From Amycolatopsis solani (GTDB lineage Bacteria > Actinomycetota > Actinomycetes > Mycobacteriales > Pseudonocardiaceae), in the NCBI RefSeq assembly GCF_033441515.1, contig NZ_JAWQJT010000001.1, forward strand, positions 1,736,001 to 1,800,000: a stretch of DNA of 64,000 nucleotides. The letters are read 5' to 3'. The notes below the pieces were generated by a model, which saw only the letters and a list, made by a program, of their open reading frames with translations, ran no database searches and was not told where the DNA came from. The translations under genes were made by a program, and so were the position numbers. Shown here piece by piece: positions 1 through 64,000 of the stretch (positions are counted from its first letter, which is position 1; every line of letters starts with the position of its first letter).

Positions 1-522
1 GTCATCGCGCGGCTGCCGCTGACCCTGATCGGGCCGGTGCAGTCGCTGGCCGTGCCGTTCGTCGTCCGGCTCTCGGTCACCGAGGAAGGCCGCCACAAGC
101 TCCGCCGCGTGCTGGCACTCGGCGCCGCCGCGTCGCTGGTGCTGGCCGCGCTCGGCGCGCTGGTCGGGCTGTGGCTCGGGCCGTGGGCGGTGCGGTTCGT
201 CAGCGGCCCGAAGTACGACATCGACGGCTGGTCGGTCGCCGGGCTCGTCTGGTCGTCGGTGCTGCTGGTGCCGATGCAGCTGCTCACGGCCGTGCTCGTG
301 GCCCGCACCCAGGCCCGGCTCGTGCTGGTCACCTGGGCCGTGGTCACCGGCACGGCGTCCCTGCTGCTGGTGCTGCTGCCCGGTGACACCGTGTTCCGCG
401 CGGTCGTCGCACTGGCCGCGGCGCCGGCGCTGGGCCTGGCCGTGGTGCTCGCGTTCGTCCTCCGGAAAGCACCGGAAACGGTTTCGGGGACAACCCCGGG
501 CGCCGGTGAAACGTCTTCGTAG
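1..522 (+). CDS. Polysaccharide flippase-like membrane protein, C-terminal part
   Basis: The reading frame is open from the first base of the window, so this is the last 173 codons of a larger gene. It is almost entirely hydrophobic, with at least four membrane segments separated by short basic loops and a hydrophilic tail (GTTPGAGETSS). The layout matches the C-terminal helices of Wzx/MATE-type lipid-linked oligosaccharide flippases, and the glycosyltransferase genes just downstream support export of an envelope polysaccharide intermediate. Without the N-terminal half the family call is an inference; another multi-pass transporter is possible. Confidence 0.6.
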   Translation, partial: VIARLPLTLIGPVQSLAVPFVVRLSVTEEGRHKLRRVLALGAAASLVLAALGALVGLWLGPWAVRFVSGPKYDIDGWSVAGLVWSSVLLVPMQLLTAVLVARTQARLVLVTWAVVTGTASLLLVLLPGDTVFRAVVALAAAPALGLAVVLAFVLRKAPETVSGTTPGAGETSS

Positions 523-605
523 CGGCCCAGTAAGGTGCGATGCGAACCCGCCGGTGGGGACGGGAAACGGCGTGAAACGCCGGTAAGGTTTGGACTGCGA
601 ATTCG

Positions 606-2573
606 ATGAACGTGCTACTCGTTTTGCTCGCGTTCTGGTTGCCGGGTCTGGTGTTCGGTGCCGCGATCCGGTTGCGCGGCTGGACGCTGGCCGCCGCCGC
701 GCCGATGCTCACCTTCGGTCTCGTCGCCATCGGCATCCCGGTGCTCGGCCGCTTCGGCATCCGCTGGTCGATGCTCAACGTCGCGCTCTGGACGCTCGTG
801 CTGTCGGCCGCCGGGTTCGCGCTGGCCTTCGCCGTGACGCGCTACACGCGCCGCCGCCACCCGGACTGGGAAGAGCCGGAGCGGCCCGAGCGCAGCGTCC
901 GCGACCACGTCCTGATCGGCCTCGGCGTCCTCGCCGGCCTCGGCATCGGCACCGTCACGTTCCTGCGGGGCATCCGCAACGTCGGCAACGTCCAGCAGGG
1001 CTGGGACGCGCCGTTCCACGCCAACCTGGTCCGCTGGATCGCCGAGCACGGCGACGCCCGGCCCTCGACCGTCGGCACCATCGCGAACCTGCCGGACGAG
1101 ACGCACTACTTCTACCCGGACACCTACCACGCGCTGCTCGCACTGGTCTTCGGCAAGGGCGGCCTGACGATCATGCCGACGCTGAACCTGGCGGCGCTCG
1201 CGGTCGTGCTGACCGTGCCGCTCGGCGTCGCCGCGATGTGCCACGCCTGGCGGATGCCGCCGATCGGGGTGGCCGCGGCCGCGGCGGTGTCGGCCTGCTT
1301 CACGGTGTTCCCGTACGACTCGCTGTGGCGCGGCCCGCTGTGGCCGTTCGTCGCCGGCGTCGCCCTGATCCCGGCCATGCTCGCGGTCGCCCGGCACCTG
1401 CTGGAGCCCCGCGCGATCGCCGGCCCGGTCGCCATCGGCGTCGGCGTCGCCGGGCTCGCCGGCCTGCACACCAGCGTCGTGTTCGTCGTCATCGTCTACT
1501 TCCTGCTGATCCTCGCCGCGGTGGTGTTCCGCTTCGAACCGATCACCTGGCGCCGCTCGCTGCCGTCGCTGCTCGCGACCGTGGTGCTGGCCGCCGCGCT
1601 CGGCATCCCGGTGGTGCTCCCGTCGCTGTACAACGCGGGCGGCGTGACCAGCGCGTACTGGGCGTCCGAAGCGACCGTGACCGGCGCGGTCGGCGAGACG
1701 ATCACGTTCTCCCCGATGGCCGCGTTCCCGCAGTGGTGGATCGGCATCCCGGCGATCATCGGTGTCTTCCTGCTGGTGAAGCACCGCCGGATGCTGTGGA
1801 TGGTCGGCGCGTACGTCGTGCTGGGCGCGCTCTTCGCCGCGACCGTCTCACTCGAGACCGACCTGATCCACACGCTGAGCAGCCCGTTCTACAACGACAA
1901 CTGGCGGGTCGCGGCCCTGGTGCCGCTGGCCGGCTGCGTCGCGTTCGGCGAGTTCGTGCACACGGCGTCCGGCTGGTTCGCCGAGAAGGTCGCCCCGCGC
2001 CTGCCGAACCTCAAGCCCGCGACGCTCACGCTGGTCGGCGTCGTGGTCCTCGCGCTGGTCGTCGGCGGGCTGAGCCGCGGCGGCTACATCGGCCGCAACG
2101 CCGCCCGCCTGCAGCTGAACTACAGCGGCGGCCCGACGGTCAGCAAGGACGAAGAGGCCGCGTTCACCTGGCTCGCGCAGCACACCGCGCCGGGCGAGCG
2201 CGTGCTGAACGACAAGGCCGACGGCTCGGTCTGGATGTACGCGCTGGCCGGCGTGATGCCGACGCAGTGGAACTTCTACGGCGCCGAGTTCGACACCGAC
2301 GCGGGCTACCTGAGCGTGTTCGCCAACGACGTCGAGAAGTACCCGAAGGTGCGCGAGCTGCTCACCGACCTGAAGGTCCGCTACGCGTTCGTCGGGGCGG
2401 GCAAGGTGACGCCGACGACGCAGAACGACGTCGGTCTCCAGCACCTCGACACGAGCCCCGGGTTCAAGCTGGTCTACCGCAACGCGGGCGCGAAGATCTA
2501 CGAGATCGAGGGCCAGCAGGGTGTCGTCACGGCCGGAGCGGCGCCTGGGTCCGCGGCCGGTAACGGGCAGTGA
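606..2573 (+). CDS. Large multi-pass membrane protein, DUF6541-like
   Basis: This 655-residue protein has about a dozen hydrophobic segments in residues 1-490 and a soluble C-terminal domain of about 150 residues (from NAARLQLNYSGG on). That is the layout of actinobacterial DUF6541 proteins and resembles lipid-linked-sugar glycosyltransferases of the GT-C type. I assign the family from overall resemblance only. It follows the flippase gene by 83 bp, and the GT2 gene starts 17 bp after its stop, so an operon is likely. A role in polymerising or transferring lipid-linked sugars at the outer face of the membrane is inferred from the neighbours. Confidence 0.75.
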   Translation: MNVLLVLLAFWLPGLVFGAAIRLRGWTLAAAAPMLTFGLVAIGIPVLGRFGIRWSMLNVALWTLVLSAAGFALAFAVTRYTRRRHPDWEEPERPERSVRDHVLIGLGVLAGLGIGTVTFLRGIRNVGNVQQGWDAPFHANLVRWIAEHGDARPSTVGTIANLPDETHYFYPDTYHALLALVFGKGGLTIMPTLNLAALAVVLTVPLGVAAMCHAWRMPPIGVAAAAAVSACFTVFPYDSLWRGPLWPFVAGVALIPAMLAVARHLLEPRAIAGPVAIGVGVAGLAGLHTSVVFVVIVYFLLILAAVVFRFEPITWRRSLPSLLATVVLAAALGIPVVLPSLYNAGGVTSAYWASEATVTGAVGETITFSPMAAFPQWWIGIPAIIGVFLLVKHRRMLWMVGAYVVLGALFAATVSLETDLIHTLSSPFYNDNWRVAALVPLAGCVAFGEFVHTASGWFAEKVAPRLPNLKPATLTLVGVVVLALVVGGLSRGGYIGRNAARLQLNYSGGPTVSKDEEAAFTWLAQHTAPGERVLNDKADGSVWMYALAGVMPTQWNFYGAEFDTDAGYLSVFANDVEKYPKVRELLTDLKVRYAFVGAGKVTPTTQNDVGLQHLDTSPGFKLVYRNAGAKIYEIEGQQGVVTAGAAPGSAAGNGQ

Positions 2574-2590
2574 AAGGCTAAAGTGATCGC

Positions 2591-3334
2591 GTGTCCACCA
2601 CCTCCGTGACCACCCGCCGGGTACTGATCGTGATGCCCGCGCTCAACGAATCGGCGAGCGTCGCGACGGTCATCGCGCAGGTCAAGCGCGCCTTGCCGGA
2701 CGGCGATCTGCTGGTCGTCGACGACGGCTCGGTGGACGACACCGCCCAGCTGGCCCGCGCGGCCGGTGCCGAGGTGGCCCGGCTTTCGGTGAACCTCGGG
2801 GTCGGCGGCGCGATGCGCACCGGCTTCCGGTACGCCGCCGCCCGCGGCTACGACGTCGTCGTGCAGGTGGACGCGGACGGCCAGCACGACCCGGACGAGC
2901 TGGACGCGCTGCTGCGCGGCCTGGACGACGCGGACATCGTGATCGGCTCCCGGTTCGCCGGCAAGGGCGCCTACAAGGCCAGCGGGCCGCGCAAGTACGC
3001 GATGGTGGTGCTGTCGCTGGTGTTCTCTCGCCTGGCGAAGACCAAGCTCACCGACGTCACGTCGGGGTTCAAGGCGATGGGCCCGCGGGCGATCCGGCTG
3101 TTCGCCGGCTACTACCCGGCGGAGTACCTGGGCGACACGGTGGAATCGCTGGTCATGGCCATCCGGGCCAAGCTGACCATCAAGGAGATCCCGGTCATCA
3201 TGCGCGAGCGCGCGGGCGGCACGCCCAGCCACTCGCCCGTCAAGTCGGCCGTCTACCTGGGCCGGGCCGGCCTCGCGCTGCTGCTCGCGCTCGTCCGCCG
3301 CCGCCCCGCGGTCGACTCCTCAGACTCGGCTTAA
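2591..3334 (+). CDS. Family 2 glycosyltransferase (dolichyl-phosphate-mannose-synthase-like)
   Basis: The 247-residue protein starts with GTG and shows the GT-A/GT2 signature: MPALNES near the N-terminus (nucleotide binding), VVDDGSVDDT at about residue 40, and the metal-binding VDADGQHDPDE at about residue 95. The C-terminus has an amphipathic or weakly membrane-associated segment (GRAGLALLLALVRR). Such enzymes transfer a sugar from a nucleotide donor to polyprenyl phosphate or a lipid-linked acceptor on the cytoplasmic face. It lies between the DUF6541-like protein and the DUF2304 gene. GT2 plus DUF2304 is a common actinobacterial pairing. Confidence 0.88.
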   Translation: MSTTSVTTRRVLIVMPALNESASVATVIAQVKRALPDGDLLVVDDGSVDDTAQLARAAGAEVARLSVNLGVGGAMRTGFRYAAARGYDVVVQVDADGQHDPDELDALLRGLDDADIVIGSRFAGKGAYKASGPRKYAMVVLSLVFSRLAKTKLTDVTSGFKAMGPRAIRLFAGYYPAEYLGDTVESLVMAIRAKLTIKEIPVIMRERAGGTPSHSPVKSAVYLGRAGLALLLALVRRRPAVDSSDSA

Positions 3335-3347
3335 GGAGCTACCGAAG

Positions 3348-3782
3348 ATGGTCGGTTGGCGCATCCTCAGCATCGTCATCGCATGCCTGGTGCTCTTCGT
3401 CGTCATCGAGATGATGCGGCGGCGCAAGCTGCGCGAGAAGTACGCGGGCGTGTGGCTGGTCGTCTCCATCGGCGTCGTCGTCTTGGCCGTGGTCCCGTCG
3501 GCCGCGGATTTCCTGGCCAAGCTGACCGGGGTGGAAACCCCGTCGAACTTCGTCTTCCTCCTCGCGGGTGTCGTGCTGGCGCTCGTGTCGCTGCACCTGT
3601 CCACCGAGGTCGGGCACCTGGAGGAAGAGGTGCGCACGTCGGTCGAGGAGATCGCGCTGCTGCGCTGCGAGCTCGAGGACACCCGGCGCGAGCTGGAGCA
3701 GCGGATCGCCGGGCTCGAGACCCGCGTGTCGGCGCCCGACGACGTCAAAGGGCTTCCGGAGGTCGAGCGCGTCAGCAAGTGA
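3348..3782 (+). CDS. DUF2304 family small membrane protein
   Basis: This 144-residue protein has three hydrophobic segments in residues 4-85. A charged predicted coiled coil follows (VGHLEEEVRTSVEEIALLR and onward, about residues 88-130). This matches DUF2304 proteins, usually encoded next to a GT2 glycosyltransferase and thought to anchor or assist it. An AGGAG ribosome site lies about 8 bases before ATG. The gene follows the GT2 stop by 13 bp, so translational coupling is likely. The function of the family is not established. Confidence 0.82.
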   Translation: MVGWRILSIVIACLVLFVVIEMMRRRKLREKYAGVWLVVSIGVVVLAVVPSAADFLAKLTGVETPSNFVFLLAGVVLALVSLHLSTEVGHLEEEVRTSVEEIALLRCELEDTRRELEQRIAGLETRVSAPDDVKGLPEVERVSK

Positions 3783-3828
3783 CGCCCTGATCGAAGCCCT
3801 GCTCGCCGCGCCCGCCCGGCTGGGCGGG

Positions 3829-4323
3829 GTGCGCGTGCTCGCCATCGACGGGCCGTCGGGGGCCGGGAAGTCCACTCTGGCCGCGCTGGTCGTCGAGGGA
3901 CTGCGTGCCCGCGGGTACCGCACCGAGCTGGTGAGCACCGACGCCTTCGCCACGTGGGACGACCCGGTCTCGTGGTGGCCGCGGCTGGTCGACGGCGTCC
4001 TTCGTCCGCTGTCCGAAGGCGTTGCGGGCGCTTACCGGCGCATGGACTGGTCCACCGGGGTTCCCCGCCCGGGTGAGCTCGTCCGGGTGGTCGTGCCGCA
4101 CGTGCTGGTGCTGGAAGGCGTCTCGAGCGGCCGGGCTTCGGCAAGAACCCTGCTTTCGCACCTCTGCTGGCTCTCCGGCGGCTCGGAAAGCGCGCGGCTG
4201 GACCGAACCGTCCTCCGGGACGGTGTGGCCGCACGGGCCGAATTGGGGCGCTGGCAACGGTTCGAGCGCGGCTGGTTCGCCGTCGACGGCACCCCCGCGG
4301 CGGCCGGAACCCGACTTTCGTAG
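3829..4323 (+). CDS. P-loop uridine-kinase-like protein
   Basis: A clear Walker A motif, DGPSGAGKST, lies at the N-terminus, followed by a strand ending LVSTDAF and later the strand VLVLEGVSSGR. This is the layout of small uridine kinase/phosphoribulokinase-like P-loop enzymes in actinobacteria, which run to about 190-200 residues. The start is uncertain. Family-like sequence (DALIEALLAAPARLGG) is in frame upstream from about 3781, directly after the DUF2304 stop, but has no ATG, GTG or TTG there. The first conventional start is GTG at 3829, giving 164 residues; CTG at 3787 is the alternative. Substrate unknown. Confidence 0.7.
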   Translation: MRVLAIDGPSGAGKSTLAALVVEGLRARGYRTELVSTDAFATWDDPVSWWPRLVDGVLRPLSEGVAGAYRRMDWSTGVPRPGELVRVVVPHVLVLEGVSSGRASARTLLSHLCWLSGGSESARLDRTVLRDGVAARAELGRWQRFERGWFAVDGTPAAAGTRLS

Positions 4324-4641
4324 GGTACGAGCCGGTCACTGACAGTGCCCGAACGATCCGGATCGATCCAGGACCCGAACACGACCGGCCTAACGTGGGT
4401 ACCGCCATCTGAGTTAGTGATCGGGTACCGGGTGCATCCGTAACGCGCAAACGGTCACATTCTGTCGCGATTTACGGACACATTGCGGTCAAAACGACGT
4501 CCACGTAGCGCGATCGTAACCTCACGTGCTTAAGTGCGGGCCGAGTTCCCGCTAGTGTCGGCGAGCACACCGATCGTCCGTCGAGTTCCTGACCGACCGG
4601 ACGGTGACTTTGAACCCGAAACATCTCCCAAGGGGTGCCAG
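4324..4641. other. Intergenic region upstream of the peptide ABC operon
   Basis: No gene is seen in these 318 bases. Base composition is visibly less G+C-rich than the flanking genes, especially between about 4440 and 4560, as expected for a promoter region. A weak sigma-70-like promoter is listed separately, and a purine-rich AAGGGG sits about 6 bases before the ATG at 4642. Confidence 0.6.
4530..4558 (+). promoter_or_regulatory. Candidate promoter of the peptide ABC operon
   Basis: TTAAGT (4530-4535) and TAGTGT (4553-4558) are separated by 17 bases and sit about 85 bases before the lipoprotein start. The -10 element fits the actinobacterial TANNNT consensus; the -35 matches only in part. 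Inference by eye. Confidence 0.3.
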
Positions 4642-6318
4642 ATGCAGCAATTGCGGCTGACCCGAACACGCCGCGTGGCCCTGATCGGGCTCGCCGGCGC
4701 GCTCGCGGTTTCGCTGTCCGCCTGTGCGGAATCCAAGCGTGAAGAGGGCGCCGGAGGTGGGACCGGGGGCACGATGATCTTCGGTGCGGCCGGCAACCCG
4801 AAGCTGTTCGACCCCGCGTTCAACGACGAGGGCGAGACCTTCCGCATCACGCGGCAGATCTTCGACACGCTGATCCAGAACAAGCCGGGCACCGCTGACC
4901 TCGAACCCTCGCTCGCCGAGAAGTGGGAGTCGAGCAACGAGGGCAAGACCTGGACGTTCACCCTGAAGTCGGGCGTCAAGTTCTCCGACGGCACCGCGAT
5001 GGACGCGACGGCGGTCTGCGCCAACTTCGACCGCTGGTACAACATGAAGGGCGCCGCCGCCCAGAGCCAGATGATCTACTACGGCGACGTCTTCGAGGGC
5101 TTCGCCAAGAACGAGGGCGACGCGGCGGGCGACCCGGTCTACAAGAGCTGCGAGGCGAAGGACCCGGCGACCGCGGTCCTGAACCTGAACAAGGCCAAGG
5201 GCGCGTTCCCGGCGGCGTTCACCCTCCCGTCGTTCGCGATCCAGAGCCCGACGGCGATCAAGCAGTACAACGGCGACACGGTCACCCAGAGCGGCGACTC
5301 GTTCACCTACAGCGAGTACGCGAACAAGCACCCGGTCGGCACCGGCCCGTTCAAGTTCGACAGCTGGGACCAGGCCAAGGGTGAGATCACCCTGTCGCGC
5401 AACGACAGCAGCCCGTCCCCGGCGAAGCTCGACAAGCTGATCTTCAAGGTCATCCCGGACGAGAACGCCCGCAAGCAGGCGCTGAAGGCCGGCGACATCA
5501 ACGGCTACGACTACCCGAACCCGGCGGACTACGGCCTGCTGCGCAACGACGGCGAGCAGGTCCTCATCCGCCCGTCGTTCAACGTGCTGTACCTGGGCAT
5601 CAACCAGTCCGGTCCGAACGCGGCGAAGCTGAAGGACCCGCGGGTCCGCCAGGCGCTGGCCTACGGCATCAACCGCGAGCAGTTCGTGAAGTCGAAGCTG
5701 GCCGAGGGTTCCGAGGTCGCGACCGAGTTCGTCCCGAAGGTCATCTCGGGCTACACCGACGACGTCACCAAGTACCCGTACGACCAGCAGAAGGCCAAGG
5801 ACCTGCTGAAGGCGGCCGGTGCCGAGGGCATGACGCTGAAGTTCTACTACCCGACCGAGGTCAGCCGCCCGTACATGCCGAACCCGGCGGACACGTTCAC
5901 GGCGATCTCCGAGGACCTGAAGAAGATCGGCGTCAACATCGAGGCCCACGCCGAGCCGTGGAACGGTGGCTACAAGGACGACGTCCAGAAGTTCGGCAAG
6001 CAGGACCTCCACCTGCTCGGCTGGACCGGTGACTACAACGACGCCGGCAACTTCGTCGGCACGTTCTTCGGCCGCGAGAAGAAGGAGTTCGGCTTCAACA
6101 ACCCGGAGCTGTTCTCGGCCCTCGCCGCCGCGGACGCCTCGCCGGCCGGCGACGCGCACGCCAAGGCGTACCAGGAAGTGAACAAGAAGATCATGGACTT
6201 CCTCCCGGCGGTCCCGATCGCGTACCCGACGCCGGCCATCGTGGTCGGCCCGAAGGTCAAGGGTCTGGTGGCGAGCCCGCTCACCGATGAGCGTTTCAAC
6301 ACCGTGACCGTGAGCTGA
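4642..6318 (+). CDS. Peptide ABC transporter substrate-binding lipoprotein
   Basis: This 558-residue protein belongs to the family 5 (DppA/OppA) solute-binding proteins. A basic N-terminus (RLTRTRRVALIG) leads to a hydrophobic segment and the lipobox LSAC, so it should be lipid-anchored outside the membrane. Typical family stretches follow: FDPAFNDEGE, LAEKWESS, GVKFSDGT, HPVGTGPF and the late DPRVRQALAYGINR. I chose ATG 4642 over the upstream in-frame start because it puts the signal sequence at the N-terminus and follows an AAGGGG site. It is the first gene of a five-gene importer operon. The substrate is probably a di- or oligopeptide but cannot be read from sequence. Confidence 0.93.
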   Translation: MQQLRLTRTRRVALIGLAGALAVSLSACAESKREEGAGGGTGGTMIFGAAGNPKLFDPAFNDEGETFRITRQIFDTLIQNKPGTADLEPSLAEKWESSNEGKTWTFTLKSGVKFSDGTAMDATAVCANFDRWYNMKGAAAQSQMIYYGDVFEGFAKNEGDAAGDPVYKSCEAKDPATAVLNLNKAKGAFPAAFTLPSFAIQSPTAIKQYNGDTVTQSGDSFTYSEYANKHPVGTGPFKFDSWDQAKGEITLSRNDSSPSPAKLDKLIFKVIPDENARKQALKAGDINGYDYPNPADYGLLRNDGEQVLIRPSFNVLYLGINQSGPNAAKLKDPRVRQALAYGINREQFVKSKLAEGSEVATEFVPKVISGYTDDVTKYPYDQQKAKDLLKAAGAEGMTLKFYYPTEVSRPYMPNPADTFTAISEDLKKIGVNIEAHAEPWNGGYKDDVQKFGKQDLHLLGWTGDYNDAGNFVGTFFGREKKEFGFNNPELFSALAAADASPAGDAHAKAYQEVNKKIMDFLPAVPIAYPTPAIVVGPKVKGLVASPLTDERFNTVTVS

Positions 6319-6337
6319 CGAAGGATTTCAGCCAAAG

Positions 6338-6371
6338 GCAAGGGGTGGGTGCTACCGCGCCCACCCCTTGC
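6338..6371 (+). promoter_or_regulatory. Intra-operon hairpin between binding protein and permease genes
   Basis: A 12-bp perfect inverted repeat (GCAAGGGGTGGG and its complement) with a 10-base loop lies in the 86-bp gap. It has no T-tract. Such hairpins after binding-protein genes commonly protect the upstream mRNA or partly terminate transcription, so the binding protein is made in excess of the membrane parts. That role is inferred. Confidence 0.65.
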
Positions 6372-6404
6372 GCCTGATCCCGGGCTGGCGACAAAGGACT
6401 GCAC

Positions 6405-7406
6405 GTGCTCCGTTTTCTCGTGCGTCGGCTGCTACAAGCGATCCCGACGCTCCTCATCCTGTCCATCCTGGTCTTCGCCTGGTTGCGTTCCCTGCCCGGC
6501 GGCCCCGCGGCCGCGCTCCTGGGTGACAAGGCAACGCCCGAGAAGATCGCCGACCTCAACCACGTACTCGGGCTCGATCAGCCGATCTTCCTGCAGTACT
6601 TCGGGTTCCTCGGCCGCGCCTTCACCGGCGACTTCGGCAACTCCCTGGTCTCGACCCAGCCCGTGATGGGCGAGATCACCACGTTCCTGCCGGCGACCAT
6701 CGAGCTCGGCTTCACGGCCATGCTCATCGCGGTCATCGTCGGCATCCCGGCCGGTTACCTGGCGGCGCGCTACCGCGGCGGGCCGGTTGACAACGGTGTC
6801 ATCCTGCTGAGCCTGATCGGCGTCGCGGTGCCGGTGTTCTTCCTCGGCTACATGATGCAGGACCTGCTGGCCTCGCCGCTGGGCCTGCCGTCGCAGGGCA
6901 GGCAGACGACCGGCCTCGACGCCACGGCCATCACGAACTTCGCCATCCTCGACGGCATCATGACGAGCGAGTGGGACGCCGTCTGGGACGCGATCCGGCA
7001 CCTGATCCTCCCGGCGTTCGCGCTGGCGACGATCCCGCTCGCGGTGATCACCCGGATCACCCGTGCGTCCGTGCTCGAGGTGCTCAACGAAGACTTCATC
7101 CGCACGGCCAACTCGAAGGGCCTCACGCAGCCGGTGGTCCGCCGGCGGCACGTGCTGCGCAACGGCCTGCTCCCGGTGGTCACCACCATCGGCCTGCAGA
7201 CCGGCGCGCTGCTCGGCGGCGCGGTGCTGACCGAGCGGGTGTTCAACTTCCGCGGCCTCGGCTTCCTGCTCGCCGAAGGCATCGAGCGGCGTGACTACCC
7301 GCGCCTGCAGGCGCTGCTGCTGTTCGGCGCCGTGGTCTACGTCCTGGTGAACATGCTGGTCGACATCTCGTACGGGATCATCGACCCGAGGGTGCGTGTG
7401 CGATGA
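6405..7406 (+). CDS. Peptide ABC transporter permease, DppB type
   Basis: This 333-residue membrane protein begins MLRFLVRRLLQAIPTLL, the standard N-terminus of DppB/OppB permeases. It has six membrane segments, and the EAA-type cytoplasmic loop that contacts the ATPases is visible around residues 220-245 (RTANSKGLTQPVVRRRHVLR). The C-terminus, ISYGIIDPRVRVR, is also typical. Its stop overlaps the start of the next gene by 4 bp, so the two permease subunits are probably made in equal amounts. Confidence 0.93.
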   Translation: MLRFLVRRLLQAIPTLLILSILVFAWLRSLPGGPAAALLGDKATPEKIADLNHVLGLDQPIFLQYFGFLGRAFTGDFGNSLVSTQPVMGEITTFLPATIELGFTAMLIAVIVGIPAGYLAARYRGGPVDNGVILLSLIGVAVPVFFLGYMMQDLLASPLGLPSQGRQTTGLDATAITNFAILDGIMTSEWDAVWDAIRHLILPAFALATIPLAVITRITRASVLEVLNEDFIRTANSKGLTQPVVRRRHVLRNGLLPVVTTIGLQTGALLGGAVLTERVFNFRGLGFLLAEGIERRDYPRLQALLLFGAVVYVLVNMLVDISYGIIDPRVRVR

Positions 7407-8332
7407 ACACTCTGCTCAAGAAGAAGAAGGAACCGATCGACAAGCTCGCCGCGGCGAGCGGGCACAGCATCGGCGGCGAAGCGTTCCGCCGCATGCTGCG
7501 CAGCCCGGTCGCGATCACCGGCGGGGTCATCACCGGCCTGTTCTTCCTCCTGGCGATCTTCGCGCCGCTGCTCGCGCCCAAGGACCCGCTCGACCGCGCG
7601 ATGCAGGACCAGGTGCAGCTCGGCCGGGGCATCATCCCCGGCTCGATGCCCGGCTACCCGCTCGGCGTCGACGACTTCGGCCGCGACTTCCTGTCCCGGC
7701 TGATCGTCGGTGCCCAGCAGACGCTGATCGTCGGCGTGCTCGCCACGCTGATCGGCGTGCTGCTCGGCGTCATCATCGGCGGGATCGCGGGCGCGTTCGG
7801 CGGCTGGGTCGACACCGTCCTCATGCGACTGGTCGACGTCATGCTGTCGTTCCCGTCGCTGCTGCTGGCCATCTCGATCGCGGCGCTGTTCGCGAAGCCG
7901 AGCCAGTGGACGGTCATCCTGGCCGTGTCGATGGTCGGCGTGCCGATCTTCGCGCGGCTGCTGCGCGGTTCCATGCTGGCCCAGCGCGACGCCGACCACG
8001 TGCTGGCGGCGACGTCGCTGGGCGTGAAGCGCGGGACGATCGTGTTCCGGCACATGCTGCCGAACTCGCTCGGCCCGGTCATCGTGCAGGCGACGCTGAC
8101 GCTGGCGACCGCCATCCTCGAGGCCGCGGCGCTGTCGTTCCTCGGTCTGGGCGACCCGGACCCGTCGCGGGCGGAGTGGGGTCTGATGCTCGGCAAGGCC
8201 GCGCGCCAGTTCCTCGACATCCGCCCGGAACTCGCGTACTACCCGGCCATCGCGATCATCGTGGTCGCGCTCGGGTTCACGCTGCTCGGCGAGTCCCTCC
8301 GTGAAGCCCTCGACCCGAAGAACAGGCGGTGA
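7403..8332 (+). CDS. Peptide ABC transporter permease, DppC type
   Basis: This 309-residue protein has the usual DppC/OppC N-terminal cytoplasmic leader, one membrane segment, then the binding-protein-dependent transport domain. The motif HPLG(T/V)DDxGRD appears here as YPLGVDDFGRD. The EAA loop reads LAATSLGVKRGTIVFRHMLP, and the protein ends in the typical LREALDPKNRR. It overlaps the DppB-type gene by 4 bp and precedes the first ATPase gene by 6 bp. With the DppB-type subunit it forms the membrane channel. Confidence 0.93.
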   Translation: MNTLLKKKKEPIDKLAAASGHSIGGEAFRRMLRSPVAITGGVITGLFFLLAIFAPLLAPKDPLDRAMQDQVQLGRGIIPGSMPGYPLGVDDFGRDFLSRLIVGAQQTLIVGVLATLIGVLLGVIIGGIAGAFGGWVDTVLMRLVDVMLSFPSLLLAISIAALFAKPSQWTVILAVSMVGVPIFARLLRGSMLAQRDADHVLAATSLGVKRGTIVFRHMLPNSLGPVIVQATLTLATAILEAAALSFLGLGDPDPSRAEWGLMLGKAARQFLDIRPELAYYPAIAIIVVALGFTLLGESLREALDPKNRR

Positions 8333-8338
8333 GAACCC

Positions 8339-9330
<992 letters not shown>

Positions 9331-9334
<4 letters not shown>

Positions 9335-10443
9335 CCCGTCCTGCTGGTGACGTGCTGCTCGAGGTCACCGACCTCAAGGTGCACTTCCCGATCAAGCGCG
9401 GCATCGTGATCGACCGGACGGTCGGGCACGTGTTCGCGGTCGACGGCGTCGACCTGGCCATCCGCCGCGGGGAAACCTACGGCCTGGTGGGCGAATCCGG
9501 GTGCGGCAAGTCCACGCTGGGCCGCGCGATCCTCCGGCTCAACGAGCCGACCGCCGGCCAGGTCGTCTTCGACGGCACCGACGTCGCGGCGCTCAAGGGT
9601 GAGGAACTGCGGAAGGCCCGGCGCCGGATGCAGATGATCTTCCAGGACCCGCTGTCCAGTTTGGACCCCCGCCAGTCGGTGGAATCCATCCTGCTGGAAG
9701 GCATGCACGCGCACGGTCTGGACAAGGACAAGGAAGCGACGCAGCAGCGGTTGCGTCAGCTGCTGTCCGCGGTCGGCCTGCCGGAGACGGCGCTGCGGAA
9801 GTACCCGCACGAGTTCTCGGGCGGGCAGCGCCAGCGCATCGGCATCGCGCGGGCGCTGGCCGTGGAGCCGGACCTGATCGTCGCCGACGAGCCGGTGTCC
9901 GCGCTGGACGTGTCGGTGCAGGCCCAGGTGGTGAACCTGCTGGAGGACCTGCAGGACCAGCTCGGGCTGACGTACCTGGTGATCGCGCACGACCTCGCGG
10001 TGGTGCGGCACATCTCCGACCGCATCGGCGTGATGTACCTGGGCGCGCTGGTCGAGGAGACCGACGCGGATTCGCTGTACCGGGAACCGCTGCATCCGTA
10101 CACGCGGGCGCTGCTGTCGGCCATCCCGGTGCCGGACCCGCAGGTCGAGGACACCCGCGAGCAGATCCTGCTCGCCGGTGACCTGCCTTCGCCGGCCAAC
10201 CCGCCGACGGGCTGCCGCTTCCACACGCGCTGCCCGTGGCGGCAGGCGAGCCTGTGCGACACCGACCGCCCGCAGCTGCGCGAAATCGGCAGCGGGCACC
10301 GGGTGGCGTGCCACTACGCGGAGGACATCCGCGACGGGCGCATCCAGCCGCACGAGGTGGAGCCGGAACTGGTGGAGCTCACCGGGGCGCTGAACCCCGA
10401 CCTGGGCCCGCCGGACGTCGGCACGTCCGCCGAAATCCTCTGA
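9331..10443 (+). CDS. Peptide ABC transporter ATP-binding protein, DppF type
   Basis: This 370-residue ATPase carries Walker [11 protein letters not shown]-loop [13 protein letters not shown], signature FSGGQRQR, Walker [13 protein letters not shown] and IAHDLAVV. The C-terminal family motif reads [16 protein letters not shown]. The ATG at 9331 follows a GGAGGAGGAG ribosome site and overlaps the DppD-type stop by 4 bp. The longer open frame upstream lies wholly inside the previous gene and is rejected. It pairs with the DppD-type subunit to power uptake and is the last gene of the operon. Confidence 0.94.
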
Positions 10444-10449
10444 GGGTGG

Positions 10450-10482
10450 TGGCCGGCCGGGAGTCTTTCTCCCGGCCGGCCA
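10450..10482. terminator. Bidirectional terminator after the peptide ABC operon
   Basis: A perfect 14-bp inverted repeat (TGGCCGGCCGGGAG) with loop TCTTT sits between the convergent DppF-type and SnoaL-like genes. There is no strong T-tract, as is usual in high-GC actinobacteria. Confidence 0.8.
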
Positions 10483-10491
10483 CTCTCGGTT

Positions 10492-10923
10492 TCAGGGCTT
10501 GAGGTCCAGCGCGGCGCTCATCGTGCCGTCCATGTAGAACGGCGTCGAGTCGTGGACGTGCGTGATCCGCCACTCGCCGTGCTCCCGGCGGAAGCCGGTC
10601 GTCGACCGGAACCAGAGGTCGAACTTCGCCGGCGCGCCCTTCGGCGTCGTCGACAGCCGGGTGAGGGAGTGGCTGAAGGCGACGTCGCCCCCGACGGTGA
10701 CTTCGAGGTCGCGGACCTCGTACTCGATCGGCCCGTCGAAGCTCGCGAACCAGGCCTTTCGCGCCTCGACGTCTTCGCCGCGGTGCGCGAGCGGCGGGGC
10801 CAGGGTGTAGGCGAGGAGTTCCGGTGCGCACTGCGCGGCGAGTGCCTCGGCGTCACGCTCGGTCATCGCCTTGGCGCGCGCGGCCACGAGTTCGCGAATC
10901 CGCTTGTCGTCCTGCTCGGTCAT
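10492..10923 (-). CDS. SnoaL/NTF2-like (DUF4440-type) protein
   Basis: This 143-residue protein has the small alpha+beta cone-fold pattern: an N-terminal helix (IRELVAARAKAMTERDAEALAAQ), then LLAYTLAPPLAHRGEDVEARKAWF and the strands EYEVRDLEVTVGGDVAFSHS and GEWRITHVHDST. Actinobacterial proteins of this type are often called ketosteroid-isomerase-like or SnoaL-like. The start at 10923 is chosen because AGGAGG lies 6 bases upstream; a longer frame exists. It is divergent from the DGPF/sigma-factor pair. Such cone-fold proteins often accompany ECF sigma factors, but no specific function can be given. Confidence 0.85.
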   Translation of the reverse strand: MTEQDDKRIRELVAARAKAMTERDAEALAAQCAPELLAYTLAPPLAHRGEDVEARKAWFASFDGPIEYEVRDLEVTVGGDVAFSHSLTRLSTTPKGAPAKFDLWFRSTTGFRREHGEWRITHVHDSTPFYMDGTMSAALDLKP

Positions 10924-11004
10924 GCCATCCTCCTGGGGTGGTGGTCGGTTCACCGGGGACGTAGCGGCCACCGGGCGGATTTCGACATCCAGCGGGAGGC
11001 GTTC

Positions 11005-11364
11005 GTGAAATACGTGGTGTTGATCTACGGCAACCCCGAGTCGCGCGCGGCGTGGGAGGGCATGACCGAGGAGCAGCGCGCGGCCGGGCTGGCGTACTAC
11101 CAGCAGCTCAACGACGACCTCGACGCCTCCGGCGAGCGGATCGTGTCCGAGCGGCTGGCGTTCCCGGAGTCGGCGAAACAGGTCCGCGCCGGCGAGGGCG
11201 GTGTCCTGACGACGGACGGCCCGTTCGCCGAGGCCAAGGAGTTCCTCGCCGGCTTCTACCTGCTGGACTGCGAGAGCCTCGAGCGCGCGACCGAGATCGC
11301 CGGCCGCGTCCCGGAGGCGTCGTTCGGGGTGGTCGAGGTGCGGCCGGTGATGGGGCTGCGGTGA
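11005..11364 (+). CDS. YCII-related DGPF-domain protein
   Basis: This 119-residue protein starts at GTG, with GGGAGG just upstream, and begins VKYVVLIYGNPES. The diagnostic DGPF motif is present as TTDGPFAEAKEFLAGFYLLDC (about residues 68-88). Proteins of this family are linked genomically to ECF42 sigma factors, and the next gene is such a factor, joined by a 4-nt overlap. They are thought to act in the same pathway, though not as classical anti-sigma factors. The biochemical activity is unknown. Confidence 0.9.
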   Translation: MKYVVLIYGNPESRAAWEGMTEEQRAAGLAYYQQLNDDLDASGERIVSERLAFPESAKQVRAGEGGVLTTDGPFAEAKEFLAGFYLLDCESLERATEIAGRVPEASFGVVEVRPVMGLR

Positions 11365-12542
11365 TCGCCGACCTCCTGCGTTCGCTGACCCCGCAGGTCG
11401 TGGCGGCGCTGGTCCGCCGCTACGGCGACTTCGACGCGTGCGAGGACGCGGTCCAGGAGGCGCTGCTGGCGGCGTCCCGGCAGTGGCCGTCGGCCGGGCT
11501 ACCGGACAACCCGAAGGGCTGGCTGATCACGACGGCGTCCCGGCGGCGCATCGAGCAGCTGCGCAGCGAGACGGCCCGCCAACGCCGTGAAGAGGCGGTG
11601 GCCATGGCCGAGCCCCCGGACCCGGAGCCGGTCGGCGTCGACGACACGTTGACGTTGTTGCTGCTGTGCTGCCACCCGTCGCTCTCACGGCCGTCGCAGG
11701 TGGCGCTGACGCTGCGCGCGGTCGGCGGCCTGACGACGGCGGAGATCGCGCGGGCGTTCCTGGTCCCGGAGGCCACGATCGGCCAGCGCATCAGCCGCGC
11801 GAAGCGCTCCCTGCGCGGCGAGCGGTTCGTCGCGTCGGGCTCGCCGGCCCGCGTGCTGGAGGTGCTGTACCTGATCTTCCCGGAGGGCCACACGGCGAGT
11901 TCCGGTGAAGAGGTGAACCGCGTCGAGCTGACCACGGAGGCGATCCGGCTGACCCGCCGGCTGCGTTCGTCGCTGCCGTCGGACGGCGAGGTGACGGGCT
12001 TGCTGGCGTTGATGCTGCTGACGGACGCCCGCCGCCCGGCGCGGGTGTCGGCGTCGGGCGAGCTGGTGCCGCTGGCCGCGCAGGATCGGACGCTGTGGAA
12101 CCAGGGGTACATCGCGGAGGGGGTTTCGCTGATCACGGCCGCGCTGGCATCGTCCCCGGTCGGCCCGTACCAGCTCCAGGCGGCGATCGCGGCGGTGCAC
12201 GCCGAGGCGTCGTCGACGGAGGAGACGGACTGGGCGCAGATCTTGACGTTGTACGACCTGCTGCGCGTGGTGGCGCCGGGCCCGATGGTGACGTTGAACC
12301 GGGTGGTGGCGTTGGCCCAGGTGTCGGGCCCTTCGGCGGGCTTGGCAGAGCTGTCCGCGGCGGCTTCGGACCCGGCGTTGGCTACGCACCACCGGGTCGA
12401 CGCGGTGCGGGCGCACTTGCTGGAGCTGTCGGGTGATGTGGTCGGGGCGCGCGAGGCGTACCTGGCCGCGGCGGGGCGGACGTTGAGCGTGCCGGAGCAG
12501 GGGTACCTGCGGTCCCGGGCGGCCGCACTGGCCGAGGACTGA
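11361..12542 (+). CDS. ECF42-type RNA polymerase sigma factor with C-terminal helical extension
   Basis: This 393-residue protein starts at GTG overlapping the DGPF gene stop. Region sigma-2 is seen at residues 8-65 (DFDACEDAVQEALLAASRQW, then GWLITTASRRRIEQLR). Sigma-4 lies around residues 105-160 (ALTLRAVGGLTTAEIARAF, then EATIGQRISRAKRSL). The remaining 200 or so residues (DUF6596 and TPR-like helices, with IFPEGHTASSGEEVNR and LLALMLLTDARR) are diagnostic of ECF42. In that group the C-terminal extension is needed for activity and no anti-sigma factor is known. A stress-response role is likely; the signal is unknown. Confidence 0.92.
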   Translation: MIADLLRSLTPQVVAALVRRYGDFDACEDAVQEALLAASRQWPSAGLPDNPKGWLITTASRRRIEQLRSETARQRREEAVAMAEPPDPEPVGVDDTLTLLLLCCHPSLSRPSQVALTLRAVGGLTTAEIARAFLVPEATIGQRISRAKRSLRGERFVASGSPARVLEVLYLIFPEGHTASSGEEVNRVELTTEAIRLTRRLRSSLPSDGEVTGLLALMLLTDARRPARVSASGELVPLAAQDRTLWNQGYIAEGVSLITAALASSPVGPYQLQAAIAAVHAEASSTEETDWAQILTLYDLLRVVAPGPMVTLNRVVALAQVSGPSAGLAELSAAASDPALATHHRVDAVRAHLLELSGDVVGAREAYLAAAGRTLSVPEQGYLRSRAAALAED

Positions 12543-12564
12543 GCAGCGCTTCCCGTGACGACAG

Positions 12565-12577
12565 GAATGAGTCATTC
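12565..12577. repeat. Short palindrome GAATGAGTCATTC after the sigma factor gene
   Basis: This 13-base near-perfect palindrome lies 23 bp after the sigma-factor stop. Its core, AATGAGTCATT, is the same as the core of the two long inverted repeats at 34114-34166 and 34458-34510, so it may be a decayed member of that repeat family or a shared transcription-end element. Confidence 0.5.
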
Positions 12578-12684
12578 ACGTCGTTTCCGCGCCGCCACCC
12601 CGCGCCGCCGAGTTGTCCACATGGGGGTGAACCCTGTGGACAACTCGTCCGGCGGAGCGGCCCCACCTGCGAGACGATCGACTC

Positions 12685-13329
12685 ATGCAGGTCACCGTGC
12701 TCGGCGCGACCGGACGAACCGGCTTCCACGTAGTCCGCCTGCTCGCCGCCAGAGGTCACACCGTGAAAGCCGGGCTTCGCAGCAGACGGCGGGCCGAACT
12801 CCTCCGCGGCATCGAGAACGCCAAACCCGTTCTCGCCGACGTCACCGCCGATCCGGACGACCTCGTCGAAGTCCTCAAGGACTCCGACGTCGTCATCAAC
12901 GCCATCGGCGCCCCCGACCCGGAACCCGAATCGGTGAACCTCGTCGACCGCGACGGGGCCATCACCGCCATCCGCGCCGCCGAACGGGCCGGGGTGCCGC
13001 GGTACATCCAGCTCTCCGCCCAGTTCGCCGACTCGCCGGACCAGGGCGATCGGCTCGTCCGGTCGATCCTCTTCGCCAAGCAGATCTCCGACAGCGCCCT
13101 CCGGAAATCGGCGCTGACCTGGACCATCGTCCGGCCCGGGACGCTCACCGACGGGCCCGCCAACGGCCGCGTCAAGGTCGCCGGGCACCTCGAACCCGGG
13201 CGGATCGCGCGGCAGGACGTCGCCGCCGTGCTCGTCGGGGCGCTGGCCGAACCGCTCACCGAAAACCGCGGGTTCGACGTCGTTTCCGGGGATTTCCCGG
13301 TCGCGCCCGCTCTCGCCGCGCTCGGGTGA
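12685..13329 (+). CDS. NAD(P)-binding NmrA/atypical-SDR-like protein
   Basis: This 214-residue Rossmann protein has the dinucleotide-binding start MQVTVLGATGRTGFHVV (GxxGxxG) and an extended-SDR-like second part: VINAIGAPDPEPES, a helix then YIQLSAQFADSPDQG, and TWTIVRPGTLTDGP. The arrangement matches NAD(P)H-binding NmrA-like oxidoreductases of about 210 residues, which may be redox sensors or reductases. The substrate is unknown. It appears to be a single-gene unit. Confidence 0.85.
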   Translation: MQVTVLGATGRTGFHVVRLLAARGHTVKAGLRSRRRAELLRGIENAKPVLADVTADPDDLVEVLKDSDVVINAIGAPDPEPESVNLVDRDGAITAIRAAERAGVPRYIQLSAQFADSPDQGDRLVRSILFAKQISDSALRKSALTWTIVRPGTLTDGPANGRVKVAGHLEPGRIARQDVAAVLVGALAEPLTENRGFDVVSGDFPVAPALAALG

Positions 13330-13436
13330 CCCCCACCAAAGTAGGACCCCTGGCAATACCTGAGTAGGCCGCCCGGAGCGCCCCGCCCCCGGTACCCTGC
13401 GGAAAGCAGATTCCGGAGTACCAGGGGGTACGAACA

Positions 13437-14084
13437 GTGCACATCGACCAATGGCTGGAGGCGATCCCGCCGCTCTCGGTGTACCTGATCGTCGGTGCGG
13501 TGATCATGATCGAGAGCCTCGGCATCCCGCTCCCCGGCGAAATCGTGCTGGTCAGCGCGGCCTTGCTGGCCTCGCAGCACGACACGCTGAGTCCGCTGTG
13601 GATCGCGATCCTCGCCAGTGCCGGCGCCATCATCGGCGACAGCATCGGCTATTTCATCGGGAAAACCGGTGGCCAGCGGCTGTTCGCCTGGGCCGGCCGG
13701 AAATTCCCGAAGCACTTCGGACCGACGCACCTCGCCAACGCCGAACGCATCTTCGACAAGCGCGGCGTGTGGGCCGTCTTCCTCGGCCGCTTCATCGCGT
13801 TCCTGCGCATCCTCGCCGGCCCGCTCGCCGGCTCGCTGCGCATGCACTACCCGAAGTTCCTGCTGGCGAACGCGGCCGGCGGCATCGTCTGGGCGGGCGG
13901 CACCACCGTGCTCGTCTACTACCTCGGCGTCGTCGCCGAAGAGTGGCTCGGCCGGTTCTCCAAGTTCGGCCTGGTCGCCGCGGTCGTCATCGGCATCGTC
14001 GTCTTCTTCGTCATGAAGAAGCGCCTCGGCCGCGCCCATGAGGGCGAAGAAGAGACCCCGAAGCAGGAGGAGACGGCGGCCTAG
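13437..14084 (+). CDS. DedA family (SNARE-associated/VTT) membrane protein
   Basis: This 215-residue membrane protein starts at GTG. It carries DedA hallmarks: ESLGIPLPGEIVL near the N-terminus (the PGE re-entrant motif), GDSIGYFIGKTGG, and the arginine-rich FLGRFIAFLRILAGPLAGSLRM, followed by two membrane segments and a charged tail. DedA proteins act in membrane lipid scrambling or polyprenyl-phosphate recycling and proton-dependent membrane homeostasis. Its stop codon overlaps that of the convergent EamA gene: CTAG at 14081-14084 is TAG on both strands. Confidence 0.92.
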   Translation: MHIDQWLEAIPPLSVYLIVGAVIMIESLGIPLPGEIVLVSAALLASQHDTLSPLWIAILASAGAIIGDSIGYFIGKTGGQRLFAWAGRKFPKHFGPTHLANAERIFDKRGVWAVFLGRFIAFLRILAGPLAGSLRMHYPKFLLANAAGGIVWAGGTTVLVYYLGVVAEEWLGRFSKFGLVAAVVIGIVVFFVMKKRLGRAHEGEEETPKQEETAA

Positions 14085-14977
14085 ACCGTCACCAGCTCCG
14101 GTGCGGGCTTGCGCGTGAACCGCAGCGAGCCCAGCAGCACCCCGGCGATCACGACGGCGGCCGCGCCGATCTCCAGGCCGGTCGGCCGTTCGCCGAGGAA
14201 GACGAACGAGGCCGACAGCCCGACCACCGGCACCAGCAGCGAGAACGGCGACACGACGCCGGCCGGGTTGCGCCGCATCAGCGTCGTCCACAGCCCCGAC
14301 CCGACGACGGTGCCGATCAGCACGACGTAGGTCAGGCCGCCGAGCGCGGTCAGCCCGGTCGGGGTGCCGAGCGTGGTCAGCGAACGCCACTGCGCGGCCG
14401 GGCCCTCCATGACCAGCGAGAGCGCGAACATCGGCAGCGGCGGCACCACCGACATCCACAGCGTGAAGTGCAGTGGGTTGTCCGGCTCGGCCCGGCGCGT
14501 GCTCAGGTTGCCGAACGCCCAGCTCAGCGCGCCCAGCAGGGTCAGCACCATGGGTAGCAGGGCGGCGTGCCCGGACTGCTGCCACGCGATCGCAACCATC
14601 CCGGCGACGGCCAGCGCGATGCCGGCCAGCTGGTGCGGCGTGACGCGTTCACGCAGGAAGACGGCGCCGAGCAGCACCGTGAACGGCGCCGACGCCTGCA
14701 GCACCAGCGACGCGAGCCCGGTCGGCATCCCGGTGTCCATCGCGATGAACAGGAACGCGAACTGCCCGGTGCCGAAGCCGAGGCCGTAACCGAGCAGGTG
14801 CCGCACCTTCACCTTCGGCCACGGCACGAACAGGATCGTCGGCACGGCGATGACGGCGAACCGCAGCGCGCCCGCGAACACCGGCGGGAACTGGCCGAGC
14901 GTGGCGTGGATGGCGAGGAAGTTGAGTCCCCAGAGGACGGCGACGAGCACGGCGAGCAGGCGGTCACGAGCGGGCAT
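14081..14977 (-). CDS. EamA/DMT-family exporter
   Basis: This 298-residue protein has ten hydrophobic segments in two five-helix repeats. The N-terminus, LLAVLVAVLWGLNFLAIHATL, is typical of EamA/RhaT drug-metabolite transporters of the EamA/YdcZ type, many of which export amino acids or metabolites. The LysR regulator gene starts 86 bp away on the other strand, so the exporter is probably controlled by it. The transported compound cannot be read from sequence. Confidence 0.92.
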   Translation of the reverse strand: MPARDRLLAVLVAVLWGLNFLAIHATLGQFPPVFAGALRFAVIAVPTILFVPWPKVKVRHLLGYGLGFGTGQFAFLFIAMDTGMPTGLASLVLQASAPFTVLLGAVFLRERVTPHQLAGIALAVAGMVAIAWQQSGHAALLPMVLTLLGALSWAFGNLSTRRAEPDNPLHFTLWMSVVPPLPMFALSLVMEGPAAQWRSLTTLGTPTGLTALGGLTYVVLIGTVVGSGLWTTLMRRNPAGVVSPFSLLVPVVGLSASFVFLGERPTGLEIGAAAVVIAGVLLGSLRFTRKPAPELVTV

Positions 14978-15063
14978 GCCTCCACTGTGACGGGGGCGAT
15001 CGTGAAGGACCAGCGAGAATATCTGCAGGAACCTTGTAGCGCCGCTTCACATATGCTGGGGCC

Positions 15064-15972
15064 GTGGATCTGGGCCGGTTGCGCACCCTGCGCGAGTTCG
15101 CCGACCGCGGGAGCGTGACGGCGGCCGCGCGGGCGTTGCACTGCACGCCGTCAGCCGTCTCGCAGCAGTTGCGCGCGCTGCAGGGCGAGGTCGGGCTGCC
15201 GCTCACCGAGCCGGCCGGCCGCGGGCTGCGGCTGACCGACGCGGGCCGCGCGCTGGTCGCCCGCGCCGACGAGGTGCTGGCCGCGCTCGAGCGCGCCGAG
15301 TCCGAATTGGACACCTACCGCAGCGCGCCGCGCGGGCGGGTGCGGCTCGCGATCTTCCAGTCGGCCGGGCTGATGCTGCTGCCCGGGCTGCTGACCCGCG
15401 TCGCCGGCTACGACGGCCTGGAGGTCGACGTCCGGGACGTCGACATGACCCCGCCCGAGGTGCCGGGCCTGGTCGCGGACTACGACGTCGTCGTGGCGCA
15501 CCGCGACGAGCACGCGCCGGAGTTCGACGCCGGCCGCCTCGACGTCGTGCCGCTGCTGCGGGAGCCGCTCGACGTCGCGCTGCCGGTCGGGCACCGGCTG
15601 GCGGCCAAGCGGCGCGTGGAGCTGGCGGAGCTGGCCGACGAACGCTGGATCGGCGTCGACCACGGCTTCCCGGTGGACGACGTGCTGCGCTCGCTGACCA
15701 TCCGCACCGGCGTGCGGCCGGTGGTCGTCCAGCGGATCAACGACTTCCGGATCACCGAGCGGCTGGTCGCGGCGGGCCACGGCATCGCGCTGGTGCCCCG
15801 CTACACGATCGACACCCGCCGCGGCAGCGGGCTGGTCAGCAGGCCGCTGGCCGGCATCCGCGCGGCGCGGCTCGTGGAGGCGGTGTGCCGGACGGGCGCG
15901 CTGCAACGCCCGGCGGTGGCGAAGGTGATCGAGGAGCTGGCCGCGGAGGTCGCCCAGCTCACCAGGTCGTGA
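15064..15972 (+). CDS. LysR family transcriptional regulator
   Basis: This 302-residue protein starts at GTG. The N-terminal winged helix-turn-helix is clear (LRTLREFADRGSVTAAARALHCTPSAVSQQLRALQGEVGLPL, shown by its start and end LRTLREFADRG and SQQLRALQGEV). The periplasmic-binding-like effector domain follows from about residue 90 (GRVRLAIFQSAGLMLLPGLL). It is divergent from the EamA exporter and probably regulates it in response to a small molecule. Its TGA stop lies inside the outer arm of the palindromic terminator at 15966-16011. Confidence 0.92.
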   Translation: MDLGRLRTLREFADRGSVTAAARALHCTPSAVSQQLRALQGEVGLPLTEPAGRGLRLTDAGRALVARADEVLAALERAESELDTYRSAPRGRVRLAIFQSAGLMLLPGLLTRVAGYDGLEVDVRDVDMTPPEVPGLVADYDVVVAHRDEHAPEFDAGRLDVVPLLREPLDVALPVGHRLAAKRRVELAELADERWIGVDHGFPVDDVLRSLTIRTGVRPVVVQRINDFRITERLVAAGHGIALVPRYTIDTRRGSGLVSRPLAGIRAARLVEAVCRTGALQRPAVAKVIEELAAEVAQLTRS

Positions 15973-16011
15973 GTGTTTAGGACGGTTCTAACCGTCCTAA
16001 ACACTCACGAC
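15966..16011. terminator. Long palindromic bidirectional terminator, CGTGAGTG family
   Basis: A perfect 22-bp inverted repeat with a 2-base loop (CT) separates the convergent LysR and TetR genes. The outer arm, GTCGTGAGTGTTTAG, is nearly the same as in the elements at 25645-25690 and 60662-60707. Both flanking genes take their TGA stop codon from the TGAGTG arms. Confidence 0.85.
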
Positions 16012-16613
16012 CGGGCGTGGGAACGCAGGTAGGTGAGCGCGATCCCGAGCGCGTCCTCCAGTGCCGTGAGGTCGTGCCGGATGTGGGCCAGCAACAGTCC
16101 ACCGTGGACGGACGTCATCGCCGCCTGCGCCAGCCGCGCCGGGTCGGCGTCCGCGGTCAGTTCTCCGTTGTCCCGCAACGTGGTCAGCCCGCGCTCCAGG
16201 TGGGATTCCCACGTCCGGTAAGCCTGGTCGACCAATGGCGCGAGCTGAGGGTTGTCGCCCACTTCGCCGGCGAGGTTGCCCAGCGGGCACGCGATCGGCC
16301 CGCCCGCGCGGCGGTGGACGTCCAGCAGTTGCTCGGTCCAGGTCTCGAGATCGGCCCACGAGGAGAGCGTGAAGATCGCCGGCTGGTTGGCCAGCACCTG
16401 CTCGAGGTACCGGTCGATCACGGCCGCGACCAGCTGCTCCTTGTTCTTGAAGTAGTGGTACATCTGCGATTTCCCGGCCCCGCTCGCGGCGAGCACCTTG
16501 TCGACGCTCGTGCCCGCGACGCCGTCGACGTACATCAGTCCCGCCGCCGCCTCGACGATCGCGTCCCGCGTCCGTTTCCCGCGCGGGGTCGTGGCGGCCG
16601 CTTGCGTCTCCAT
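16005..16613 (-). CDS. TetR family repressor
   Basis: This 202-residue protein has the TetR helix-turn-helix (TRDAIVEAAAGLMYVDGVAG, then SGAGKSQMYHYFKNKEQLV) at residues 14-60 and a TetR_C-type ligand domain with PIACPLGNLAGEVGD. That cysteine-containing motif is common in TetR proteins next to redox or quinone-related enzymes. ATG 16613 is chosen because the longer frame runs through the operators and into the divergent gene. Twin operators lie directly upstream, so it probably represses itself and the peroxiredoxin-like gene. Confidence 0.9.
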   Translation of the reverse strand: METQAAATTPRGKRTRDAIVEAAAGLMYVDGVAGTSVDKVLAASGAGKSQMYHYFKNKEQLVAAVIDRYLEQVLANQPAIFTLSSWADLETWTEQLLDVHRRAGGPIACPLGNLAGEVGDNPQLAPLVDQAYRTWESHLERGLTTLRDNGELTADADPARLAQAAMTSVHGGLLLAHIRHDLTALEDALGIALTYLRSHARS

Positions 16614-16655
16614 GTACCGGATAGTACAGTTCGCCCCACTGTACCGATCAGTACA
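16613..16655. promoter_or_regulatory. Twin palindromic TetR operators between divergent genes
   Basis: Two 16-base near-palindromes, TGTACCGGATAGTACA (16613-16628) and TGTACCGATCAGTACA (16640-16655), are centred 27 bp apart in the 58-bp gap. They share TGTACCG and AGTACA half-sites. The first overlaps the regulator start codon. Two sites in a divergent gap are typical of TetR repression of both genes; binding is inferred. Confidence 0.75.
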
Positions 16656-16671
16656 ACCGCTAGGGGGATCC

Positions 16672-17277
16672 ATGACGCTCAACAACGACCTTTCCGACGT
16701 CAACGCGCACGCCCGCGGGGCGCTGCCGCCGGAGATCTTCGAGGTCCTGGAAGCGGGCCGGCGCCAGGCGGCCGCGACGAAGTTCGCCGAGGTGGGCGAC
16801 AAGATCGACGACTTCACGCTGCCGGGGGCCGATGGCGTGCCGGTGAGCCTGGGCGCGCTCGTCGCCGACGGGCCGGCGGTGCTCGTGTTCTACCGCGGCC
16901 AGTGGTGCCCGTACTGCAACCTGACGCTGCGCACGTACCAGCGGGAACTGCTGCCGGAGCTGGGCCGGTCCGGCGCGAGCCTGGTCGCCATCAGCCCACA
17001 GAAGGCCGACGGCCCCCTCCCGGACCTGGAGTTCCCGGTGCTCTCGGACGTCGGCAGCACCGTCGCGCGCGGGCTCGGGCTGAGCTATCCGGTGTCCGCC
17101 GAGGTCCGGGCGGCGATGCAGGCGCTCGGCACGGACCTCGAGCAGGTCAACGGCGCCTGGGAGCTGGTCCACCCGGCCGTCGTCGTGGTCGACCGGGACC
17201 GGCGGCTCCGGTTCGTCGACGTCCACCCGGACTTCGTGACCCGGACCGAGCCGGCGGACATCCTCAAGTCGCTTTAG
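16672..17277 (+). CDS. Peroxiredoxin-like (AhpC/TSA) family protein
   Basis: This 201-residue thioredoxin-fold protein has the redox motif GQWCPYCNLTL at about residue 80, a CxxC in place of the single peroxidatic cysteine of classical peroxiredoxins. It also has ISPQKADG, LSDVGSTVARGLG and the late PAVVVVDRDRRLRF strand. The start is ATG 16672, preceded by GGGGG. Related proteins occur beside TetR regulators as thiol oxidoreductases for peroxides or quinones. Divergent control by the TetR protein is expected. Confidence 0.88.
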   Translation: MTLNNDLSDVNAHARGALPPEIFEVLEAGRRQAAATKFAEVGDKIDDFTLPGADGVPVSLGALVADGPAVLVFYRGQWCPYCNLTLRTYQRELLPELGRSGASLVAISPQKADGPLPDLEFPVLSDVGSTVARGLGLSYPVSAEVRAAMQALGTDLEQVNGAWELVHPAVVVVDRDRRLRFVDVHPDFVTRTEPADILKSL

Positions 17278-17848
17278 CGCCGCGTTTCACGCCGTAGGTG
17301 ATCGCCGAACCCAGGACCAGGGCGACGCCCAGGGAGAGCAGCATGCTGATCCCGGGTTCGGTGATGATCTGGCCGCCCGCGTAGCCGAGGAGGGCGACGT
17401 ACGACGTCCAGAGCGTGACGCCGACGGCCGACGCGGTGAAGAACTCCGCCGCCGGCCACCGGAGGGAGCCGGCGAGGAGCGCGCCGATCGTCCCGCCCGA
17501 CGGCAGCCAGCGGGCGGCCACGAGCACCGGCCGGGGGTGGCGCTGCAGCCGTCCGTCGAACCAGCCGATGCCGGCGGCGATCTTCCGCCGCCGGCTCAGC
17601 CGGTCCAGCGCCGCCCGGCCACCGAACCGGCCGAGTGCGTAGAGCGCCTGGTCCGAGACCAGGCACCCGGCCGAGGCCACGGCGATCACCAGCGCCAGCG
17701 ACGTCCCGCCCTGCGCCGCCGCGACGCCCATCCCGAGGATCGTCACCTCGGTGGGCAGCAGCGGCACCAGCGAGACGACGAACAGCACCAGCAATCCCGC
17801 CGTAGTCGCGTCCACACCTCCATTAACCGCCTGCCGGGCGTGGAGCAC
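17264..17848 (-). CDS. DedA/VTT-domain membrane protein
   Basis: This protein of up to 194 residues has four to five hydrophobic segments. It shows LVPLLPTEVTILGMGV (a PTE variant of the DedA re-entrant motif), SDQALYALGRFGG, and the arginine-containing RPVLVAARWLPSGGTIGALLAGSL, matching the VTT/DedA core. The start is uncertain: GTG 17848 gives the longest form; GTG 17815 lies too close to GGAGG to be clearly better. Its 3' end overlaps the peroxiredoxin-like gene by 14 bp on the opposite strand. Confidence 0.8.
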   Translation of the reverse strand: MLHARQAVNGGVDATTAGLLVLFVVSLVPLLPTEVTILGMGVAAAQGGTSLALVIAVASAGCLVSDQALYALGRFGGRAALDRLSRRRKIAAGIGWFDGRLQRHPRPVLVAARWLPSGGTIGALLAGSLRWPAAEFFTASAVGVTLWTSYVALLGYAGGQIITEPGISMLLSLGVALVLGSAITYGVKRGAKAT

Positions 17849-17895
17849 TCCCGATCACCGGGGACTCACAGGAACCCGACAGGCGGCCCACAGGT

Positions 17896-19781
<1,886 letters not shown>

Positions 19782-19874
19782 AACCACGCAACGCGGGATG
19801 AGGGAAGCCGGGCGCCCCCTTCCTGGGGTTACCTGTGGGTAGCAATTGGACGGTGGCCGTGCGAAACTGCGGTC

Positions 19875-20243
19875 ATGGCTGAGCACGCAGAGTCGTCGTC
19901 GGAGGAGACCAAGGTCTCCCGCCGGGCTCCCGTCGACTGGCGCCGCACCCGGGGCCGGCTGGCATCGGTGGCGGCGTCGATCGTCCGCTGGGTGGGTCTG
20001 GTCTTCGCCGCGTTCCTGGTGATCCACGTGATCTTCACGGTCGGCTCGGCCAACCCGGACAACGGCATCGTCTCGTTCGTGAAGTCCTGGGCGGACGGCC
20101 TGGCGCTGGGGTTCAGCGACCTGTTCACACCGAGTGACGAGAAGCTGCGCGTCCTGGTGAACTACGGCATCGCGGCGGTGTTCTGGCTCGTGGTGTCGGG
20201 CATCCTCGCGAAGGTGATCCGCCGGGTGGGCGGCGCTTCCTAA
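19875..20243 (+). CDS. Hypothetical protein with two membrane segments
   Basis: This 122-residue protein has a charged N-terminus (MAEHAESSSEETKVSRR) and a membrane segment near residues 38-57 (VGLVFAAFLVIHVIFTV). A short external loop follows (GFSDLFTPSDEKLR), then a second membrane segment, VNYGIAAVFWLVVSGILAKV. Similar small proteins are found in related actinobacteria, but I do not know a function. It is divergent from leuA, and its stop overlaps that of the next, convergent gene by 4 bp. Confidence 0.8.
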   Translation: MAEHAESSSEETKVSRRAPVDWRRTRGRLASVAASIVRWVGLVFAAFLVIHVIFTVGSANPDNGIVSFVKSWADGLALGFSDLFTPSDEKLRVLVNYGIAAVFWLVVSGILAKVIRRVGGAS

Positions 20244-20812
20244 GGACGGACCAGCGCCGTCCAAATCCGTTCGGCCGCCATGAAGCACGCTTCGTGCTCC
20301 TCGGGTGCGTCCGGTGACCGCGTCTCGGCTCGGTGTAGCCAGCTGAGCAGGTCCATCGCGATTTCCGCCGGGAGCTCGCGCAGCAGCCGGACCGCGTCTT
20401 CGGTGCGAATGCGGCTCAGCAGCCGTCCGGTGGAGAAGGGGGCCAAGTCGCCGAGGTCCACCAGTTCGCGCAGGTAGTCGAGGCCGAGCAGCGGCAGCAT
20501 CCGGTCGGCGAGTGGAACCGGCATCCGGCGCAGGAGCGGTCCGACGTACTCGTGCGGCAGACACCGGAAGACGGCCGCCGCATCGGGTGGCGGCAGTGCC
20601 GCCAGTTCGCCGTAGACCGAGGGGAAGTCGTCCGGGCCTTCTAGCCGCAGCTGGGGCGCCAGCCGTGCGGCTATCCGGCCCGCTTCGACCGGGCTCAGCA
20701 CATCCGGCGGCGACGACTCGGGCGCCAGTCCGGCGTTGATCGTCACGTTCCCGTACACGGTGCCGAACTGCCCGATGCCGCTGCCCGATGCCCGGTTGTG
20801 CGTCTCGTCCAT
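20240..20812 (-). CDS. Uncharacterised helical-repeat protein with N-terminal GxVxGN tag
   Basis: This 190-residue soluble protein has two visible parts. Residues about 8-25 carry a short low-complexity strand motif, GSGIGQFGTVYGNVTIN. It resembles the small tags seen at the N-terminus of some actinobacterial conflict-system and NTPase-associated proteins. Residues about 70-165 are leucine-rich helical hairpins (AAVFRCLPHEYVGPLLRRM, LADRMLPLLGLDYLREL, AVRLLRELPAEIAMDLL) reminiscent of the MgtE N-terminal superhelix. Both comparisons are by eye. The start at 20812 follows AGGAGG. No transporter or NTPase part is present. Confidence 0.75.
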   Translation of the reverse strand: MDETHNRASGSGIGQFGTVYGNVTINAGLAPESSPPDVLSPVEAGRIAARLAPQLRLEGPDDFPSVYGELAALPPPDAAAVFRCLPHEYVGPLLRRMPVPLADRMLPLLGLDYLRELVDLGDLAPFSTGRLLSRIRTEDAVRLLRELPAEIAMDLLSWLHRAETRSPDAPEEHEACFMAAERIWTALVRP

Positions 20813-20853
20813 CGCCACCTCCTGCCGGAGGAGTCGCTATTCGGCGGCTGCGG

Positions 20854-21462
20854 TTACAGTGCCGGCTTGCCCCACCGATCCGTGAACGCGAACTCCTCCA
20901 GCGGCACCCGCACCCGCTCGGCCTTCTCGCGCTCGATCCGCCAGTCCTCCGCCAGCACCTCCGGCGAAGCCGGCGACCCCACCGCGATCGCCACCTTCGG
21001 GACCGCTTCGGCCGGCAGTGAGAACGCGGCACTCGCCTCGGCAGCCGAGAACCCCGCCATCTGGTGCGCGACCAACCCCAGCTCCACCGCCTGCAGCACG
21101 AGGTTCTCCGAAGCCAGCCCGAGCCCGTACTCGGCGTACGGCACCGAGCCCTTTTCGTTCGTCGTCACCACCACGCCGATCAGCAGCAGCCCCGCTCGGT
21201 GCGCCCACGCGCGGTTGCCCGAATTCAGCGTCGCCAGGATCGCGTCGAACGCCGGTGTCCCGCGGACGCCCACCAGGTACCGGGCCGGCTGGGTGTTGCC
21301 GAACGACGGGGCCCAGCGGGCCGCTTCCAGCAGGGCGCGGACCTGCTCCGGGGTGACCACGGCCGACTCGTCGTAGGCTCGCGGGCTCCACCGTTCGGCC
21401 ATCAGGGTCGCGATCGGGACGCTCGTCACAGCTGGCTTTCGCACGATCTTGACGATACCCAC
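20854..21462 (-). CDS. Nitroreductase family flavoprotein
   Basis: This 202-residue protein shows the FMN-dependent nitroreductase fold. Near the N-terminus is ERWSPRAYDES (the RRSxRxF-type FMN phosphate site), then LLEAARWAPSFGNTQPARY. The dimer and FMN region reads GLGLASENLVLQAVELGL, followed by the late PKVAIAVGSPA. Family members reduce nitro compounds, quinones or enones with NAD(P)H, or act in flavin metabolism. The substrate is unknown. It is transcribed away from ask and is probably a single-gene unit. Confidence 0.9.
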   Translation of the reverse strand: MGIVKIVRKPAVTSVPIATLMAERWSPRAYDESAVVTPEQVRALLEAARWAPSFGNTQPARYLVGVRGTPAFDAILATLNSGNRAWAHRAGLLLIGVVVTTNEKGSVPYAEYGLGLASENLVLQAVELGLVAHQMAGFSAAEASAAFSLPAEAVPKVAIAVGSPASPEVLAEDWRIEREKAERVRVPLEEFAFTDRWGKPAL

Positions 21463-21672
21463 GAGTGCTGTGCGTCACTCGGGAGGAAGGGCTCCGCGCA
21501 TTTCGTTGGTGTTACGGAAGATTTACTTCCGAACAACCCAGGCGAAGGGTCCGCCCCACGTCAAGAGGGTGGCGGGGCGTCCCCGCCCCGGTAGGCTCCT
21601 CTTCAAATCATGGGACGCGGGGGCTCCTCGGTGCCCACCAGGGAGCCGCCCGGCCCGCGAGGAGGTTCGGGC

Positions 21673-23975
<2,303 letters not shown>

Positions 23976-24063
23976 CCACAGTGGACGGCTGAAACTCGCT
24001 TGGCGATTCGCGGTGCCCGGGAGATCCTGGGCACCGCGAAACCATTTCCAGGGGAGGAAAACC

Positions 24064-25242
24064 ATGTACACCGCTGTCGACGGCGCCCGCGTCCCGATCC
24101 GGATGTGGGCCGACCCCGCGTCGGTCGAAGAGCAGGCCATGCGGCAGCTGCACAACGTCGCCAACCTGCCGTGGGTGCACGGCGTCGCCGTGATGCCCGA
24201 CGTGCACTACGGCAAGGGCGCGACCGTCGGCAGCGTCATCGCCATGCGCGACGCCGTCTCGCCCGCCGCCGTCGGGGTGGACATCGGGTGCGGCATGAGC
24301 GCCGTCCGGACGTCGCTCAGCGCGAGCGACCTGCCGGATGACCTCGGGAAGCTGCGCCGCCGGATCGAAAGCGCCGTTCCGGTCGGGTTCGGGCTGCACA
24401 AGACGCCCGTGAACCCGGCCAAGGTGCACGGCGTCGGCGGCTGGGACGCGTTCTGGCAGGGCTTCGGCCGGCTGCACGAAGGCGTCCAGGAGCTGCACGA
24501 CCGGGCCGCGCGGCAGATCGGGAGCCTCGGTGGCGGGAACCACTTCATCGAGGTCTGCCTCGACGACGACGGCCGCGTCTGGCTGATGCTGCATTCGGGT
24601 TCGCGCAACATCGGCAAGGAGCTCGCGGAGCGGCACATGGCTGTCGCGCGGAAGCTGCCGCACAACGCCGACCTGCCGGACCGCGACCTCGCCGTGTTCG
24701 TCGCCGGCACGCCGGAGATGCAGGCGTACCGGCGCGACCTGTTCTGGGCGCAGGACTACGCGGCGCGCAACCGCGCCACGATGGTCGCGCTCGTGAAGCA
24801 GGCGCTGAAGGACGTCGTCCCGCAGACGAGCTTCGACGACGCCATCTCCTGCCACCACAACTACGTCGCCGAGGAGACGTACGACGGGGTGGAGTTGCTC
24901 GTCACCCGCAAGGGCGCGATCCGTGCCGGATCGGGTGACCTCGGGATCATCCCGGGCAGCATGGGGACCGGTTCGTACATCGTCCGCGGGCTCGGCAACA
25001 CCGCGTCCTTCGAGTCGGCGTCGCACGGTGCCGGCCGCCGGATGTCCCGGAACAAGGCCAAGAAGCTGTTCACCGCGGACGACCTCGCGGCCCAGACGGC
25101 GGGCGTCGAATGCCGCAAGGACTCCGGCGTCGTCGACGAGATCCCGGCGGCGTACAAGGACATCGATTCGGTGATCCGGGCGCAGACGGACCTGGTCGAG
25201 GTCGTGGCGCACCTCAAGCAGGTGGTCTGCGTCAAGGGCTGA
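24064..25242 (+). CDS. RtcB family RNA ligase/repair protein
   Basis: This 392-residue protein carries the RtcB active-site set: VGVDIGCGMSAVR (metal-binding Asp and Cys), GSLGGGNHFIEV, MLHSGSRNIGKEL, ISCHHNYVAEE, GSMGTGSYIVRG, and SHGAGRRMSRN with the guanylated histidine region. RtcB joins 2',3'-cyclic phosphate or 3'-phosphate ends to 5'-hydroxyl RNA using GTP and Mn2+. No archease, RtcA or RtcR gene is next to it, so it is a stand-alone version whose role is unknown. ATG 24064 follows GGGGAGG. Confidence 0.92.
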   Translation: MYTAVDGARVPIRMWADPASVEEQAMRQLHNVANLPWVHGVAVMPDVHYGKGATVGSVIAMRDAVSPAAVGVDIGCGMSAVRTSLSASDLPDDLGKLRRRIESAVPVGFGLHKTPVNPAKVHGVGGWDAFWQGFGRLHEGVQELHDRAARQIGSLGGGNHFIEVCLDDDGRVWLMLHSGSRNIGKELAERHMAVARKLPHNADLPDRDLAVFVAGTPEMQAYRRDLFWAQDYAARNRATMVALVKQALKDVVPQTSFDDAISCHHNYVAEETYDGVELLVTRKGAIRAGSGDLGIIPGSMGTGSYIVRGLGNTASFESASHGAGRRMSRNKAKKLFTADDLAAQTAGVECRKDSGVVDEIPAAYKDIDSVIRAQTDLVEVVAHLKQVVCVKG

Positions 25243-25258
25243 GCGGTACCTTGGCGCC

Positions 25259-25639
25259 ATGACGAGGGGTGGAACGACGGCCGCGCTGCTGGCCGGGGCC
25301 GCACTGCTGCTGAGCGGGTGCGACCAGGTCAGCGACGCGGTCGACCAGGGGAGCCGGACCGCGGACAAGGTGAGCGCGTGCACGGAGGCGCTCGGGCTCG
25401 CGGACCTGAACCCGCTGGTCGACCCGGACAAGCTCAAGGCGCGCGCCGCGGACAAGGAGAAGCGGCTGCGCGAGCTGGCGGCGAACGTCCAGGACCAGGA
25501 CGTGAAGAACGCGCTGCTGGGCATGGCGGGCTCGTACGTCGAGGTGCAGAAGGAACGCATCGAGGACGCCGGGGTCGTGGCCCAGTGGGTGCAGCGCAAC
25601 GTCAAGAAGCTCGACGCCCTCCGCACGGCCTGCGGCTGA
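25259..25639 (+). CDS. Small hypothetical lipoprotein
   Basis: This 126-residue protein has a signal sequence ending in the lipobox LLSGC at residues about 17-21, followed by a mainly helical charged region (DKEKRLRELAANVQDQDVKNALL) with cysteines at about 40 and 125. It should be lipid-anchored outside the membrane. No family is recognised. It starts 16 bp after RtcB and may be co-transcribed with it. It ends at a palindromic terminator. Confidence 0.82.
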   Translation: MTRGGTTAALLAGAALLLSGCDQVSDAVDQGSRTADKVSACTEALGLADLNPLVDPDKLKARAADKEKRLRELAANVQDQDVKNALLGMAGSYVEVQKERIEDAGVVAQWVQRNVKKLDALRTACG

Positions 25640-25644
25640 CGCCG

Positions 25645-25690
25645 GTCGTGAGTGATAAGTCGGGTTAGAACCCGACTTATCACTCACGAC
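25645..25690. terminator. Long palindromic bidirectional terminator, CGTGAGTG family
   Basis: A perfect 22-bp inverted repeat with loop AG lies between the lipoprotein and the convergent MFS gene. Its outer arm, GTCGTGAGTGATAAG, matches the elements at 15966 and 60662 apart from the variable inner stem. The MFS gene takes its TGA stop from the arm. Confidence 0.85.
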
Positions 25691-26903
25691 CAGCCGCGGC
25701 AGACTCGGCCAGTGCGGGGAGCGGGTCGGCGGCCGGCTCCGGGGTGCGGGAGTGACGGCGGAGCAGGCCCGCCGCCGCGATCAGCAGGCCGCCGAGGCCC
25801 GCCGCCGCGAAGCCCCACGCCGGGCTCGAGTGGTCGATCGCGAAGCCGACCACCGGGCTGCCCAGCGCCAGGCCGAGCCGGGTCGACGCGTCCTGCAGGC
25901 CCATCGCCTCGCCGCGGACCTGCGGCGGGGCGATCTTGCTGACCGTCTCCGTGGTCGCCGCCAGGGTCGGGGCGCACAGCAGGTTCGTCGGGATCAGCAC
26001 CAGCATCAGCAGCCACCACGGCTGGTCGGCCAGCCCGACCGGCACCACCAGCAGCGCCAGCAGCAGCATCAGCACGCCCTGCGGCAGTGACCGCTTGACC
26101 GCGCCGTGGACGATGCCGCCGAGGATCGAGGCCGCGCACATCACCGCGATGACCAGGCCGGTCACGCCGAGGTCGCCGTTCGCGCGTAGAGCCGCCAGCG
26201 TCGCCAGTTCGGTGCCGACCAGCACGAACAGCGCGCCGCCCGCGATCAGCAGGGTGGCCACCAGCTGCCAGGACAGCCAGGTGCGCAGCTTCGGGCGGAC
26301 GCCGTCGACGATCGGCTCGCGGTCGTCGCGGATCGGCGGGTCGACCAGCCAGATCAGGCACGCCGTGCCGCCGAAGAGGACGCCGAGCGCGCTGAGCGTG
26401 AGCGTCGGGGGGAACGCCGTCATCGCCGCGATGCCGGCCGCCGGGCCGATCATGAACGTCGCTTCGATCGAGATGGTGTCCAGCGAGTACGCCGCCCGGC
26501 GCTCCGCCACCGGGACGAGCGCGGCCAGCACCTGCCGCGCCAGCGAGCCCGCCGGCACCGAGAGCGCACCGGCCGGGACCGCGACCACGGCGAGCGCCGC
26601 GTACGGCAGGTGCGGCGCGGCGAACCAGAACGCCGTGGTCGCGAGCCCGCAGACTGCGACGACCGGGCGCAGCCCGTACCGGTCGATGCACCGGCCGACC
26701 AGCGGCGCGCCGAGCGCCATCCCGAGGGTGATGCCGGCGCCGACCAGGCCGGCGGCGCCGTAGCCGCGGCCGAGCCCGGTGACGATGTACAGCGTCATCA
26801 TCACGCCGTTCATGGTCATCGGCAGCCGCGCCAGGAACATCAGGGCCATGGTCGAGGGGACGCGGGGAACGGCGAGGACCCGGCGGTAGGGCTGCAGCGG
26901 CAC
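25680..26903 (-). CDS. MFS transporter
   Basis: This 407-residue membrane protein has twelve hydrophobic segments and an MFS pattern (GAPLVGRCIDRYGLRPVV is the loop 2-3 motif). A charged central loop follows (DPPIRDDREPIVDGVRPK). GTG 26903 is chosen because the longer frame runs through the divergent operator region and lacks hydrophobic character. The TetR gene divergent to it very probably controls it. The efflux substrate, often a drug or metabolite, is not known. Confidence 0.88.
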   Translation of the reverse strand: MPLQPYRRVLAVPRVPSTMALMFLARLPMTMNGVMMTLYIVTGLGRGYGAAGLVGAGITLGMALGAPLVGRCIDRYGLRPVVAVCGLATTAFWFAAPHLPYAALAVVAVPAGALSVPAGSLARQVLAALVPVAERRAAYSLDTISIEATFMIGPAAGIAAMTAFPPTLTLSALGVLFGGTACLIWLVDPPIRDDREPIVDGVRPKLRTWLSWQLVATLLIAGGALFVLVGTELATLAALRANGDLGVTGLVIAVMCAASILGGIVHGAVKRSLPQGVLMLLLALLVVPVGLADQPWWLLMLVLIPTNLLCAPTLAATTETVSKIAPPQVRGEAMGLQDASTRLGLALGSPVVGFAIDHSSPAWGFAAAGLGGLLIAAAGLLRRHSRTPEPAADPLPALAESAAAGRE

Positions 26904-26968
26904 GTCTTCGATGAGAACCCAACCTGGTACGCGCGTGCAACAAAATTTCGCGCCTGGTGCTGGGTAAA

Positions 26969-26993
26969 TTTGATAGTTGATCCCATTTGATAG
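26969..26993. promoter_or_regulatory. Direct repeats TTTGATAG between MFS and TetR genes
   Basis: Two copies of TTTGATAG (26969-26976 and 26986-26993) are spaced 17 bp apart in the AT-richer divergent gap, and TAGTTG/CAACTA also forms an inverted pair overlapping the second. This is a plausible TetR operator/promoter region; binding is inferred. Confidence 0.5.
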
Positions 26994-27070
26994 CAACTAC
27001 CAACTTCTGCCGGCGGCGCTGTTCCTGCCCGGGCGGGCGGTCGCCCGGGCGCAACCGTGAGAATCGGGGC

Positions 27071-27670
27071 ATGACGTCGTCGCCAGCTGAACCGCAGGGC
27101 CTGCGCGAGCGCAAGAAGGCCAGGACGCGCGCCGCGATCCGGCGGCACGCGTTGCGGCTGTTCCACGAGCAGGGCTACGGCGCGACGACGGTCGACCAGA
27201 TCGCGGCCGCGGCGGAGATCTCGCCCAGCACCTTCTTCCGGTACTTCCCGACGAAGGAAGCGACGGTGCTGTACGACCCCTTCGACCCGCTGCTCATCGC
27301 GGCGGCGCTGGCGCAGCCGGCCGAACTCAGCCCGATCGGCGCGCTGCGGGCGACCGTGACCACCGTCCGCGAGGTGCTCCCGGCCGACGAGTGGGAGCGC
27401 GAACGCCGGCGGCAGCGGCTCGTGCTCCGCGAGCCCGAGCTGCGCACCGCGGCCATGGACAAGTTCGCCGAGGGGATCGACCTGCTGGCCGGGTTCGCGG
27501 CGCAGCGCACCGGCCGGGAGCCGGGCGGCTTCGAGGTCCGCAACTGGGCGGGCGCGGTGGTCGGCGTGGCCCTGGCCGCGTTCCTGGGATCGGCGGCGGA
27601 TCCCGAGGCCGACGCGCTGGCGGTCCTCGACGAAGCCGTCGCCCACCTGGAACTGGGTTTGCCGCTCTGA
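27071..27670 (+). CDS. TetR family regulator
   Basis: This 199-residue protein has the TetR helix-turn-helix at residues about 12-60 (ARTRAAIRRHALRLFHEQGY, ATTVDQIAAAAEISPSTFFRY, FPTKEATVLYDPFD). The DPxDP sequence after the HTH is common in the MftR-like group. The C-terminal helical domain (VVGVALAAFLGSAADPEADA) should bind the inducer. ATG 27071 is used; the longer frame extends into the operator. It is divergent from the MFS transporter, its probable target. Confidence 0.9.
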   Translation: MTSSPAEPQGLRERKKARTRAAIRRHALRLFHEQGYGATTVDQIAAAAEISPSTFFRYFPTKEATVLYDPFDPLLIAAALAQPAELSPIGALRATVTTVREVLPADEWERERRRQRLVLREPELRTAAMDKFAEGIDLLAGFAAQRTGREPGGFEVRNWAGAVVGVALAAFLGSAADPEADALAVLDEAVAHLELGLPL

Positions 27671-28038
27671 TCCGGCGAATCTCGTCCCGACCTGTGTGGG
27701 TGGCGGTGCGAGCGTGGGGGACGCCCCGTCTGGAGCAGTCGCGACACGCGGTCCGACGGAGTGATGAAGCCAATTGATCACCGTTTACACCAGTGTGGGT
27801 GACCCGGATGTTCCATAGTGGACAGTGATCACCGCTGAGTGACGATCGGGATCGGTCATGATGATCTTCAGGGGGAGGGGCAAGGTTTCGACGTTAATCA
27901 AATGCGGGTCAGTTCGCCTTTTCCGGATTCGGCACGTAAGGGTTAGAAAACGTCTCCAACCGGTGATCGGGTGGCTTATCTCCGACACGGCGGGTATCGA
28001 TTTAACCCGTCAGGTCTCCCGAGGCCAGGAGGTAAGGA
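27671..28038. other. Intergenic region between TetR and a secreted-protein gene
   Basis: No gene is seen in these 368 bases. The region from about 27770 to 28000 is visibly poorer in G+C than its surroundings, with short ORFs that have no coding character. It should contain the promoter of the secreted-protein gene, whose AGGAGG ribosome site is at about 28027. Confidence 0.6.
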
Positions 28039-28563
28039 ATGAAAGGCAAGATCGGGCGGGTCATCGCCCTGGTAGCCGCAGGCAGTCTGCTGGCGGTCGG
28101 AACGGCGGGGATCGCCTCGGCGAGCCCGGACGGGGGCAAGGGTTCCTCCAGCACCCAGGCCCTCGCCGCACAGGTGCTCCAGATGCGTGACGACCTGACC
28201 AAGGTGGCCTACGCGGGCAACGTCGGCGCCACGCGCGGCGACCTCGGGCAGCTCAGCCCGGTGCTCTCGGACATCGCGGCCGGCAAGCGCTACACCGTCC
28301 AGACCGACACCGAGCAGCTCGCCGGCCTGGCCAAGGGCCGGGCGGACGAGTCCAACCGGCTCCTGACCGACCCGACGGCGAAGGCGCGCCAGCTGCCGCC
28401 GCTGCCGTTGCCCATCCCGTCGCTGCCCGACCTGCCCGGACCGCTGAAGATCGTCAGCGACCTGGTGAAGGCGCTCCTCGCGGCCGTCACCGGCATCCTC
28501 GGCGGGCTGCTCGGCGGCCTGCCGGTGCCGCCGCTGCCGGTACCACCGCTGCCCGTCCCGTAA
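28039..28563 (+). CDS. Secreted protein with proline-rich C-terminal tail
   Basis: This 174-residue protein begins with a clear Sec signal peptide (MKGKIGRVIALVAAGSLLAV, cleavage after ASA near residue 28). A short alpha-rich part follows (QALAAQVLQMRDDLTKVAYAG). Then comes a proline/leucine-rich stretch LPPLPLPIPSLPDLPGP, a hydrophobic glycine-rich segment (LLAAVTGILGGLLGGL) and the repeat tail [13 protein letters not shown]. It is probably exported to the envelope. No family or function is recognised. A strong ribosome site AGGAGG precedes ATG. Confidence 0.82.
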   Translation: MKGKIGRVIALVAAGSLLAVGTAGIASASPDGGKGSSSTQALAAQVLQMRDDLTKVAYAGNVGATRGDLGQLSPVLSDIAAGKRYTVQTDTEQLAGLAKGRADESNRLLTDPTAKARQLPPLPLPIPSLPDLPGPLKIVSDLVKALLAAVTGILGGLLGGLPVPPLPVPPLPVP

Positions 28564-28583
28564 CCACCGAGGAAAACAGGGGG

Positions 28584-28629
28584 ATCCGGAGCCCGGCCCG
28601 CGGACATTTCTCCGCGCCGGGCTCCGGAT
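28584..28629. terminator. Terminator after the secreted-protein gene
   Basis: A 14-bp perfect inverted repeat (ATCCGGAGCCCGGC) encloses a nested GCGGA/TCCGC stem with loop CATTTC, between the convergent secreted-protein and esterase genes. Confidence 0.8.
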
Positions 28630-28635
28630 TCGTTT

Positions 28636-29688
<1,053 letters not shown>

Positions 29689-29814
29689 GGTTCCTCCTGA
29701 GCTTCGGCGCTGCCCAGGAGGTTACTTGCCAGTAGATAACAGGTCCAGCTGTGACCAGGACCTCCGTCCCAGAGTCTGGTCCTCCAGTTAAGTGGAGGGG
29801 TTAGCCTGGAAAGC

Positions 29815-30387
29815 GTGACTTCAGCCAGGACGCTCAACGTGCTCGGGATCGGCGGCTCGCTCCGTGAGGGCTCGCAGTCCGAACGAGCGCTGCAGATCGC
29901 GCTCGGCGGCGCGGCCGAAGTCGGCGTCCGGACCCGGCTGCTGACCGGCCCGGACCTGATTCTCCCCTTCTACGACGCCGGCGTGCCGGACCGCGACGAG
30001 CGCGCCACCCGGCTCGTCGAAGCCATCCGCGAGGCCGACGGGATCATCGTCGTCTCGCCGGGCTACCACGGCGCGCTCTCCGGCCTGGTCAAGAACGCGC
30101 TGGACTACGTCGAGGACCTGCGTGACGACCGCCGTCCCTACCTCGACGGCCGCGCGGTCGGCCTCGCCGCCGTCGCCTACGGCTGGCAGGCCGCGGTGAC
30201 CACGCTCGAACAGCTGCGCACGATCACGCACGCGCTGCGCGGCTGGGCCACCCCACTGGGTGGTTCGATCAACTCGGCCGAGACCAAGTTCGACGAAGGC
30301 GGTGGCGCGTCGGACGAGAAGAGTGTCCGGACCCTTCGCCTGATCGGGCGCCAGGTCGCCGAATTCGCGGTGACGCGCACCGCATGA
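29815..30387 (+). CDS. NADPH-dependent FMN reductase family protein
   Basis: This 190-residue flavodoxin-fold protein starts at GTG. It has the FMN phosphate loop GIGGSLREGSQSERAL, then EADGIIVVSPGYHGALSGLVKNALDYVE (its start and end EADGIIVVSPGYHG and KNALDYVE), and the late QLRTITHALRGWATPLGG. These are typical of NAD(P)H:FMN reductase/azoreductase-type enzymes (SsuE/ArsH-like). It probably supplies reduced flavin or reduces quinones. The neighbouring Ohr and Dps genes suggest a redox-stress setting. Confidence 0.92.
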   Translation: MTSARTLNVLGIGGSLREGSQSERALQIALGGAAEVGVRTRLLTGPDLILPFYDAGVPDRDERATRLVEAIREADGIIVVSPGYHGALSGLVKNALDYVEDLRDDRRPYLDGRAVGLAAVAYGWQAAVTTLEQLRTITHALRGWATPLGGSINSAETKFDEGGGASDEKSVRTLRLIGRQVAEFAVTRTA

Positions 30388-30521
30388 CGTTTCGCCCGGG
30401 TGCGCCCGGGTAATCGATGTACGTGACGCCTGCCATGTGCGGGCACTGTTCCGCGGGTGCGGGATGTTGTGCCCAGTGAGACGCTCGTCGAGGAGTGTCC
30501 AGGACAGAAGGCGGGCTGAGC

Positions 30522-30944
30522 ATGGGTCAGGCGATCTACACCGCGGTGGCGACGGCGCGCGGCGACGGCCGCAACGGCGAAGTCACTTCGTCGGACGGCG
30601 TCATCGACGAGTCGCTGGCGATCCCGAAGGAGATGGGTGGCCCCGGGGGCGACAAGACCAACCCCGAACAGCTCTTCGCCGCCGGCTACTCGGCCTGCTT
30701 CCACAGCGCCCTGCAGCTGGTCGCCCGCCAGGCCAAGGTCCAGCTCGGCGACTCGACGGTGACCGCGGAGGTGAGCGTGCTCAAGCAGGAGGTCGGATTC
30801 GGCCTCGGCGTCGCTCTCAACGTCTCCCTGCCGGGCCTCGAGCAGGCCCAGGCCGACCAGCTCGTCGAGCAGGCCCACCAGGTCTGCCCCTACTCCAACG
30901 CGACCCGCGGGAACATCGAGGTCGCGCTCTCCGCCACCGTCTGA
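30522..30944 (+). CDS. ohr: Organic hydroperoxide resistance protein
   Basis: This 140-residue OsmC/Ohr-fold protein has the two catalytic cysteines of thiol-dependent hydroperoxide reductases, C59 in YSACFHSAL and C122 in VCPYSNATRGN. The N-terminal dimer strand, IYTAVATARGDGRNG, is also typical. It reduces organic and fatty-acid hydroperoxides. ATG 30522 matches the family start better than the in-frame 30495. No OhrR repressor gene is adjacent. The Dps gene follows by 40 bp, so the two are probably one operon. Confidence 0.94.
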   Translation: MGQAIYTAVATARGDGRNGEVTSSDGVIDESLAIPKEMGGPGGDKTNPEQLFAAGYSACFHSALQLVARQAKVQLGDSTVTAEVSVLKQEVGFGLGVALNVSLPGLEQAQADQLVEQAHQVCPYSNATRGNIEVALSATV

Positions 30945-30984
30945 TCCCAGCCGTCGAACCAGTCAGAGGAAAGGATCACGTCAG

Positions 30985-31461
30985 ATGAGCAAGTCTCCGA
31001 TCAAGAGCCCGCTTTCCGAGGCCGACAAGGAGATCACCGGCAACGCCCTGCAGGCGACGCTGGTCGACCTGGTCGACCTCTCCCTGATCGCGAAGCAGGC
31101 GCACTGGAACGTCGTCGGCGCGAACTTCCGCAGCGCGCACCTCCAGCTCGACGAGCTGGTGGCCACCGCGCGCCAGTACGTCGACGAGGTCGCCGAGCGC
31201 GCCAACGCCATCGGCATTTCGCCGAACGGCAAGGCGAAGACCGTCGTCGAGAGCTCGGGTGCGCCGGACTACCCGGACAACTGGCAGTCGGTCGAGTCCA
31301 CGGTCGCCGCGATCGTCGACATCCTCGCGACGCTGATCGAGCGCCTGCGCGCCCGCATCGACGAGACCGACAAGAGCGACCTCGTGACGCAGGACCTGCT
31401 GATCGAGATCACCCGCGCGCTCGAAGAGGCGCACTGGATGTGGCAGGCGCAGCAAGCCTGA
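30985..31461 (+). CDS. dps: Dps family ferritin-like protein
   Basis: This 158-residue four-helix protein has the Dps ferroxidase signature: AKQAHWNVVGANFRSAHLQLDELVA (its key part HWNVVGANF with the later LDEL). Also present are VDEVAERANAIG and the C-terminal helix with LEEAHWMWQAQ. Dps dodecamers oxidise and store iron using hydrogen peroxide, and some bind DNA. It follows ohr with AGGAAAGG before the ATG and ends at an intrinsic terminator. Confidence 0.95.
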   Translation: MSKSPIKSPLSEADKEITGNALQATLVDLVDLSLIAKQAHWNVVGANFRSAHLQLDELVATARQYVDEVAERANAIGISPNGKAKTVVESSGAPDYPDNWQSVESTVAAIVDILATLIERLRARIDETDKSDLVTQDLLIEITRALEEAHWMWQAQQA

Positions 31462-31472
31462 TTTTCGCCACG

Positions 31473-31504
31473 AAAGGGCCGTTCCGTACGGAGCGGCCCT
31501 TTTT
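31473..31504 (+). terminator. Intrinsic terminator after dps
   Basis: A 9-bp stem, AAAGGGCCG/CGGCCCTTT, with an inner TCCGTACGGA palindrome ends in a TTTTT tract. A textbook Rho-independent terminator. Confidence 0.9.
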
Positions 31505-31533
31505 CGTCGGTGGGGGCCGGTACTTTCGGTGGC

Positions 31534-32919
31534 ATGGCCTTGCACCAGGGGAAAGCCGATCGCGACCGCACGGCCGGGACGAACCCGCTCTACGCGGGGG
31601 CGAACCCGGCGCTGGCGGCGGCTTTCGTGATGCCGCACGACAAGCTGCGCGACGACTCGCTGCCGCCGGACACCGCGCTGCAACTGGTGCGCGACGAGCT
31701 GATGCTCGACGGCAACGCGCGGCTCAACCTCGCCACGTTCGTCACGACGTGGATGGAGCCGCAGGCGCGCGAGCTGATGGCCGAGTGCGTCGACAAGAAC
31801 ATGATCGACAAGGACGAGTACCCGCAGACGGCCGAGCTGGAGCGGCGCTGCGTGAACATCCTCGCCGACCTGTGGCACGCCCCCGACCCCACGGACATCA
31901 TGGGCTGCTCGACGACCGGTTCGTCGGAAGCGTGCATGCTCGCCGGGATGGCGTTGAAGCGGCGCTGGTCGAAGCTCGGGCGCACCGGGAAGCCGAACCT
32001 GGTGATGGGCGTCAACGTCCAGGTCTGCTGGGAGAAGTTCTGCGAGTACTGGGAAGTCGAGCCGCGGCTGGTACCGATGGACGGCGACCGGTACCACCTC
32101 TCCGCCGAAGAAGCGGTCGCGCGCTGCGACGAGAACACGATCGGCGTGGTGGCCATCCTCGGCTCGACGTTCGACGGCAGCTACGAGCCGGTCGCGGAGA
32201 TCGCCGCGGCGCTGGACGCGCTGCAGGAGCGGACGGGCTGGGACATCCCGATGCACGTCGACGGCGCTTCGGGCGCGATGATCGCGCCGTTCCTCGACCC
32301 CGAGCTGGAGTGGGACTTCCGGCTGCCGCGGGTGGCGTCGATCAACACGTCCGGCCACAAGTACGGGCTCGTGTACCCGGGCGTCGGCTGGGTGATCTGG
32401 CGCGACCGGGCCGCGCTGCCGTCGGAGCTGGTGTTCAACGTCAACTACCTCGGCGGCGACATGCCGACGTTCGCGCTGAACTTCTCGCGCCCGGGCGCCG
32501 AAGTCGCGGCGCAGTACTACACGTTCGTCCGGCTCGGCCGGGACGGCTTCCGCGCGGTCCAGCAGGCCTCGCGGGACGTCGCGACGCACCTGTCGTCGAG
32601 GATCGCGGAGCTCGGACCCTTCTCGTTGCTGACGAAGGGCGACCAGCTGCCGGTGTTCGCGTTCACGACCCGCCCGGACGTGGGGTTCGACGTCTTCGAC
32701 GTGTCACGCCGCCTGCGCGAGCGGGGCTGGCTCGTGCCCGCGTACACGTTCCCGGAGAACCGGACGGACCTGGCGGTGCTGCGGATCGTCGTCCGCAACG
32801 GCTTCACGCACGACCTCGCGGACCTGCTGCTGGCGGACCTGGAGCGGGTGCTGCCGGAGCTGGCGGAGGAAGGCGGCCGCCCGCACGACCCAGCGAAGGC
32901 GACCGCTTTCCACCACTAG
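31534..32919 (+). CDS. gadB: Glutamate decarboxylase
   Basis: This 461-residue PLP enzyme converts glutamate to GABA and CO2. It has the group II decarboxylase features of bacterial/plant GAD: MGCSTTGSSEACMLAGMALK, MHVDGASGAMIAPF with the PLP-binding Asp, and the Schiff-base lysine in SINTSGHKYGL. An N-terminal segment (NPLYAGANPALAAAFVMPHD) and a C-terminal histidine pair (FHH at the end) correspond to the pH-response regions of E. coli GadB. ATG 31534 matches family length. No antiporter GadC is adjacent. Confidence 0.94.
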   Translation: MALHQGKADRDRTAGTNPLYAGANPALAAAFVMPHDKLRDDSLPPDTALQLVRDELMLDGNARLNLATFVTTWMEPQARELMAECVDKNMIDKDEYPQTAELERRCVNILADLWHAPDPTDIMGCSTTGSSEACMLAGMALKRRWSKLGRTGKPNLVMGVNVQVCWEKFCEYWEVEPRLVPMDGDRYHLSAEEAVARCDENTIGVVAILGSTFDGSYEPVAEIAAALDALQERTGWDIPMHVDGASGAMIAPFLDPELEWDFRLPRVASINTSGHKYGLVYPGVGWVIWRDRAALPSELVFNVNYLGGDMPTFALNFSRPGAEVAAQYYTFVRLGRDGFRAVQQASRDVATHLSSRIAELGPFSLLTKGDQLPVFAFTTRPDVGFDVFDVSRRLRERGWLVPAYTFPENRTDLAVLRIVVRNGFTHDLADLLLADLERVLPELAEEGGRPHDPAKATAFHH

Positions 32920-32923
32920 TGCG

Positions 32924-33985
32924 CTAGTGCCACGACTTGGCTCGGGCGTACTGGTTCGGCCAGCGCACTTCGGCGCCGAGTGCGTTCGCCGCGCGCAGCG
33001 GCCAGTGCGGGTCGCGCAGCAGCGCGCGGGCGAGGAAGACGGCGTCCGCTTCGCCACCGGCGACGATGTCCTCGGCCTGCTGCGGGTTGGTGATCATGCC
33101 GACCGCGCCGGTCGGGAGTCCGGCCTCGGTCCGGATCCGCTCGGCGAACGGCACCTGGTAGCCGGGGCCGACGGGGATGTCCGGGTGCGGGGTGTTGCCG
33201 CCGGACGAGGTGTCGATGAGGTCGATCCCGCGCTCGGCCAGCAACTTCGCGAGCCGGACGGACTCGTCGACGGTCCACCCGCCGTCGGTCCAGTCGGTCG
33301 CGGAGAGCCGGGCGAACAGGGGAAGCGGGGTCGTCGCCCGCACCGCGTCGGCGATCTCCAGCGCCAGCCGGGTGCGGCCCTCGAAGTCGCCGCCGTAGCG
33401 GTCGGTGCGGGAGTTGGACAGCGGCGACAGGAACTGGTGCACGAGGTAGCCGTGCGCGAAGTGCAGCTCGAGCACGTCGAAGCCGACGTCCTGCGCTTTC
33501 TCGGCGGCGGTGGCGAAGGCTTGGGGGAGCGCGCTGACTTCGTCGGTGGTCAGCGTGCGCGGGGTGGCGTACTCGCCGAACGCGGTCGCGGACGGTCCGA
33601 CGCTCTCCCAGCCGCCGTCCTCGGGCGGAACGCTGCCGGTCCCCTCCCACGGCCGCCGCGTCGACGCCTTGCGGCCGGCGTGGGCGAGCTGCATCCCGAT
33701 GGCGGTGCCCTGACCGTGCACGAACCCGACGATCCGCCGCCACGCTTCGGCTTGGGCGTCGGTCCAGATGCCGGTGTCCTGCGGACTGATCCGGCCTTCA
33801 GAAGTGACGGCGGTGGCCTCGGTCATGACGAGCCCCGCCCCACCGGCGGCGAACTGACCGAGGTGGACGAGGTGCCAGTCGTTCGGCACGCCATCGCTGG
33901 CGGAGTACTGGCACATCGGCGACACCCAGGCACGGTTCGGCAGAGTAAGGCCACGGACGGTGATCGGGCTGAAGAGTCGGCTCAC
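32924..33985 (-). CDS. NADH:flavin oxidoreductase, old yellow enzyme (YqjM class)
   Basis: This 353-residue TIM-barrel flavoenzyme begins VSRLFSPITVRGLTLPNR. It shows the YqjM-class marks: SPMCQYSASDG, MQLAHAGRKAST (His pair), HFAHGYLVHQFLSPLSN with RTDRYGG, and AVGMITNPQQAEDI (phosphate site). OYEs reduce activated C=C bonds with NAD(P)H. GTG 33985 is used because upstream the frame runs into repetitive non-coding DNA. Substrate unknown. Confidence 0.93.
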   Translation of the reverse strand: MSRLFSPITVRGLTLPNRAWVSPMCQYSASDGVPNDWHLVHLGQFAAGGAGLVMTEATAVTSEGRISPQDTGIWTDAQAEAWRRIVGFVHGQGTAIGMQLAHAGRKASTRRPWEGTGSVPPEDGGWESVGPSATAFGEYATPRTLTTDEVSALPQAFATAAEKAQDVGFDVLELHFAHGYLVHQFLSPLSNSRTDRYGGDFEGRTRLALEIADAVRATTPLPLFARLSATDWTDGGWTVDESVRLAKLLAERGIDLIDTSSGGNTPHPDIPVGPGYQVPFAERIRTEAGLPTGAVGMITNPQQAEDIVAGGEADAVFLARALLRDPHWPLRAANALGAEVRWPNQYARAKSWH

Positions 33986-34113
33986 ATCTGGATCAACGAC
34001 CCGGGCCCGCACTCTCTTCCCGCGCACCCTCTGCCCGCCGCTCGCTTCGGCTTGGTCTGGCTCCGCCTTGCCCTGGTTTGGCCCTGTTCGCCGCGGTTCG
34101 CCCGCTGGTGAAG

Positions 34114-34166
34114 GTCGCGAATGACTCATTCGGGACCTGGGACGTCCCGAATGAGTCATTCGCGAC
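34114..34166. repeat. Long inverted repeat, copy 1, core AATGACTCATT
   Basis: Perfect 23-bp arms (34114-34136 and 34144-34166), each with the core AATGACTCATTCGGGAC or its complement, around a 7-base loop CTGGGAC. Flanked by GGTGAAG on the left and ACACCGC on the right, as in copy 2. Likely an extragenic palindromic repeat or terminator. Confidence 0.85.
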
Positions 34167-34457
34167 ACCGCTCGGCCTACTTGCGCCGCTCGGCCCGCCT
34201 CGCCCGGCCCCGCCCGTCCGCTCCGCGGGCCCACCCGCTCCGCGGGCCCACCCGCCCCGCGGGCCCCACCCGCCCCGCGCCGCCCGGCCCGCCTGCGCCG
34301 CCCGGCCCGCCTCGCCCGTCCGCACCACCCGCCCGCTCCGCTGGCCCCACCCGCCCCGCGCCACCCCGGCCAGCGCGCCGGTCCCCGCCTCGCCGCACCC
34401 ACCTGGCTCCGCCGGTCCAGCCCGCGCCAGCGGGCCCCGGTTCGCCAGCTGGTGAAG
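34167..34457. repeat. Strand-biased CCCGCC-rich low-complexity spacer
   Basis: About 290 bases composed mainly of C/G with C strongly favoured on this strand, in irregular repeats of GCCCGCC, GGGCCCACC and CCCGCTCCG. No coding character is seen in any frame beyond proline/arginine/alanine runs. Confidence 0.75.
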
Positions 34458-34510
34458 GTCGCCAATGACTCATTCGGGACCTGGGAGGTCCCGAATGAGT
34501 CATTCGCGAC
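34458..34510. repeat. Long inverted repeat, copy 2, core AATGACTCATT
   Basis: 23-bp arms (34458-34480 and 34488-34510) with one mismatch, and loop CTGGGAG. The surrounding 15-20 bases on both sides match copy 1, so the whole unit, not only the hairpin, was duplicated. Confidence 0.85.
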
Positions 34511-34631
34511 ACCGCCCGGCCCGCCCGCGCCGCCCGGCCCGCGCCGCGCCGCGCCGCCTGGCCCCGGCTCGGGACGTGCTTGGCGTCTCTTCCCGTCGCC
34601 AGGGCCTCTACCGGCGAGTAACGTCGACCAC

Positions 34632-35258
34632 ATGGGTGTCGCTGCTGACGAACGCCAGGCCTTGAGCTCCCTCCTCGCCGAACTCGGGCCCAACGCGCCC
34701 ACGTTGTGCGAGGGGTGGACCACCCGTGACCTCGCCGCGCACCTCGTCGTGCGCGAGCACCGTCCCGACGCCGCGCCCGGGATCGTCATCCCGGCTCTCG
34801 CCGGGCACACCCAGAAAGTCCAGGACCGCTACGCCGCCAAGCCGTGGGCGGAGCTGGTCGGGCAGGTCAAAAGCGGCCCGTCCAAGTTCTGGCCGACCTC
34901 GATCGGTCCGCTCGACGAGCTGACCAACACCGCCGAGTTCCTCGTCCACCACGAGGACGTCCGGCGCGCGCAGCCCGGCTGGGAACCCCGGCCCGCCGAC
35001 GGCACGCGGGACGCCGCCGCCTGGAAGTCGGCGAAACAGGCCGCCAAGCTCAACCTTCGCAAGGCGCCCGTCGGTGTCACACTGCGGACGAAAGACGGCC
35101 GCGAAGCCGCCGTCAAGACCGGGCCCGATCCCGTCACCGTCGTCGGCGAACCGATCGATCTGCTGCTGTTCGTGTTCGGCCGCGACGCCACGCACCTCGA
35201 CTTCGAGGGCGACGCGGCCGCCGTCACGAAGCTGCAGGCCGTGAACCGTGGACTCTGA
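34632..35258 (+). CDS. TIGR03085-family protein (maleylpyruvate-isomerase-like/DinB fold)
   Basis: This 208-residue protein shows the actinobacterial mycothiol-dependent or metal-binding DinB-like pattern. It has LCEGWTTRDLAAHLVVREHRPDA with a metal-site histidine, then LVHHEDVRRAQPGW with HHED supplying more ligands, and a C-terminal FGRDATHLDFEG (the usual position is FGRxxAxxVxxxG). Relatives are mycothiol-dependent maleylpyruvate isomerases; this shorter family has no proven reaction. ATG 34632 is the start because upstream sequence is repeat DNA. Its last 35 bp overlap the convergent membrane-protein gene. Confidence 0.88.
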   Translation: MGVAADERQALSSLLAELGPNAPTLCEGWTTRDLAAHLVVREHRPDAAPGIVIPALAGHTQKVQDRYAAKPWAELVGQVKSGPSKFWPTSIGPLDELTNTAEFLVHHEDVRRAQPGWEPRPADGTRDAAAWKSAKQAAKLNLRKAPVGVTLRTKDGREAAVKTGPDPVTVVGEPIDLLLFVFGRDATHLDFEGDAAAVTKLQAVNRGL

Positions 35259-35922
35259 CTGACACCCAGCGCCCCACCGGCAGCGCGACCACGATCGCAG
35301 CCAGCACCAGGTGCACGGCCATGAACGCGACCGCGGCCGGCACGCTCGGCGGGCCGCCGAGGAACACGATCATGTGCGACGCCCACTTCAGCTCGGTCGG
35401 CTTCGAACCCGCCGCCCAGACGTCGTTGAGCGCCCAGAACGTCAGGTCGTTCGCGCCGGAAATCACCACCAGGATCGACGCGATCCCGACCTTGAGCACG
35501 TTCGCCGTCCGCGCGCCGCCGAGGCGGTAGGCCAGCAGCGCGAACAGCACGATGAACGTCGTCACGAACAGCTCGAACTGGTACACCGGCTGGAAGGCGT
35601 CGTCCGAAGACGACGACCGCGCGAACTCCTGCACCCGCATCACCAGCTCGGTGTCCAAATAGGACATGTAGACGAACACGGCGAACACGATCAACGCCGG
35701 CCCGTACCGCCCGCGCGGGAACAGCGAGACCGTCAGCACCGCGAAGACGAACGGGCACAGCTTGAACGCCCAGTCGCCGACGTTGTCCAGCGTCTGGTCC
35801 GGCGGCAGCACCACCATGATCAGCAGCGCGGTGACCACCGCCGGGACGGCGGCCACCAGCCACAGCCACTGCCGCCGCCGGTACAGGGCGGCGAGCGGGC
35901 CGGGCGATTCCAAGAGCGTCAC
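35224..35922 (-). CDS. Membrane protein coupled to the carbamoyltransferase
   Basis: This 232-residue protein has six or seven hydrophobic segments (for example WLWLVAAVPAVVTALLIMVVL and FELFVTTFIVLFALLAYRL) joined by short loops, one of them acidic and serine-rich (ARSSSSDDAFQP). No family is recognised. GTG 35922 overlaps the carbamoyltransferase stop by 4 bp, so the two proteins are made together. A role as membrane partner or acyltransferase/exporter for the carbamoylated product is only a guess from context. Confidence 0.8.
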   Translation of the reverse strand: MTLLESPGPLAALYRRRQWLWLVAAVPAVVTALLIMVVLPPDQTLDNVGDWAFKLCPFVFAVLTVSLFPRGRYGPALIVFAVFVYMSYLDTELVMRVQEFARSSSSDDAFQPVYQFELFVTTFIVLFALLAYRLGGARTANVLKVGIASILVVISGANDLTFWALNDVWAAGSKPTELKWASHMIVFLGGPPSVPAAVAFMAVHLVLAAIVVALPVGRWVSVRVHGSRPAAS

Positions 35923-37718
35923 AGTTCCTTCTCCACCCAGAACGGTCCGAGGGCCAGCGCGTCGACGTCGGTCTTCAGGTAGCACGCGATCGCGTCGGCC
36001 GGGCTGGCCACGATCGGCTCGTTGTTGTCGTTGAACGAGGTGTTGACGACCATCGGCACCCCGGTCAGCTTCTCGAACTCGCTGATCATCCGGTAGTACA
36101 GCGGGTTGTCGGTACGGCTCACAGTCTGCACCCGCGCGGTGCCGTCGACGTGCGTGATCGCCGGGACCTCGGCGCGCTTGTCCGGCAGGACGTCGAACAC
36201 CAGCAGCATCACCGGTGACGGGTAGTCGCTGACGAAGTACTCGCCCGCGCGCTCTTCCAGGCACGAAGGCGCGAACGGCCGGAACGCCTCGCGGTGCTTC
36301 ACCTTCTCGTTCATCCGCGTCTTCGACTCCGGGTCGCGCGGGTCGGCGACGAGCGACCGGTTGCCCAGCGCCCGCGGGCCGCACTCCATCCGGCCCTGCA
36401 CCCAGCCGACGATCTTGCCCTCGGCCACCTTCGCCGCCGTGTGCGCGGCGATGTCGCCGACGCGCTCGTACTCGACGCCGGCGTCCTGCAGCGCCAGCTC
36501 CATCTCGGCCTCGGTGTAGTCCGGGCCGGTGTAGGTGTAGCCGTCGCGCGGGCGCGGCTTGCCGTACTTCGACACCGAGACGTCGAGCGCCGCGCCGAGC
36601 GCGCAGCCGTCGTCGGCCGCCGCGGGCTGGGCGAAGAAGTCCTCGAACGGCGTTTCCAGCAGGATCCGCCCGTTCATGACGCTGTTCAACGCGACCCCGC
36701 CGGCCACGCACAGCCGCTTCGAGCCCGTCTCGCGCTGGAGCCACCGCGCCAGGTGCAGGCCGGCTTCTTCGAGCGTCACCTGCAGCGCGTACGCGATGTC
36801 GCAGTAGTGCTGGGGAACGGGGTTCGCCGCCGTGACGCGGGTTTTCGGCCGCGCGGGACCGAAGGTGTCGGTGAACTTCCGGGACATCACGTGCTTGCCG
36901 GTGCGGTGGTGGCCGAACCAGGACAGGTCCAGCTCGAACCCGCCGTCGTCGCCGAGGTGGATCAGCTGCTTGAACGCGTCGACGTAGGTGTCTTCGCCCA
37001 GCGGCGCGAGGCCCATGATCTTGCCTTCGTCGCGGGTCGGGTAGAAGCCGAGGTAACCGGTGACGCCGGCGTACATCGCGCCCAGCGAGTGCGGGAACTT
37101 GATCCGCCGCAGGTCCACGATCCGGTTGCCGCGGCCGTGCGCGAGGTAGGTCGCCGTGCCGTCGCTGCCGATGCCGTCGAAGGTGAGCACCGCCGACTCG
37201 TCCCACGGCGAGATGAAGTACCCGCTGGCCGCGTGCGCGCGGTGGTGGTCGACGAGGTGCGTCTTGAACTTCGTCGGCCCGGTCCAGCCGACGGCCGCCT
37301 TGACGTCGTCGGCCAGCGTGTAGGACCGCTTGATGTGCGCGAGGACCGCGCCGCCGACGTGGTAGTCGTCGTGGCCCTTCCCGCCGCCGGTCCGGAACGT
37401 GTCGACCATGCCCGCCGACTTGCCGCCCTCGTCGCCGTTCGCGTTGCGGAAGACGTCGAGCGTGCCGGGGAAGTACCGCGCGAACACCTTGGCCGCGTGG
37501 ATGCCTTCCTTCCAGCGCTGCCAGTAGTAGGCCACGTGGTCGACGTCCGCGAGGGTGATCCCGGCGCGCTCCAGGCAGAACTTGATGGCCTCGGCGGGAA
37601 AGCCGCCGTCGTGCTTCACGCGGGTGAAGCGCTCCTCCTCGGCGAACGCGACGATCTCGCCGTCGCGCACGAGTGCCGCCGCCGAGTCGTGCACCCGGCT
37701 GATGCCCAGTACGTACAT
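35919..37718 (-). CDS. Carbamoyltransferase, NodU/CmcH family
   Basis: This 599-residue protein has the two-domain layout of NodU/CmcH/TobZ O-carbamoyltransferases. The Kae1-like N-terminal domain has VLGISRVHDSAAALV, the metal histidines in LVDHHRAHAASGYF, and VLTFDGIGSDGTATY. The YrdC-like C-terminal domain has GRMECGPRALGNRSLVADPR and VNTSFNDNNEPIV. Such enzymes activate carbamoyl phosphate with ATP and transfer carbamoyl to a hydroxyl of a sugar or natural product. The surrounding glycosyltransferase, ATP-grasp and GNAT genes suggest carbamoylation of an envelope or secreted glycoconjugate. It precedes the membrane-protein gene with a 4-bp overlap. Confidence 0.94.
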   Translation of the reverse strand: MYVLGISRVHDSAAALVRDGEIVAFAEEERFTRVKHDGGFPAEAIKFCLERAGITLADVDHVAYYWQRWKEGIHAAKVFARYFPGTLDVFRNANGDEGGKSAGMVDTFRTGGGKGHDDYHVGGAVLAHIKRSYTLADDVKAAVGWTGPTKFKTHLVDHHRAHAASGYFISPWDESAVLTFDGIGSDGTATYLAHGRGNRIVDLRRIKFPHSLGAMYAGVTGYLGFYPTRDEGKIMGLAPLGEDTYVDAFKQLIHLGDDGGFELDLSWFGHHRTGKHVMSRKFTDTFGPARPKTRVTAANPVPQHYCDIAYALQVTLEEAGLHLARWLQRETGSKRLCVAGGVALNSVMNGRILLETPFEDFFAQPAAADDGCALGAALDVSVSKYGKPRPRDGYTYTGPDYTEAEMELALQDAGVEYERVGDIAAHTAAKVAEGKIVGWVQGRMECGPRALGNRSLVADPRDPESKTRMNEKVKHREAFRPFAPSCLEERAGEYFVSDYPSPVMLLVFDVLPDKRAEVPAITHVDGTARVQTVSRTDNPLYYRMISEFEKLTGVPMVVNTSFNDNNEPIVASPADAIACYLKTDVDALALGPFWVEKEL

Positions 37719-37734
37719 GATTCCTCCCAGTGGT

Positions 37735-38985
37735 TCAGTGCCGGCGGACCAGGCGCCGCAGCACGGCCGCCTTCACCGCGAGCGCGAGGACGAGCGCGGC
37801 GAACCCGCCGACCGGTCCGAGGACGGGGACGAGCAGCACCGCGCCCACGGCGGTGGCGACGAGCGAAACGACGGCGGTGCCGGACGTCAGCGTCAGCACC
37901 TTGCTGTTGGTGTTTTCGATCAGGAAGCCCGCGTACAGCCCGGTCGCGTACAGCGCCGTCTCGACGAGCACGAGCACCCCGAGGACGACGTAGGCGTCTT
38001 CCGCCGCGAGGAAAGCGCGGGTCCCGGGGATGGCGAGACCCGCGCCGAGCAGGAGGACCACGGCGATCCCGGCGCGTTCGACCAGCCGCAGCAGCGCGCC
38101 CGCCCGCGCCCGCCCGGCCGCCGCGCCCGTACCGCGCATCCGCCGCGACGCCGCCGGCTGGTGCAGCTTGAGCTGGTAGTACAGCAGCGAGCAGAACGCG
38201 CTCGACACCAGCAGCGCCAGGTAGAACGGGCCGCTGTCGGTGGTCCGGCCGGACAGCGCGAGCACCGCGAACACGACCGACGTCGAGATGACGTCGAGCA
38301 GCTCGGTCAGGCCGAGCAGGACCGTGCTCCGGCCGAACGCGGGCAGCAGCCGGTGCCCCGGTACCCCGCCGCCGCGCAGCCACGGCCGGGGCAGCAGGGC
38401 GACCGACGTACCGAGGATGACGAGGAGCCCGCCCAGCAGCACCGCCAAGTGCGTCTCCGGTGGCCAGCGCACCGCCCACGTCACACACGTCACGACGCCG
38501 ACCACGACCGAGCCGGCGGCGAACGCCAGTGCGTCCAAAGTGGACTTCTCGCGCAACCGGTGCAGGCCGGACACCGTCATCAGCAGCCCGCCGGAGATCG
38601 ACCAGGCCGCCGCCGTCAGGTACAGCGCCGCGTCCGACCGCGGTGCCACCACCAGCGCGGCGGCCGTCGCGGCCAGCACCGCCAGCACCGGCACCGCGGC
38701 GAGCCGGACCGCGAGCGCCGCGACGGCGTCCCGGGTCCGGTGCAGCCGCGGCAGGCTCTTCAGCGCGGACTTCTCCGCGGCGGCCGGCACGAAGTTGAGC
38801 CAGGTCATCAGGCCGAGCGCGTTCGCGAAGCGCCCGTAGTCGCGGGCGCCCCACGCCGTGATCAGGACCAGCCCCATCACCTGCACCGACAGCCGGAACA
38901 CGCCCCGGCCGGCGAGCAGGCGCAGCACCACCGCGGGCCGTGGCGGCGCCACGACCGGTGCGGCGGCGACCGAAGGCCCCGTCAC
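37735..38985 (-). CDS. Polysaccharide flippase-like membrane protein
   Basis: This 416-residue membrane protein has about twelve hydrophobic segments. Its N-terminus (VVLRLLAGRGVFRLSVQVMG, then WGARDYGRFANALGLMTWLNF) is reminiscent of Wzx/MurJ-type lipid-linked oligosaccharide flippases. GTG 38985 overlaps the ATP-grasp stop by 4 bp, and the carbamoyltransferase starts 16 bp after its stop. The likely cargo is a polyprenyl-linked sugar or glycopeptide made by the neighbouring genes; this is inferred. Confidence 0.82.
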   Translation of the reverse strand: MTGPSVAAAPVVAPPRPAVVLRLLAGRGVFRLSVQVMGLVLITAWGARDYGRFANALGLMTWLNFVPAAAEKSALKSLPRLHRTRDAVAALAVRLAAVPVLAVLAATAAALVVAPRSDAALYLTAAAWSISGGLLMTVSGLHRLREKSTLDALAFAAGSVVVGVVTCVTWAVRWPPETHLAVLLGGLLVILGTSVALLPRPWLRGGGVPGHRLLPAFGRSTVLLGLTELLDVISTSVVFAVLALSGRTTDSGPFYLALLVSSAFCSLLYYQLKLHQPAASRRMRGTGAAAGRARAGALLRLVERAGIAVVLLLGAGLAIPGTRAFLAAEDAYVVLGVLVLVETALYATGLYAGFLIENTNSKVLTLTSGTAVVSLVATAVGAVLLVPVLGPVGGFAALVLALAVKAAVLRRLVRRH

Positions 38986-40223
38986 GGCAGGGGTACCGCC
39001 ATGTCCTGGTCGTGCAGCAGGAACTTCAGCGTGCCGCGCACGGCGTTCTCCGCGCTGAGCAGCTCCGGCACCGAGTCCGCGGTGAGCACCACGTACCCGA
39101 GCTTGTGCCCCGCCTGCTCGTAGGGCCGGACGAACGAACCCTCGTCGGCGAACAGGTGCAGGCCCACCAGCCCGGGCAGCGCGCGCACGTCGGCCACACC
39201 GTCCACCCGGGACAGGTGCCCGCCGCGGTCGGACGCCAGGATGTGCACCAGCGTCGGCTTCGGCTCGTGCAGGTCCAGCCGCACCTCGTCGCCGGTGGCG
39301 GCGGCGATCCCGGCCGCGATCAGGTCGGCGCCGTGGCAGTGCGCGATCGCTTCCGCCAGCCCGTTGCCGCCCATCCGGGCGCCCATCTCGATGAGGTAGA
39401 GCCGCCCGTCGCGGCCGAGCACGGCGTCGAGCGTCAGCGGTCCGGTCCGGTAGCCGAGCTCGGTGCAGATCTGGTCGAGGGCTTCGATCAGGCTGAGCTC
39501 GACGTCGGCGGGCAGCTCGGCGGGCAGCAGGTGCGACGACGTCACGAAGAACGGCGGCGGCGTGAGCACCCGCTCGGTCACGGCGTGGAAGACGATCCGG
39601 CCGTCGACGACGAGCGCCTCGATGGTGAAGTGCGAGCCGTCCAGGTGCTCCTCCACGACCAGGCGGCCGGACGGCGAGAACGCCAGCGACTCGGTGAACG
39701 CCGTGGTCAGCCGGCCCGGTCCCGCGCACGAGACGACCCCGCGGCTGCCCGAGGAGTCGACCGGCTTGACCAGCGCCGGGAAGCGCAGCTGCTGGGCGGC
39801 GTGGACGAGCTCCGGGCCGGGACGGCCGTCGACGCTGCGGTAGCTCGGCAGGCCCAGGTGATCGCACAGCGCGCGGAACACCGCCTTGTCCGTCGACGCC
39901 TCCACCGCGTACCGCGGCAGGGGATCGGGCAGGCCCCAGTGGCGGGTCAGCCACGCCAGCGCCGGCAGGCCGACGTCGCTGGCCGGGCAGAGCACGCCCG
40001 CGAGGTCGCGGCGGCCCTCCAGTGCCGCCGCGATCTGCTCCGGTGCCCGCACGCTGACCTGCAGGAACTCGTCCGCGTACGCCACCGCGGGCGCGGTGGG
40101 CCGGACGTCGACGCAGAGCGTGCGGAACCCCAGCTCCCGCGCCCGCTCGTAGGTGCTGACCGAACCGTCCGCGCCCCCCAGGATCACCAGGGTTCTCGCG
40201 GGGTCCTTCTTCGAACTGGTCAC
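38982..40223 (-). CDS. ATP-grasp ligase
   Basis: This 413-residue protein has a Rossmann-like pre-ATP-grasp domain (TLVILGGADGSVSTYERARELG) and an ATP-grasp fold: the helix ASTDKAVFRALCDHLGLPSY, the ATP lysine in FPALVKPVDSSGSRGVV, the strand VEEHLDGSHFTIEALVVDG, and the metal site LIEMGARMGGNGLAEAIAHC. Such enzymes form an acyl phosphate and couple it to an amine, as in amino-acid ligases. The substrate is unknown. It sits between the GT2 and flippase-like genes, with 4-bp overlaps on both sides, so amino-acid decoration of a sugar-lipid is a reasonable guess. Confidence 0.92.
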   Translation of the reverse strand: MTSSKKDPARTLVILGGADGSVSTYERARELGFRTLCVDVRPTAPAVAYADEFLQVSVRAPEQIAAALEGRRDLAGVLCPASDVGLPALAWLTRHWGLPDPLPRYAVEASTDKAVFRALCDHLGLPSYRSVDGRPGPELVHAAQQLRFPALVKPVDSSGSRGVVSCAGPGRLTTAFTESLAFSPSGRLVVEEHLDGSHFTIEALVVDGRIVFHAVTERVLTPPPFFVTSSHLLPAELPADVELSLIEALDQICTELGYRTGPLTLDAVLGRDGRLYLIEMGARMGGNGLAEAIAHCHGADLIAAGIAAATGDEVRLDLHEPKPTLVHILASDRGGHLSRVDGVADVRALPGLVGLHLFADEGSFVRPYEQAGHKLGYVVLTADSVPELLSAENAVRGTLKFLLHDQDMAVPLP

Positions 40224-41230
40224 GCCGAAACGCCTTTCCCCAGGTGCACATCGATGAGCCGGGGACCCGCCGGGTCCGCCGGGGTGAAGAGCCGGTCCTC
40301 GGCGTCGACGACGACGTTCGCTTCCCGGACGTAGAACTGCCGTGGCCGCGGCTGGCCCGCGCCGACCACGACGAGGTAGCGCACGGTCAGCGACGCCACC
40401 AGCAGCAGCACCGCGAGCAACGCGAACAGCAGCGTGGCGGTGACCCCGGCGCCGAGCAGGCCGAACGCCGCCGCGCCGCCGGCGAGCACCGCGATCCCCG
40501 CGGCCAGCAGGGCCGTCGCGGACGCCGCCGTCGTGAGCCGCCGGGTGAACCCGACGAAGAGTTCGATGGCGTGCGAAGCCAGGAACCCGAAGCCCACTTT
40601 GGACTCGCCGCGTTCGCGCGCCCGGTGTGCGACCTGGACGCAGGTGTACCGGCTGGTCAGCCGGGGCACGGTGGCGAGGAAGTACGGCGTGCCCAGCCGC
40701 AGGTCGACGATCTTGCGGGCCAGTTCCGCGCGGACCAGCCGGAACGCCGTGGCGCCCGGCGGGATCTCGATGCGCAGCACGCGCCGGCCGAGGAAGTGGA
40801 ACGCGGCGGTGCCCCACCGCCGCAGCCGCGGGTCCTGGCGGTTGGTGCGGACGCCGAACACCGCGTCGTTGCCCAGCTCGGCCGCCGCGACGAGCTTCTC
40901 CGCCTCGGCGGCGGGGAACTGCTGGTCGGCGTCGACGTGCAGGACCCACGGCAGCGACGCGTAGCGGTAGCCGGCCGAGAAAGCGGCTTCGAAGCCGAAG
41001 TTCCGAGAAAAGGACAAATACCGCACGCGCGCGTCCGCGGCCGCGAGCGCGCGGATCTTGTCCAGCGTTCCGTCGGTGCTCCCGTCATCGACGTAAAACA
41101 GTTCCAGTGAATAGTGACCTAGTTCGTTGGTTATTTCCCGATAGGACGGTTCGACGTTCTCGACTTCGTTGAAGCACGGAATGACCACGGAGAGTCCACT
41201 GTGGGCAGGGCCGGGAAATGGGGTGGTCAT
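40220..41230 (-). CDS. Family 2 glycosyltransferase with C-terminal membrane helices (DPM1/GtrB type)
   Basis: This 336-residue protein has a GT2 catalytic domain: LSVVIPCFNEVENVEPSY, FYVDDGSTDGTLDK, and the metal-binding HVDADQQFPAAEAEKL. Two membrane segments follow at about residues 235-290 (ALLAAGIAVLAGGAAAFG, TLLFALLAVLLLVASLTVRY). This is the layout of GtrB/DPM-like enzymes, which move a sugar from a nucleotide donor to polyprenyl phosphate. It is the first gene of the minus-strand set and overlaps the ATP-grasp gene by 4 bp. Confidence 0.93.
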   Translation of the reverse strand: MTTPFPGPAHSGLSVVIPCFNEVENVEPSYREITNELGHYSLELFYVDDGSTDGTLDKIRALAAADARVRYLSFSRNFGFEAAFSAGYRYASLPWVLHVDADQQFPAAEAEKLVAAAELGNDAVFGVRTNRQDPRLRRWGTAAFHFLGRRVLRIEIPPGATAFRLVRAELARKIVDLRLGTPYFLATVPRLTSRYTCVQVAHRARERGESKVGFGFLASHAIELFVGFTRRLTTAASATALLAAGIAVLAGGAAAFGLLGAGVTATLLFALLAVLLLVASLTVRYLVVVGAGQPRPRQFYVREANVVVDAEDRLFTPADPAGPRLIDVHLGKGVSA

Positions 41231-41500
41231 CTTCCCTGCTCAGGTGGGTGTGTCGAATTCGTGTCCGCGCGGTCACCGACAGTGCGAATGGTGATCATGA
41301 ATTCCCCAGGATCCGATAAGACCGCTTGCCGATTGCGGTGTGGCGGGAGTTATAAGCAGACGGATCGGGAAACGGCGACGGTAGTTCTGCGAATTCCACC
41401 GTTCAGACCCAGACCAAAGTAGTAACCCATCCGGCATTCGGGGTGACCTGAGGACCAAGTCCTTCCCCGCGGGCCGGTCGGTGGCGCAGACTCCCCGGCC
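41231..41500. promoter_or_regulatory. Divergent promoter region of the glycoconjugate island
   Basis: These 270 bases separate the GT2 gene (minus) from the first plus-strand gene and are less G+C-rich than both. ACCAAAGTAGTAACCC at 41413-41428 is shared in part with a site upstream of the DedA gene (13335-13349). No gene is seen. Confidence 0.5.
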
Positions 41501-42259
41501 ATGTGGAATCTGGGGGCGGGGGTGGCGTGGCGCGCTGCCCACGCGCGGGCGGTGCGCTCGGCGTTCGCGACGGTGCCGTTCTACCGCGAGCGCTGGGCGC
41601 TCGACGGCCGGGAGGACCCGGTCGTGGTGCCCGGGCGCACCGGGACGAACGGCGGCGCGGCACCCCTCGCGGAAGCCGTGCGCAAACTCGTCGACCTCGT
41701 GCCGCTCGCCGGCGGCGCCCGGCAGCCCGAGCCCGCGCGTGGGCTCGGGCGCGTCCTGCGGACGGCTCGCCGTCCCGGTCCCGGCAGCCTGGTCGTCCTG
41801 CTGGGGCCCGACGACCTGCGCCCGCCCGCCGACCTGCCGAAGGGGGTGCGGGGCTGCGTCGCCGATCCGGACGCGCCGAGCGCGGCGGTGCTGCGCGAAC
41901 TCGCCGCGGTGCTGGGCCGGGGCCACCGCGTGCTCGCGGTCGGCGACGACAAGGCGCTCGCGGCGTTCATCGAAGACCACCGCGTCGAAGCCGTGCCGCA
42001 CCGCGAGCTCGACTCGCTGGACGCCGGCCCGTACGGCGTGCTGCACGATCCGGTGCTCGGGTACCTCGGCGCGCTGGGCGGCTGCGGGCGGTGGCACCTC
42101 GACTGGCCGCACGTCTACGCGCGCCCGACGGCCGCGGGGCTCGCGTTCACGTTGCTGCGCCAGGCTTCCCCGCGGTTCGTGGACGTCGTCCCGGCCGGCG
42201 GGGTGCGGGGCGAGATCGCGTTCTGCCCGCGGCACGGCACCCCGGTCGTCCTGACATGA
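41501..42259 (+). CDS. Degenerate acyl-activating (ANL/PaaK-like) protein
   Basis: This 252-residue protein is not clearly assigned. Its N-terminus, RSAFATVPFYRERW, resembles the start of phenylacetate-CoA-ligase/F390-synthetase-like adenylating enzymes. Its C-terminus (LGYLGALGGCGRWHLDWPHV) resembles their late core after the ATP-binding part. The usual ATP P-loop (T/S-S/T-G-rich) is not seen and the protein is about half the usual length. It may be a shortened, catalytically inactive remnant or a partner protein. It overlaps the first GNAT gene by 4 bp (ATGA), so it belongs to the GNAT operon. Confidence 0.6.
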   Translation: MWNLGAGVAWRAAHARAVRSAFATVPFYRERWALDGREDPVVVPGRTGTNGGAAPLAEAVRKLVDLVPLAGGARQPEPARGLGRVLRTARRPGPGSLVVLLGPDDLRPPADLPKGVRGCVADPDAPSAAVLRELAAVLGRGHRVLAVGDDKALAAFIEDHRVEAVPHRELDSLDAGPYGVLHDPVLGYLGALGGCGRWHLDWPHVYARPTAAGLAFTLLRQASPRFVDVVPAGGVRGEIAFCPRHGTPVVLT

Positions 42260-43287
42260 GGTTTTCGGTCCACGACCCCCGCGCCGACCCGGCGCCCGCG
42301 GGGTGGGCGGAGTTCTCGCGGGCCGCGCGGCTGCACCCGGTGTGGGACTACGGGGTGATGGGCCTCGAAGCCTGGGGCGCCCGCAACCCGCAGCTGCTGG
42401 TCGTCGCGGCCGAGCGGGACGCGCCCGTCGCCGCGGTGTCCGTGCTGGTCTGCCGGCCCCGGCTGGCGCCGCGGTTCGCGCCGCGGCCCGGGAAGCGCTT
42501 GCTGCGCCCGTTCTGGGCCGAGGTCTGCCAGCCGTGGCTGAGCGGCTACCCGGGGATCGCGTTCGCGCCGGGTGTCGGCGACCGAGCCGGTTTGGTTCGC
42601 GAGTTCGAGCGGGAGCTGGGCCGCCGTCTCGGCCCCGGCCTGCTCGGCGTCGTCCACCGAGCGCTCGGCGAAGACCTCGCGATCGGCCTCGGCGGCCGCG
42701 GCCGGCTCGTCAAGCGGGTGGATCCGGTGGCCGTGCTGGAAAACCGGTTCGCGTCCGAAGAGGACTGGATCGCGTCGCTGTCGAAGTCGCGGCGGGCCGG
42801 GTTGCGGCGGCAGCGGCGCCGGCTCGCCGAAGACCCTTCGCTGGTGATCCGGGGCGGGGCGGGCCGCACCGACCTCGACGGCGCCGAGCTGGCCGGGCTG
42901 ATCCAGGCGCACCGCGAGCGGTACGGGCGGCTCGCGCTGGACACCCGCACGATGCCGTCGGCGGGGTTCCTCGACCGGTTCGTCCGGCGGCCGGACGTGC
43001 ACACCCTGACCTACACCGACACCGGGGGGAAGCTGCTCGCGGTGCAGACGATGCTCGACCACCCGGACACCCCCGTCCTGCAGCACTGGGCCGCGTTGCC
43101 GCCGGACGCGGGCGGGAAGAAGTGGCTGTACTTCGACTCGTACGTGCGCGCGGTGCGGTTCACCGCGAAGCGCGGCGCCCGGGAACTGTCGGCGGGGCGC
43201 GGCATGATCGACTTGAAGCAGGAGCTGGGGTTCCGGCCCCGGCCGGTCTACACGGCCGCCGTGCCGAGGCCGGTGCTGGGCCGGTGA
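42256..43287 (+). CDS. GNAT/FemX-like acyltransferase, paralogue 1
   Basis: This 343-residue protein has the double-domain GNAT layout of PF13480/FemABX-type acyltransferases. The N-terminal part has FSVHDPRADPAPAGWAEF, then the SGYPG turn and GPGLLGVVHRA. The C-terminal part has IQAHRERYGRLALDTR, the strand LLAVQTMLDHPDTPVLQHWA, and LYFDSYVRAVRF (likely acyl-donor region). Family members transfer acyl or aminoacyl groups to cell-wall or polysaccharide amines. It is the first of four tandem paralogues. Its last 27 bases match those of paralogue 2 at 25 of 27 positions. Confidence 0.85.
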   Translation: MRFSVHDPRADPAPAGWAEFSRAARLHPVWDYGVMGLEAWGARNPQLLVVAAERDAPVAAVSVLVCRPRLAPRFAPRPGKRLLRPFWAEVCQPWLSGYPGIAFAPGVGDRAGLVREFERELGRRLGPGLLGVVHRALGEDLAIGLGGRGRLVKRVDPVAVLENRFASEEDWIASLSKSRRAGLRRQRRRLAEDPSLVIRGGAGRTDLDGAELAGLIQAHRERYGRLALDTRTMPSAGFLDRFVRRPDVHTLTYTDTGGKLLAVQTMLDHPDTPVLQHWAALPPDAGGKKWLYFDSYVRAVRFTAKRGARELSAGRGMIDLKQELGFRPRPVYTAAVPRPVLGR

Positions 43288-44342
43288 AGACCGTGACCGC
43301 GGTGTCGCAAGTGGACATCCACGACCCCCGCACCGATCCGCCGCCGGACGGCTGGGCCGCGTTCCGCGCCCGGTGCCTACCGCCGGTGTGGGACTACGAG
43401 CTGCTGCGGCGCGAGGCGTGGCTGGCGAAGAACCCGCCGGTGCTCGCCGTCGTCCGGCAGGGCTCCTCGGTCGTCGGCGCGTTGTCGGTGATGGTGTGCC
43501 GCGGCTGGGGTGCGGGCACCTTCGGGCCGGTCTCCGGTGGCCGGTTCCGGCCGCGCTGGGCCGAGGTCTACCTCCCGTTGCTGAGCGGCTATCCGGCGTG
43601 CGTGTTCGACGACGACTTCACCGAGCGGCGCACGGCGATCCGGCAGTTCGAACGGGCCCTGCGCGAGTACGTCGGCCCGGGCCTGCTCGGCGTGGTCTAC
43701 CGGGCGATGAACCCCGAGCTGGTGCCCGCGCTGGCCGGGCGGGCGCGGATCAGCCGGGAGATCGACCCGGCCGCCGTGCTGGTCAACCGCTATTCCACTG
43801 TGGACGAATGGGCGGCGGCGCTCGCCCCGGACGTCCGCCGGTACCTGAACCCGGACGTCGCCACGGAAGCCGCCGCCGGGCGCACCGACCTCGATCCGCA
43901 CGAGCTGGCCGTGCTGCTCAACGTCCACCGCGCGCGGCAGGACGACCGCGCGTGGGCCGGCGGCCAGCGCTCGCGCGTCGGCGGGCTGCACCTCGACACC
44001 CGCAGCCCGATCGCCCCGGCCTACCTCGACGTGCTCGTCCGGCGGCCGGACGTGATCACGCGGACCTACCGCGACGGCGACGGCGGGTTGCTCGGCTTCA
44101 ACACGATGATCGACCACCCGGACGGCGCGGCGGTGCACCACTGGGCCGCCCTCCCGAGCGCCGAAGGGGGCCGAAAGGGTCTCTATGTCGACTGCTACGC
44201 CCGGTGCGTGGCCCACGTGATCGCCGCGGGACGGCCGGAGCTGACCGCCGGGCGCGCGATGCTGCCGGAGAAGGCGTCGCTGGGCTTCGGCACGCGAAGC
44301 CTCTTCTCGGTGGCCGTCCCGAGGCCGGTGCTGGGCCGATGA
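43284..44342 (+). CDS. GNAT/FemX-like acyltransferase, paralogue 2
   Basis: This 352-residue paralogue starts at GTG overlapping the previous stop by 4 bp. It shares with paralogue 1 the marks VDIHDPRTDPPPDGWAAF, LLSGYPACVF, GPGLLGVVYRAM, LLGFNTMIDHPDGAAVHHWA and the C-terminal VPRPVLGR. The middle third has diverged, with an extra segment around RAWAGGQRSRVGG. Acyl transfer to an envelope or exported glycan is inferred. Different middle regions suggest the paralogues use different donors or positions. Confidence 0.85.
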   Translation: MKTVTAVSQVDIHDPRTDPPPDGWAAFRARCLPPVWDYELLRREAWLAKNPPVLAVVRQGSSVVGALSVMVCRGWGAGTFGPVSGGRFRPRWAEVYLPLLSGYPACVFDDDFTERRTAIRQFERALREYVGPGLLGVVYRAMNPELVPALAGRARISREIDPAAVLVNRYSTVDEWAAALAPDVRRYLNPDVATEAAAGRTDLDPHELAVLLNVHRARQDDRAWAGGQRSRVGGLHLDTRSPIAPAYLDVLVRRPDVITRTYRDGDGGLLGFNTMIDHPDGAAVHHWAALPSAEGGRKGLYVDCYARCVAHVIAAGRPELTAGRAMLPEKASLGFGTRSLFSVAVPRPVLGR

Positions 44343-45382
44343 CCTGGACCGTCCGGGTGCTCGACCCGCGCACCGACCCTGAACCCGCCGGCTGGGCCGC
44401 CTTCCTCGAAGCCCAGCAGGCCCCGCTGACCTGGGACTACGGCCTGTTGTGCACGGAGTCGCGGTGCTCACGCAGCCCTTACCTGCTCACCGTCGTCAGC
44501 GACGGCGAAGAGCTCGTCGCCGCCGTGCTCGCGATGGTCTGCCACCCCGGCGGCTCGGCCGCGCCCGGACCGGTCGGCGGCGTCGCGCGGTGGACGCCGC
44601 GCTGGCTGGAGGTCCAGCACGCCTGGCTGTCGTGCTACCCGGCGTGGCTGTTCGCCGAAGCGCTCGACGCCGCCGCGCGCCGCGAGATCCTGCGCCGGTT
44701 CGAACGCGCCGCCTGCCGGCGCACCGGCCCGGGCTGCCTCGGCGTCGTGTACCGCGCGGCCACCCCGGACACCGCCGGGCTGGTGGCCGGGCGCGGCCGG
44801 CTCGTCCGGGACATCCAGCCCGCACTGGTGCTGGAGAACACCTTCGGCGACCTCGACGACTGGCTCGCGTCGTTGAGCCGCAACCGCCGCTCGAGCCTGC
44901 GCGGCCAGATCCGCAAGATCGCCGCCGACCCCGGGGTGGTCGTCCGCGAGGGAACCGCGCGCGACGACCTCGATCCCGAAGAGCTGGCGGCGATGCTGCG
45001 GGCCCACCGCGAGACCAAGGGCCCGGTGAAGTTCGACCAGCGCGGCCCGGTCACCGCCGAGTACCTCGGCGAGCTCGTCCGCCGCCCCGACGTCGTCACC
45101 ACGACCTACCACGACGCCGACGGGCGGCTGCTCGCCTTCACCGATCTGCTCGACCACCCGGTGATGCCCCTGCACCAGCACTGGGCCGCGCTGCCACCCG
45201 ACGGCGGCCGGCCGAAGCACCTCTACTTCGACGTCGTCGTGCGAGGAGTGCGGCACATGATCGAGCACAACCGGAAGTTCCTGTCGCTGGGCCGCGGGGT
45301 CACCGACCTCAAGGCGTCGCTGGGGTTCAGCCCGAGCCCGATGACCGGCGTGGTCGTGCCGAGGCCGGTGACGCGGTGGTGA
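44339..45382 (+). CDS. GNAT/FemX-like acyltransferase, paralogue 3
   Basis: This 347-residue paralogue starts at ATG overlapping paralogue 2 by 4 bp. Shared marks are VLDPRTDPEPAGWAAF, SCYPAWLF, GPGCLGVVYRAA, the conserved core DDWLASLSRNRRSSLRGQIR, LLAFTDLLDHPVMPLHQHWA and VVPRPVTRW. The residues around RSSLRG and LLAF are candidates for acyl-CoA or aminoacyl-tRNA contact by comparison with the GNAT fold; this is inferred. It overlaps paralogue 4 by 4 bp. Confidence 0.85.
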   Translation: MTWTVRVLDPRTDPEPAGWAAFLEAQQAPLTWDYGLLCTESRCSRSPYLLTVVSDGEELVAAVLAMVCHPGGSAAPGPVGGVARWTPRWLEVQHAWLSCYPAWLFAEALDAAARREILRRFERAACRRTGPGCLGVVYRAATPDTAGLVAGRGRLVRDIQPALVLENTFGDLDDWLASLSRNRRSSLRGQIRKIAADPGVVVREGTARDDLDPEELAAMLRAHRETKGPVKFDQRGPVTAEYLGELVRRPDVVTTTYHDADGRLLAFTDLLDHPVMPLHQHWAALPPDGGRPKHLYFDVVVRGVRHMIEHNRKFLSLGRGVTDLKASLGFSPSPMTGVVVPRPVTRW

Positions 45383-46398
45383 TCGACGTGCTCGACCCGC
45401 GCCACGACGCGGAACCGGCGTACTGGACCGCGTTGCGCGCGCGGGCCGGCCTGCGCGCGGACTGGAGCTGGGCGGTGCTCGCCACCCAGGCGTGGGCCGC
45501 GCGGACGCCGCAACCGGTGACGGTGCTGCGCGAAGGCGCCGAACCGACCGGGGTGGTCAGCGCCGCGTGGGTCACCGGCCGGACGCGGCGGAACCGGTTC
45601 GCCGGCCCGGGCCGGGGCCGGTTCGGCGGCCTCGACGTCCGCGGGCCCGGCGCGGGTTCGCAGCCGGGCTGGTGGTTCGCCGACGCGGGTGGCGACGGCG
45701 GCGTCACCCGTCTGCTCGAGGCGTACGTCCCGGCCATGCGGGCCGAACTCGGCCGCGGCCTGCGCGGTCTGCTGCTGCGGCAGGTCGGCGAGCCGGGCGT
45801 ACCCGCCGTCGACGGCCGGTTCCGGCTGGTGCGGCGGACCGAGGACGTCGCGGTGCTCGACGTCGCCGCGTTCGGCTCCCGCGACGACTGGATGAACTCG
45901 CTGGCCCGCAAGCGGAAGCAGAACCTGCGCAAGATCTTCCGGACCTTCGACGCCGACCCGTCGGTCGAGGTGCGGTTCGTGCCGGGGAAGGACGCCGACC
46001 CGGTCGCCGTCGCCGAGGTGCTGCGGTGCAACGAGCGCAAGCACCACGACGTGCCGATCGTGCCGCTGCCGCACTTCACCGGCTACCTGGCGGCGCTGCT
46101 GCGCCAGCCCGACGTCTCGGTGATCGAGTACCGCGACACCCGCACCGGACGGCTGATCGCGCTGGCGACCCTGCTCGACCACCCGGACCTGCCGATCGCC
46201 CGGCACTGGGGCGCCCTGCCCCCGGAGGACGGCGGCCGCCCGAACCTGTACTTCCACTTCTACGGCGAGGCGGTGCGCTGGGCGATCGCGAACGGCCGCG
46301 CGTCGGTGGTGTTCGGCAAGAAGATGACGGAGATGAAGGCGACCCTCGGCGCGCGGCTCGTCCCGCAGTTCGCGGCGGCCGTCCCGCTGTGGTGTTAG
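45379..46398 (+). CDS. GNAT/FemX-like acyltransferase, paralogue 4
   Basis: This 339-residue paralogue starts at GTG and is the most diverged. It keeps VIDVLDPRHDAEPAYW, SRDDWMNSLARKRKQNLRKIF, RTGRLIALATLLDHPDLPIA and RHWGALPPEDGGRPNLYF, but lacks the clean SGYP turn and the VPRPV ending (it ends AAAVPLWC). The basic RKRKQNLRKIF stretch could bind a nucleotide or tRNA. It is the last gene of the plus-strand operon. Confidence 0.83.
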   Translation: MIDVLDPRHDAEPAYWTALRARAGLRADWSWAVLATQAWAARTPQPVTVLREGAEPTGVVSAAWVTGRTRRNRFAGPGRGRFGGLDVRGPGAGSQPGWWFADAGGDGGVTRLLEAYVPAMRAELGRGLRGLLLRQVGEPGVPAVDGRFRLVRRTEDVAVLDVAAFGSRDDWMNSLARKRKQNLRKIFRTFDADPSVEVRFVPGKDADPVAVAEVLRCNERKHHDVPIVPLPHFTGYLAALLRQPDVSVIEYRDTRTGRLIALATLLDHPDLPIARHWGALPPEDGGRPNLYFHFYGEAVRWAIANGRASVVFGKKMTEMKATLGARLVPQFAAAVPLWC

Positions 46399-46407
46399 CT
46401 TCCCGCC

Positions 46408-46593
46408 ATGCCCATGATCAGCGTTGCCATGTTCCCCGGCCGCACCCCCGCCCAGAAGAGCGCACTGGTCCGCGAGCTGACCGACGCCTTCGTCCGCACC
46501 TGCGGCGGCAAGCCCGAAGGCGTCCAGGTGACGCTCGTGGAGATCGGCGCGGACCACTGGGCCACCGGCGGCGTCCTGCACTCCGAACGCTGA
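46408..46593 (+). CDS. 4-oxalocrotonate tautomerase family protein
   Basis: This 61-residue protein begins MPMISVAMFPGRTPAQK. The catalytic Pro1 (exposed after Met removal) and the family arginine in ELTDAFVRTCGG are present. Tautomerases catalyse enol-keto shifts in aromatic breakdown and other pathways. It is only 9 bp after GNAT paralogue 4 and may be transcribed with it, but functional connection is not supported. Confidence 0.87.
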   Translation: MPMISVAMFPGRTPAQKSALVRELTDAFVRTCGGKPEGVQVTLVEIGADHWATGGVLHSER

Positions 46594-46598
46594 CGCGC

Positions 46599-46670
46599 GC
46601 ACTTTCACGTGAAAGTGCCACTTTCGTACTGAAAGCTCCGCCTGAGGCGTCACTTTCAGTACGAAAGTGG
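46599..46670. terminator. Double palindrome between tautomerase and peptidase genes
   Basis: A perfect 20-base palindrome (46599-46618, GCACTTTCACGTGAAAGTGC) abuts an inverted repeat with 18-bp arms (46618-46635 and 46653-46670, CCACTTTCGTACTGAAAG and complement). CACTTTC recurs four times. It lies between convergent genes, so a terminator is likely; the palindrome could also bind a protein. Confidence 0.75.
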
Positions 46671-46678
46671 CGGGTGGG

Positions 46679-48529
46679 TCAGCGCAGGCCGAGGGCGCGC
46701 TGGGCGAAGTGGACCTCGATCGACGTCTGCTTGATCGTCTCCGCGATCACCAGCGAGCCGTGGCCCGCGTCGTAGCGGTAGAACTCGTGGAGCAGGTCGC
46801 GGCCGGCCAGCCGGTCCAGGTAGTTCTCGATCTGGCGGATCGGGCAGCGCGGGTCGTTGTCGCCGGCCAGCACGAGCACCGGCGCCGTCACGGCGTCGAC
46901 GTACGTGAGCGGCGAGCACTCCCGGTACACCGCGGGCACGTCCTCCGGCGAGCCGCCGAAGAGCGCGCGGTCGAACGAGCGCAGCTGCTCCATCTCGTCC
47001 TCGTACGCGGCGACGTAGTCCGCCACCGGCACCCCGGCGACGCCCGCCGCCCACCGCGACGGCTGCGTGCCGAGCGCGAGCAGGGACAGGTAGCCGCCCC
47101 AGGAAGCGCCGTTGACGACGCACTTCGCCGGGTCGCTGAGTCCACTTTGGACCGCCCAGTCGTGCACCGAAGCGACGTCTTCCAGCTCGGTCAGCCCCGG
47201 CCGGCCTTCGATGGCGTCGCGCCAGGCCGAGCCGTAGCCCGTCGAGCCCCGGTAGTTGACCTCGACCACGGCGAACCCGGCGTCGAGCCAGGTCGCGCGG
47301 TAGGCGGAGAAGCGGTCCTCGTCCGCCGCGTGCGGGCCGCCGTGCAGGGAGAACACCGTGGGCAGCGGGCCCTCGGGCGCGTCCGAAGGCCGCGAGACCA
47401 GCGCGTGGATCCGCCCGCCGACGCCTTCGACGAACGCGTCGGTCACCGGCTCCGAACCGGGGGCGCGCTCGCCCGGCGGTTCGAGCAGCACCGCGTCGGT
47501 GCCGTCGGTGCTGCGTGACCGTACCGCGGCGGGCTCGGCGGCGCTCGACCACGAGTACTCGACCGTGCCGTCCGGGCGGACGCCCGCCCCGCCGATCCGG
47601 CCGGCCGGCGTGTCCACAGAGGACAATTCGGACGTGTCGAGGTCGTAGCGGTACAAGGAACTGCGGCCCTCGTGGAAGTGGACGACCAGCAGCGCACGCG
47701 CGTCCGGGTACCAGCCCGCGACGACCTCGCCGGGCAGGTCCAGCTCGAGTTCGGTCTCGGTGTCCTCGCGGACGTCCCAGACGAGCAGCTCCTCGCGGCC
47801 CCGCCGTTCGTGCAGGACGAGCAGCCGCTGGTCGCCGGGCAGCGGCGAGAACTCCAGCGCGGACAGGCCCTTGCCCTCGCCGTCCCACTTCTCGGCGACC
47901 GTGCCGAAGCCGTCGGTCGCCAGCACCCGCAGCGCGGGGTGCCGCGAATCGCCGTGCTCGGAGTGCGAGATCGCGATGAGGCTCTCGTCGCGGGACAGCG
48001 ACGCGATGCCGGCGTCGTCCGCGTGGCTGTAGAAGCGGTGCGTCTCGCCGTCGACGCGGGCGAACAGCTCGCTGCCGTCGTCGGTCGAGACGCCGACCGC
48101 GACGAGCTTCGCGCCGATCTCGAGCCCGGCCGGGTAGCCGTCGTGGACGTCCGGGACGCCCTTCTCCGGCTTGCTGCCCTCGGTCGCGGCGAACGGCTCC
48201 CGCACCCACGAGCCGAACTCGTCGCCGTCGGTGTCGTCGAACCACCAGATCCACTCGCCGTCCGGGGACGGCGTCGCGTGCATGGTGCCGTTGGGCCGGT
48301 CGGTGACGCGGCGGTGCTCGCCCGTCGCGCGGTTCCAGGCGTAGACCTCCCAGACGCCACTGGAATTGGAGACGTAGATGTTGGCGTCCGGCGCGTCGCG
48401 GGCCCAGTCGGGCGTGGAGATGCGCGGCGCGTGGAAGCGGGCGCGCCAGCGGTTCTCGGCTTCGGCGTCGTCGAACAGCCGGTCCGGGACCACCGCGGGC
48501 GGATATTGGTTCGCTGACTGCGTGCTCAC
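46679..48529 (-). CDS. Prolyl oligopeptidase family (S9) serine peptidase
   Basis: This 616-residue enzyme has an N-terminal beta-propeller (residues about 40-360, including TPDWARDAPDANIYVSNSSG) and a C-terminal alpha/beta-hydrolase domain with the catalytic triad: Ser in NGASWGGYLSLLA, Asp in LAGDNDPRCPIR, and His in RYDAGHGSLVIA. It probably cleaves short peptides C-terminal to proline or acts as an acylaminoacyl peptidase, in the cytoplasm (no signal peptide). GTG 48529 follows GAGGG; the longer frame upstream runs through the divergent methyltransferase. Confidence 0.93.
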   Translation of the reverse strand: MSTQSANQYPPAVVPDRLFDDAEAENRWRARFHAPRISTPDWARDAPDANIYVSNSSGVWEVYAWNRATGEHRRVTDRPNGTMHATPSPDGEWIWWFDDTDGDEFGSWVREPFAATEGSKPEKGVPDVHDGYPAGLEIGAKLVAVGVSTDDGSELFARVDGETHRFYSHADDAGIASLSRDESLIAISHSEHGDSRHPALRVLATDGFGTVAEKWDGEGKGLSALEFSPLPGDQRLLVLHERRGREELLVWDVREDTETELELDLPGEVVAGWYPDARALLVVHFHEGRSSLYRYDLDTSELSSVDTPAGRIGGAGVRPDGTVEYSWSSAAEPAAVRSRSTDGTDAVLLEPPGERAPGSEPVTDAFVEGVGGRIHALVSRPSDAPEGPLPTVFSLHGGPHAADEDRFSAYRATWLDAGFAVVEVNYRGSTGYGSAWRDAIEGRPGLTELEDVASVHDWAVQSGLSDPAKCVVNGASWGGYLSLLALGTQPSRWAAGVAGVPVADYVAAYEDEMEQLRSFDRALFGGSPEDVPAVYRECSPLTYVDAVTAPVLVLAGDNDPRCPIRQIENYLDRLAGRDLLHEFYRYDAGHGSLVIAETIKQTSIEVHFAQRALGLR

Positions 48530-48559
48530 CCCTCGATCCTGCCACCTTCTGGCCGTACT

Positions 48560-49333
48560 GTGTGCGGGGTGCTGGAGGGTTACGCGCCGGGCTACGGGCG
48601 AGACGCGGTTTCGATGATGTCCGCGCGCACGGCTGCCGAACGCGCGGCGTTCGCCCAGCCCCTGTTCGCCCCGGGCACGTGGGTGGTCGACCTCGGCTGC
48701 GGCCCCGGCTCGATCACCCTGGGCCTGGCGCCGGAGTCCCGCGTCGCGGGGCTGGATCGCGACGCCGGCCAGGTCGAGCTCGCCCGCGCGGCCGCCCGGC
48801 GCGCCGGAAGGTCCACAGTGGACTACCTGGTGGCGTCGGCCTACGACCTGCCGTTCGCTTCGGGCAGCGTGGACGTGGCGTTCTCCCACGCGCTGTTCGA
48901 ACACCTGACGGCTCCGATGGACGCACTGGCGGAACTGCGCCGGGTGCTGCGCCCCGGCGGCAGGCTGGCGCTGTCCACTTCGGACTGGAGCAAGGCACGC
49001 CTGCGCCCGAAGACGGCCAACGTCGACGCGGCGCTGCGGGGGCACTACCTGCTGCGCCGCCAGGCGGGCGGCAACCCGTTCGCGGGCCGGGTGATCGCCG
49101 AGCAGTGCGCGGCGGCGGGCTTCACGGAGGTCGTGTCGAGAGCCCGCTACCGCTCGGACATGAGTTACCGCGACCTGGCCAAGTACGTGGAGGCCCGGCT
49201 GGAAGCGGCGCTCAAGGGGAACGGCCGCGACCGCGACCAGCTGGCCAGCGCGGCCCGCTCGGCGTGGATGTGGACCCGCGGCGGCGACGGCGACTTCAGC
49301 CAATGCTGGGTCGAAGTGACGGCGACGCGATAA
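48560..49333 (+). CDS. Class I SAM-dependent methyltransferase
   Basis: This protein of up to 257 residues has the SAM-binding motif I VVDLGCGPGSITLGLA, the acidic strand end of motif II in RVAGLDRDAGQV, and post-motif segments VDYLVASAYDLPFASGSVDVAF and LRRVLRPGGRLALST (first and last parts shown). These are features of the Methyltransf_11 family. Substrate unknown. GTG 48560 or GTG 48569 could start it. It lies divergent from the S9 peptidase, 30 bp away. Confidence 0.9.
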   Translation: MCGVLEGYAPGYGRDAVSMMSARTAAERAAFAQPLFAPGTWVVDLGCGPGSITLGLAPESRVAGLDRDAGQVELARAAARRAGRSTVDYLVASAYDLPFASGSVDVAFSHALFEHLTAPMDALAELRRVLRPGGRLALSTSDWSKARLRPKTANVDAALRGHYLLRRQAGGNPFAGRVIAEQCAAAGFTEVVSRARYRSDMSYRDLAKYVEARLEAALKGNGRDRDQLASAARSAWMWTRGGDGDFSQCWVEVTATR

Positions 49334-49391
49334 CCGGGACGCGCCGGGGGTCCGGGGGCGAAGCCGCCCGGCGGGGTTTGGGGTTCGACCC

Positions 49392-49453
49392 CAAAAAAAC
49401 ACCGAGAGGGCCAGCGCGGTTGGCGTTTTCCGCCAACACACCGGCCCTCTCGG
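49392..49453 (-). terminator. Terminator of tRNA-Pro
   Basis: An 11-bp inverted repeat (CCGAGAGGGCC) with a nested GTTGGCG/CGCCAAC stem is followed, reading on the minus strand, by GTTTTTTT (49393-49400 region). This is an intrinsic terminator for the tRNA gene just upstream on that strand. Confidence 0.85.
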
Positions 49454-49461
49454 CGCTCTCG

Positions 49462-49535
49462 TCGGGGTGGCGGGATTCGAACCCACGACCTCCTCGACCC
49501 GAACGAGGCACGCTACCAAGCTGCGCCACACCCCG
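49462..49535 (-). tRNA. tRNA-Pro (anticodon CGG)
   Basis: The 74-nt cloverleaf is complete on the minus strand: acceptor CGGGGTG/CACCCCG with discriminator A, D-arm GCGC...GCGT, anticodon stem CCTCG/CGAGG with loop TTCGGGT (anticodon CGG at 49499-49501), and T-arm GTGGG TTCGAAT CCCGC. CCA is not encoded. It reads the CCG proline codon, which is common in this genome. Confidence 0.97.
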
Positions 49536-49564
49536 AGGTACTGCTTAACGGGTCGTGGAGAAGT

Positions 49565-50545
49565 CTAGCGGACGGTGTTTCGGGCTTTCCGCGGGGCCAG
49601 CTTTCGCGGTTTCGCGGGCTCCGAACCCCGCGGGACCAGCGTCAACAGGCTGGCCTCCGGCGGGCAGGCGAACCGGGCCGGCGCCCACGGCGACGTCCCC
49701 AGCCCGGCCGAGACGTGCAGCCACATGTGCGCGCCCCACCGCGAAGCGCCCCGCGCGCGGCTGCGATCCAGGTCACAGTTGGTGACGATGGCGCCGTACC
49801 CCGGGAGTCGCAGCTGGCCGCCGTGGGTGTGGCCCGCCAGCACGAGGTCGTAACCGTCCGTGGCGAACGTGTCGAGGACCCGCGGCTCCGGCGAGTGCGT
49901 CACGCCGATGCGGACGGCCGCGCCGCTGTCGGCCGGGCCCGCGATGTCGGGGTAGCGGTCGCGGCGCAGGTGCGGGTCGTCGACGCCGGCCGCGAACACC
50001 GCCTGCCCGCCGACGTCGATGGTGCGGCGGACGTGGGTCAAGTCGGTCCAGCCGTGCTCGACGAACGCCGCGCGCAGGTCGCGCCAGGGCAGCTGGACGC
50101 CGTGGATGCGCTTCTTCTTGCCCCGCGGCATCAGGTACCGGGCCGGGTTCTTCGGCTTGGGCGCGTAGTAGTCGTTGCTGCCGAAGACGAACAGGCCCGG
50201 CCGGTCGAGCAGCGGGCCCAGCGCGCGCAGCACGGACGGGACGGCCGTGGAGTGCGAGAGGTTGTCGCCGGTGTTGACGACGAGGTCCGGGTTCAGTTCG
50301 TCGAGCGCGGCGACCCAGCGCTGCTTGCTGCGGTGGCCCGGCAGCATGTGCAGGTCCGAGACGTGCAGGACGGTGAACGGCCGCGAGCCCGGCGCGAGCA
50401 CCGGGAGCTCGGCGGTGCGCAGGGTCCAGTGGCGCCGTTCGATGCCGACGGCGTAACCGAGGGTCGCGACGCCTAGCGCCACCGTCCCCGCGGCGAGGCG
50501 CTTCGCGGTCGCCCCCGACGTGCTTGTGTTACTGAGCGTGCTCAC
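49565..50545 (-). CDS. Metallophosphoesterase
   Basis: This 326-residue calcineurin-like enzyme has a signal-like or membrane N-terminus (AAGTVALGVATLGYAVGIE) and the phosphoesterase motifs VLHVSDLHMLPGH, NTGDNLSHS, VFGSNDYY (GNHD variant) and VLAGHTHGGQLRLPG. It probably acts on phosphoesters at the membrane outer face. It resembles mycobacterial Rv3683, which sits next to ponA2. Here about 7 kb of other genes separate the two. Confidence 0.93.
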   Translation of the reverse strand: MSTLSNTSTSGATAKRLAAGTVALGVATLGYAVGIERRHWTLRTAELPVLAPGSRPFTVLHVSDLHMLPGHRSKQRWVAALDELNPDLVVNTGDNLSHSTAVPSVLRALGPLLDRPGLFVFGSNDYYAPKPKNPARYLMPRGKKKRIHGVQLPWRDLRAAFVEHGWTDLTHVRRTIDVGGQAVFAAGVDDPHLRRDRYPDIAGPADSGAAVRIGVTHSPEPRVLDTFATDGYDLVLAGHTHGGQLRLPGYGAIVTNCDLDRSRARGASRWGAHMWLHVSAGLGTSPWAPARFACPPEASLLTLVPRGSEPAKPRKLAPRKARNTVR

Positions 50546-50663
50546 GAGGTCCAGGATACGTGCTCAACAGTTGGATGACTTCGCCGCCGTTACGGGGAAC
50601 CTGACCCTTAGCATTTGCGTCGGCCCGTAGAGAGGGTGACCAACCGGGGGGTTGGGGAGAACG

Positions 50664-52490
50664 ATGGAGCAGTTCGGGCCGTACAAGATCGAAGGCCTGC
50701 TCGGCCGAGGGGGAATGGGCGAGGTCCACCGGGCCTACGACACCGCGCACGACCGCGTGGTCGCGCTGAAGCTGTTGTCCGACCCGTTCGTCGCGGACGA
50801 GGCCTTCCGCGCGCGGTTCCGCCGCGAGTCGCAGATCGTGGCGCGGCTGCGGGAGCCGCACGTGATCCCGATCCACGCCTACGGTGAGATCGACGGCCGC
50901 CTCTACCTCGACATGCGCCTGGTCGAAGGCAAGGACCTCAAGGAGCTGCTGGAAGCCGGGCCGCTCGAACCGGCCCGGGCCGCCGGGATCGTCGAGCAGG
51001 TCGCGGGCGCGCTCGACGCCGCCCACGAGGACGGCCTGGTGCACCGGGACGTCAAGCCGTCCAACGTGCTCGTCACGAGCGCCGACTTCGTGTACCTCGT
51101 GGACTTCGGCATCGCGCGGTCCATGACGGCGGAGGGGACGTCGATCACCGGCACCGGCAACGTGATCGGCACGCTCGACTACATGGCGCCGGAACGCTTC
51201 GGCGAGGCCCCGATCACCGGCCTGGTCGACGTCTACGCGCTCGCGTGCGTGTTCTTCGAGTGCGTCACCGGCCGCCGCCCGTTCCTGGGCGAGGGCGCGG
51301 CCGCGCAGATGGGCGCGCACCTGACCGCGCCGCCGCCGGCACCGTCGCAGGTGCGGCCGGGCCTGCCGCCCGCGCTGGACGCCGTGGTGGCGCACGGGAT
51401 GGCGAAGAACCCGGCCGACCGCTACCCGACGGCGAGCGCGTTCGCCGAAGCCGTACGCGCGGCCGTGACGGCGCCGGCGCCGGCGATCCCGACGTGGCAA
51501 AAGACCCTGCCGGGCCCGGTGGCCCCGCCGCCCCAGACCCCGCCGCGGCCCACGCTGGCCGCGCCGCCGCCGACGTTCACCGGCCCGCCGTCAGGGGGTG
51601 TCCCGCGAGCGACCCCGACCGGGCCGTACCCGGGCCCGCCGACCCCGCCCGGCCAGCCCGCGATGAGCCCCCAGCAGGCGCCGATGACCGGGCCGTACCC
51701 CGGCCCGCCGACCGGCCCGCAGCCCGTGCGGTTCACCGGCCCGTCGGGCAAGGTCGCCCCGGCCGCGACCGGCCCGGCGAAGTCCCAGCGGAACCGGTGG
51801 ATCGCGTTGTGCGCCGCGCTGGCCGGCGTCGTCGTGGTCGCGCTGGTGATCACCTACGTGGTCACCAAGGACAACGCGCAGACGGCCGGACCGGGCCCGC
51901 GCACGCCGACGACCGTCTACTCGACACCGCCGCCCTCGACGCCGGAGTCGACTCCCGAGACCGCACCGTCCACTTCGGAATCGAAGCCCGCACCCGACCA
52001 GAAGCTCTTCGACGCGCTTCCCGCCGTCTACAAGCAATACACGTGCGTGCCGGCCGCGGCGCCACCCGGAACGGCCGCGGCGGCCGAGTGCACGGACTCG
52101 AACGTCGGCGACGTCAAGATCGGCAACGTGGTGTTCCAGCAGCCGACCGGGGCGAGGTTCCTGCGCTTCCCGGACGCGGCGGCGATGGACGCGTTCTTCC
52201 AGGACATCGTGAAGACCCAGGGCCTCACCCGCAACGACGCCCAAGGCGCGTGCCGGCCGGACAAGTACCCGAAGATCTGGGGGACGTACTACCGCGCGGA
52301 GGTCCGGAACCCGGTCCCCGGAGAGTTCCTCACCTGCTTCCTCGGCGACCCGGCCCAGCTGGTGTGGACGGAGAAGAACACCCTGGTCGCGGGCATCCTG
52401 TTGTCCACCAAGGTGACGAACAACGACGAGCTCGACAAGCTCTACCAGTGGTGGAACACCGAGGTCCTCTCGGAGATGCCGCAGAGCTGA
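50664..52490 (+). CDS. Receptor-type Ser/Thr protein kinase
   Basis: This 608-residue protein has a full N-terminal eukaryotic-like kinase domain (residues 5-265): glycine loop LLGRGGMGEVHRAY, lysine in VALKLL, catalytic VHRDVKPSNVLV, DFGIARSMTA and GTLDYMAPERFGE. A proline-rich juxtamembrane linker (about residues 270-375) leads to one membrane helix, WIALCAALAGVVVVALVITY. Outside is a Ser/Thr/Pro linker and a domain of about 170 residues with four cysteines (YTCVP, AECTD, GACRP, LTCFL) and no PASTA repeats. The ligand is unknown. ATG 50664 follows GGGGAGA. Confidence 0.95.
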   Translation: MEQFGPYKIEGLLGRGGMGEVHRAYDTAHDRVVALKLLSDPFVADEAFRARFRRESQIVARLREPHVIPIHAYGEIDGRLYLDMRLVEGKDLKELLEAGPLEPARAAGIVEQVAGALDAAHEDGLVHRDVKPSNVLVTSADFVYLVDFGIARSMTAEGTSITGTGNVIGTLDYMAPERFGEAPITGLVDVYALACVFFECVTGRRPFLGEGAAAQMGAHLTAPPPAPSQVRPGLPPALDAVVAHGMAKNPADRYPTASAFAEAVRAAVTAPAPAIPTWQKTLPGPVAPPPQTPPRPTLAAPPPTFTGPPSGGVPRATPTGPYPGPPTPPGQPAMSPQQAPMTGPYPGPPTGPQPVRFTGPSGKVAPAATGPAKSQRNRWIALCAALAGVVVVALVITYVVTKDNAQTAGPGPRTPTTVYSTPPPSTPESTPETAPSTSESKPAPDQKLFDALPAVYKQYTCVPAAAPPGTAAAAECTDSNVGDVKIGNVVFQQPTGARFLRFPDAAAMDAFFQDIVKTQGLTRNDAQGACRPDKYPKIWGTYYRAEVRNPVPGEFLTCFLGDPAQLVWTEKNTLVAGILLSTKVTNNDELDKLYQWWNTEVLSEMPQS

Positions 52491-52760
52491 GCAATGGCCG
52501 CGCGAGCCGATCGGAGTATCACTGCTGGTCCGTACGCTGCTGCTCACTCTGACGGTCTATTGAACGTTGATCAATGAACTGGCTTAATACCACCGAGGAG
52601 GGGATCACGGACTGTCGATGTTCTTCGGTAGCCATTTACGGCATTCGAAACCGGCCTTCGGGCGCAGTTTTCCGTGCTCGATTCTTGCGGCTGATTATTC
52701 CAACGGATGCCATTCGGTCGCGCTCCCTCCTGGTTGGTGTATCTCGGCATAGGGGGATCA

Positions 52761-55700
52761 GTGAAACTCAGTCGCCCACGTTCGCCACGACTCAGATGGA
52801 CGGCCGCGCTCGCGGTCGCGCTGTCGGTCACCGGTGCCGCCGCCGGGCCGGTCTCGGCCGCGCCGAACACGCCTGGCCCGGACGTCGACACCAAGGTCGT
52901 GGCCCCATCGAAGGTCGCCGCTCGCAGCGTTGCACCCAGCGAGCGGGCAGGCACGCTTGCCGCCGGCTGGGAACGTTCCACCGACCGGGCCTGGACGACC
53001 AGCGGTGACGCTGACGGCTTCCACCTCCTGGTCGCCGACGAAGCCAAGGCGTACGAGTGGCGGACGGTCGCCACACTCGCCGAGCCGGGCTTCGACACCG
53101 ACATGTGGATCGGCAACATCTGCGTGACCGGGTCGGCCCACCGCGCGGTCGTCGCCTACGCGCCGCGCACGTTCACCAACAAGACCGAACTCTTCGACCG
53201 CGGCGCCTTCACCGCCGTGGTCGACCTCGACACCGGCTCGGTACGGAAGCTGCCGATCCGGACCAGCCTCGCCTATTTCAACCCGTCGTGCGGGGTCGGC
53301 GATACGGCCGTTCTCACCCAGGCCGGCGACGAAGACCTCGGGAAGACGAGGCTGCTGCGCTTGGACGCGGCCTCCGGCAAGATTGCCGCGCCGGTCGACG
53401 TCGCCGGACAGCTGACTTCGGCGGTGCCCACCGTGCACGGCCTGATCGGCGCGACTACCGACGCTCTCGTCCGCGTCACTGACCAGGGTGTCCTGCAACG
53501 GGTCGCGCCGGCCTCCGGCGTGCCCTACGCGCTGGCGGCCGACGCCGACGGCGGGGTCGTCTACCTCGACCACGACGGGACGGAGAACGTCAAGGCGCGG
53601 CGAGCCGTGATCGGCGGTGACGGTTCGGTGCGCACGCAGACGCTCGCCACCGGACGGCGGACCGCGCTGGGCGTGACTTCGGGTCGCGGCGGCCGCGTCT
53701 ACGTGACCGGCGAGAAGAAGACGACCGGGGCGACGCTGCCCGCCGCCGTCTCGCTGCTCGACGTCACCAAGGACGCGACCGTATCCACCGAAGGCAGGCT
53801 GGCGGTAACCGACGTCGCCCGGCAGGGGGTGCCTGATCCGCGGGTGGCGCCGGCCGACCCCGAGGCCGCCCAAGCTGTGAACATCACCGCCACGGTGCTG
53901 ACGAACCACAAGCAGATCACCCTTGCGGCCGAAACGGACGCCGCGCCCGCGGCCGGTCGGGAGAGCAGCCCCGGTGCCGGGGTGCCGGCTCGGGCGACCA
54001 CCAACGGCAGCCCCACCGATCCGTCCGATCTGGACGACCGTTACTGCAGCGTGCCCCGCAACGACCCGCGGAACCAGGCGATGCAGCCGAAGCCGAGGCA
54101 GGTCGAATGGGCCGTCGACCAGGCACTCCACGGCGCCCTGACCGTCCAGCGACCGGCGAATTGGAAAAACCTCGGCATGCCGGCCTACACGCCTCAAGGC
54201 CTGTTCCCGAAGGTCGACCTGGCCGGTGGTGGGTTCGTGCCCGCGCAGGTCATGCTGGGCATCACGGCGCAGGAGTCGAACATGTGGCAGGCCGCGCGGT
54301 CCTCGGTACCGGGGACCACGGGCAATCCTCTGATCGGCAACTACTACGGGATCAACTACTACAACGGCACCGAGACCGACGACTGGACGATCGACTGGGC
54401 GAAGGCCGACTGCGGGTACGGCGTCACCCAGGTGACCGACCACATGCGACTGGCCGGCCGGGAGAAGGGGCCGGAGGACACCGCATGGCCGTATCAGACG
54501 CAGCGTGCCGTGGCGCTGGACTTCGCCGCCAACATCGCGGCGGGCGCCCAGATCCTCTCGAACAAATGGAATGAGGTCCGCGCCGCGAACCTGATCGTCA
54601 ACAACGGGGACGTATCCCACCTCGAGAACTGGTTCTTCGCCATCTGGGCCTACAACTCCGGCTTCCACCCCGCGTCGGGTTCCGCGCCGTGGGGCCTCGG
54701 CTGGGGCAATAACCCCGCGAACCCGCGCTTCCCCGCCAGTAGGCAGCCGTTTCTCGAGACCACCTACGCCGACGCGGCACACCCGCAGGACTGGCCGTAC
54801 CCGGAGAAGGTGCTGGGCTGGGCCGGGCACCCACCCAACCTGATCGAAACACCGGGCACGATGATCGCCGGGTTCCGGCCCTCGTGGTGGCTCAACGACA
54901 GTCTGCGGGCCTCGGTCAAGCCGCCGGTGAACCAGTTCTGCGACGCCAGCAACGACTGTCATCCGGGTGAGAAGAACCTGCCGGACTACGCCGGTACCGG
55001 CCCGGATGACCCGAACAACGTCGTCGGCGAGCCGGCCGGCCCGTGTGCGCACAAGACGGGCACGAAGTTCGACCTCAAGTGCTGGTACCACCAGTCCAAC
55101 TCGTGGAAGGCGGACTGCAACTCGTCGTGCGGTTTCGAGGTGCTGCGGTTCGATCCCGGCTACGCCTACCAGGAAGACGCCGACAGCTACCCGCCGAACT
55201 GCAGCACGGCCGGCCTGCCGTCGAACGCGCTGATCATCGACGACGCCAACGGTGCACCCCCGGTGCGGAACAACTGCGCCCAGACCTGGACCAACGCGGG
55301 CACCTTCCAGCTCAGCTATTCCGACGACGGCACCGGGCACTACCCGGGGAAGGTCGACACCCACCAGTTCGGCGGCGGATTCGGCGGCCACTTCTACTTC
55401 AGCCACACTCGTAGGTTCGACGTCGAGGGCGGCAGGGTGAAGGCGACCGGAACCTGGTCACTTACGAACCCGCTGAACGCGTGGGCCAGACTGATGGTCC
55501 ACCTGCCGGACGTCGGCGCGCAGACGCAGCAGGCGCGCTACGACATCAACCTCGGCGACGGGCAGAGCCGGCACCGGTACGTCAACCAGCAGATCCAGCG
55601 CAACGGCTGGGTGTCAGTCGGGGTGTACCCGTTCGCCGGGCGGCCGAGCGTCACGATGAGCTCGCAGACCGAGGACGGCACCGGCGACCTGGACGTTGCC

Positions 55701-56717
55701 TGGGACGCGATCGCGTTCCAGCCGTTGCCCGGTAAGCCGGTGAACATCGTCGCGGCGCTGGGTGACTCCTACTCGTCTGGGGAAGGCGCCGGCAACTACG
55801 CGAAGGAGAGCGACGCCAACCACGGCAACGCGGAGTGGAACGCCTGCCGCCGCAGCGCCAACGCCTGGCCACGCAAGATGGTGATCCCCGGCTCGGGCGG
55901 CGCGCTGGGCACGCTCGCGGACCAGTGGAACACGAACAACGAACTCGGGTTCGTCGCTTGTTCCGGGGCTTGGACGTGGAACGTCTCCGGGAGGTGGAAC
56001 GGATCGGGGACGGTGCCGACATCCTGGCAACAGCCGGAGAAGTACGAGACGGGTGAGGGGCAGTTCCACGAGATCAACCAGGTCAAGTCCGGTGTTCTCA
56101 CACCGGAGACAACCCTGGTGACCTTGTCCATCGGCGGTAACGACGAAGGCGCGTTCACGAGCGCCCTCACGGACTGCGCCGGCCTCGGCGACTGCGCCGA
56201 TGACAGCGATTACCTGCCGAAGTACAAGACGATCTTCGATCGGACGAAGACGCGGATCGCCGACACCATCCGTGCGATCCACACCGAAGCTCCGAACGCG
56301 CGCATCGTGCTGGTGGCGTACCCGGAACCGCTCAGCCGTACGGTCAAGTGTGCCGGTTCTCTGTACTTCGACCTGACCGAGGCCCACGCGATCGCGGAGT
56401 TGACCGGCTACGTCCGGGACAAGGAAGCCGAGGTCGTCAACCAGCTGCGAGGCGAGGGCATCGCGATCGACTCGGCTGATCCGATCAACGATTTTGTCGG
56501 ACACAGCGGGTGCGACGACCCCGAGTGGATCAACAAGATCGTCGTGGGCCCCAACGGGGAGGGCGACTTCCATGTCGGTGACAAGCCCTCACAGGCCTGC
56601 ATCGCGGCCGCCGGAGCCTGTCTGAGCCGCGAGATGTTCCACCCTAATTCGGACGGTACGACGGGCTATGCTCACCTGATGGAGAAGCGGTTTGCCGAGA
56701 TCCACTACCCGGGCTGA
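52761..56717 (+). CDS. Giant secreted multidomain protein: propeller, lytic-transglycosylase-like, golvesin-like, SGNH hydrolase
   Basis: This 1318-residue protein starts at GTG after AGGGGGATCA, with a Sec signal (RLRWTAALAVALSVTG, cleavage near VSA-AP). Residues about 60-400 look like a beta-propeller. Residues about 440-650 resemble a lytic transglycosylase: the candidate catalytic Glu lies in MLGITAQESNMWQAA, with GYGVTQVTDHM and FFAIWAYNSGF. Residues about 830-990 resemble a golvesin-type beta-domain. Residues 993-1318 are an SGNH/GDSL hydrolase with AALGDSYSSGEGAG (Ser), LSIGGNDEGAF (Asn) and REMFHPNSDGTTGYAH (His). Peptidoglycan or polysaccharide cleavage plus ester removal at the cell surface is inferred. 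Confidence 0.88.
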   Translation: MKLSRPRSPRLRWTAALAVALSVTGAAAGPVSAAPNTPGPDVDTKVVAPSKVAARSVAPSERAGTLAAGWERSTDRAWTTSGDADGFHLLVADEAKAYEWRTVATLAEPGFDTDMWIGNICVTGSAHRAVVAYAPRTFTNKTELFDRGAFTAVVDLDTGSVRKLPIRTSLAYFNPSCGVGDTAVLTQAGDEDLGKTRLLRLDAASGKIAAPVDVAGQLTSAVPTVHGLIGATTDALVRVTDQGVLQRVAPASGVPYALAADADGGVVYLDHDGTENVKARRAVIGGDGSVRTQTLATGRRTALGVTSGRGGRVYVTGEKKTTGATLPAAVSLLDVTKDATVSTEGRLAVTDVARQGVPDPRVAPADPEAAQAVNITATVLTNHKQITLAAETDAAPAAGRESSPGAGVPARATTNGSPTDPSDLDDRYCSVPRNDPRNQAMQPKPRQVEWAVDQALHGALTVQRPANWKNLGMPAYTPQGLFPKVDLAGGGFVPAQVMLGITAQESNMWQAARSSVPGTTGNPLIGNYYGINYYNGTETDDWTIDWAKADCGYGVTQVTDHMRLAGREKGPEDTAWPYQTQRAVALDFAANIAAGAQILSNKWNEVRAANLIVNNGDVSHLENWFFAIWAYNSGFHPASGSAPWGLGWGNNPANPRFPASRQPFLETTYADAAHPQDWPYPEKVLGWAGHPPNLIETPGTMIAGFRPSWWLNDSLRASVKPPVNQFCDASNDCHPGEKNLPDYAGTGPDDPNNVVGEPAGPCAHKTGTKFDLKCWYHQSNSWKADCNSSCGFEVLRFDPGYAYQEDADSYPPNCSTAGLPSNALIIDDANGAPPVRNNCAQTWTNAGTFQLSYSDDGTGHYPGKVDTHQFGGGFGGHFYFSHTRRFDVEGGRVKATGTWSLTNPLNAWARLMVHLPDVGAQTQQARYDINLGDGQSRHRYVNQQIQRNGWVSVGVYPFAGRPSVTMSSQTEDGTGDLDVAWDAIAFQPLPGKPVNIVAALGDSYSSGEGAGNYAKESDANHGNAEWNACRRSANAWPRKMVIPGSGGALGTLADQWNTNNELGFVACSGAWTWNVSGRWNGSGTVPTSWQQPEKYETGEGQFHEINQVKSGVLTPETTLVTLSIGGNDEGAFTSALTDCAGLGDCADDSDYLPKYKTIFDRTKTRIADTIRAIHTEAPNARIVLVAYPEPLSRTVKCAGSLYFDLTEAHAIAELTGYVRDKEAEVVNQLRGEGIAIDSADPINDFVGHSGCDDPEWINKIVVGPNGEGDFHVGDKPSQACIAAAGACLSREMFHPNSDGTTGYAHLMEKRFAEIHYPG

Positions 56718-56721
56718 TCCG

Positions 56722-57141
56722 GTGACCACGCCTCGACGGCCGATGAAACCGCTGCTGGTCGCGGCTCTCTGGCTGGGTTTCGCGGTCGTCGTGGGCGGGG
56801 TGGTCGGATTCCTGTACCTCTTCGCCGGAGTTTCGGATCGTTCGGAGCAGAGCGTGCAGGACCATCTCCCGGTGGTGCCCGGGGACGGTTCCGGGCCCGC
56901 GAAGATCGCGGGGCGGCTCGGCGGGCTGACCGAAGCCGAACGAGCCACCGACGACCCGATTCGCCGTGCGGTGCTGGCCGCCGGTGCGACGGCGTTGCGG
57001 ATCGGGCGGGGTGAAGCCGGGATCACCGTGACTGTCCAGCTGAATCCGCAGGAGCCGGAACACATCTGCTACGCCTTCGCCGTGCCGCCATACGGTGCTT
57101 CGGTTCCGTACAGTCGTTTGCCCAGTTGTCCGAGTTCATGA
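56722..57141 (+). CDS. Small single-pass membrane protein
   Basis: This 139-residue protein starts at GTG 5 bp after the giant gene and has one membrane segment (LLVAALWLGFAVVVGGVVGFLYLF) and a soluble C-terminal part of about 100 residues (ATALRIGRGEAGITVTVQLN, then EHICYAFAVPPYG) with two cysteines. It has no recognised family. Its position, 5 bp after the giant SGNH gene, suggests co-expression. Confidence 0.75.
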   Translation: MTTPRRPMKPLLVAALWLGFAVVVGGVVGFLYLFAGVSDRSEQSVQDHLPVVPGDGSGPAKIAGRLGGLTEAERATDDPIRRAVLAAGATALRIGRGEAGITVTVQLNPQEPEHICYAFAVPPYGASVPYSRLPSCPSS

Positions 57142-57148
57142 ATCCGTT

Positions 57149-57183
57149 GAGGCTCGGCCGGTTTCGTCAACCGGCCGAGCCTC
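57149..57183 (+). terminator. Terminator after the giant-protein operon
   Basis: A perfect 15-bp inverted repeat (GAGGCTCGGCCGGTT) with loop TCGTC, 8 bases after the membrane-protein stop. Confidence 0.85.
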
Positions 57184-57384
57184 CGGTTGCCAAATTCTGC
57201 GGCGCCGGAAGCTTGACTGAAAGCGTTGCCCGTGCGGCTTCCAGGCGGCGCATGGTGTGCGCTGGAGTTGAGGAACGTCAACGAGCGCGCTCAGCCGACG
57301 TCGAAGTTGGCTGGACACCGGCACGACCCGCGTTGCAAATCAAGCTGCCGACCGGCTCGGCTATCTGAAACGAGGAGTTGGATC

Positions 57385-57786
57385 ATGCGCAAGCTCAAGC
57401 AAATTCTCGGAGTGGTGACGACGGCAGTTGTCGTACTGGTCGGCACCGGCGGGGTCGCGATGGCCTCGAACAATTCGGTGCAAAGCGTGACGTCGTGTCC
57501 TTCTTGGATGTTAAGCGCCTATACCGCGTGCGCGAACACGCTCACGTCAGTCAACCTGCGGGCCCGCGCGACTTCGCAGAGCGGCTACATCGTCACTATT
57601 CCCAACGGCTATCCCTTCGGGCTCGACTGCTGGACGACCGGGGAGACGATCAACGGCGACAACGTCTGGTACTACGGTCTCTACCAGCACGACGAGAACG
57701 CCGTACCGGTCTTCACCTACGGCTGGGTGACGGGTTATTGGCTGTCCACCGGGCACGATCCCGCGCCGCAGATCGCGCACTGCTGA
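57385..57786 (+). CDS. Secreted SH3-like small protein
   Basis: This 133-residue protein has a Sec signal peptide (KQILGVVTTAVVVLVGTGGV, cleavage near AMA-SN), four cysteines in the mature part, and a bacterial SH3-like pattern: VNLRARATSQSGYIVTIPNG, LDCWTTGETINGDNVWYYG and GWVTGYWLS. SH3b domains of this kind bind cell-wall material. AGGAG precedes ATG. It lies in the same inserted block as the giant protein and the receptor kinase, and its base composition is less G+C-biased than the core genes. Confidence 0.85.
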   Translation: MRKLKQILGVVTTAVVVLVGTGGVAMASNNSVQSVTSCPSWMLSAYTACANTLTSVNLRARATSQSGYIVTIPNGYPFGLDCWTTGETINGDNVWYYGLYQHDENAVPVFTYGWVTGYWLSTGHDPAPQIAHC

Positions 57787-57798
57787 TCAGGAGCAACC

Positions 57799-57835
57799 GA
57801 GCGGGCCATGGCGATTCGTGCCGTGGCCCGCTCGA
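57799..57835. terminator. Terminator between SH3-like and PBP genes
   Basis: An 11-bp inverted repeat (CGAGCGGGCCA) with a 15-base loop lies between the convergent SH3-like gene and the PBP gene. Confidence 0.75.
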
Positions 57836-57843
57836 TTTCGGGG

Positions 57844-60018
57844 CTAACGGGCCCCGCCGCCCATGTACTGCGGATCCGGTGGCGGTAGCTGCATCACTGG
57901 CTGGCTCGCGTCCATGATGTTCTTCATCGCGCCGAACCACGTCCGCGCCGGGGCCTTGCCACCGAAGATGTTTCCGGTGCCGCAGACCCGGACGTTGCCC
58001 GGACCCGCGTCGCAAATACCGCCCTGGCCGCCGCCGAACTTGAACGTCATCGCCGCTCCCGCCAGCTGCGGGGTGCCGCCGACGAACGTCGCCGAGACGT
58101 TGCCCTGGGTCGTGCCCGTCTTGCCGATGATCGGCCGGTTCCAGCCGACCGCGCTCGCCGCGGCCGCCGACGTACCGCCGGGCTGGTCGTCCTTGCTCAT
58201 GCCGACGGCGAGGGTGTTCGCCAGACCTTCCGGTACCGCCTGCTCACACGGCGCTTCCTTGACCGGCACCGGCTGGCCGTTGCGGTCGCTCACCCCAGCG
58301 ATCGGGGTCGGCGGGCACCAGACGCCGCCGGAGAGGATCGTCGCGGCGACGTTGCCGAGTTCCAGGCCGCTGAGCGGGCTGAAGCCCAGGGTGAACGCAC
58401 CGAAGCCCGGCCAACCCGGCTTCGGGCCGTAGTACTCGGCCTGGGTCTGGCTCTTCTTGTCGTCGGTGGACTTGGGGTCGACCGGGCCGCCACCGATGTT
58501 GCTCGCCATCGTGTCGCGCATACCGAGCCGCTTGGCCATGTCGATCCCGGGTGCGGTGCTGCCGAGCCGGTCCTCCAGCTCCACGAACGCCGTGTTCGGC
58601 GAAGTCGCCAGCGCGGTCTGGAGGGTCGCACCCTCGGCGATCCGGCTGTAGTCGCCCGCGTTTCCGACGCAGTACCAGTTCGAGTTGGCGGGCGGACCGG
58701 TCTTCGGGCAGGTCTTCGCGCCACCTTGGAAGACGTGTGAGGTGTACGAGTCCGGCACCTGCACCGGCGAGTAGATACCCGCCACGCCCTTCTCGAGTGC
58801 CGCGGCCGAGGTGAAGATCTTGTACGTCGACCCCGCGCCGCCGGTGTTGTAGACGCCCGCGGGCAGCGCGTACGTCGTCTGGCCGGCGTCCGGGTCCTGG
58901 CCGTAGTCCCGGTTCGCGGCCAGCGCGACCACCTCGTGCCGGTTCTTCCCCGGTCTGATCAGCGACAGCGTGTTCGCGACGTACTTCTGGGTCTTGTCGA
59001 CCTGCGCCTCCGCCGAGACCTTCGCCTCGTGGTTGGCGCGCTCGTCCAGCGTGCTCTTGATCGTGTAGCCGCCGGTGTAGAGCTGGTCCTTCGTCATCCC
59101 GGACTTGAGCAGGTAGTCCTCGACGTACTGGCAGAAGAACCCGGACTCCGGGCCGGCGCCGATGCAGTTGGCCGGCGGCTTCGCCGGGAAGTCCGGCACC
59201 ACGCCCAGCGGCTCGCCCTTGAAGCGGTCGGCGTCGGCCTTCGCCAGCTTCTTGTTCTCCACCATCCGGTCGAGCACCAGGTTGCGGCGCGCGGTCGCCT
59301 TGTCCGCGTGCTTCCACGGGTCGTTGTTGATCGGGTTGTTCACCAGGCCGGCCAGCAGCGCGGCCTGCGGCACGGTCAGCTTCTCCGGCGTGGTGTTGAA
59401 GTACGCGTGCGCGGCGGCGCCGATGCCGTAGATCTGCCGGGAGAACTCGACGATGTTGAGGTAGCCGGCGAGGATCTGCTGCTTGCTCAGCTTCGTCTCG
59501 AGCTGGATCGCGATCCGCGCTTCCTTGAGCTTGCGGGCGATCGACTGCTCCTGGGCCTTCTTCTGGCCGACCGGGTCGGTCCGGTAGACGACGTTGATCA
59601 GGTAGTTCTTGACGTACTGCTGGGTCAGCGTCGAGGCGCCCTGGGTGTCCGCGCCGGTGCTGTTGCTGACGGCCGCGCGCAGCGTGCCCTGCCAGTCGAC
59701 GCCGTGGTGGTCGTAGAACCGCTTGTCCTCGACCGAGACGAGCGCCCACTTCGTGGCTTCGTTGATCTGGTCCGGCGTGATCGGCAGCCGGTACTGGTCG
59801 TACAGGGTCGCGATCGGCTTGCCGGTGCTGTCGGTGACCGTCGTCACCAGCGGCGGCGGGATGTCGGCGAGATCGGACGACGTCTTCTCCACCGTCTCGC
59901 TCGCTTGGTTGGACATGACACCGGCCGCCCCCACGACCGGGAAGAGCATGCCGGCGACGAGCACCCCGGCGAGCAGGCAGAGGCCGATGAGCTTGAACAA
60001 ACCATCCGCTTTTCGCAC
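57844..60018 (-). CDS. Bifunctional class A penicillin-binding protein, PonA2-like
   Basis: This 724-residue enzyme builds peptidoglycan strands and cross-links them. A single N-terminal membrane helix (LIGLCLLAGVLVAGMLFPVV) leads to a GT51 transglycosylase domain with the catalytic Glu in VSVEDKRFYDHHGVDW and the later TLTQQYVKN. A transpeptidase domain follows with SxxK in GAGSTYKIF, an SxN-type SPN in LATSPNTAF, and KTG in IGKTGTTQGNVSAT. It ends in a proline/glycine-rich tail without a PASTA domain, unlike mycobacterial PonA2. It is divergent from whiB4 and convergent with the inserted block. Confidence 0.95.
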   Translation of the reverse strand: MRKADGLFKLIGLCLLAGVLVAGMLFPVVGAAGVMSNQASETVEKTSSDLADIPPPLVTTVTDSTGKPIATLYDQYRLPITPDQINEATKWALVSVEDKRFYDHHGVDWQGTLRAAVSNSTGADTQGASTLTQQYVKNYLINVVYRTDPVGQKKAQEQSIARKLKEARIAIQLETKLSKQQILAGYLNIVEFSRQIYGIGAAAHAYFNTTPEKLTVPQAALLAGLVNNPINNDPWKHADKATARRNLVLDRMVENKKLAKADADRFKGEPLGVVPDFPAKPPANCIGAGPESGFFCQYVEDYLLKSGMTKDQLYTGGYTIKSTLDERANHEAKVSAEAQVDKTQKYVANTLSLIRPGKNRHEVVALAANRDYGQDPDAGQTTYALPAGVYNTGGAGSTYKIFTSAAALEKGVAGIYSPVQVPDSYTSHVFQGGAKTCPKTGPPANSNWYCVGNAGDYSRIAEGATLQTALATSPNTAFVELEDRLGSTAPGIDMAKRLGMRDTMASNIGGGPVDPKSTDDKKSQTQAEYYGPKPGWPGFGAFTLGFSPLSGLELGNVAATILSGGVWCPPTPIAGVSDRNGQPVPVKEAPCEQAVPEGLANTLAVGMSKDDQPGGTSAAAASAVGWNRPIIGKTGTTQGNVSATFVGGTPQLAGAAMTFKFGGGQGGICDAGPGNVRVCGTGNIFGGKAPARTWFGAMKNIMDASQPVMQLPPPDPQYMGGGAR

Positions 60019-60361
60019 GAGGGCCAGGCTACCCGGAACGAGTCAGGCGACGGTGACGCCCTGTCTCCGCAAGTGTGAAATCAGTGACAAAACCGACCCC
60101 CTTCGGTGACATCTGGTAACGGAAGGCATTCTAGGTCTCGACGGGGGGAACCGAGGGCCCCTACAGTCCGTCAACGTCTCACGAAGACAAGCCGACGGAT
60201 GGATCAACGCGAGTGGGAGCTCGCCTGCTCCGTTCGGCGGCACCGGCACCGGGGAGGTGCCCGGGAACCGACGTGAGCTGAGGGAGACACGCTCGCGGGG
60301 GCAGGGAGCGCAGTGCCTTTCCCCGCTGGTGCGTCGATCACCAGGGTAGGGAGCTGGGGGT
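60019..60361. other. Divergent promoter region of PBP and whiB4-like genes
   Basis: No gene is seen in these 343 bases. A TGTGA-N6-TGACA motif at 60074-60089 resembles a CRP/Cmr site (listed separately). The rest is mixed sequence without strong hairpins. Confidence 0.6.
60074..60089. promoter_or_regulatory. CRP-like site TGTGA-N6-TGACA
   Basis: The half-site TGTGA is perfect and the second half has one change from TCACA. It lies 57-72 bases before the PBP gene start, where a cAMP-receptor protein could act on that gene. Inference. Confidence 0.3.
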
Positions 60362-60658
60362 ATGGAAACCAACCAGTCGAGCTGGCGAATCAACGCGTCC
60401 TGCCGGGACGCCGATCCGGACGGCCTGTTCGTCCGGGGTGCCGAGCAGAACCGGGCCAAGGCCGTGTGCCTCGGCTGCCCGGTCCGCACGGAATGCCTCG
60501 CCGAAGCACTCGACGGCCGCATCAACTTCGGGGTCTGGGGTGGCATGACCGAACGGGAACGGCGGGCCTTGCTGCGCCGCCGCCCCGACGTGGAAAGCTG
60601 GGCTGACCTGCTGGAAGCGGCCAAGCGCGACGCACTCGAGCGAGTCGAAGTCGGCTGA
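60362..60658 (+). CDS. whiB4: WhiB family iron-sulfur regulator, WhiB4-like
   Basis: This 98-residue protein has the four invariant cysteines of WhiB proteins at 14, 36, 39 and 45 (CRDAD, VCLGC, TEC), which hold a 4Fe-4S cluster. It also has the GVWGG turn and the basic C-terminal region ERRALLRRRP. The neighbourhood (PonA2-like PBP, ArsA ATPases, RidA) and the divergent orientation match mycobacterial whiB4, an oxygen- and redox-responsive regulator. Its own targets here are unknown. Confidence 0.92.
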   Translation: METNQSSWRINASCRDADPDGLFVRGAEQNRAKAVCLGCPVRTECLAEALDGRINFGVWGGMTERERRALLRRRPDVESWADLLEAAKRDALERVEVG

Positions 60659-60661
60659 GCG

Positions 60662-60707
60662 CTCGTGAGTGTTTAGTCGGGTTAGAACCCGACTAAACAC
60701 TCACGAG
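60662..60707. terminator. Long palindromic bidirectional terminator, CGTGAGTG family
   Basis: A perfect 22-bp inverted repeat with loop AG lies between whiB4 and the convergent ArsA-type gene. The outer arm CTCGTGAGTGTTTAG differs in one base from the element at 15966; the inner stem matches the one at 25645. The ArsA-type gene takes its TGA stop from the arm. Confidence 0.85.
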
Positions 60708-61810
60708 GCGAGCTTCACGCCGATGTCGCGCAGGCCCGCCAGGTCGTGCACGTCACCGGCGAGCGCGGGCACCCGGGCCAGCGCCACCTCGGGGTGCGCC
60801 CGGGTGAACCGCGCGAGCAGCCGCTCTTCGCGCGCGGCCAGGTTGACGCGGTCCGCGTGCAGCCGCAGCACCGCCTCGGCCAAGGGGGCGTTCTGCAGGT
60901 TCTCGGCCGCCGCCAGCGCCTCGGCGCCGGACAGCGAAGCCAGCACCGGGTGCGTCCGGTTCGCGATCAGCCCGGCCAGCGGCATCGACTCCGCCGACAG
61001 CCGCTCGACGAAGTAGGACGCCTCGCGCAGCGCGTCCGGCTCCGGCGCGGCCACCACGAGGAACGACGTCCCGGACGAGCGCAGCAGCTCCGCCGTCTTG
61101 CGGGCGCGCTCGCGGAAGCCGCCGAACATGCTGTCGAAGGCCTGCATGAACGCCGAAGCGTCGGTCAGCAGCTGGCCGCCGATGATCGTCGACACCGCTT
61201 TCGCGAACATCGAGAACCCCGCGTTGACGACCTTGCGCAGGCCCCAGCCGCCGGCCTTCGCCGGGCCGGTCAGCAGCCGGATCATCCGTCCGTCCAAAGC
61301 GGACGACAGCCGGGTCGGCGCGTCCAGGAAGTCCAAAGCGGACCGGCTCGGCGGGGTGTCCACGATGATCAGGTCCCAGTCGCCGGTCGCCGCGAGCTGG
61401 CCCAGCTTCTCCATCGCCATGTACTCCTGCGTGCCGGAGAACGACGTGGAAATGGTCTGGTAGAAGGGGTTCTTCAGCAGTGCCTCGGCGCGTTCCGGGC
61501 CCGCGTGCACGCGCACCATGTCGTCGAACGTGCGGCGCATGTCGAGCATCATCGCCCACAGCTCGCCCTTGGGCTCGAACCCCTCGACCTGCACCTGCTT
61601 CGGGTGGTTGCCGAGTTCGCGCAAGCCGAGCGCCTGGGCCAGCCGCCGCGCGGGGTCGATGGTCAGCACCACCGTCTGGCGGCCGCGCTCGGCCGCGCGC
61701 AGCGCCAGCGCGGCCGCGGTCGTCGTCTTGCCGACGCCGCCGGAGCCGCAGCAGACGATCACGCGGCTTTCTTCGTCGTCGAGCAGCGCGTCGATGTCGA
61801 TGTCGGTCAC
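60701..61810 (-). CDS. ArsA-family ATPase, second of a pair
   Basis: This 369-residue protein has the deviant Walker [17 protein letters not shown], switch [13 protein letters not shown], and the late [15 protein letters not shown]. It resembles Get3/ArsA ATPases and mycobacterial Rv3680. No arsenite-binding cysteine triad is seen, so arsenic transport is unlikely; a chaperone or assembly role is more likely. GTG 61810 overlaps the partner ArsA gene by 4 bp. The two may form a heterodimer, since each has one ATPase domain. Confidence 0.92.
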
Positions 61811-62814
61811 AACCGCACCCCCTGTTCGGTGAGGGCCTCGGCCAGGTCGTAGAGGGCCGCGACGTCGATGCCGTCGGTCAGGTCCGGCAGTTCGAGGGTG
61901 GGCAGGTCGGCCTCGGCGAGCTGCTCCCGCGCCCGCTGCTCGGCCGCGACCCGCACGGCGTGCTCGACGGTCTCGTCGACCAGCGCTTCGAGCGTCTCCT
62001 GCGGCAGCTTCAGCCCGGCCGACGCGAGCCCGTCGCGGACGCGGGAGGCGTCGACGCGGCCGTCCGCGGCGGCGGTCACCGAACGGGCGGGCAGCCGCGG
62101 CGGTCTGACCCGGTTGACCAGCACCGCGCCCGGGCGCAGGTCGGCGCCGTCCAGCTCGGCGACGGCCTCGACGGTCTCGCGGACCGGCATCTCCTCCAGC
62201 AGCGTGGCGAGGTGGATCACGGTCTCGCCGGAGTGCAGCAGCCGGACGACGCCCTCGGCCTGGCCGCGGATCGGGCCGGTCTTCGCGAGGTCGGTGAGGG
62301 CCTTGGTGACGTCGAGGAACTTGACGACCCGGCCGGTCGGCGGCGAGTCGACGACGACGGCGTCGTAGGTGTGCCGCCCGTCGGACTCGGTGCGCCCGAC
62401 GCACTCCTTGATCTTCCCGGTGAGCAGGACGTCCCGCAGGCCCGGCGCGAGCGTGGTCGCGAACTCGATCGCGCCCATCCGCCGCAGCGTCCGGCCGGCG
62501 AAACCCAGGTTGTAGAACATCTCGAAGTACTCGAGCAGCGCGGCTTCGACGTCGATGTGCAGCGCGCGCAGCTCGCCCCCGCCGGGCACGGAGGCGATCC
62601 GCTGCTCGGCGTAGGGCAGCGGCTCGGTGTCGAAGAGCTGGGCGATGCCCTGGCGGCCCTCGACCTCGATGAGCAGCACGCGGCGGCCTTCGCGGGCGAG
62701 CGCGAGGCCGAGCGCGGCGGCCAGCGTCGTCTTGCCGGTCCCGCCCTTGCCGGTGACGAAGTGCAGCCGGGCGCGGGCAAGCTCGTCGGTCCAGCCGGCA
62801 TGGGGAATGGTCAC
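61807..62814 (-). CDS. ArsA-family ATPase, first of a pair
   Basis: This 335-residue protein has Walker [18 protein letters not shown] and switch [15 protein letters not shown]. It resembles mycobacterial Rv3679. It precedes the second ArsA gene with a 4-bp overlap. Like its partner it lacks arsenite-binding cysteines. In mycobacteria this pair sits beside whiB4 and ponA2, as here. Confidence 0.92.
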
Positions 62815-62835
62815 TTCTTCACCCTAAATCAGCCC

Positions 62836-63084
62836 TCAGCTGGCCAGCAGCATGACGCTGACCGCAGTGGCCACGGCCGCGACGAGCGCCCAGGCCACGG
62901 CGCCGGGCAGCACGGTGAGGGTGAGCACGCCCACCACGACCAGGAGCGTGAAGGTGATCACGCCGCCGATCGCGACCTGGCCCGAGCTCTGCGTCCGGTC
63001 GCGCACCTTCGCCATCACGACGAGCACCAGGGGGAGTCCGGCCGCCGCGAGCAGCGCCGTCGCGATCACGCGCCAGGTTTCCAC
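62836..63084 (-). CDS. Small membrane protein
   Basis: This 82-residue protein is almost all membrane segments (WRVIATALLAAAGLPLVLVVM; GGVITFTLLVVVGVLTL; WALVAAVATAVSVMLLAS) with one basic loop (AKVRDRTQSSGQ). No family is recognised. It lies 21 bp upstream of the ArsA pair on the same strand and may be part of that operon. Confidence 0.78.
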   Translation of the reverse strand: METWRVIATALLAAAGLPLVLVVMAKVRDRTQSSGQVAIGGVITFTLLVVVGVLTLTVLPGAVAWALVAAVATAVSVMLLAS

Positions 63085-63189
63085 GGGCCAACGCTAGCGA
63101 CGTGAGATGGGCCACACGACGGCGCGTCGCGCGCCGTTTTCCGGCGGCGGCCCCCGGCGGTCTTGCCCGCTTGGTTACGCTCCCGATCC

Positions 63190-63351
63190 ATGAGCGCCAC
63201 CAAGTGGGAGTACGCGACCGTCCCTCTGCTGATCCACGCGACGAAGCAGATCCTCGACCAGTGGGGCGAGGACGGCTGGGAACTGGTCACCGTGCTGCCG
63301 AACCCGACGGGCGAGCAGCACGTCGCGTACCTCAAGCGTCCGAAGGGCTGA
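63190..63351 (+). CDS. DUF4177 domain small protein
   Basis: This 53-residue protein (MSATKWEYATVPLLIHATKQ onward, with WGEDGWELVTVLPNP) matches DUF4177, a small beta-alpha domain of unknown function. In mycobacteria a homologue sits between RidA and the ArsA genes. It is 5 bp before the RidA start. Confidence 0.88.
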   Translation: MSATKWEYATVPLLIHATKQILDQWGEDGWELVTVLPNPTGEQHVAYLKRPKG

Positions 63352-63356
63352 TCCGC

Positions 63357-63812
63357 GTGAGCTGGAGCGAACGGCTGAAGGAACTCGGCATCGAGCTGCC
63401 CGGCGTGGCCGCTCCGCTGGCCGCCTACGTGCCCGCCGTCCAGAGCGGGAAGCACGTCTACACCTCGGGTCAGCTGCCCTTCGTCGACGGCGTGCTCGCC
63501 GCGACCGGCAAGGTCGGCGCCGAGATCAGCCCCGAAGAAGCGAAGGGGCACGCCCGCACGTCGGTGCTCAACGCGCTCGCGGCCGTGCACGCACTGGTCG
63601 GCATTGACAACGTCGCGAGGATCGTCAAGGTTGTCGGCTTCGTGGCTTCCGCGGAGGGCTTCACCGGCCAGCCCGCGGTCGTCAACGGCGCGTCCGAGCT
63701 GCTCGGCGAGGTCTTCGGCGACGCGGGCATCCACGCCCGCTCGGCCGTCGGCGTCGCGGAGCTCCCCATCGGCTCGCCGGTGGAGGTCGAACTGATCGTG
63801 GAGGTGCAGTGA
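63357..63812 (+). CDS. RidA family protein
   Basis: This 151-residue protein of the YjgF/YER057c/UK114 group starts at GTG. The layout is WSERLKELGIELPG, then the dimer strands KHVYTSGQLPFVDG and ALVGIDNVARIVKVVGFV, with the family loop around HARSAVGVAELPIGSPVEVE. RidA hydrolyses reactive enamine/imine intermediates of PLP enzymes. The otherwise conserved arginine is present in HARSAVG. It resembles Rv3678c and overlaps the next gene start by one base. Confidence 0.92.
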   Translation: MSWSERLKELGIELPGVAAPLAAYVPAVQSGKHVYTSGQLPFVDGVLAATGKVGAEISPEEAKGHARTSVLNALAAVHALVGIDNVARIVKVVGFVASAEGFTGQPAVVNGASELLGEVFGDAGIHARSAVGVAELPIGSPVEVELIVEVQ

Positions 63813-64000
63813 TGGACCCGGACATCGAGCAGTCCACGCACGAACTGCTGCTCCGGCTGGCCGGGCGGCTGCCCGACCAGCTGCTGTGGCGGTTCCGCGA
63901 CTGGCTCGGCGAGGGTGCCATGGGCACGCTCGCCCGGACCCTGCCGAGGTCTTTGCTTAAGCACAGGATCGACCTCGACCAGACGGAGTACCGGCTGCTC
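63812..64000 (+). CDS. Hypothetical protein, 5' part
   Basis: The first 63 codons (MDPDIEQSTHELLLRLAGRL onward) of a gene cut by the window end. It begins with TGATG overlap after RidA. It is hydrophilic and helical with repeated RL/LR pairs and no recognised motif. Confidence 0.6.
   Translation, partial: MDPDIEQSTHELLLRLAGRLPDQLLWRFRDWLGEGAMGTLARTLPRSLLKHRIDLDQTEYRLL

Follow-up and report, generated by a model that had tools for sequence, protein, structure and literature searches.

In known FemX-type systems several paralogues are also used in sequence: FemX, FemA and FemB divide one peptide bridge among them, and there is thus precedent for employing paralogues stepwise. The FemABX enzymes (Weissella FemX; S. 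aureus FemA/FemX) are joined, as described systems with which our locus can be compared, by the Sba18/Sbb17-type pathways, the MprF / LPG_synthase_C aminoacyl-lipid synthases and, for the neighbouring genes, the ArnC/GtrB-type pathways. Among the examples given in PMC12945691, Sba18/Sbb17-type pathways have one enzyme each, and dehydrophos two. The locus lies in a window of 64,000 nucleotides, the whole stretch of Amycolatopsis DNA analysed. Unlike FemABX systems it has no PF02388 match, and it has up to four coupled copies, one of them helix-reduced, coupled to a pseudo-ANL gene; unlike Sba18/Sbb17-type pathways it has up to four tandem copies beside a flippase-like gene and a GT2 of the polyprenyl type; and its transferases, unlike the aminoacyl-lipid synthases, lack fused membrane domains (three other places in the same genome have PF09924 itself). 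It shares with ArnC/GtrB-type pathways a two-TM GT2 and a flippase-like partner, but adds an amino-acid ligase and FemX-like transferases, and no sugar-polymer transferase was recognised in it. Neither such a cluster nor this arrangement of g1 and g3 in FemX-type systems was found described in open-access full text or public names. Our tentative reading, which we hold at slightly less than an even chance, is that FemX-type g2-g5 carry out stepwise aminoacylation of a polyprenyl-linked sugar that is then exported.

The block comprises five plus-strand genes at 41501-46398, as a sequence-only reading had proposed: g1 (41501-42259; 252 aa), encoding a truncated PaaK-type ANL domain; g2 (42256-43287; 343 aa), a FemX-like double GNAT with PF13480; g3 (43284-44342; 352 aa), a FemX-like double-GNAT paralogue whose helix is shortened; g4 (44339-45382; 347 aa), again a FemX-like double GNAT with PF13480, and the copy that was modelled; and g5 (45379-46398; 339 aa), a FemX-like double GNAT and the most divergent of the four. 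The 4-bp overlaps at successive junctions (ATGA, GTGA, ATGA, GTGA) were read directly in the sequence. The proposal that g2-g5 are paralogues is borne out by pairwise identities of 36-49% (g2/g3 49%, g2/g4 48%, g3/g4 46%, g5 against the others 36-37%). The motifs said to be common to all four are shared unevenly: g2-g4 plainly carry DPR...W at the start, GPG..G, LDHP and HWAALP, slightly altered in g3 to forms such as HHWAALPS and IDHPD, and in g5 they read DPRHDAEPAYW, GRGLRGLLLRQ, LDHPD and RHWGALPP. The VPRPV ending, attributed to three copies, is indeed present in g2, g3 and g4 only.

Searching the genome itself with g2 as query recovered only these four places, so the likeness of the copies is not a chance one; six further PF13480 places were not picked up as relatives. 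Among 80 genomes of the genus the profile matched in 35 and not in 45; three or four adjacent copies are present in 31 of the 80 (four copies in 19, one of these interrupted at a contig end, and three in 12), and 4 have weak matches only. Occurrence in the family is 40/297. These adjacent copies, with a 4-bp overlap at 53 of the 54 junctions examined in other loci (the window being excluded from the count), show that the ordered block is kept in relatives, and rule out a scatter of unrelated single genes. In one search the third of 3 matches (7.5e-4, with a stop inside) was judged to be chance, as were six of 10 (3.9e-5 to 8.8e-4) in another. The copies are old, because counterparts exist across genera and the tested junctions overlap so regularly; some genomes are without g2, g3 or g4. 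The tree and residue counts are based on 70 rows, 4 from the window and 66 from 23 loci, leaving out L046 and L049 as near-copies, along with the incomplete copies of L051, L055 and L058. In this tree g3 forms a clade with 100/100 support, and g5 clusters with copies from Nonomuraea and Actinomadura. Tandem duplication of at least two old lineages, a g5-type and a g2/g3/g4-type, followed by specialisation, is the best explanation of these groups, and is offered as part of a reading to which, taken whole, we give not quite half of our belief. Specialisation of the copies after duplication suggests that each probably serves one position or one amino acid.

The predicted structure of g4 is a confident double GNAT in a FemX-like arrangement within a single chain, supporting the anticipated fold for the one copy modelled. 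In the VIA-align Z ranking the solved structures closest to it are those of the aminoacyl-tRNA-dependent transferases FemX, Sba18, FemA and MprF, with CoA-type tandem GNATs below them. Lys325 is present in 70/70 rows and Trp282 in 69/70, at a spacing of 43 compared with 45 in DhpH-C (PMC12945691); the catalytic lysine, for which Lys325 is a candidate equivalent, is Lys305 in FemX and Lys329 in DhpH-C. In a weak alignment with the FemAB profile (probability 8.5%), Lys325 is unpaired with that family's 'FK' lysine. We take the 'FK' lysine to be at the place of FemX Lys305. Outside g3, the helix of GNAT domain 2 is 20-24 residues long with a net charge of +3 to +8 (58 rows); in g2 it spans 176-196 with net +7, Lys and Trp being retained, and in g5 it has net +6. 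Basic 'R..LRR' helices are also seen more widely among PF13480 proteins. The invariant Lys, the near-invariant Trp and the basic helix of g2, g4 and g5 would fit a FemX-type mechanism.

The g3 helix is of another kind. In the window it has 13 residues and net +1, with Lys and Trp retained; in all 12 g3 rows, the window's included, it has 13-19 residues and net -4 to +3 (median 0), Lys is retained in 12/12, and the protein is as conserved as its sister copies. On these sequence features we do not class g3, which lacks the basic helix, with the FemX-type enzymes, and it may be something other than an ordinary transferase; presence of the Lys without the helix suggests that g3 probably acts as a partner or as a subunit conferring specificity, or else acquires its aminoacyl group otherwise.

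The first gene, which had been called degenerate ANL-like, is seen in its model to encode a truncated PaaK-type ANL N-domain, its 252 aa aligning to residues 13..323 of the 426-residue PaaK1 chain. The ANL link is owed to the model, because comparisons of g1 with PaaK and cluster-ANL profiles gave weak probabilities of 1-19% (the PaaK profile using 8 of 12 given, from 16 fetched). In contrast to PaaK-type phenylacetate-CoA ligases, g1 has neither P-loop nor C-terminal domain, and no SSGTTGKP-like stretch appears in the 19 rows aligned, a set that excludes the broken first L057 copy and a number of close Amycolatopsis rows. Judged from the model, g1 cannot adenylate by the known ANL mechanism. 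C195, H199, C242 and H245 are invariant and form a possible candidate Zn site. g1 has no Pfam match; its 140 database relatives, where given a public name, are mostly 'hypothetical protein'. Pseudogene decay of g1 or g3 is ruled out, both being conserved. We regard g1 as a non-adenylating ANL remnant, probably a partner of the transferase coupled to it.

It is possible, to a degree well short of an even chance, that not every copy is an enzyme: g3 and g1 would be non-catalytic subunits of a hetero-oligomer whose parts the 4-bp overlaps would keep in equal amounts. The short, weakly charged helix found in every row of a protein conserved like its sisters speaks for this, as do the many relatives of a g1 without P-loop and C-terminal domain and the tight coupling at 53/54 junctions; retention of the g3 Lys in 12/12 rows and the absence of g2, g3 or g4 from some genomes speak against it. 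It would be compatible with either of the two alternatives that follow.

The first of these concerns the donor, and is in our estimate rather unlikely: that the copies are acyl-CoA- or acyl-AMP-dependent PF13480/BioF2-like N-/O-acyltransferases acting on an amino sugar or polysaccharide, g1 being the relic of an acyl-supplying enzyme. g2 (22.3 bits) and g4 (27.2) do pass the PF13480 Acetyltransf_6 cut-off of 22 bits, and 21 of 47 aligned members match that family at E<=0.01; g5 misses the cut-off at 18.0 bits, its FemAB_like score of 21.6 being likewise below the cut-off of 27, and g3 has no Pfam match at all. Public names for the transferases, where given, are mostly 'GNAT family N-acetyltransferase' or 'hypothetical' and include 'predicted N-acyltransferase', and apparently intact PaaK-type ANL enzymes are present in the four most distant clusters examined (L125, L129, L130 and L131). 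The transferases had no hmmscan match to PF02388 (FemAB), nor was one found anywhere in the genome; they are not assigned to that family, and would work in a FemAB-like way by inference. Profile comparisons were weak for FemAB (the probability above; profile built from 16/20 loci) and for LPG_synthase_C (13.7%; 18/20, with MshD at 16/20, the four below cut-off being omitted); NCBIfam gave no match for g1-g5, and the GNAT and g1 profiles, run against PDB sequences, gave chance-level matches only. Foldseek E-values for g4 (MprF 1.3e-11, FemX 1.6e-11, and the AcCoA-type tandem GNAT 2wpw_B 1.8e-11 at rank 4) do not, for this model, separate the aminoacyl-tRNA-dependent from the CoA-type class. Stepwise aminoacylation is nevertheless favoured over acylation, because the closest structures by VIA-align are aminoacyl-tRNA-dependent transferases; the CoA pyrophosphate loop [QR]xxGx[GA] was found in 0/70 rows in the N-domain loop and in 4/70 in the C-domain loop (L041_g2, L047_g2, L051_b and L059_b). 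Of the acylation machine first proposed, we keep the stepwise character as probable and a separate donor for each copy as possible; tRNA-borne aminoacyl donors tentatively fit better than acyl donors.

The block is just half of a larger conserved cluster, the other half of which is divergently placed on the minus strand. Nearest is a polyprenyl-phosphate sugar transferase-like GT2 with two C-terminal TM segments (40220-41230; PF00535; ArnC 9bhc 5.3e-22, sll0501 5ekp 6.7e-22), whose domain, TM segments and characterised sequence relatives assign it to the predicted GtrB/ArnC polyprenyl-phosphate type. It is followed by an ATP-grasp ligase of the L-amino-acid-ligase type (LAL_C2; 38982-40223; PF18603, PF13535; BL00235 3vot 8.5e-18) and by a Wzx/MOP-like polytopic membrane protein, a probable lipid-linked glycan flippase (37735-38931). 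The latter has no direct Pfam match and was recognised by hhalign against a PF01943-type (Polysacc_synt) profile (probability 94.9, E 4.5e-8, 367 columns) made from 11/14 PF01943-type proteins, frames not checked individually. Beyond it lie a NodU-type O-carbamoyltransferase (35919-37718; PF02543/PF16861), matching novobiocin carbamoyltransferase (9s2t, 2e-100), GdmN and TobZ, and, overlapping it by 4 bp, a 7-TM protein conserved with the cluster (35224-35922; from gene call, TM count and an alignment of 11) for which there is no convincing Pfam family, UPF0542 having matched 6/11 rows (best 3e-5) and not been accepted. The GT2 with TM segments, the Wzx-like protein and the 7-TM protein are among the commonest cluster parts. 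No enzyme using a lipid-linked sugar and no membrane sugar-polymer transferase was recognised in the cluster. L125 has a HalD-like halogenase and L128 an aspartate decarboxylase, amino-acid leads from single loci.

The GT2, ATP-grasp, Wzx-like and NodU neighbours make the envelope-glycan setting suggested from the sequence probable; because the genes adjoin a GT2, a flippase-like gene and an ATP-grasp ligase, the peptidoglycan stem is an unlikely acceptor. The second alternative is a small molecule secreted by the cell in place of an envelope component: an amino-sugar peptide that is carbamoylated and follows streptothricin-like logic, with FemX-like enzymes acting as Sba18/Sbb17 or Orf11 do and the membrane proteins as exporters. 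It would suit the Sba18/Sbb17 structural matches, the likeness of NodU to antibiotic carbamoyltransferases, the patchy occurrence (31/80, 40/297) and the halogenase and decarboxylase, but we consider it improbable, the polyprenyl-phosphate-type GT2, flippase and 7-TM protein suiting lipid-linked glycans and the window's cluster containing no recognised regulator, resistance gene or core scaffold enzyme.

From what was computed here, namely the g4 and g1 folds, conserved residues, cluster conservation and paralogue groups, we infer for the aminoacylation reading a donor, an acceptor, an order of steps, export, and roles for g1 and g3. The GT2 would put a sugar onto polyprenyl phosphate; g2-g5, probably dependent on aminoacyl-tRNA, would place amino acids successively on the sugar so borne; the ATP-grasp ligase would attach another amino acid or acid in an ATP-driven reaction; NodU would perform O-carbamoylation; the Wzx-like protein would move the product across the membrane, and the 7-TM protein would serve some membrane step. 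The tRNA link is drawn from the fold, the basic helix and two residues, and shares the near-even but lesser likelihood of the whole. A bolder form, a dedicated tRNA-fed non-ribosomal line making a lipid-linked glycopeptide for the actinobacterial envelope, in which up to four coupled FemX-like enzymes attach a short, defined run of amino acids to a carbamoylated sugar borne on polyprenyl, with a re-tooled g3 and g1 as obligatory partners, we think unlikely.

If the aminoacylation reading is true, this conserved actinobacterial cluster would bring together FemX-type aminoacylation, ATP-grasp amino-acid ligation and polyprenyl-phosphate sugar export, each a known chemistry, to make a new glycoconjugate, either surface-borne or secreted. 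Its naturally occurring variants in copy number, together with the helix-reduced g3, would provide a direct test of the division of labour among FemX-like paralogues, and the cluster would also test what a pseudo-ANL protein does next to a transferase.

The five plus-strand genes with 4-bp overlaps (41501-46398) described in the sequence-only reading are borne out by reading the window sequence: g1, a truncated PaaK-type ANL-like gene, is followed by four FemX-like double-GNAT paralogues, g2-g5. In pairwise protein comparison g2, g3 and g4 are 46-49% identical to each other and g5 is 36-37% identical to these; a search of the whole genome (10.28 Mb, 4 contigs) with g2 as query revealed no further copy outside the block. 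Window G+C is 70.6%, and the closest named locus found, that of Amycolatopsis eburnea, encodes block proteins 94-97% identical to these. At their 3' ends (43250-43287, 44305-44342 and 45355-45382; coding VPRPV...) g2, g3 and g4 are largely the same DNA, and these stretches are possibly recombination tracts that could drive copy gain and loss.

The GNAT profile matches 35 of 80 genomes in the genus: 31 have three or four adjacent copies, the other four weak matches only. The g1 profile matched 40/297 genomes in the family, 10/150 in another family of the same order (strongly in four) and 3/394 in the class sample, the genome itself and one chance match among them. The 25 named loci span the genera Amycolatopsis, Labedaea, Saccharomonospora, Prauserella, Actinokineospora, Actinomadura and Nonomuraea. 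By tblastn the ATP-grasp gene is present in all 25, GT2 in 24, the Wzx-like gene and g1 in 23 each and the NodU-type carbamoyltransferase in 15, though contig ends may explain genes missing from L051, L055 and L058; at L050, NodU and ATP-grasp lie only ~30 bp apart at the expected site of the Wzx-like gene.

Maximum-likelihood analysis of 70 GNAT sequences (midpoint-rooted tree) places g3 (12 rows, support 100/100) and g5 (19 rows, 100/99) in clean clades across genera, and g4 in a clade of 12 rows (93/87). All 13 g2 rows join g3 in one larger clade (25 rows, 100/99), several from other genera being unresolved from g3. Since g5 clusters with Nonomuraea and Actinomadura copies, and g2, g3 and g4 are jointly sister to other copies from these genera, at least two GNAT lineages would predate the split of these families, and g2, g3 and g4 would stem from later duplication; gX is a third old lineage. 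By tblastn g3 is absent from L037 and L038, g4 from L041 and L047, and g2 from L045, L046, L048, L049 and L050. The 4-bp overlap is found at 53 of 54 junctions tested, even where copies were lost, the sole non-overlapping one being a gap of ~127 bp at the site of the missing g3 in L038.

Lys325 and Gly318 (g4 numbering) occur in 70/70 rows and Trp282 in 69/70. For DhpH-C, PMC12945691 gives Lys329 as essential and Trp284, Asn325 and Phe328 as contributing; its Trp-Lys spacing is 45, compared with 43 in these paralogues. A CoA pyrophosphate motif is found in the N-domain loop of none of the 70 rows and in the C-domain loop of four. The helix at 176-196, on GNAT domain 2, has a net charge of +3 to +8 in the 58 non-g3 rows. 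In all 12 g3 rows this segment is shortened, to 13-19 residues versus 20-24 elsewhere, and its net charge is -4 to +3 (median 0), the highest, +3 in L043, equalling the lowest non-g3 value. The g3 rows have the Lys in 12/12 and the Trp in 11/12. When the window is compared with L040, L043 and L044, identity is 61-65% for g3 (g2 54-58%, g4 50-54%, g5 55-65%), a conservation exceeding that of g2 and g4 and resembling that of g5. Judged from these alignments, g3 is under constraint, and probably does not bind the tRNA acceptor stem in the FemX manner.

Among the partner proteins, the ATP-grasp ligase has a LAL_C2 domain and matches both BL00235, an L-amino acid ligase (E 8.5e-18), and 4dim, a phosphoribosylglycinamide synthetase (E 6.1e-19). 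GT2 matches ArnC (E 5.3e-22) and sll0501 (E 6.7e-22), which we take to be GtrB; NodU matches novobiocin carbamoyltransferase (E 2e-100), and the Wzx-like protein PF01943-type proteins (probability 94.9). The 7-TM protein (35224-35922, minus strand) is from a family without a name. Its Arg, Asp, Asn and two His are invariant in 11 rows and it is kept even in the distant cluster L125 (E 4.2e-81); it is therefore perhaps a pathway enzyme or channel.

The 15 loci with NodU have window-like divergent halves. Those without it (L042, L051-L059) are rearranged, and by gene calls, with Pfam on chosen genes, carry an NAD epimerase, a SnoaL-like protein and a zinc-ribbon orphan, as well as second g1 copies and gX. 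The orphan family (250-300 aa; L042:15162-16076, L055:8112-8996, L056:12079-12843, L059:5862-6728) adjoins GNAT copies, and Pfam gave no convincing match in the three proteins scanned. Actinokineospora spheciospongiae EG49 has both cluster types, one with NodU, g3, g4 and g5 (L050), the other rearranged, without NodU, with g5 and gX (L057). At L132 two g1-GNAT-GNAT units, one with g4/g5-like and one with g2/g3-like copies, surround one GT2/Wzx/NodU set that has two ATP-grasp genes, hinting that ATP-grasp ligases are paired with transferase units.

That other family of the order keeps the core: L125 has GNAT, g1, Wzx-like, 7-TM, ATP-grasp (41%) and GT2 (38%) genes. Adjoining its GT2 gene, upstream on the same strand, is a gene of the HalD family (PF23169, Halogenase D, 5e-100; 11811-12566, minus strand), and farther upstream an amino acid permease gene (13761-15008, minus strand); the product there may contain a halogenated amino acid. 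At L128 (1-11271, plus strand) a g1-GNAT pair is preceded by an aspartate decarboxylase gene, a LAL-type ATP-grasp gene (26% to the window's) and genes of 1584 and 72 aa, by eye NRPS-like and MbtH-like; the rest of the cluster is absent from the 20 kb read, and g1 and GNAT may move together as a module of two genes.

We found no published description of the cluster in the open-access literature, which is no proof of absence. Donor, acceptor and step order are what we infer; that the substrate is an amino acid is supported by the halogenase and permease of L125 and the decarboxylase and additional ATP-grasp of L128, a single locus each. A lipid-linked sugar decorated with amino acids is the product suggested by the set in common, which comprises GT2, ATP-grasp, flippase-like and 7-TM proteins, g1 and one to four FemX-like enzymes.
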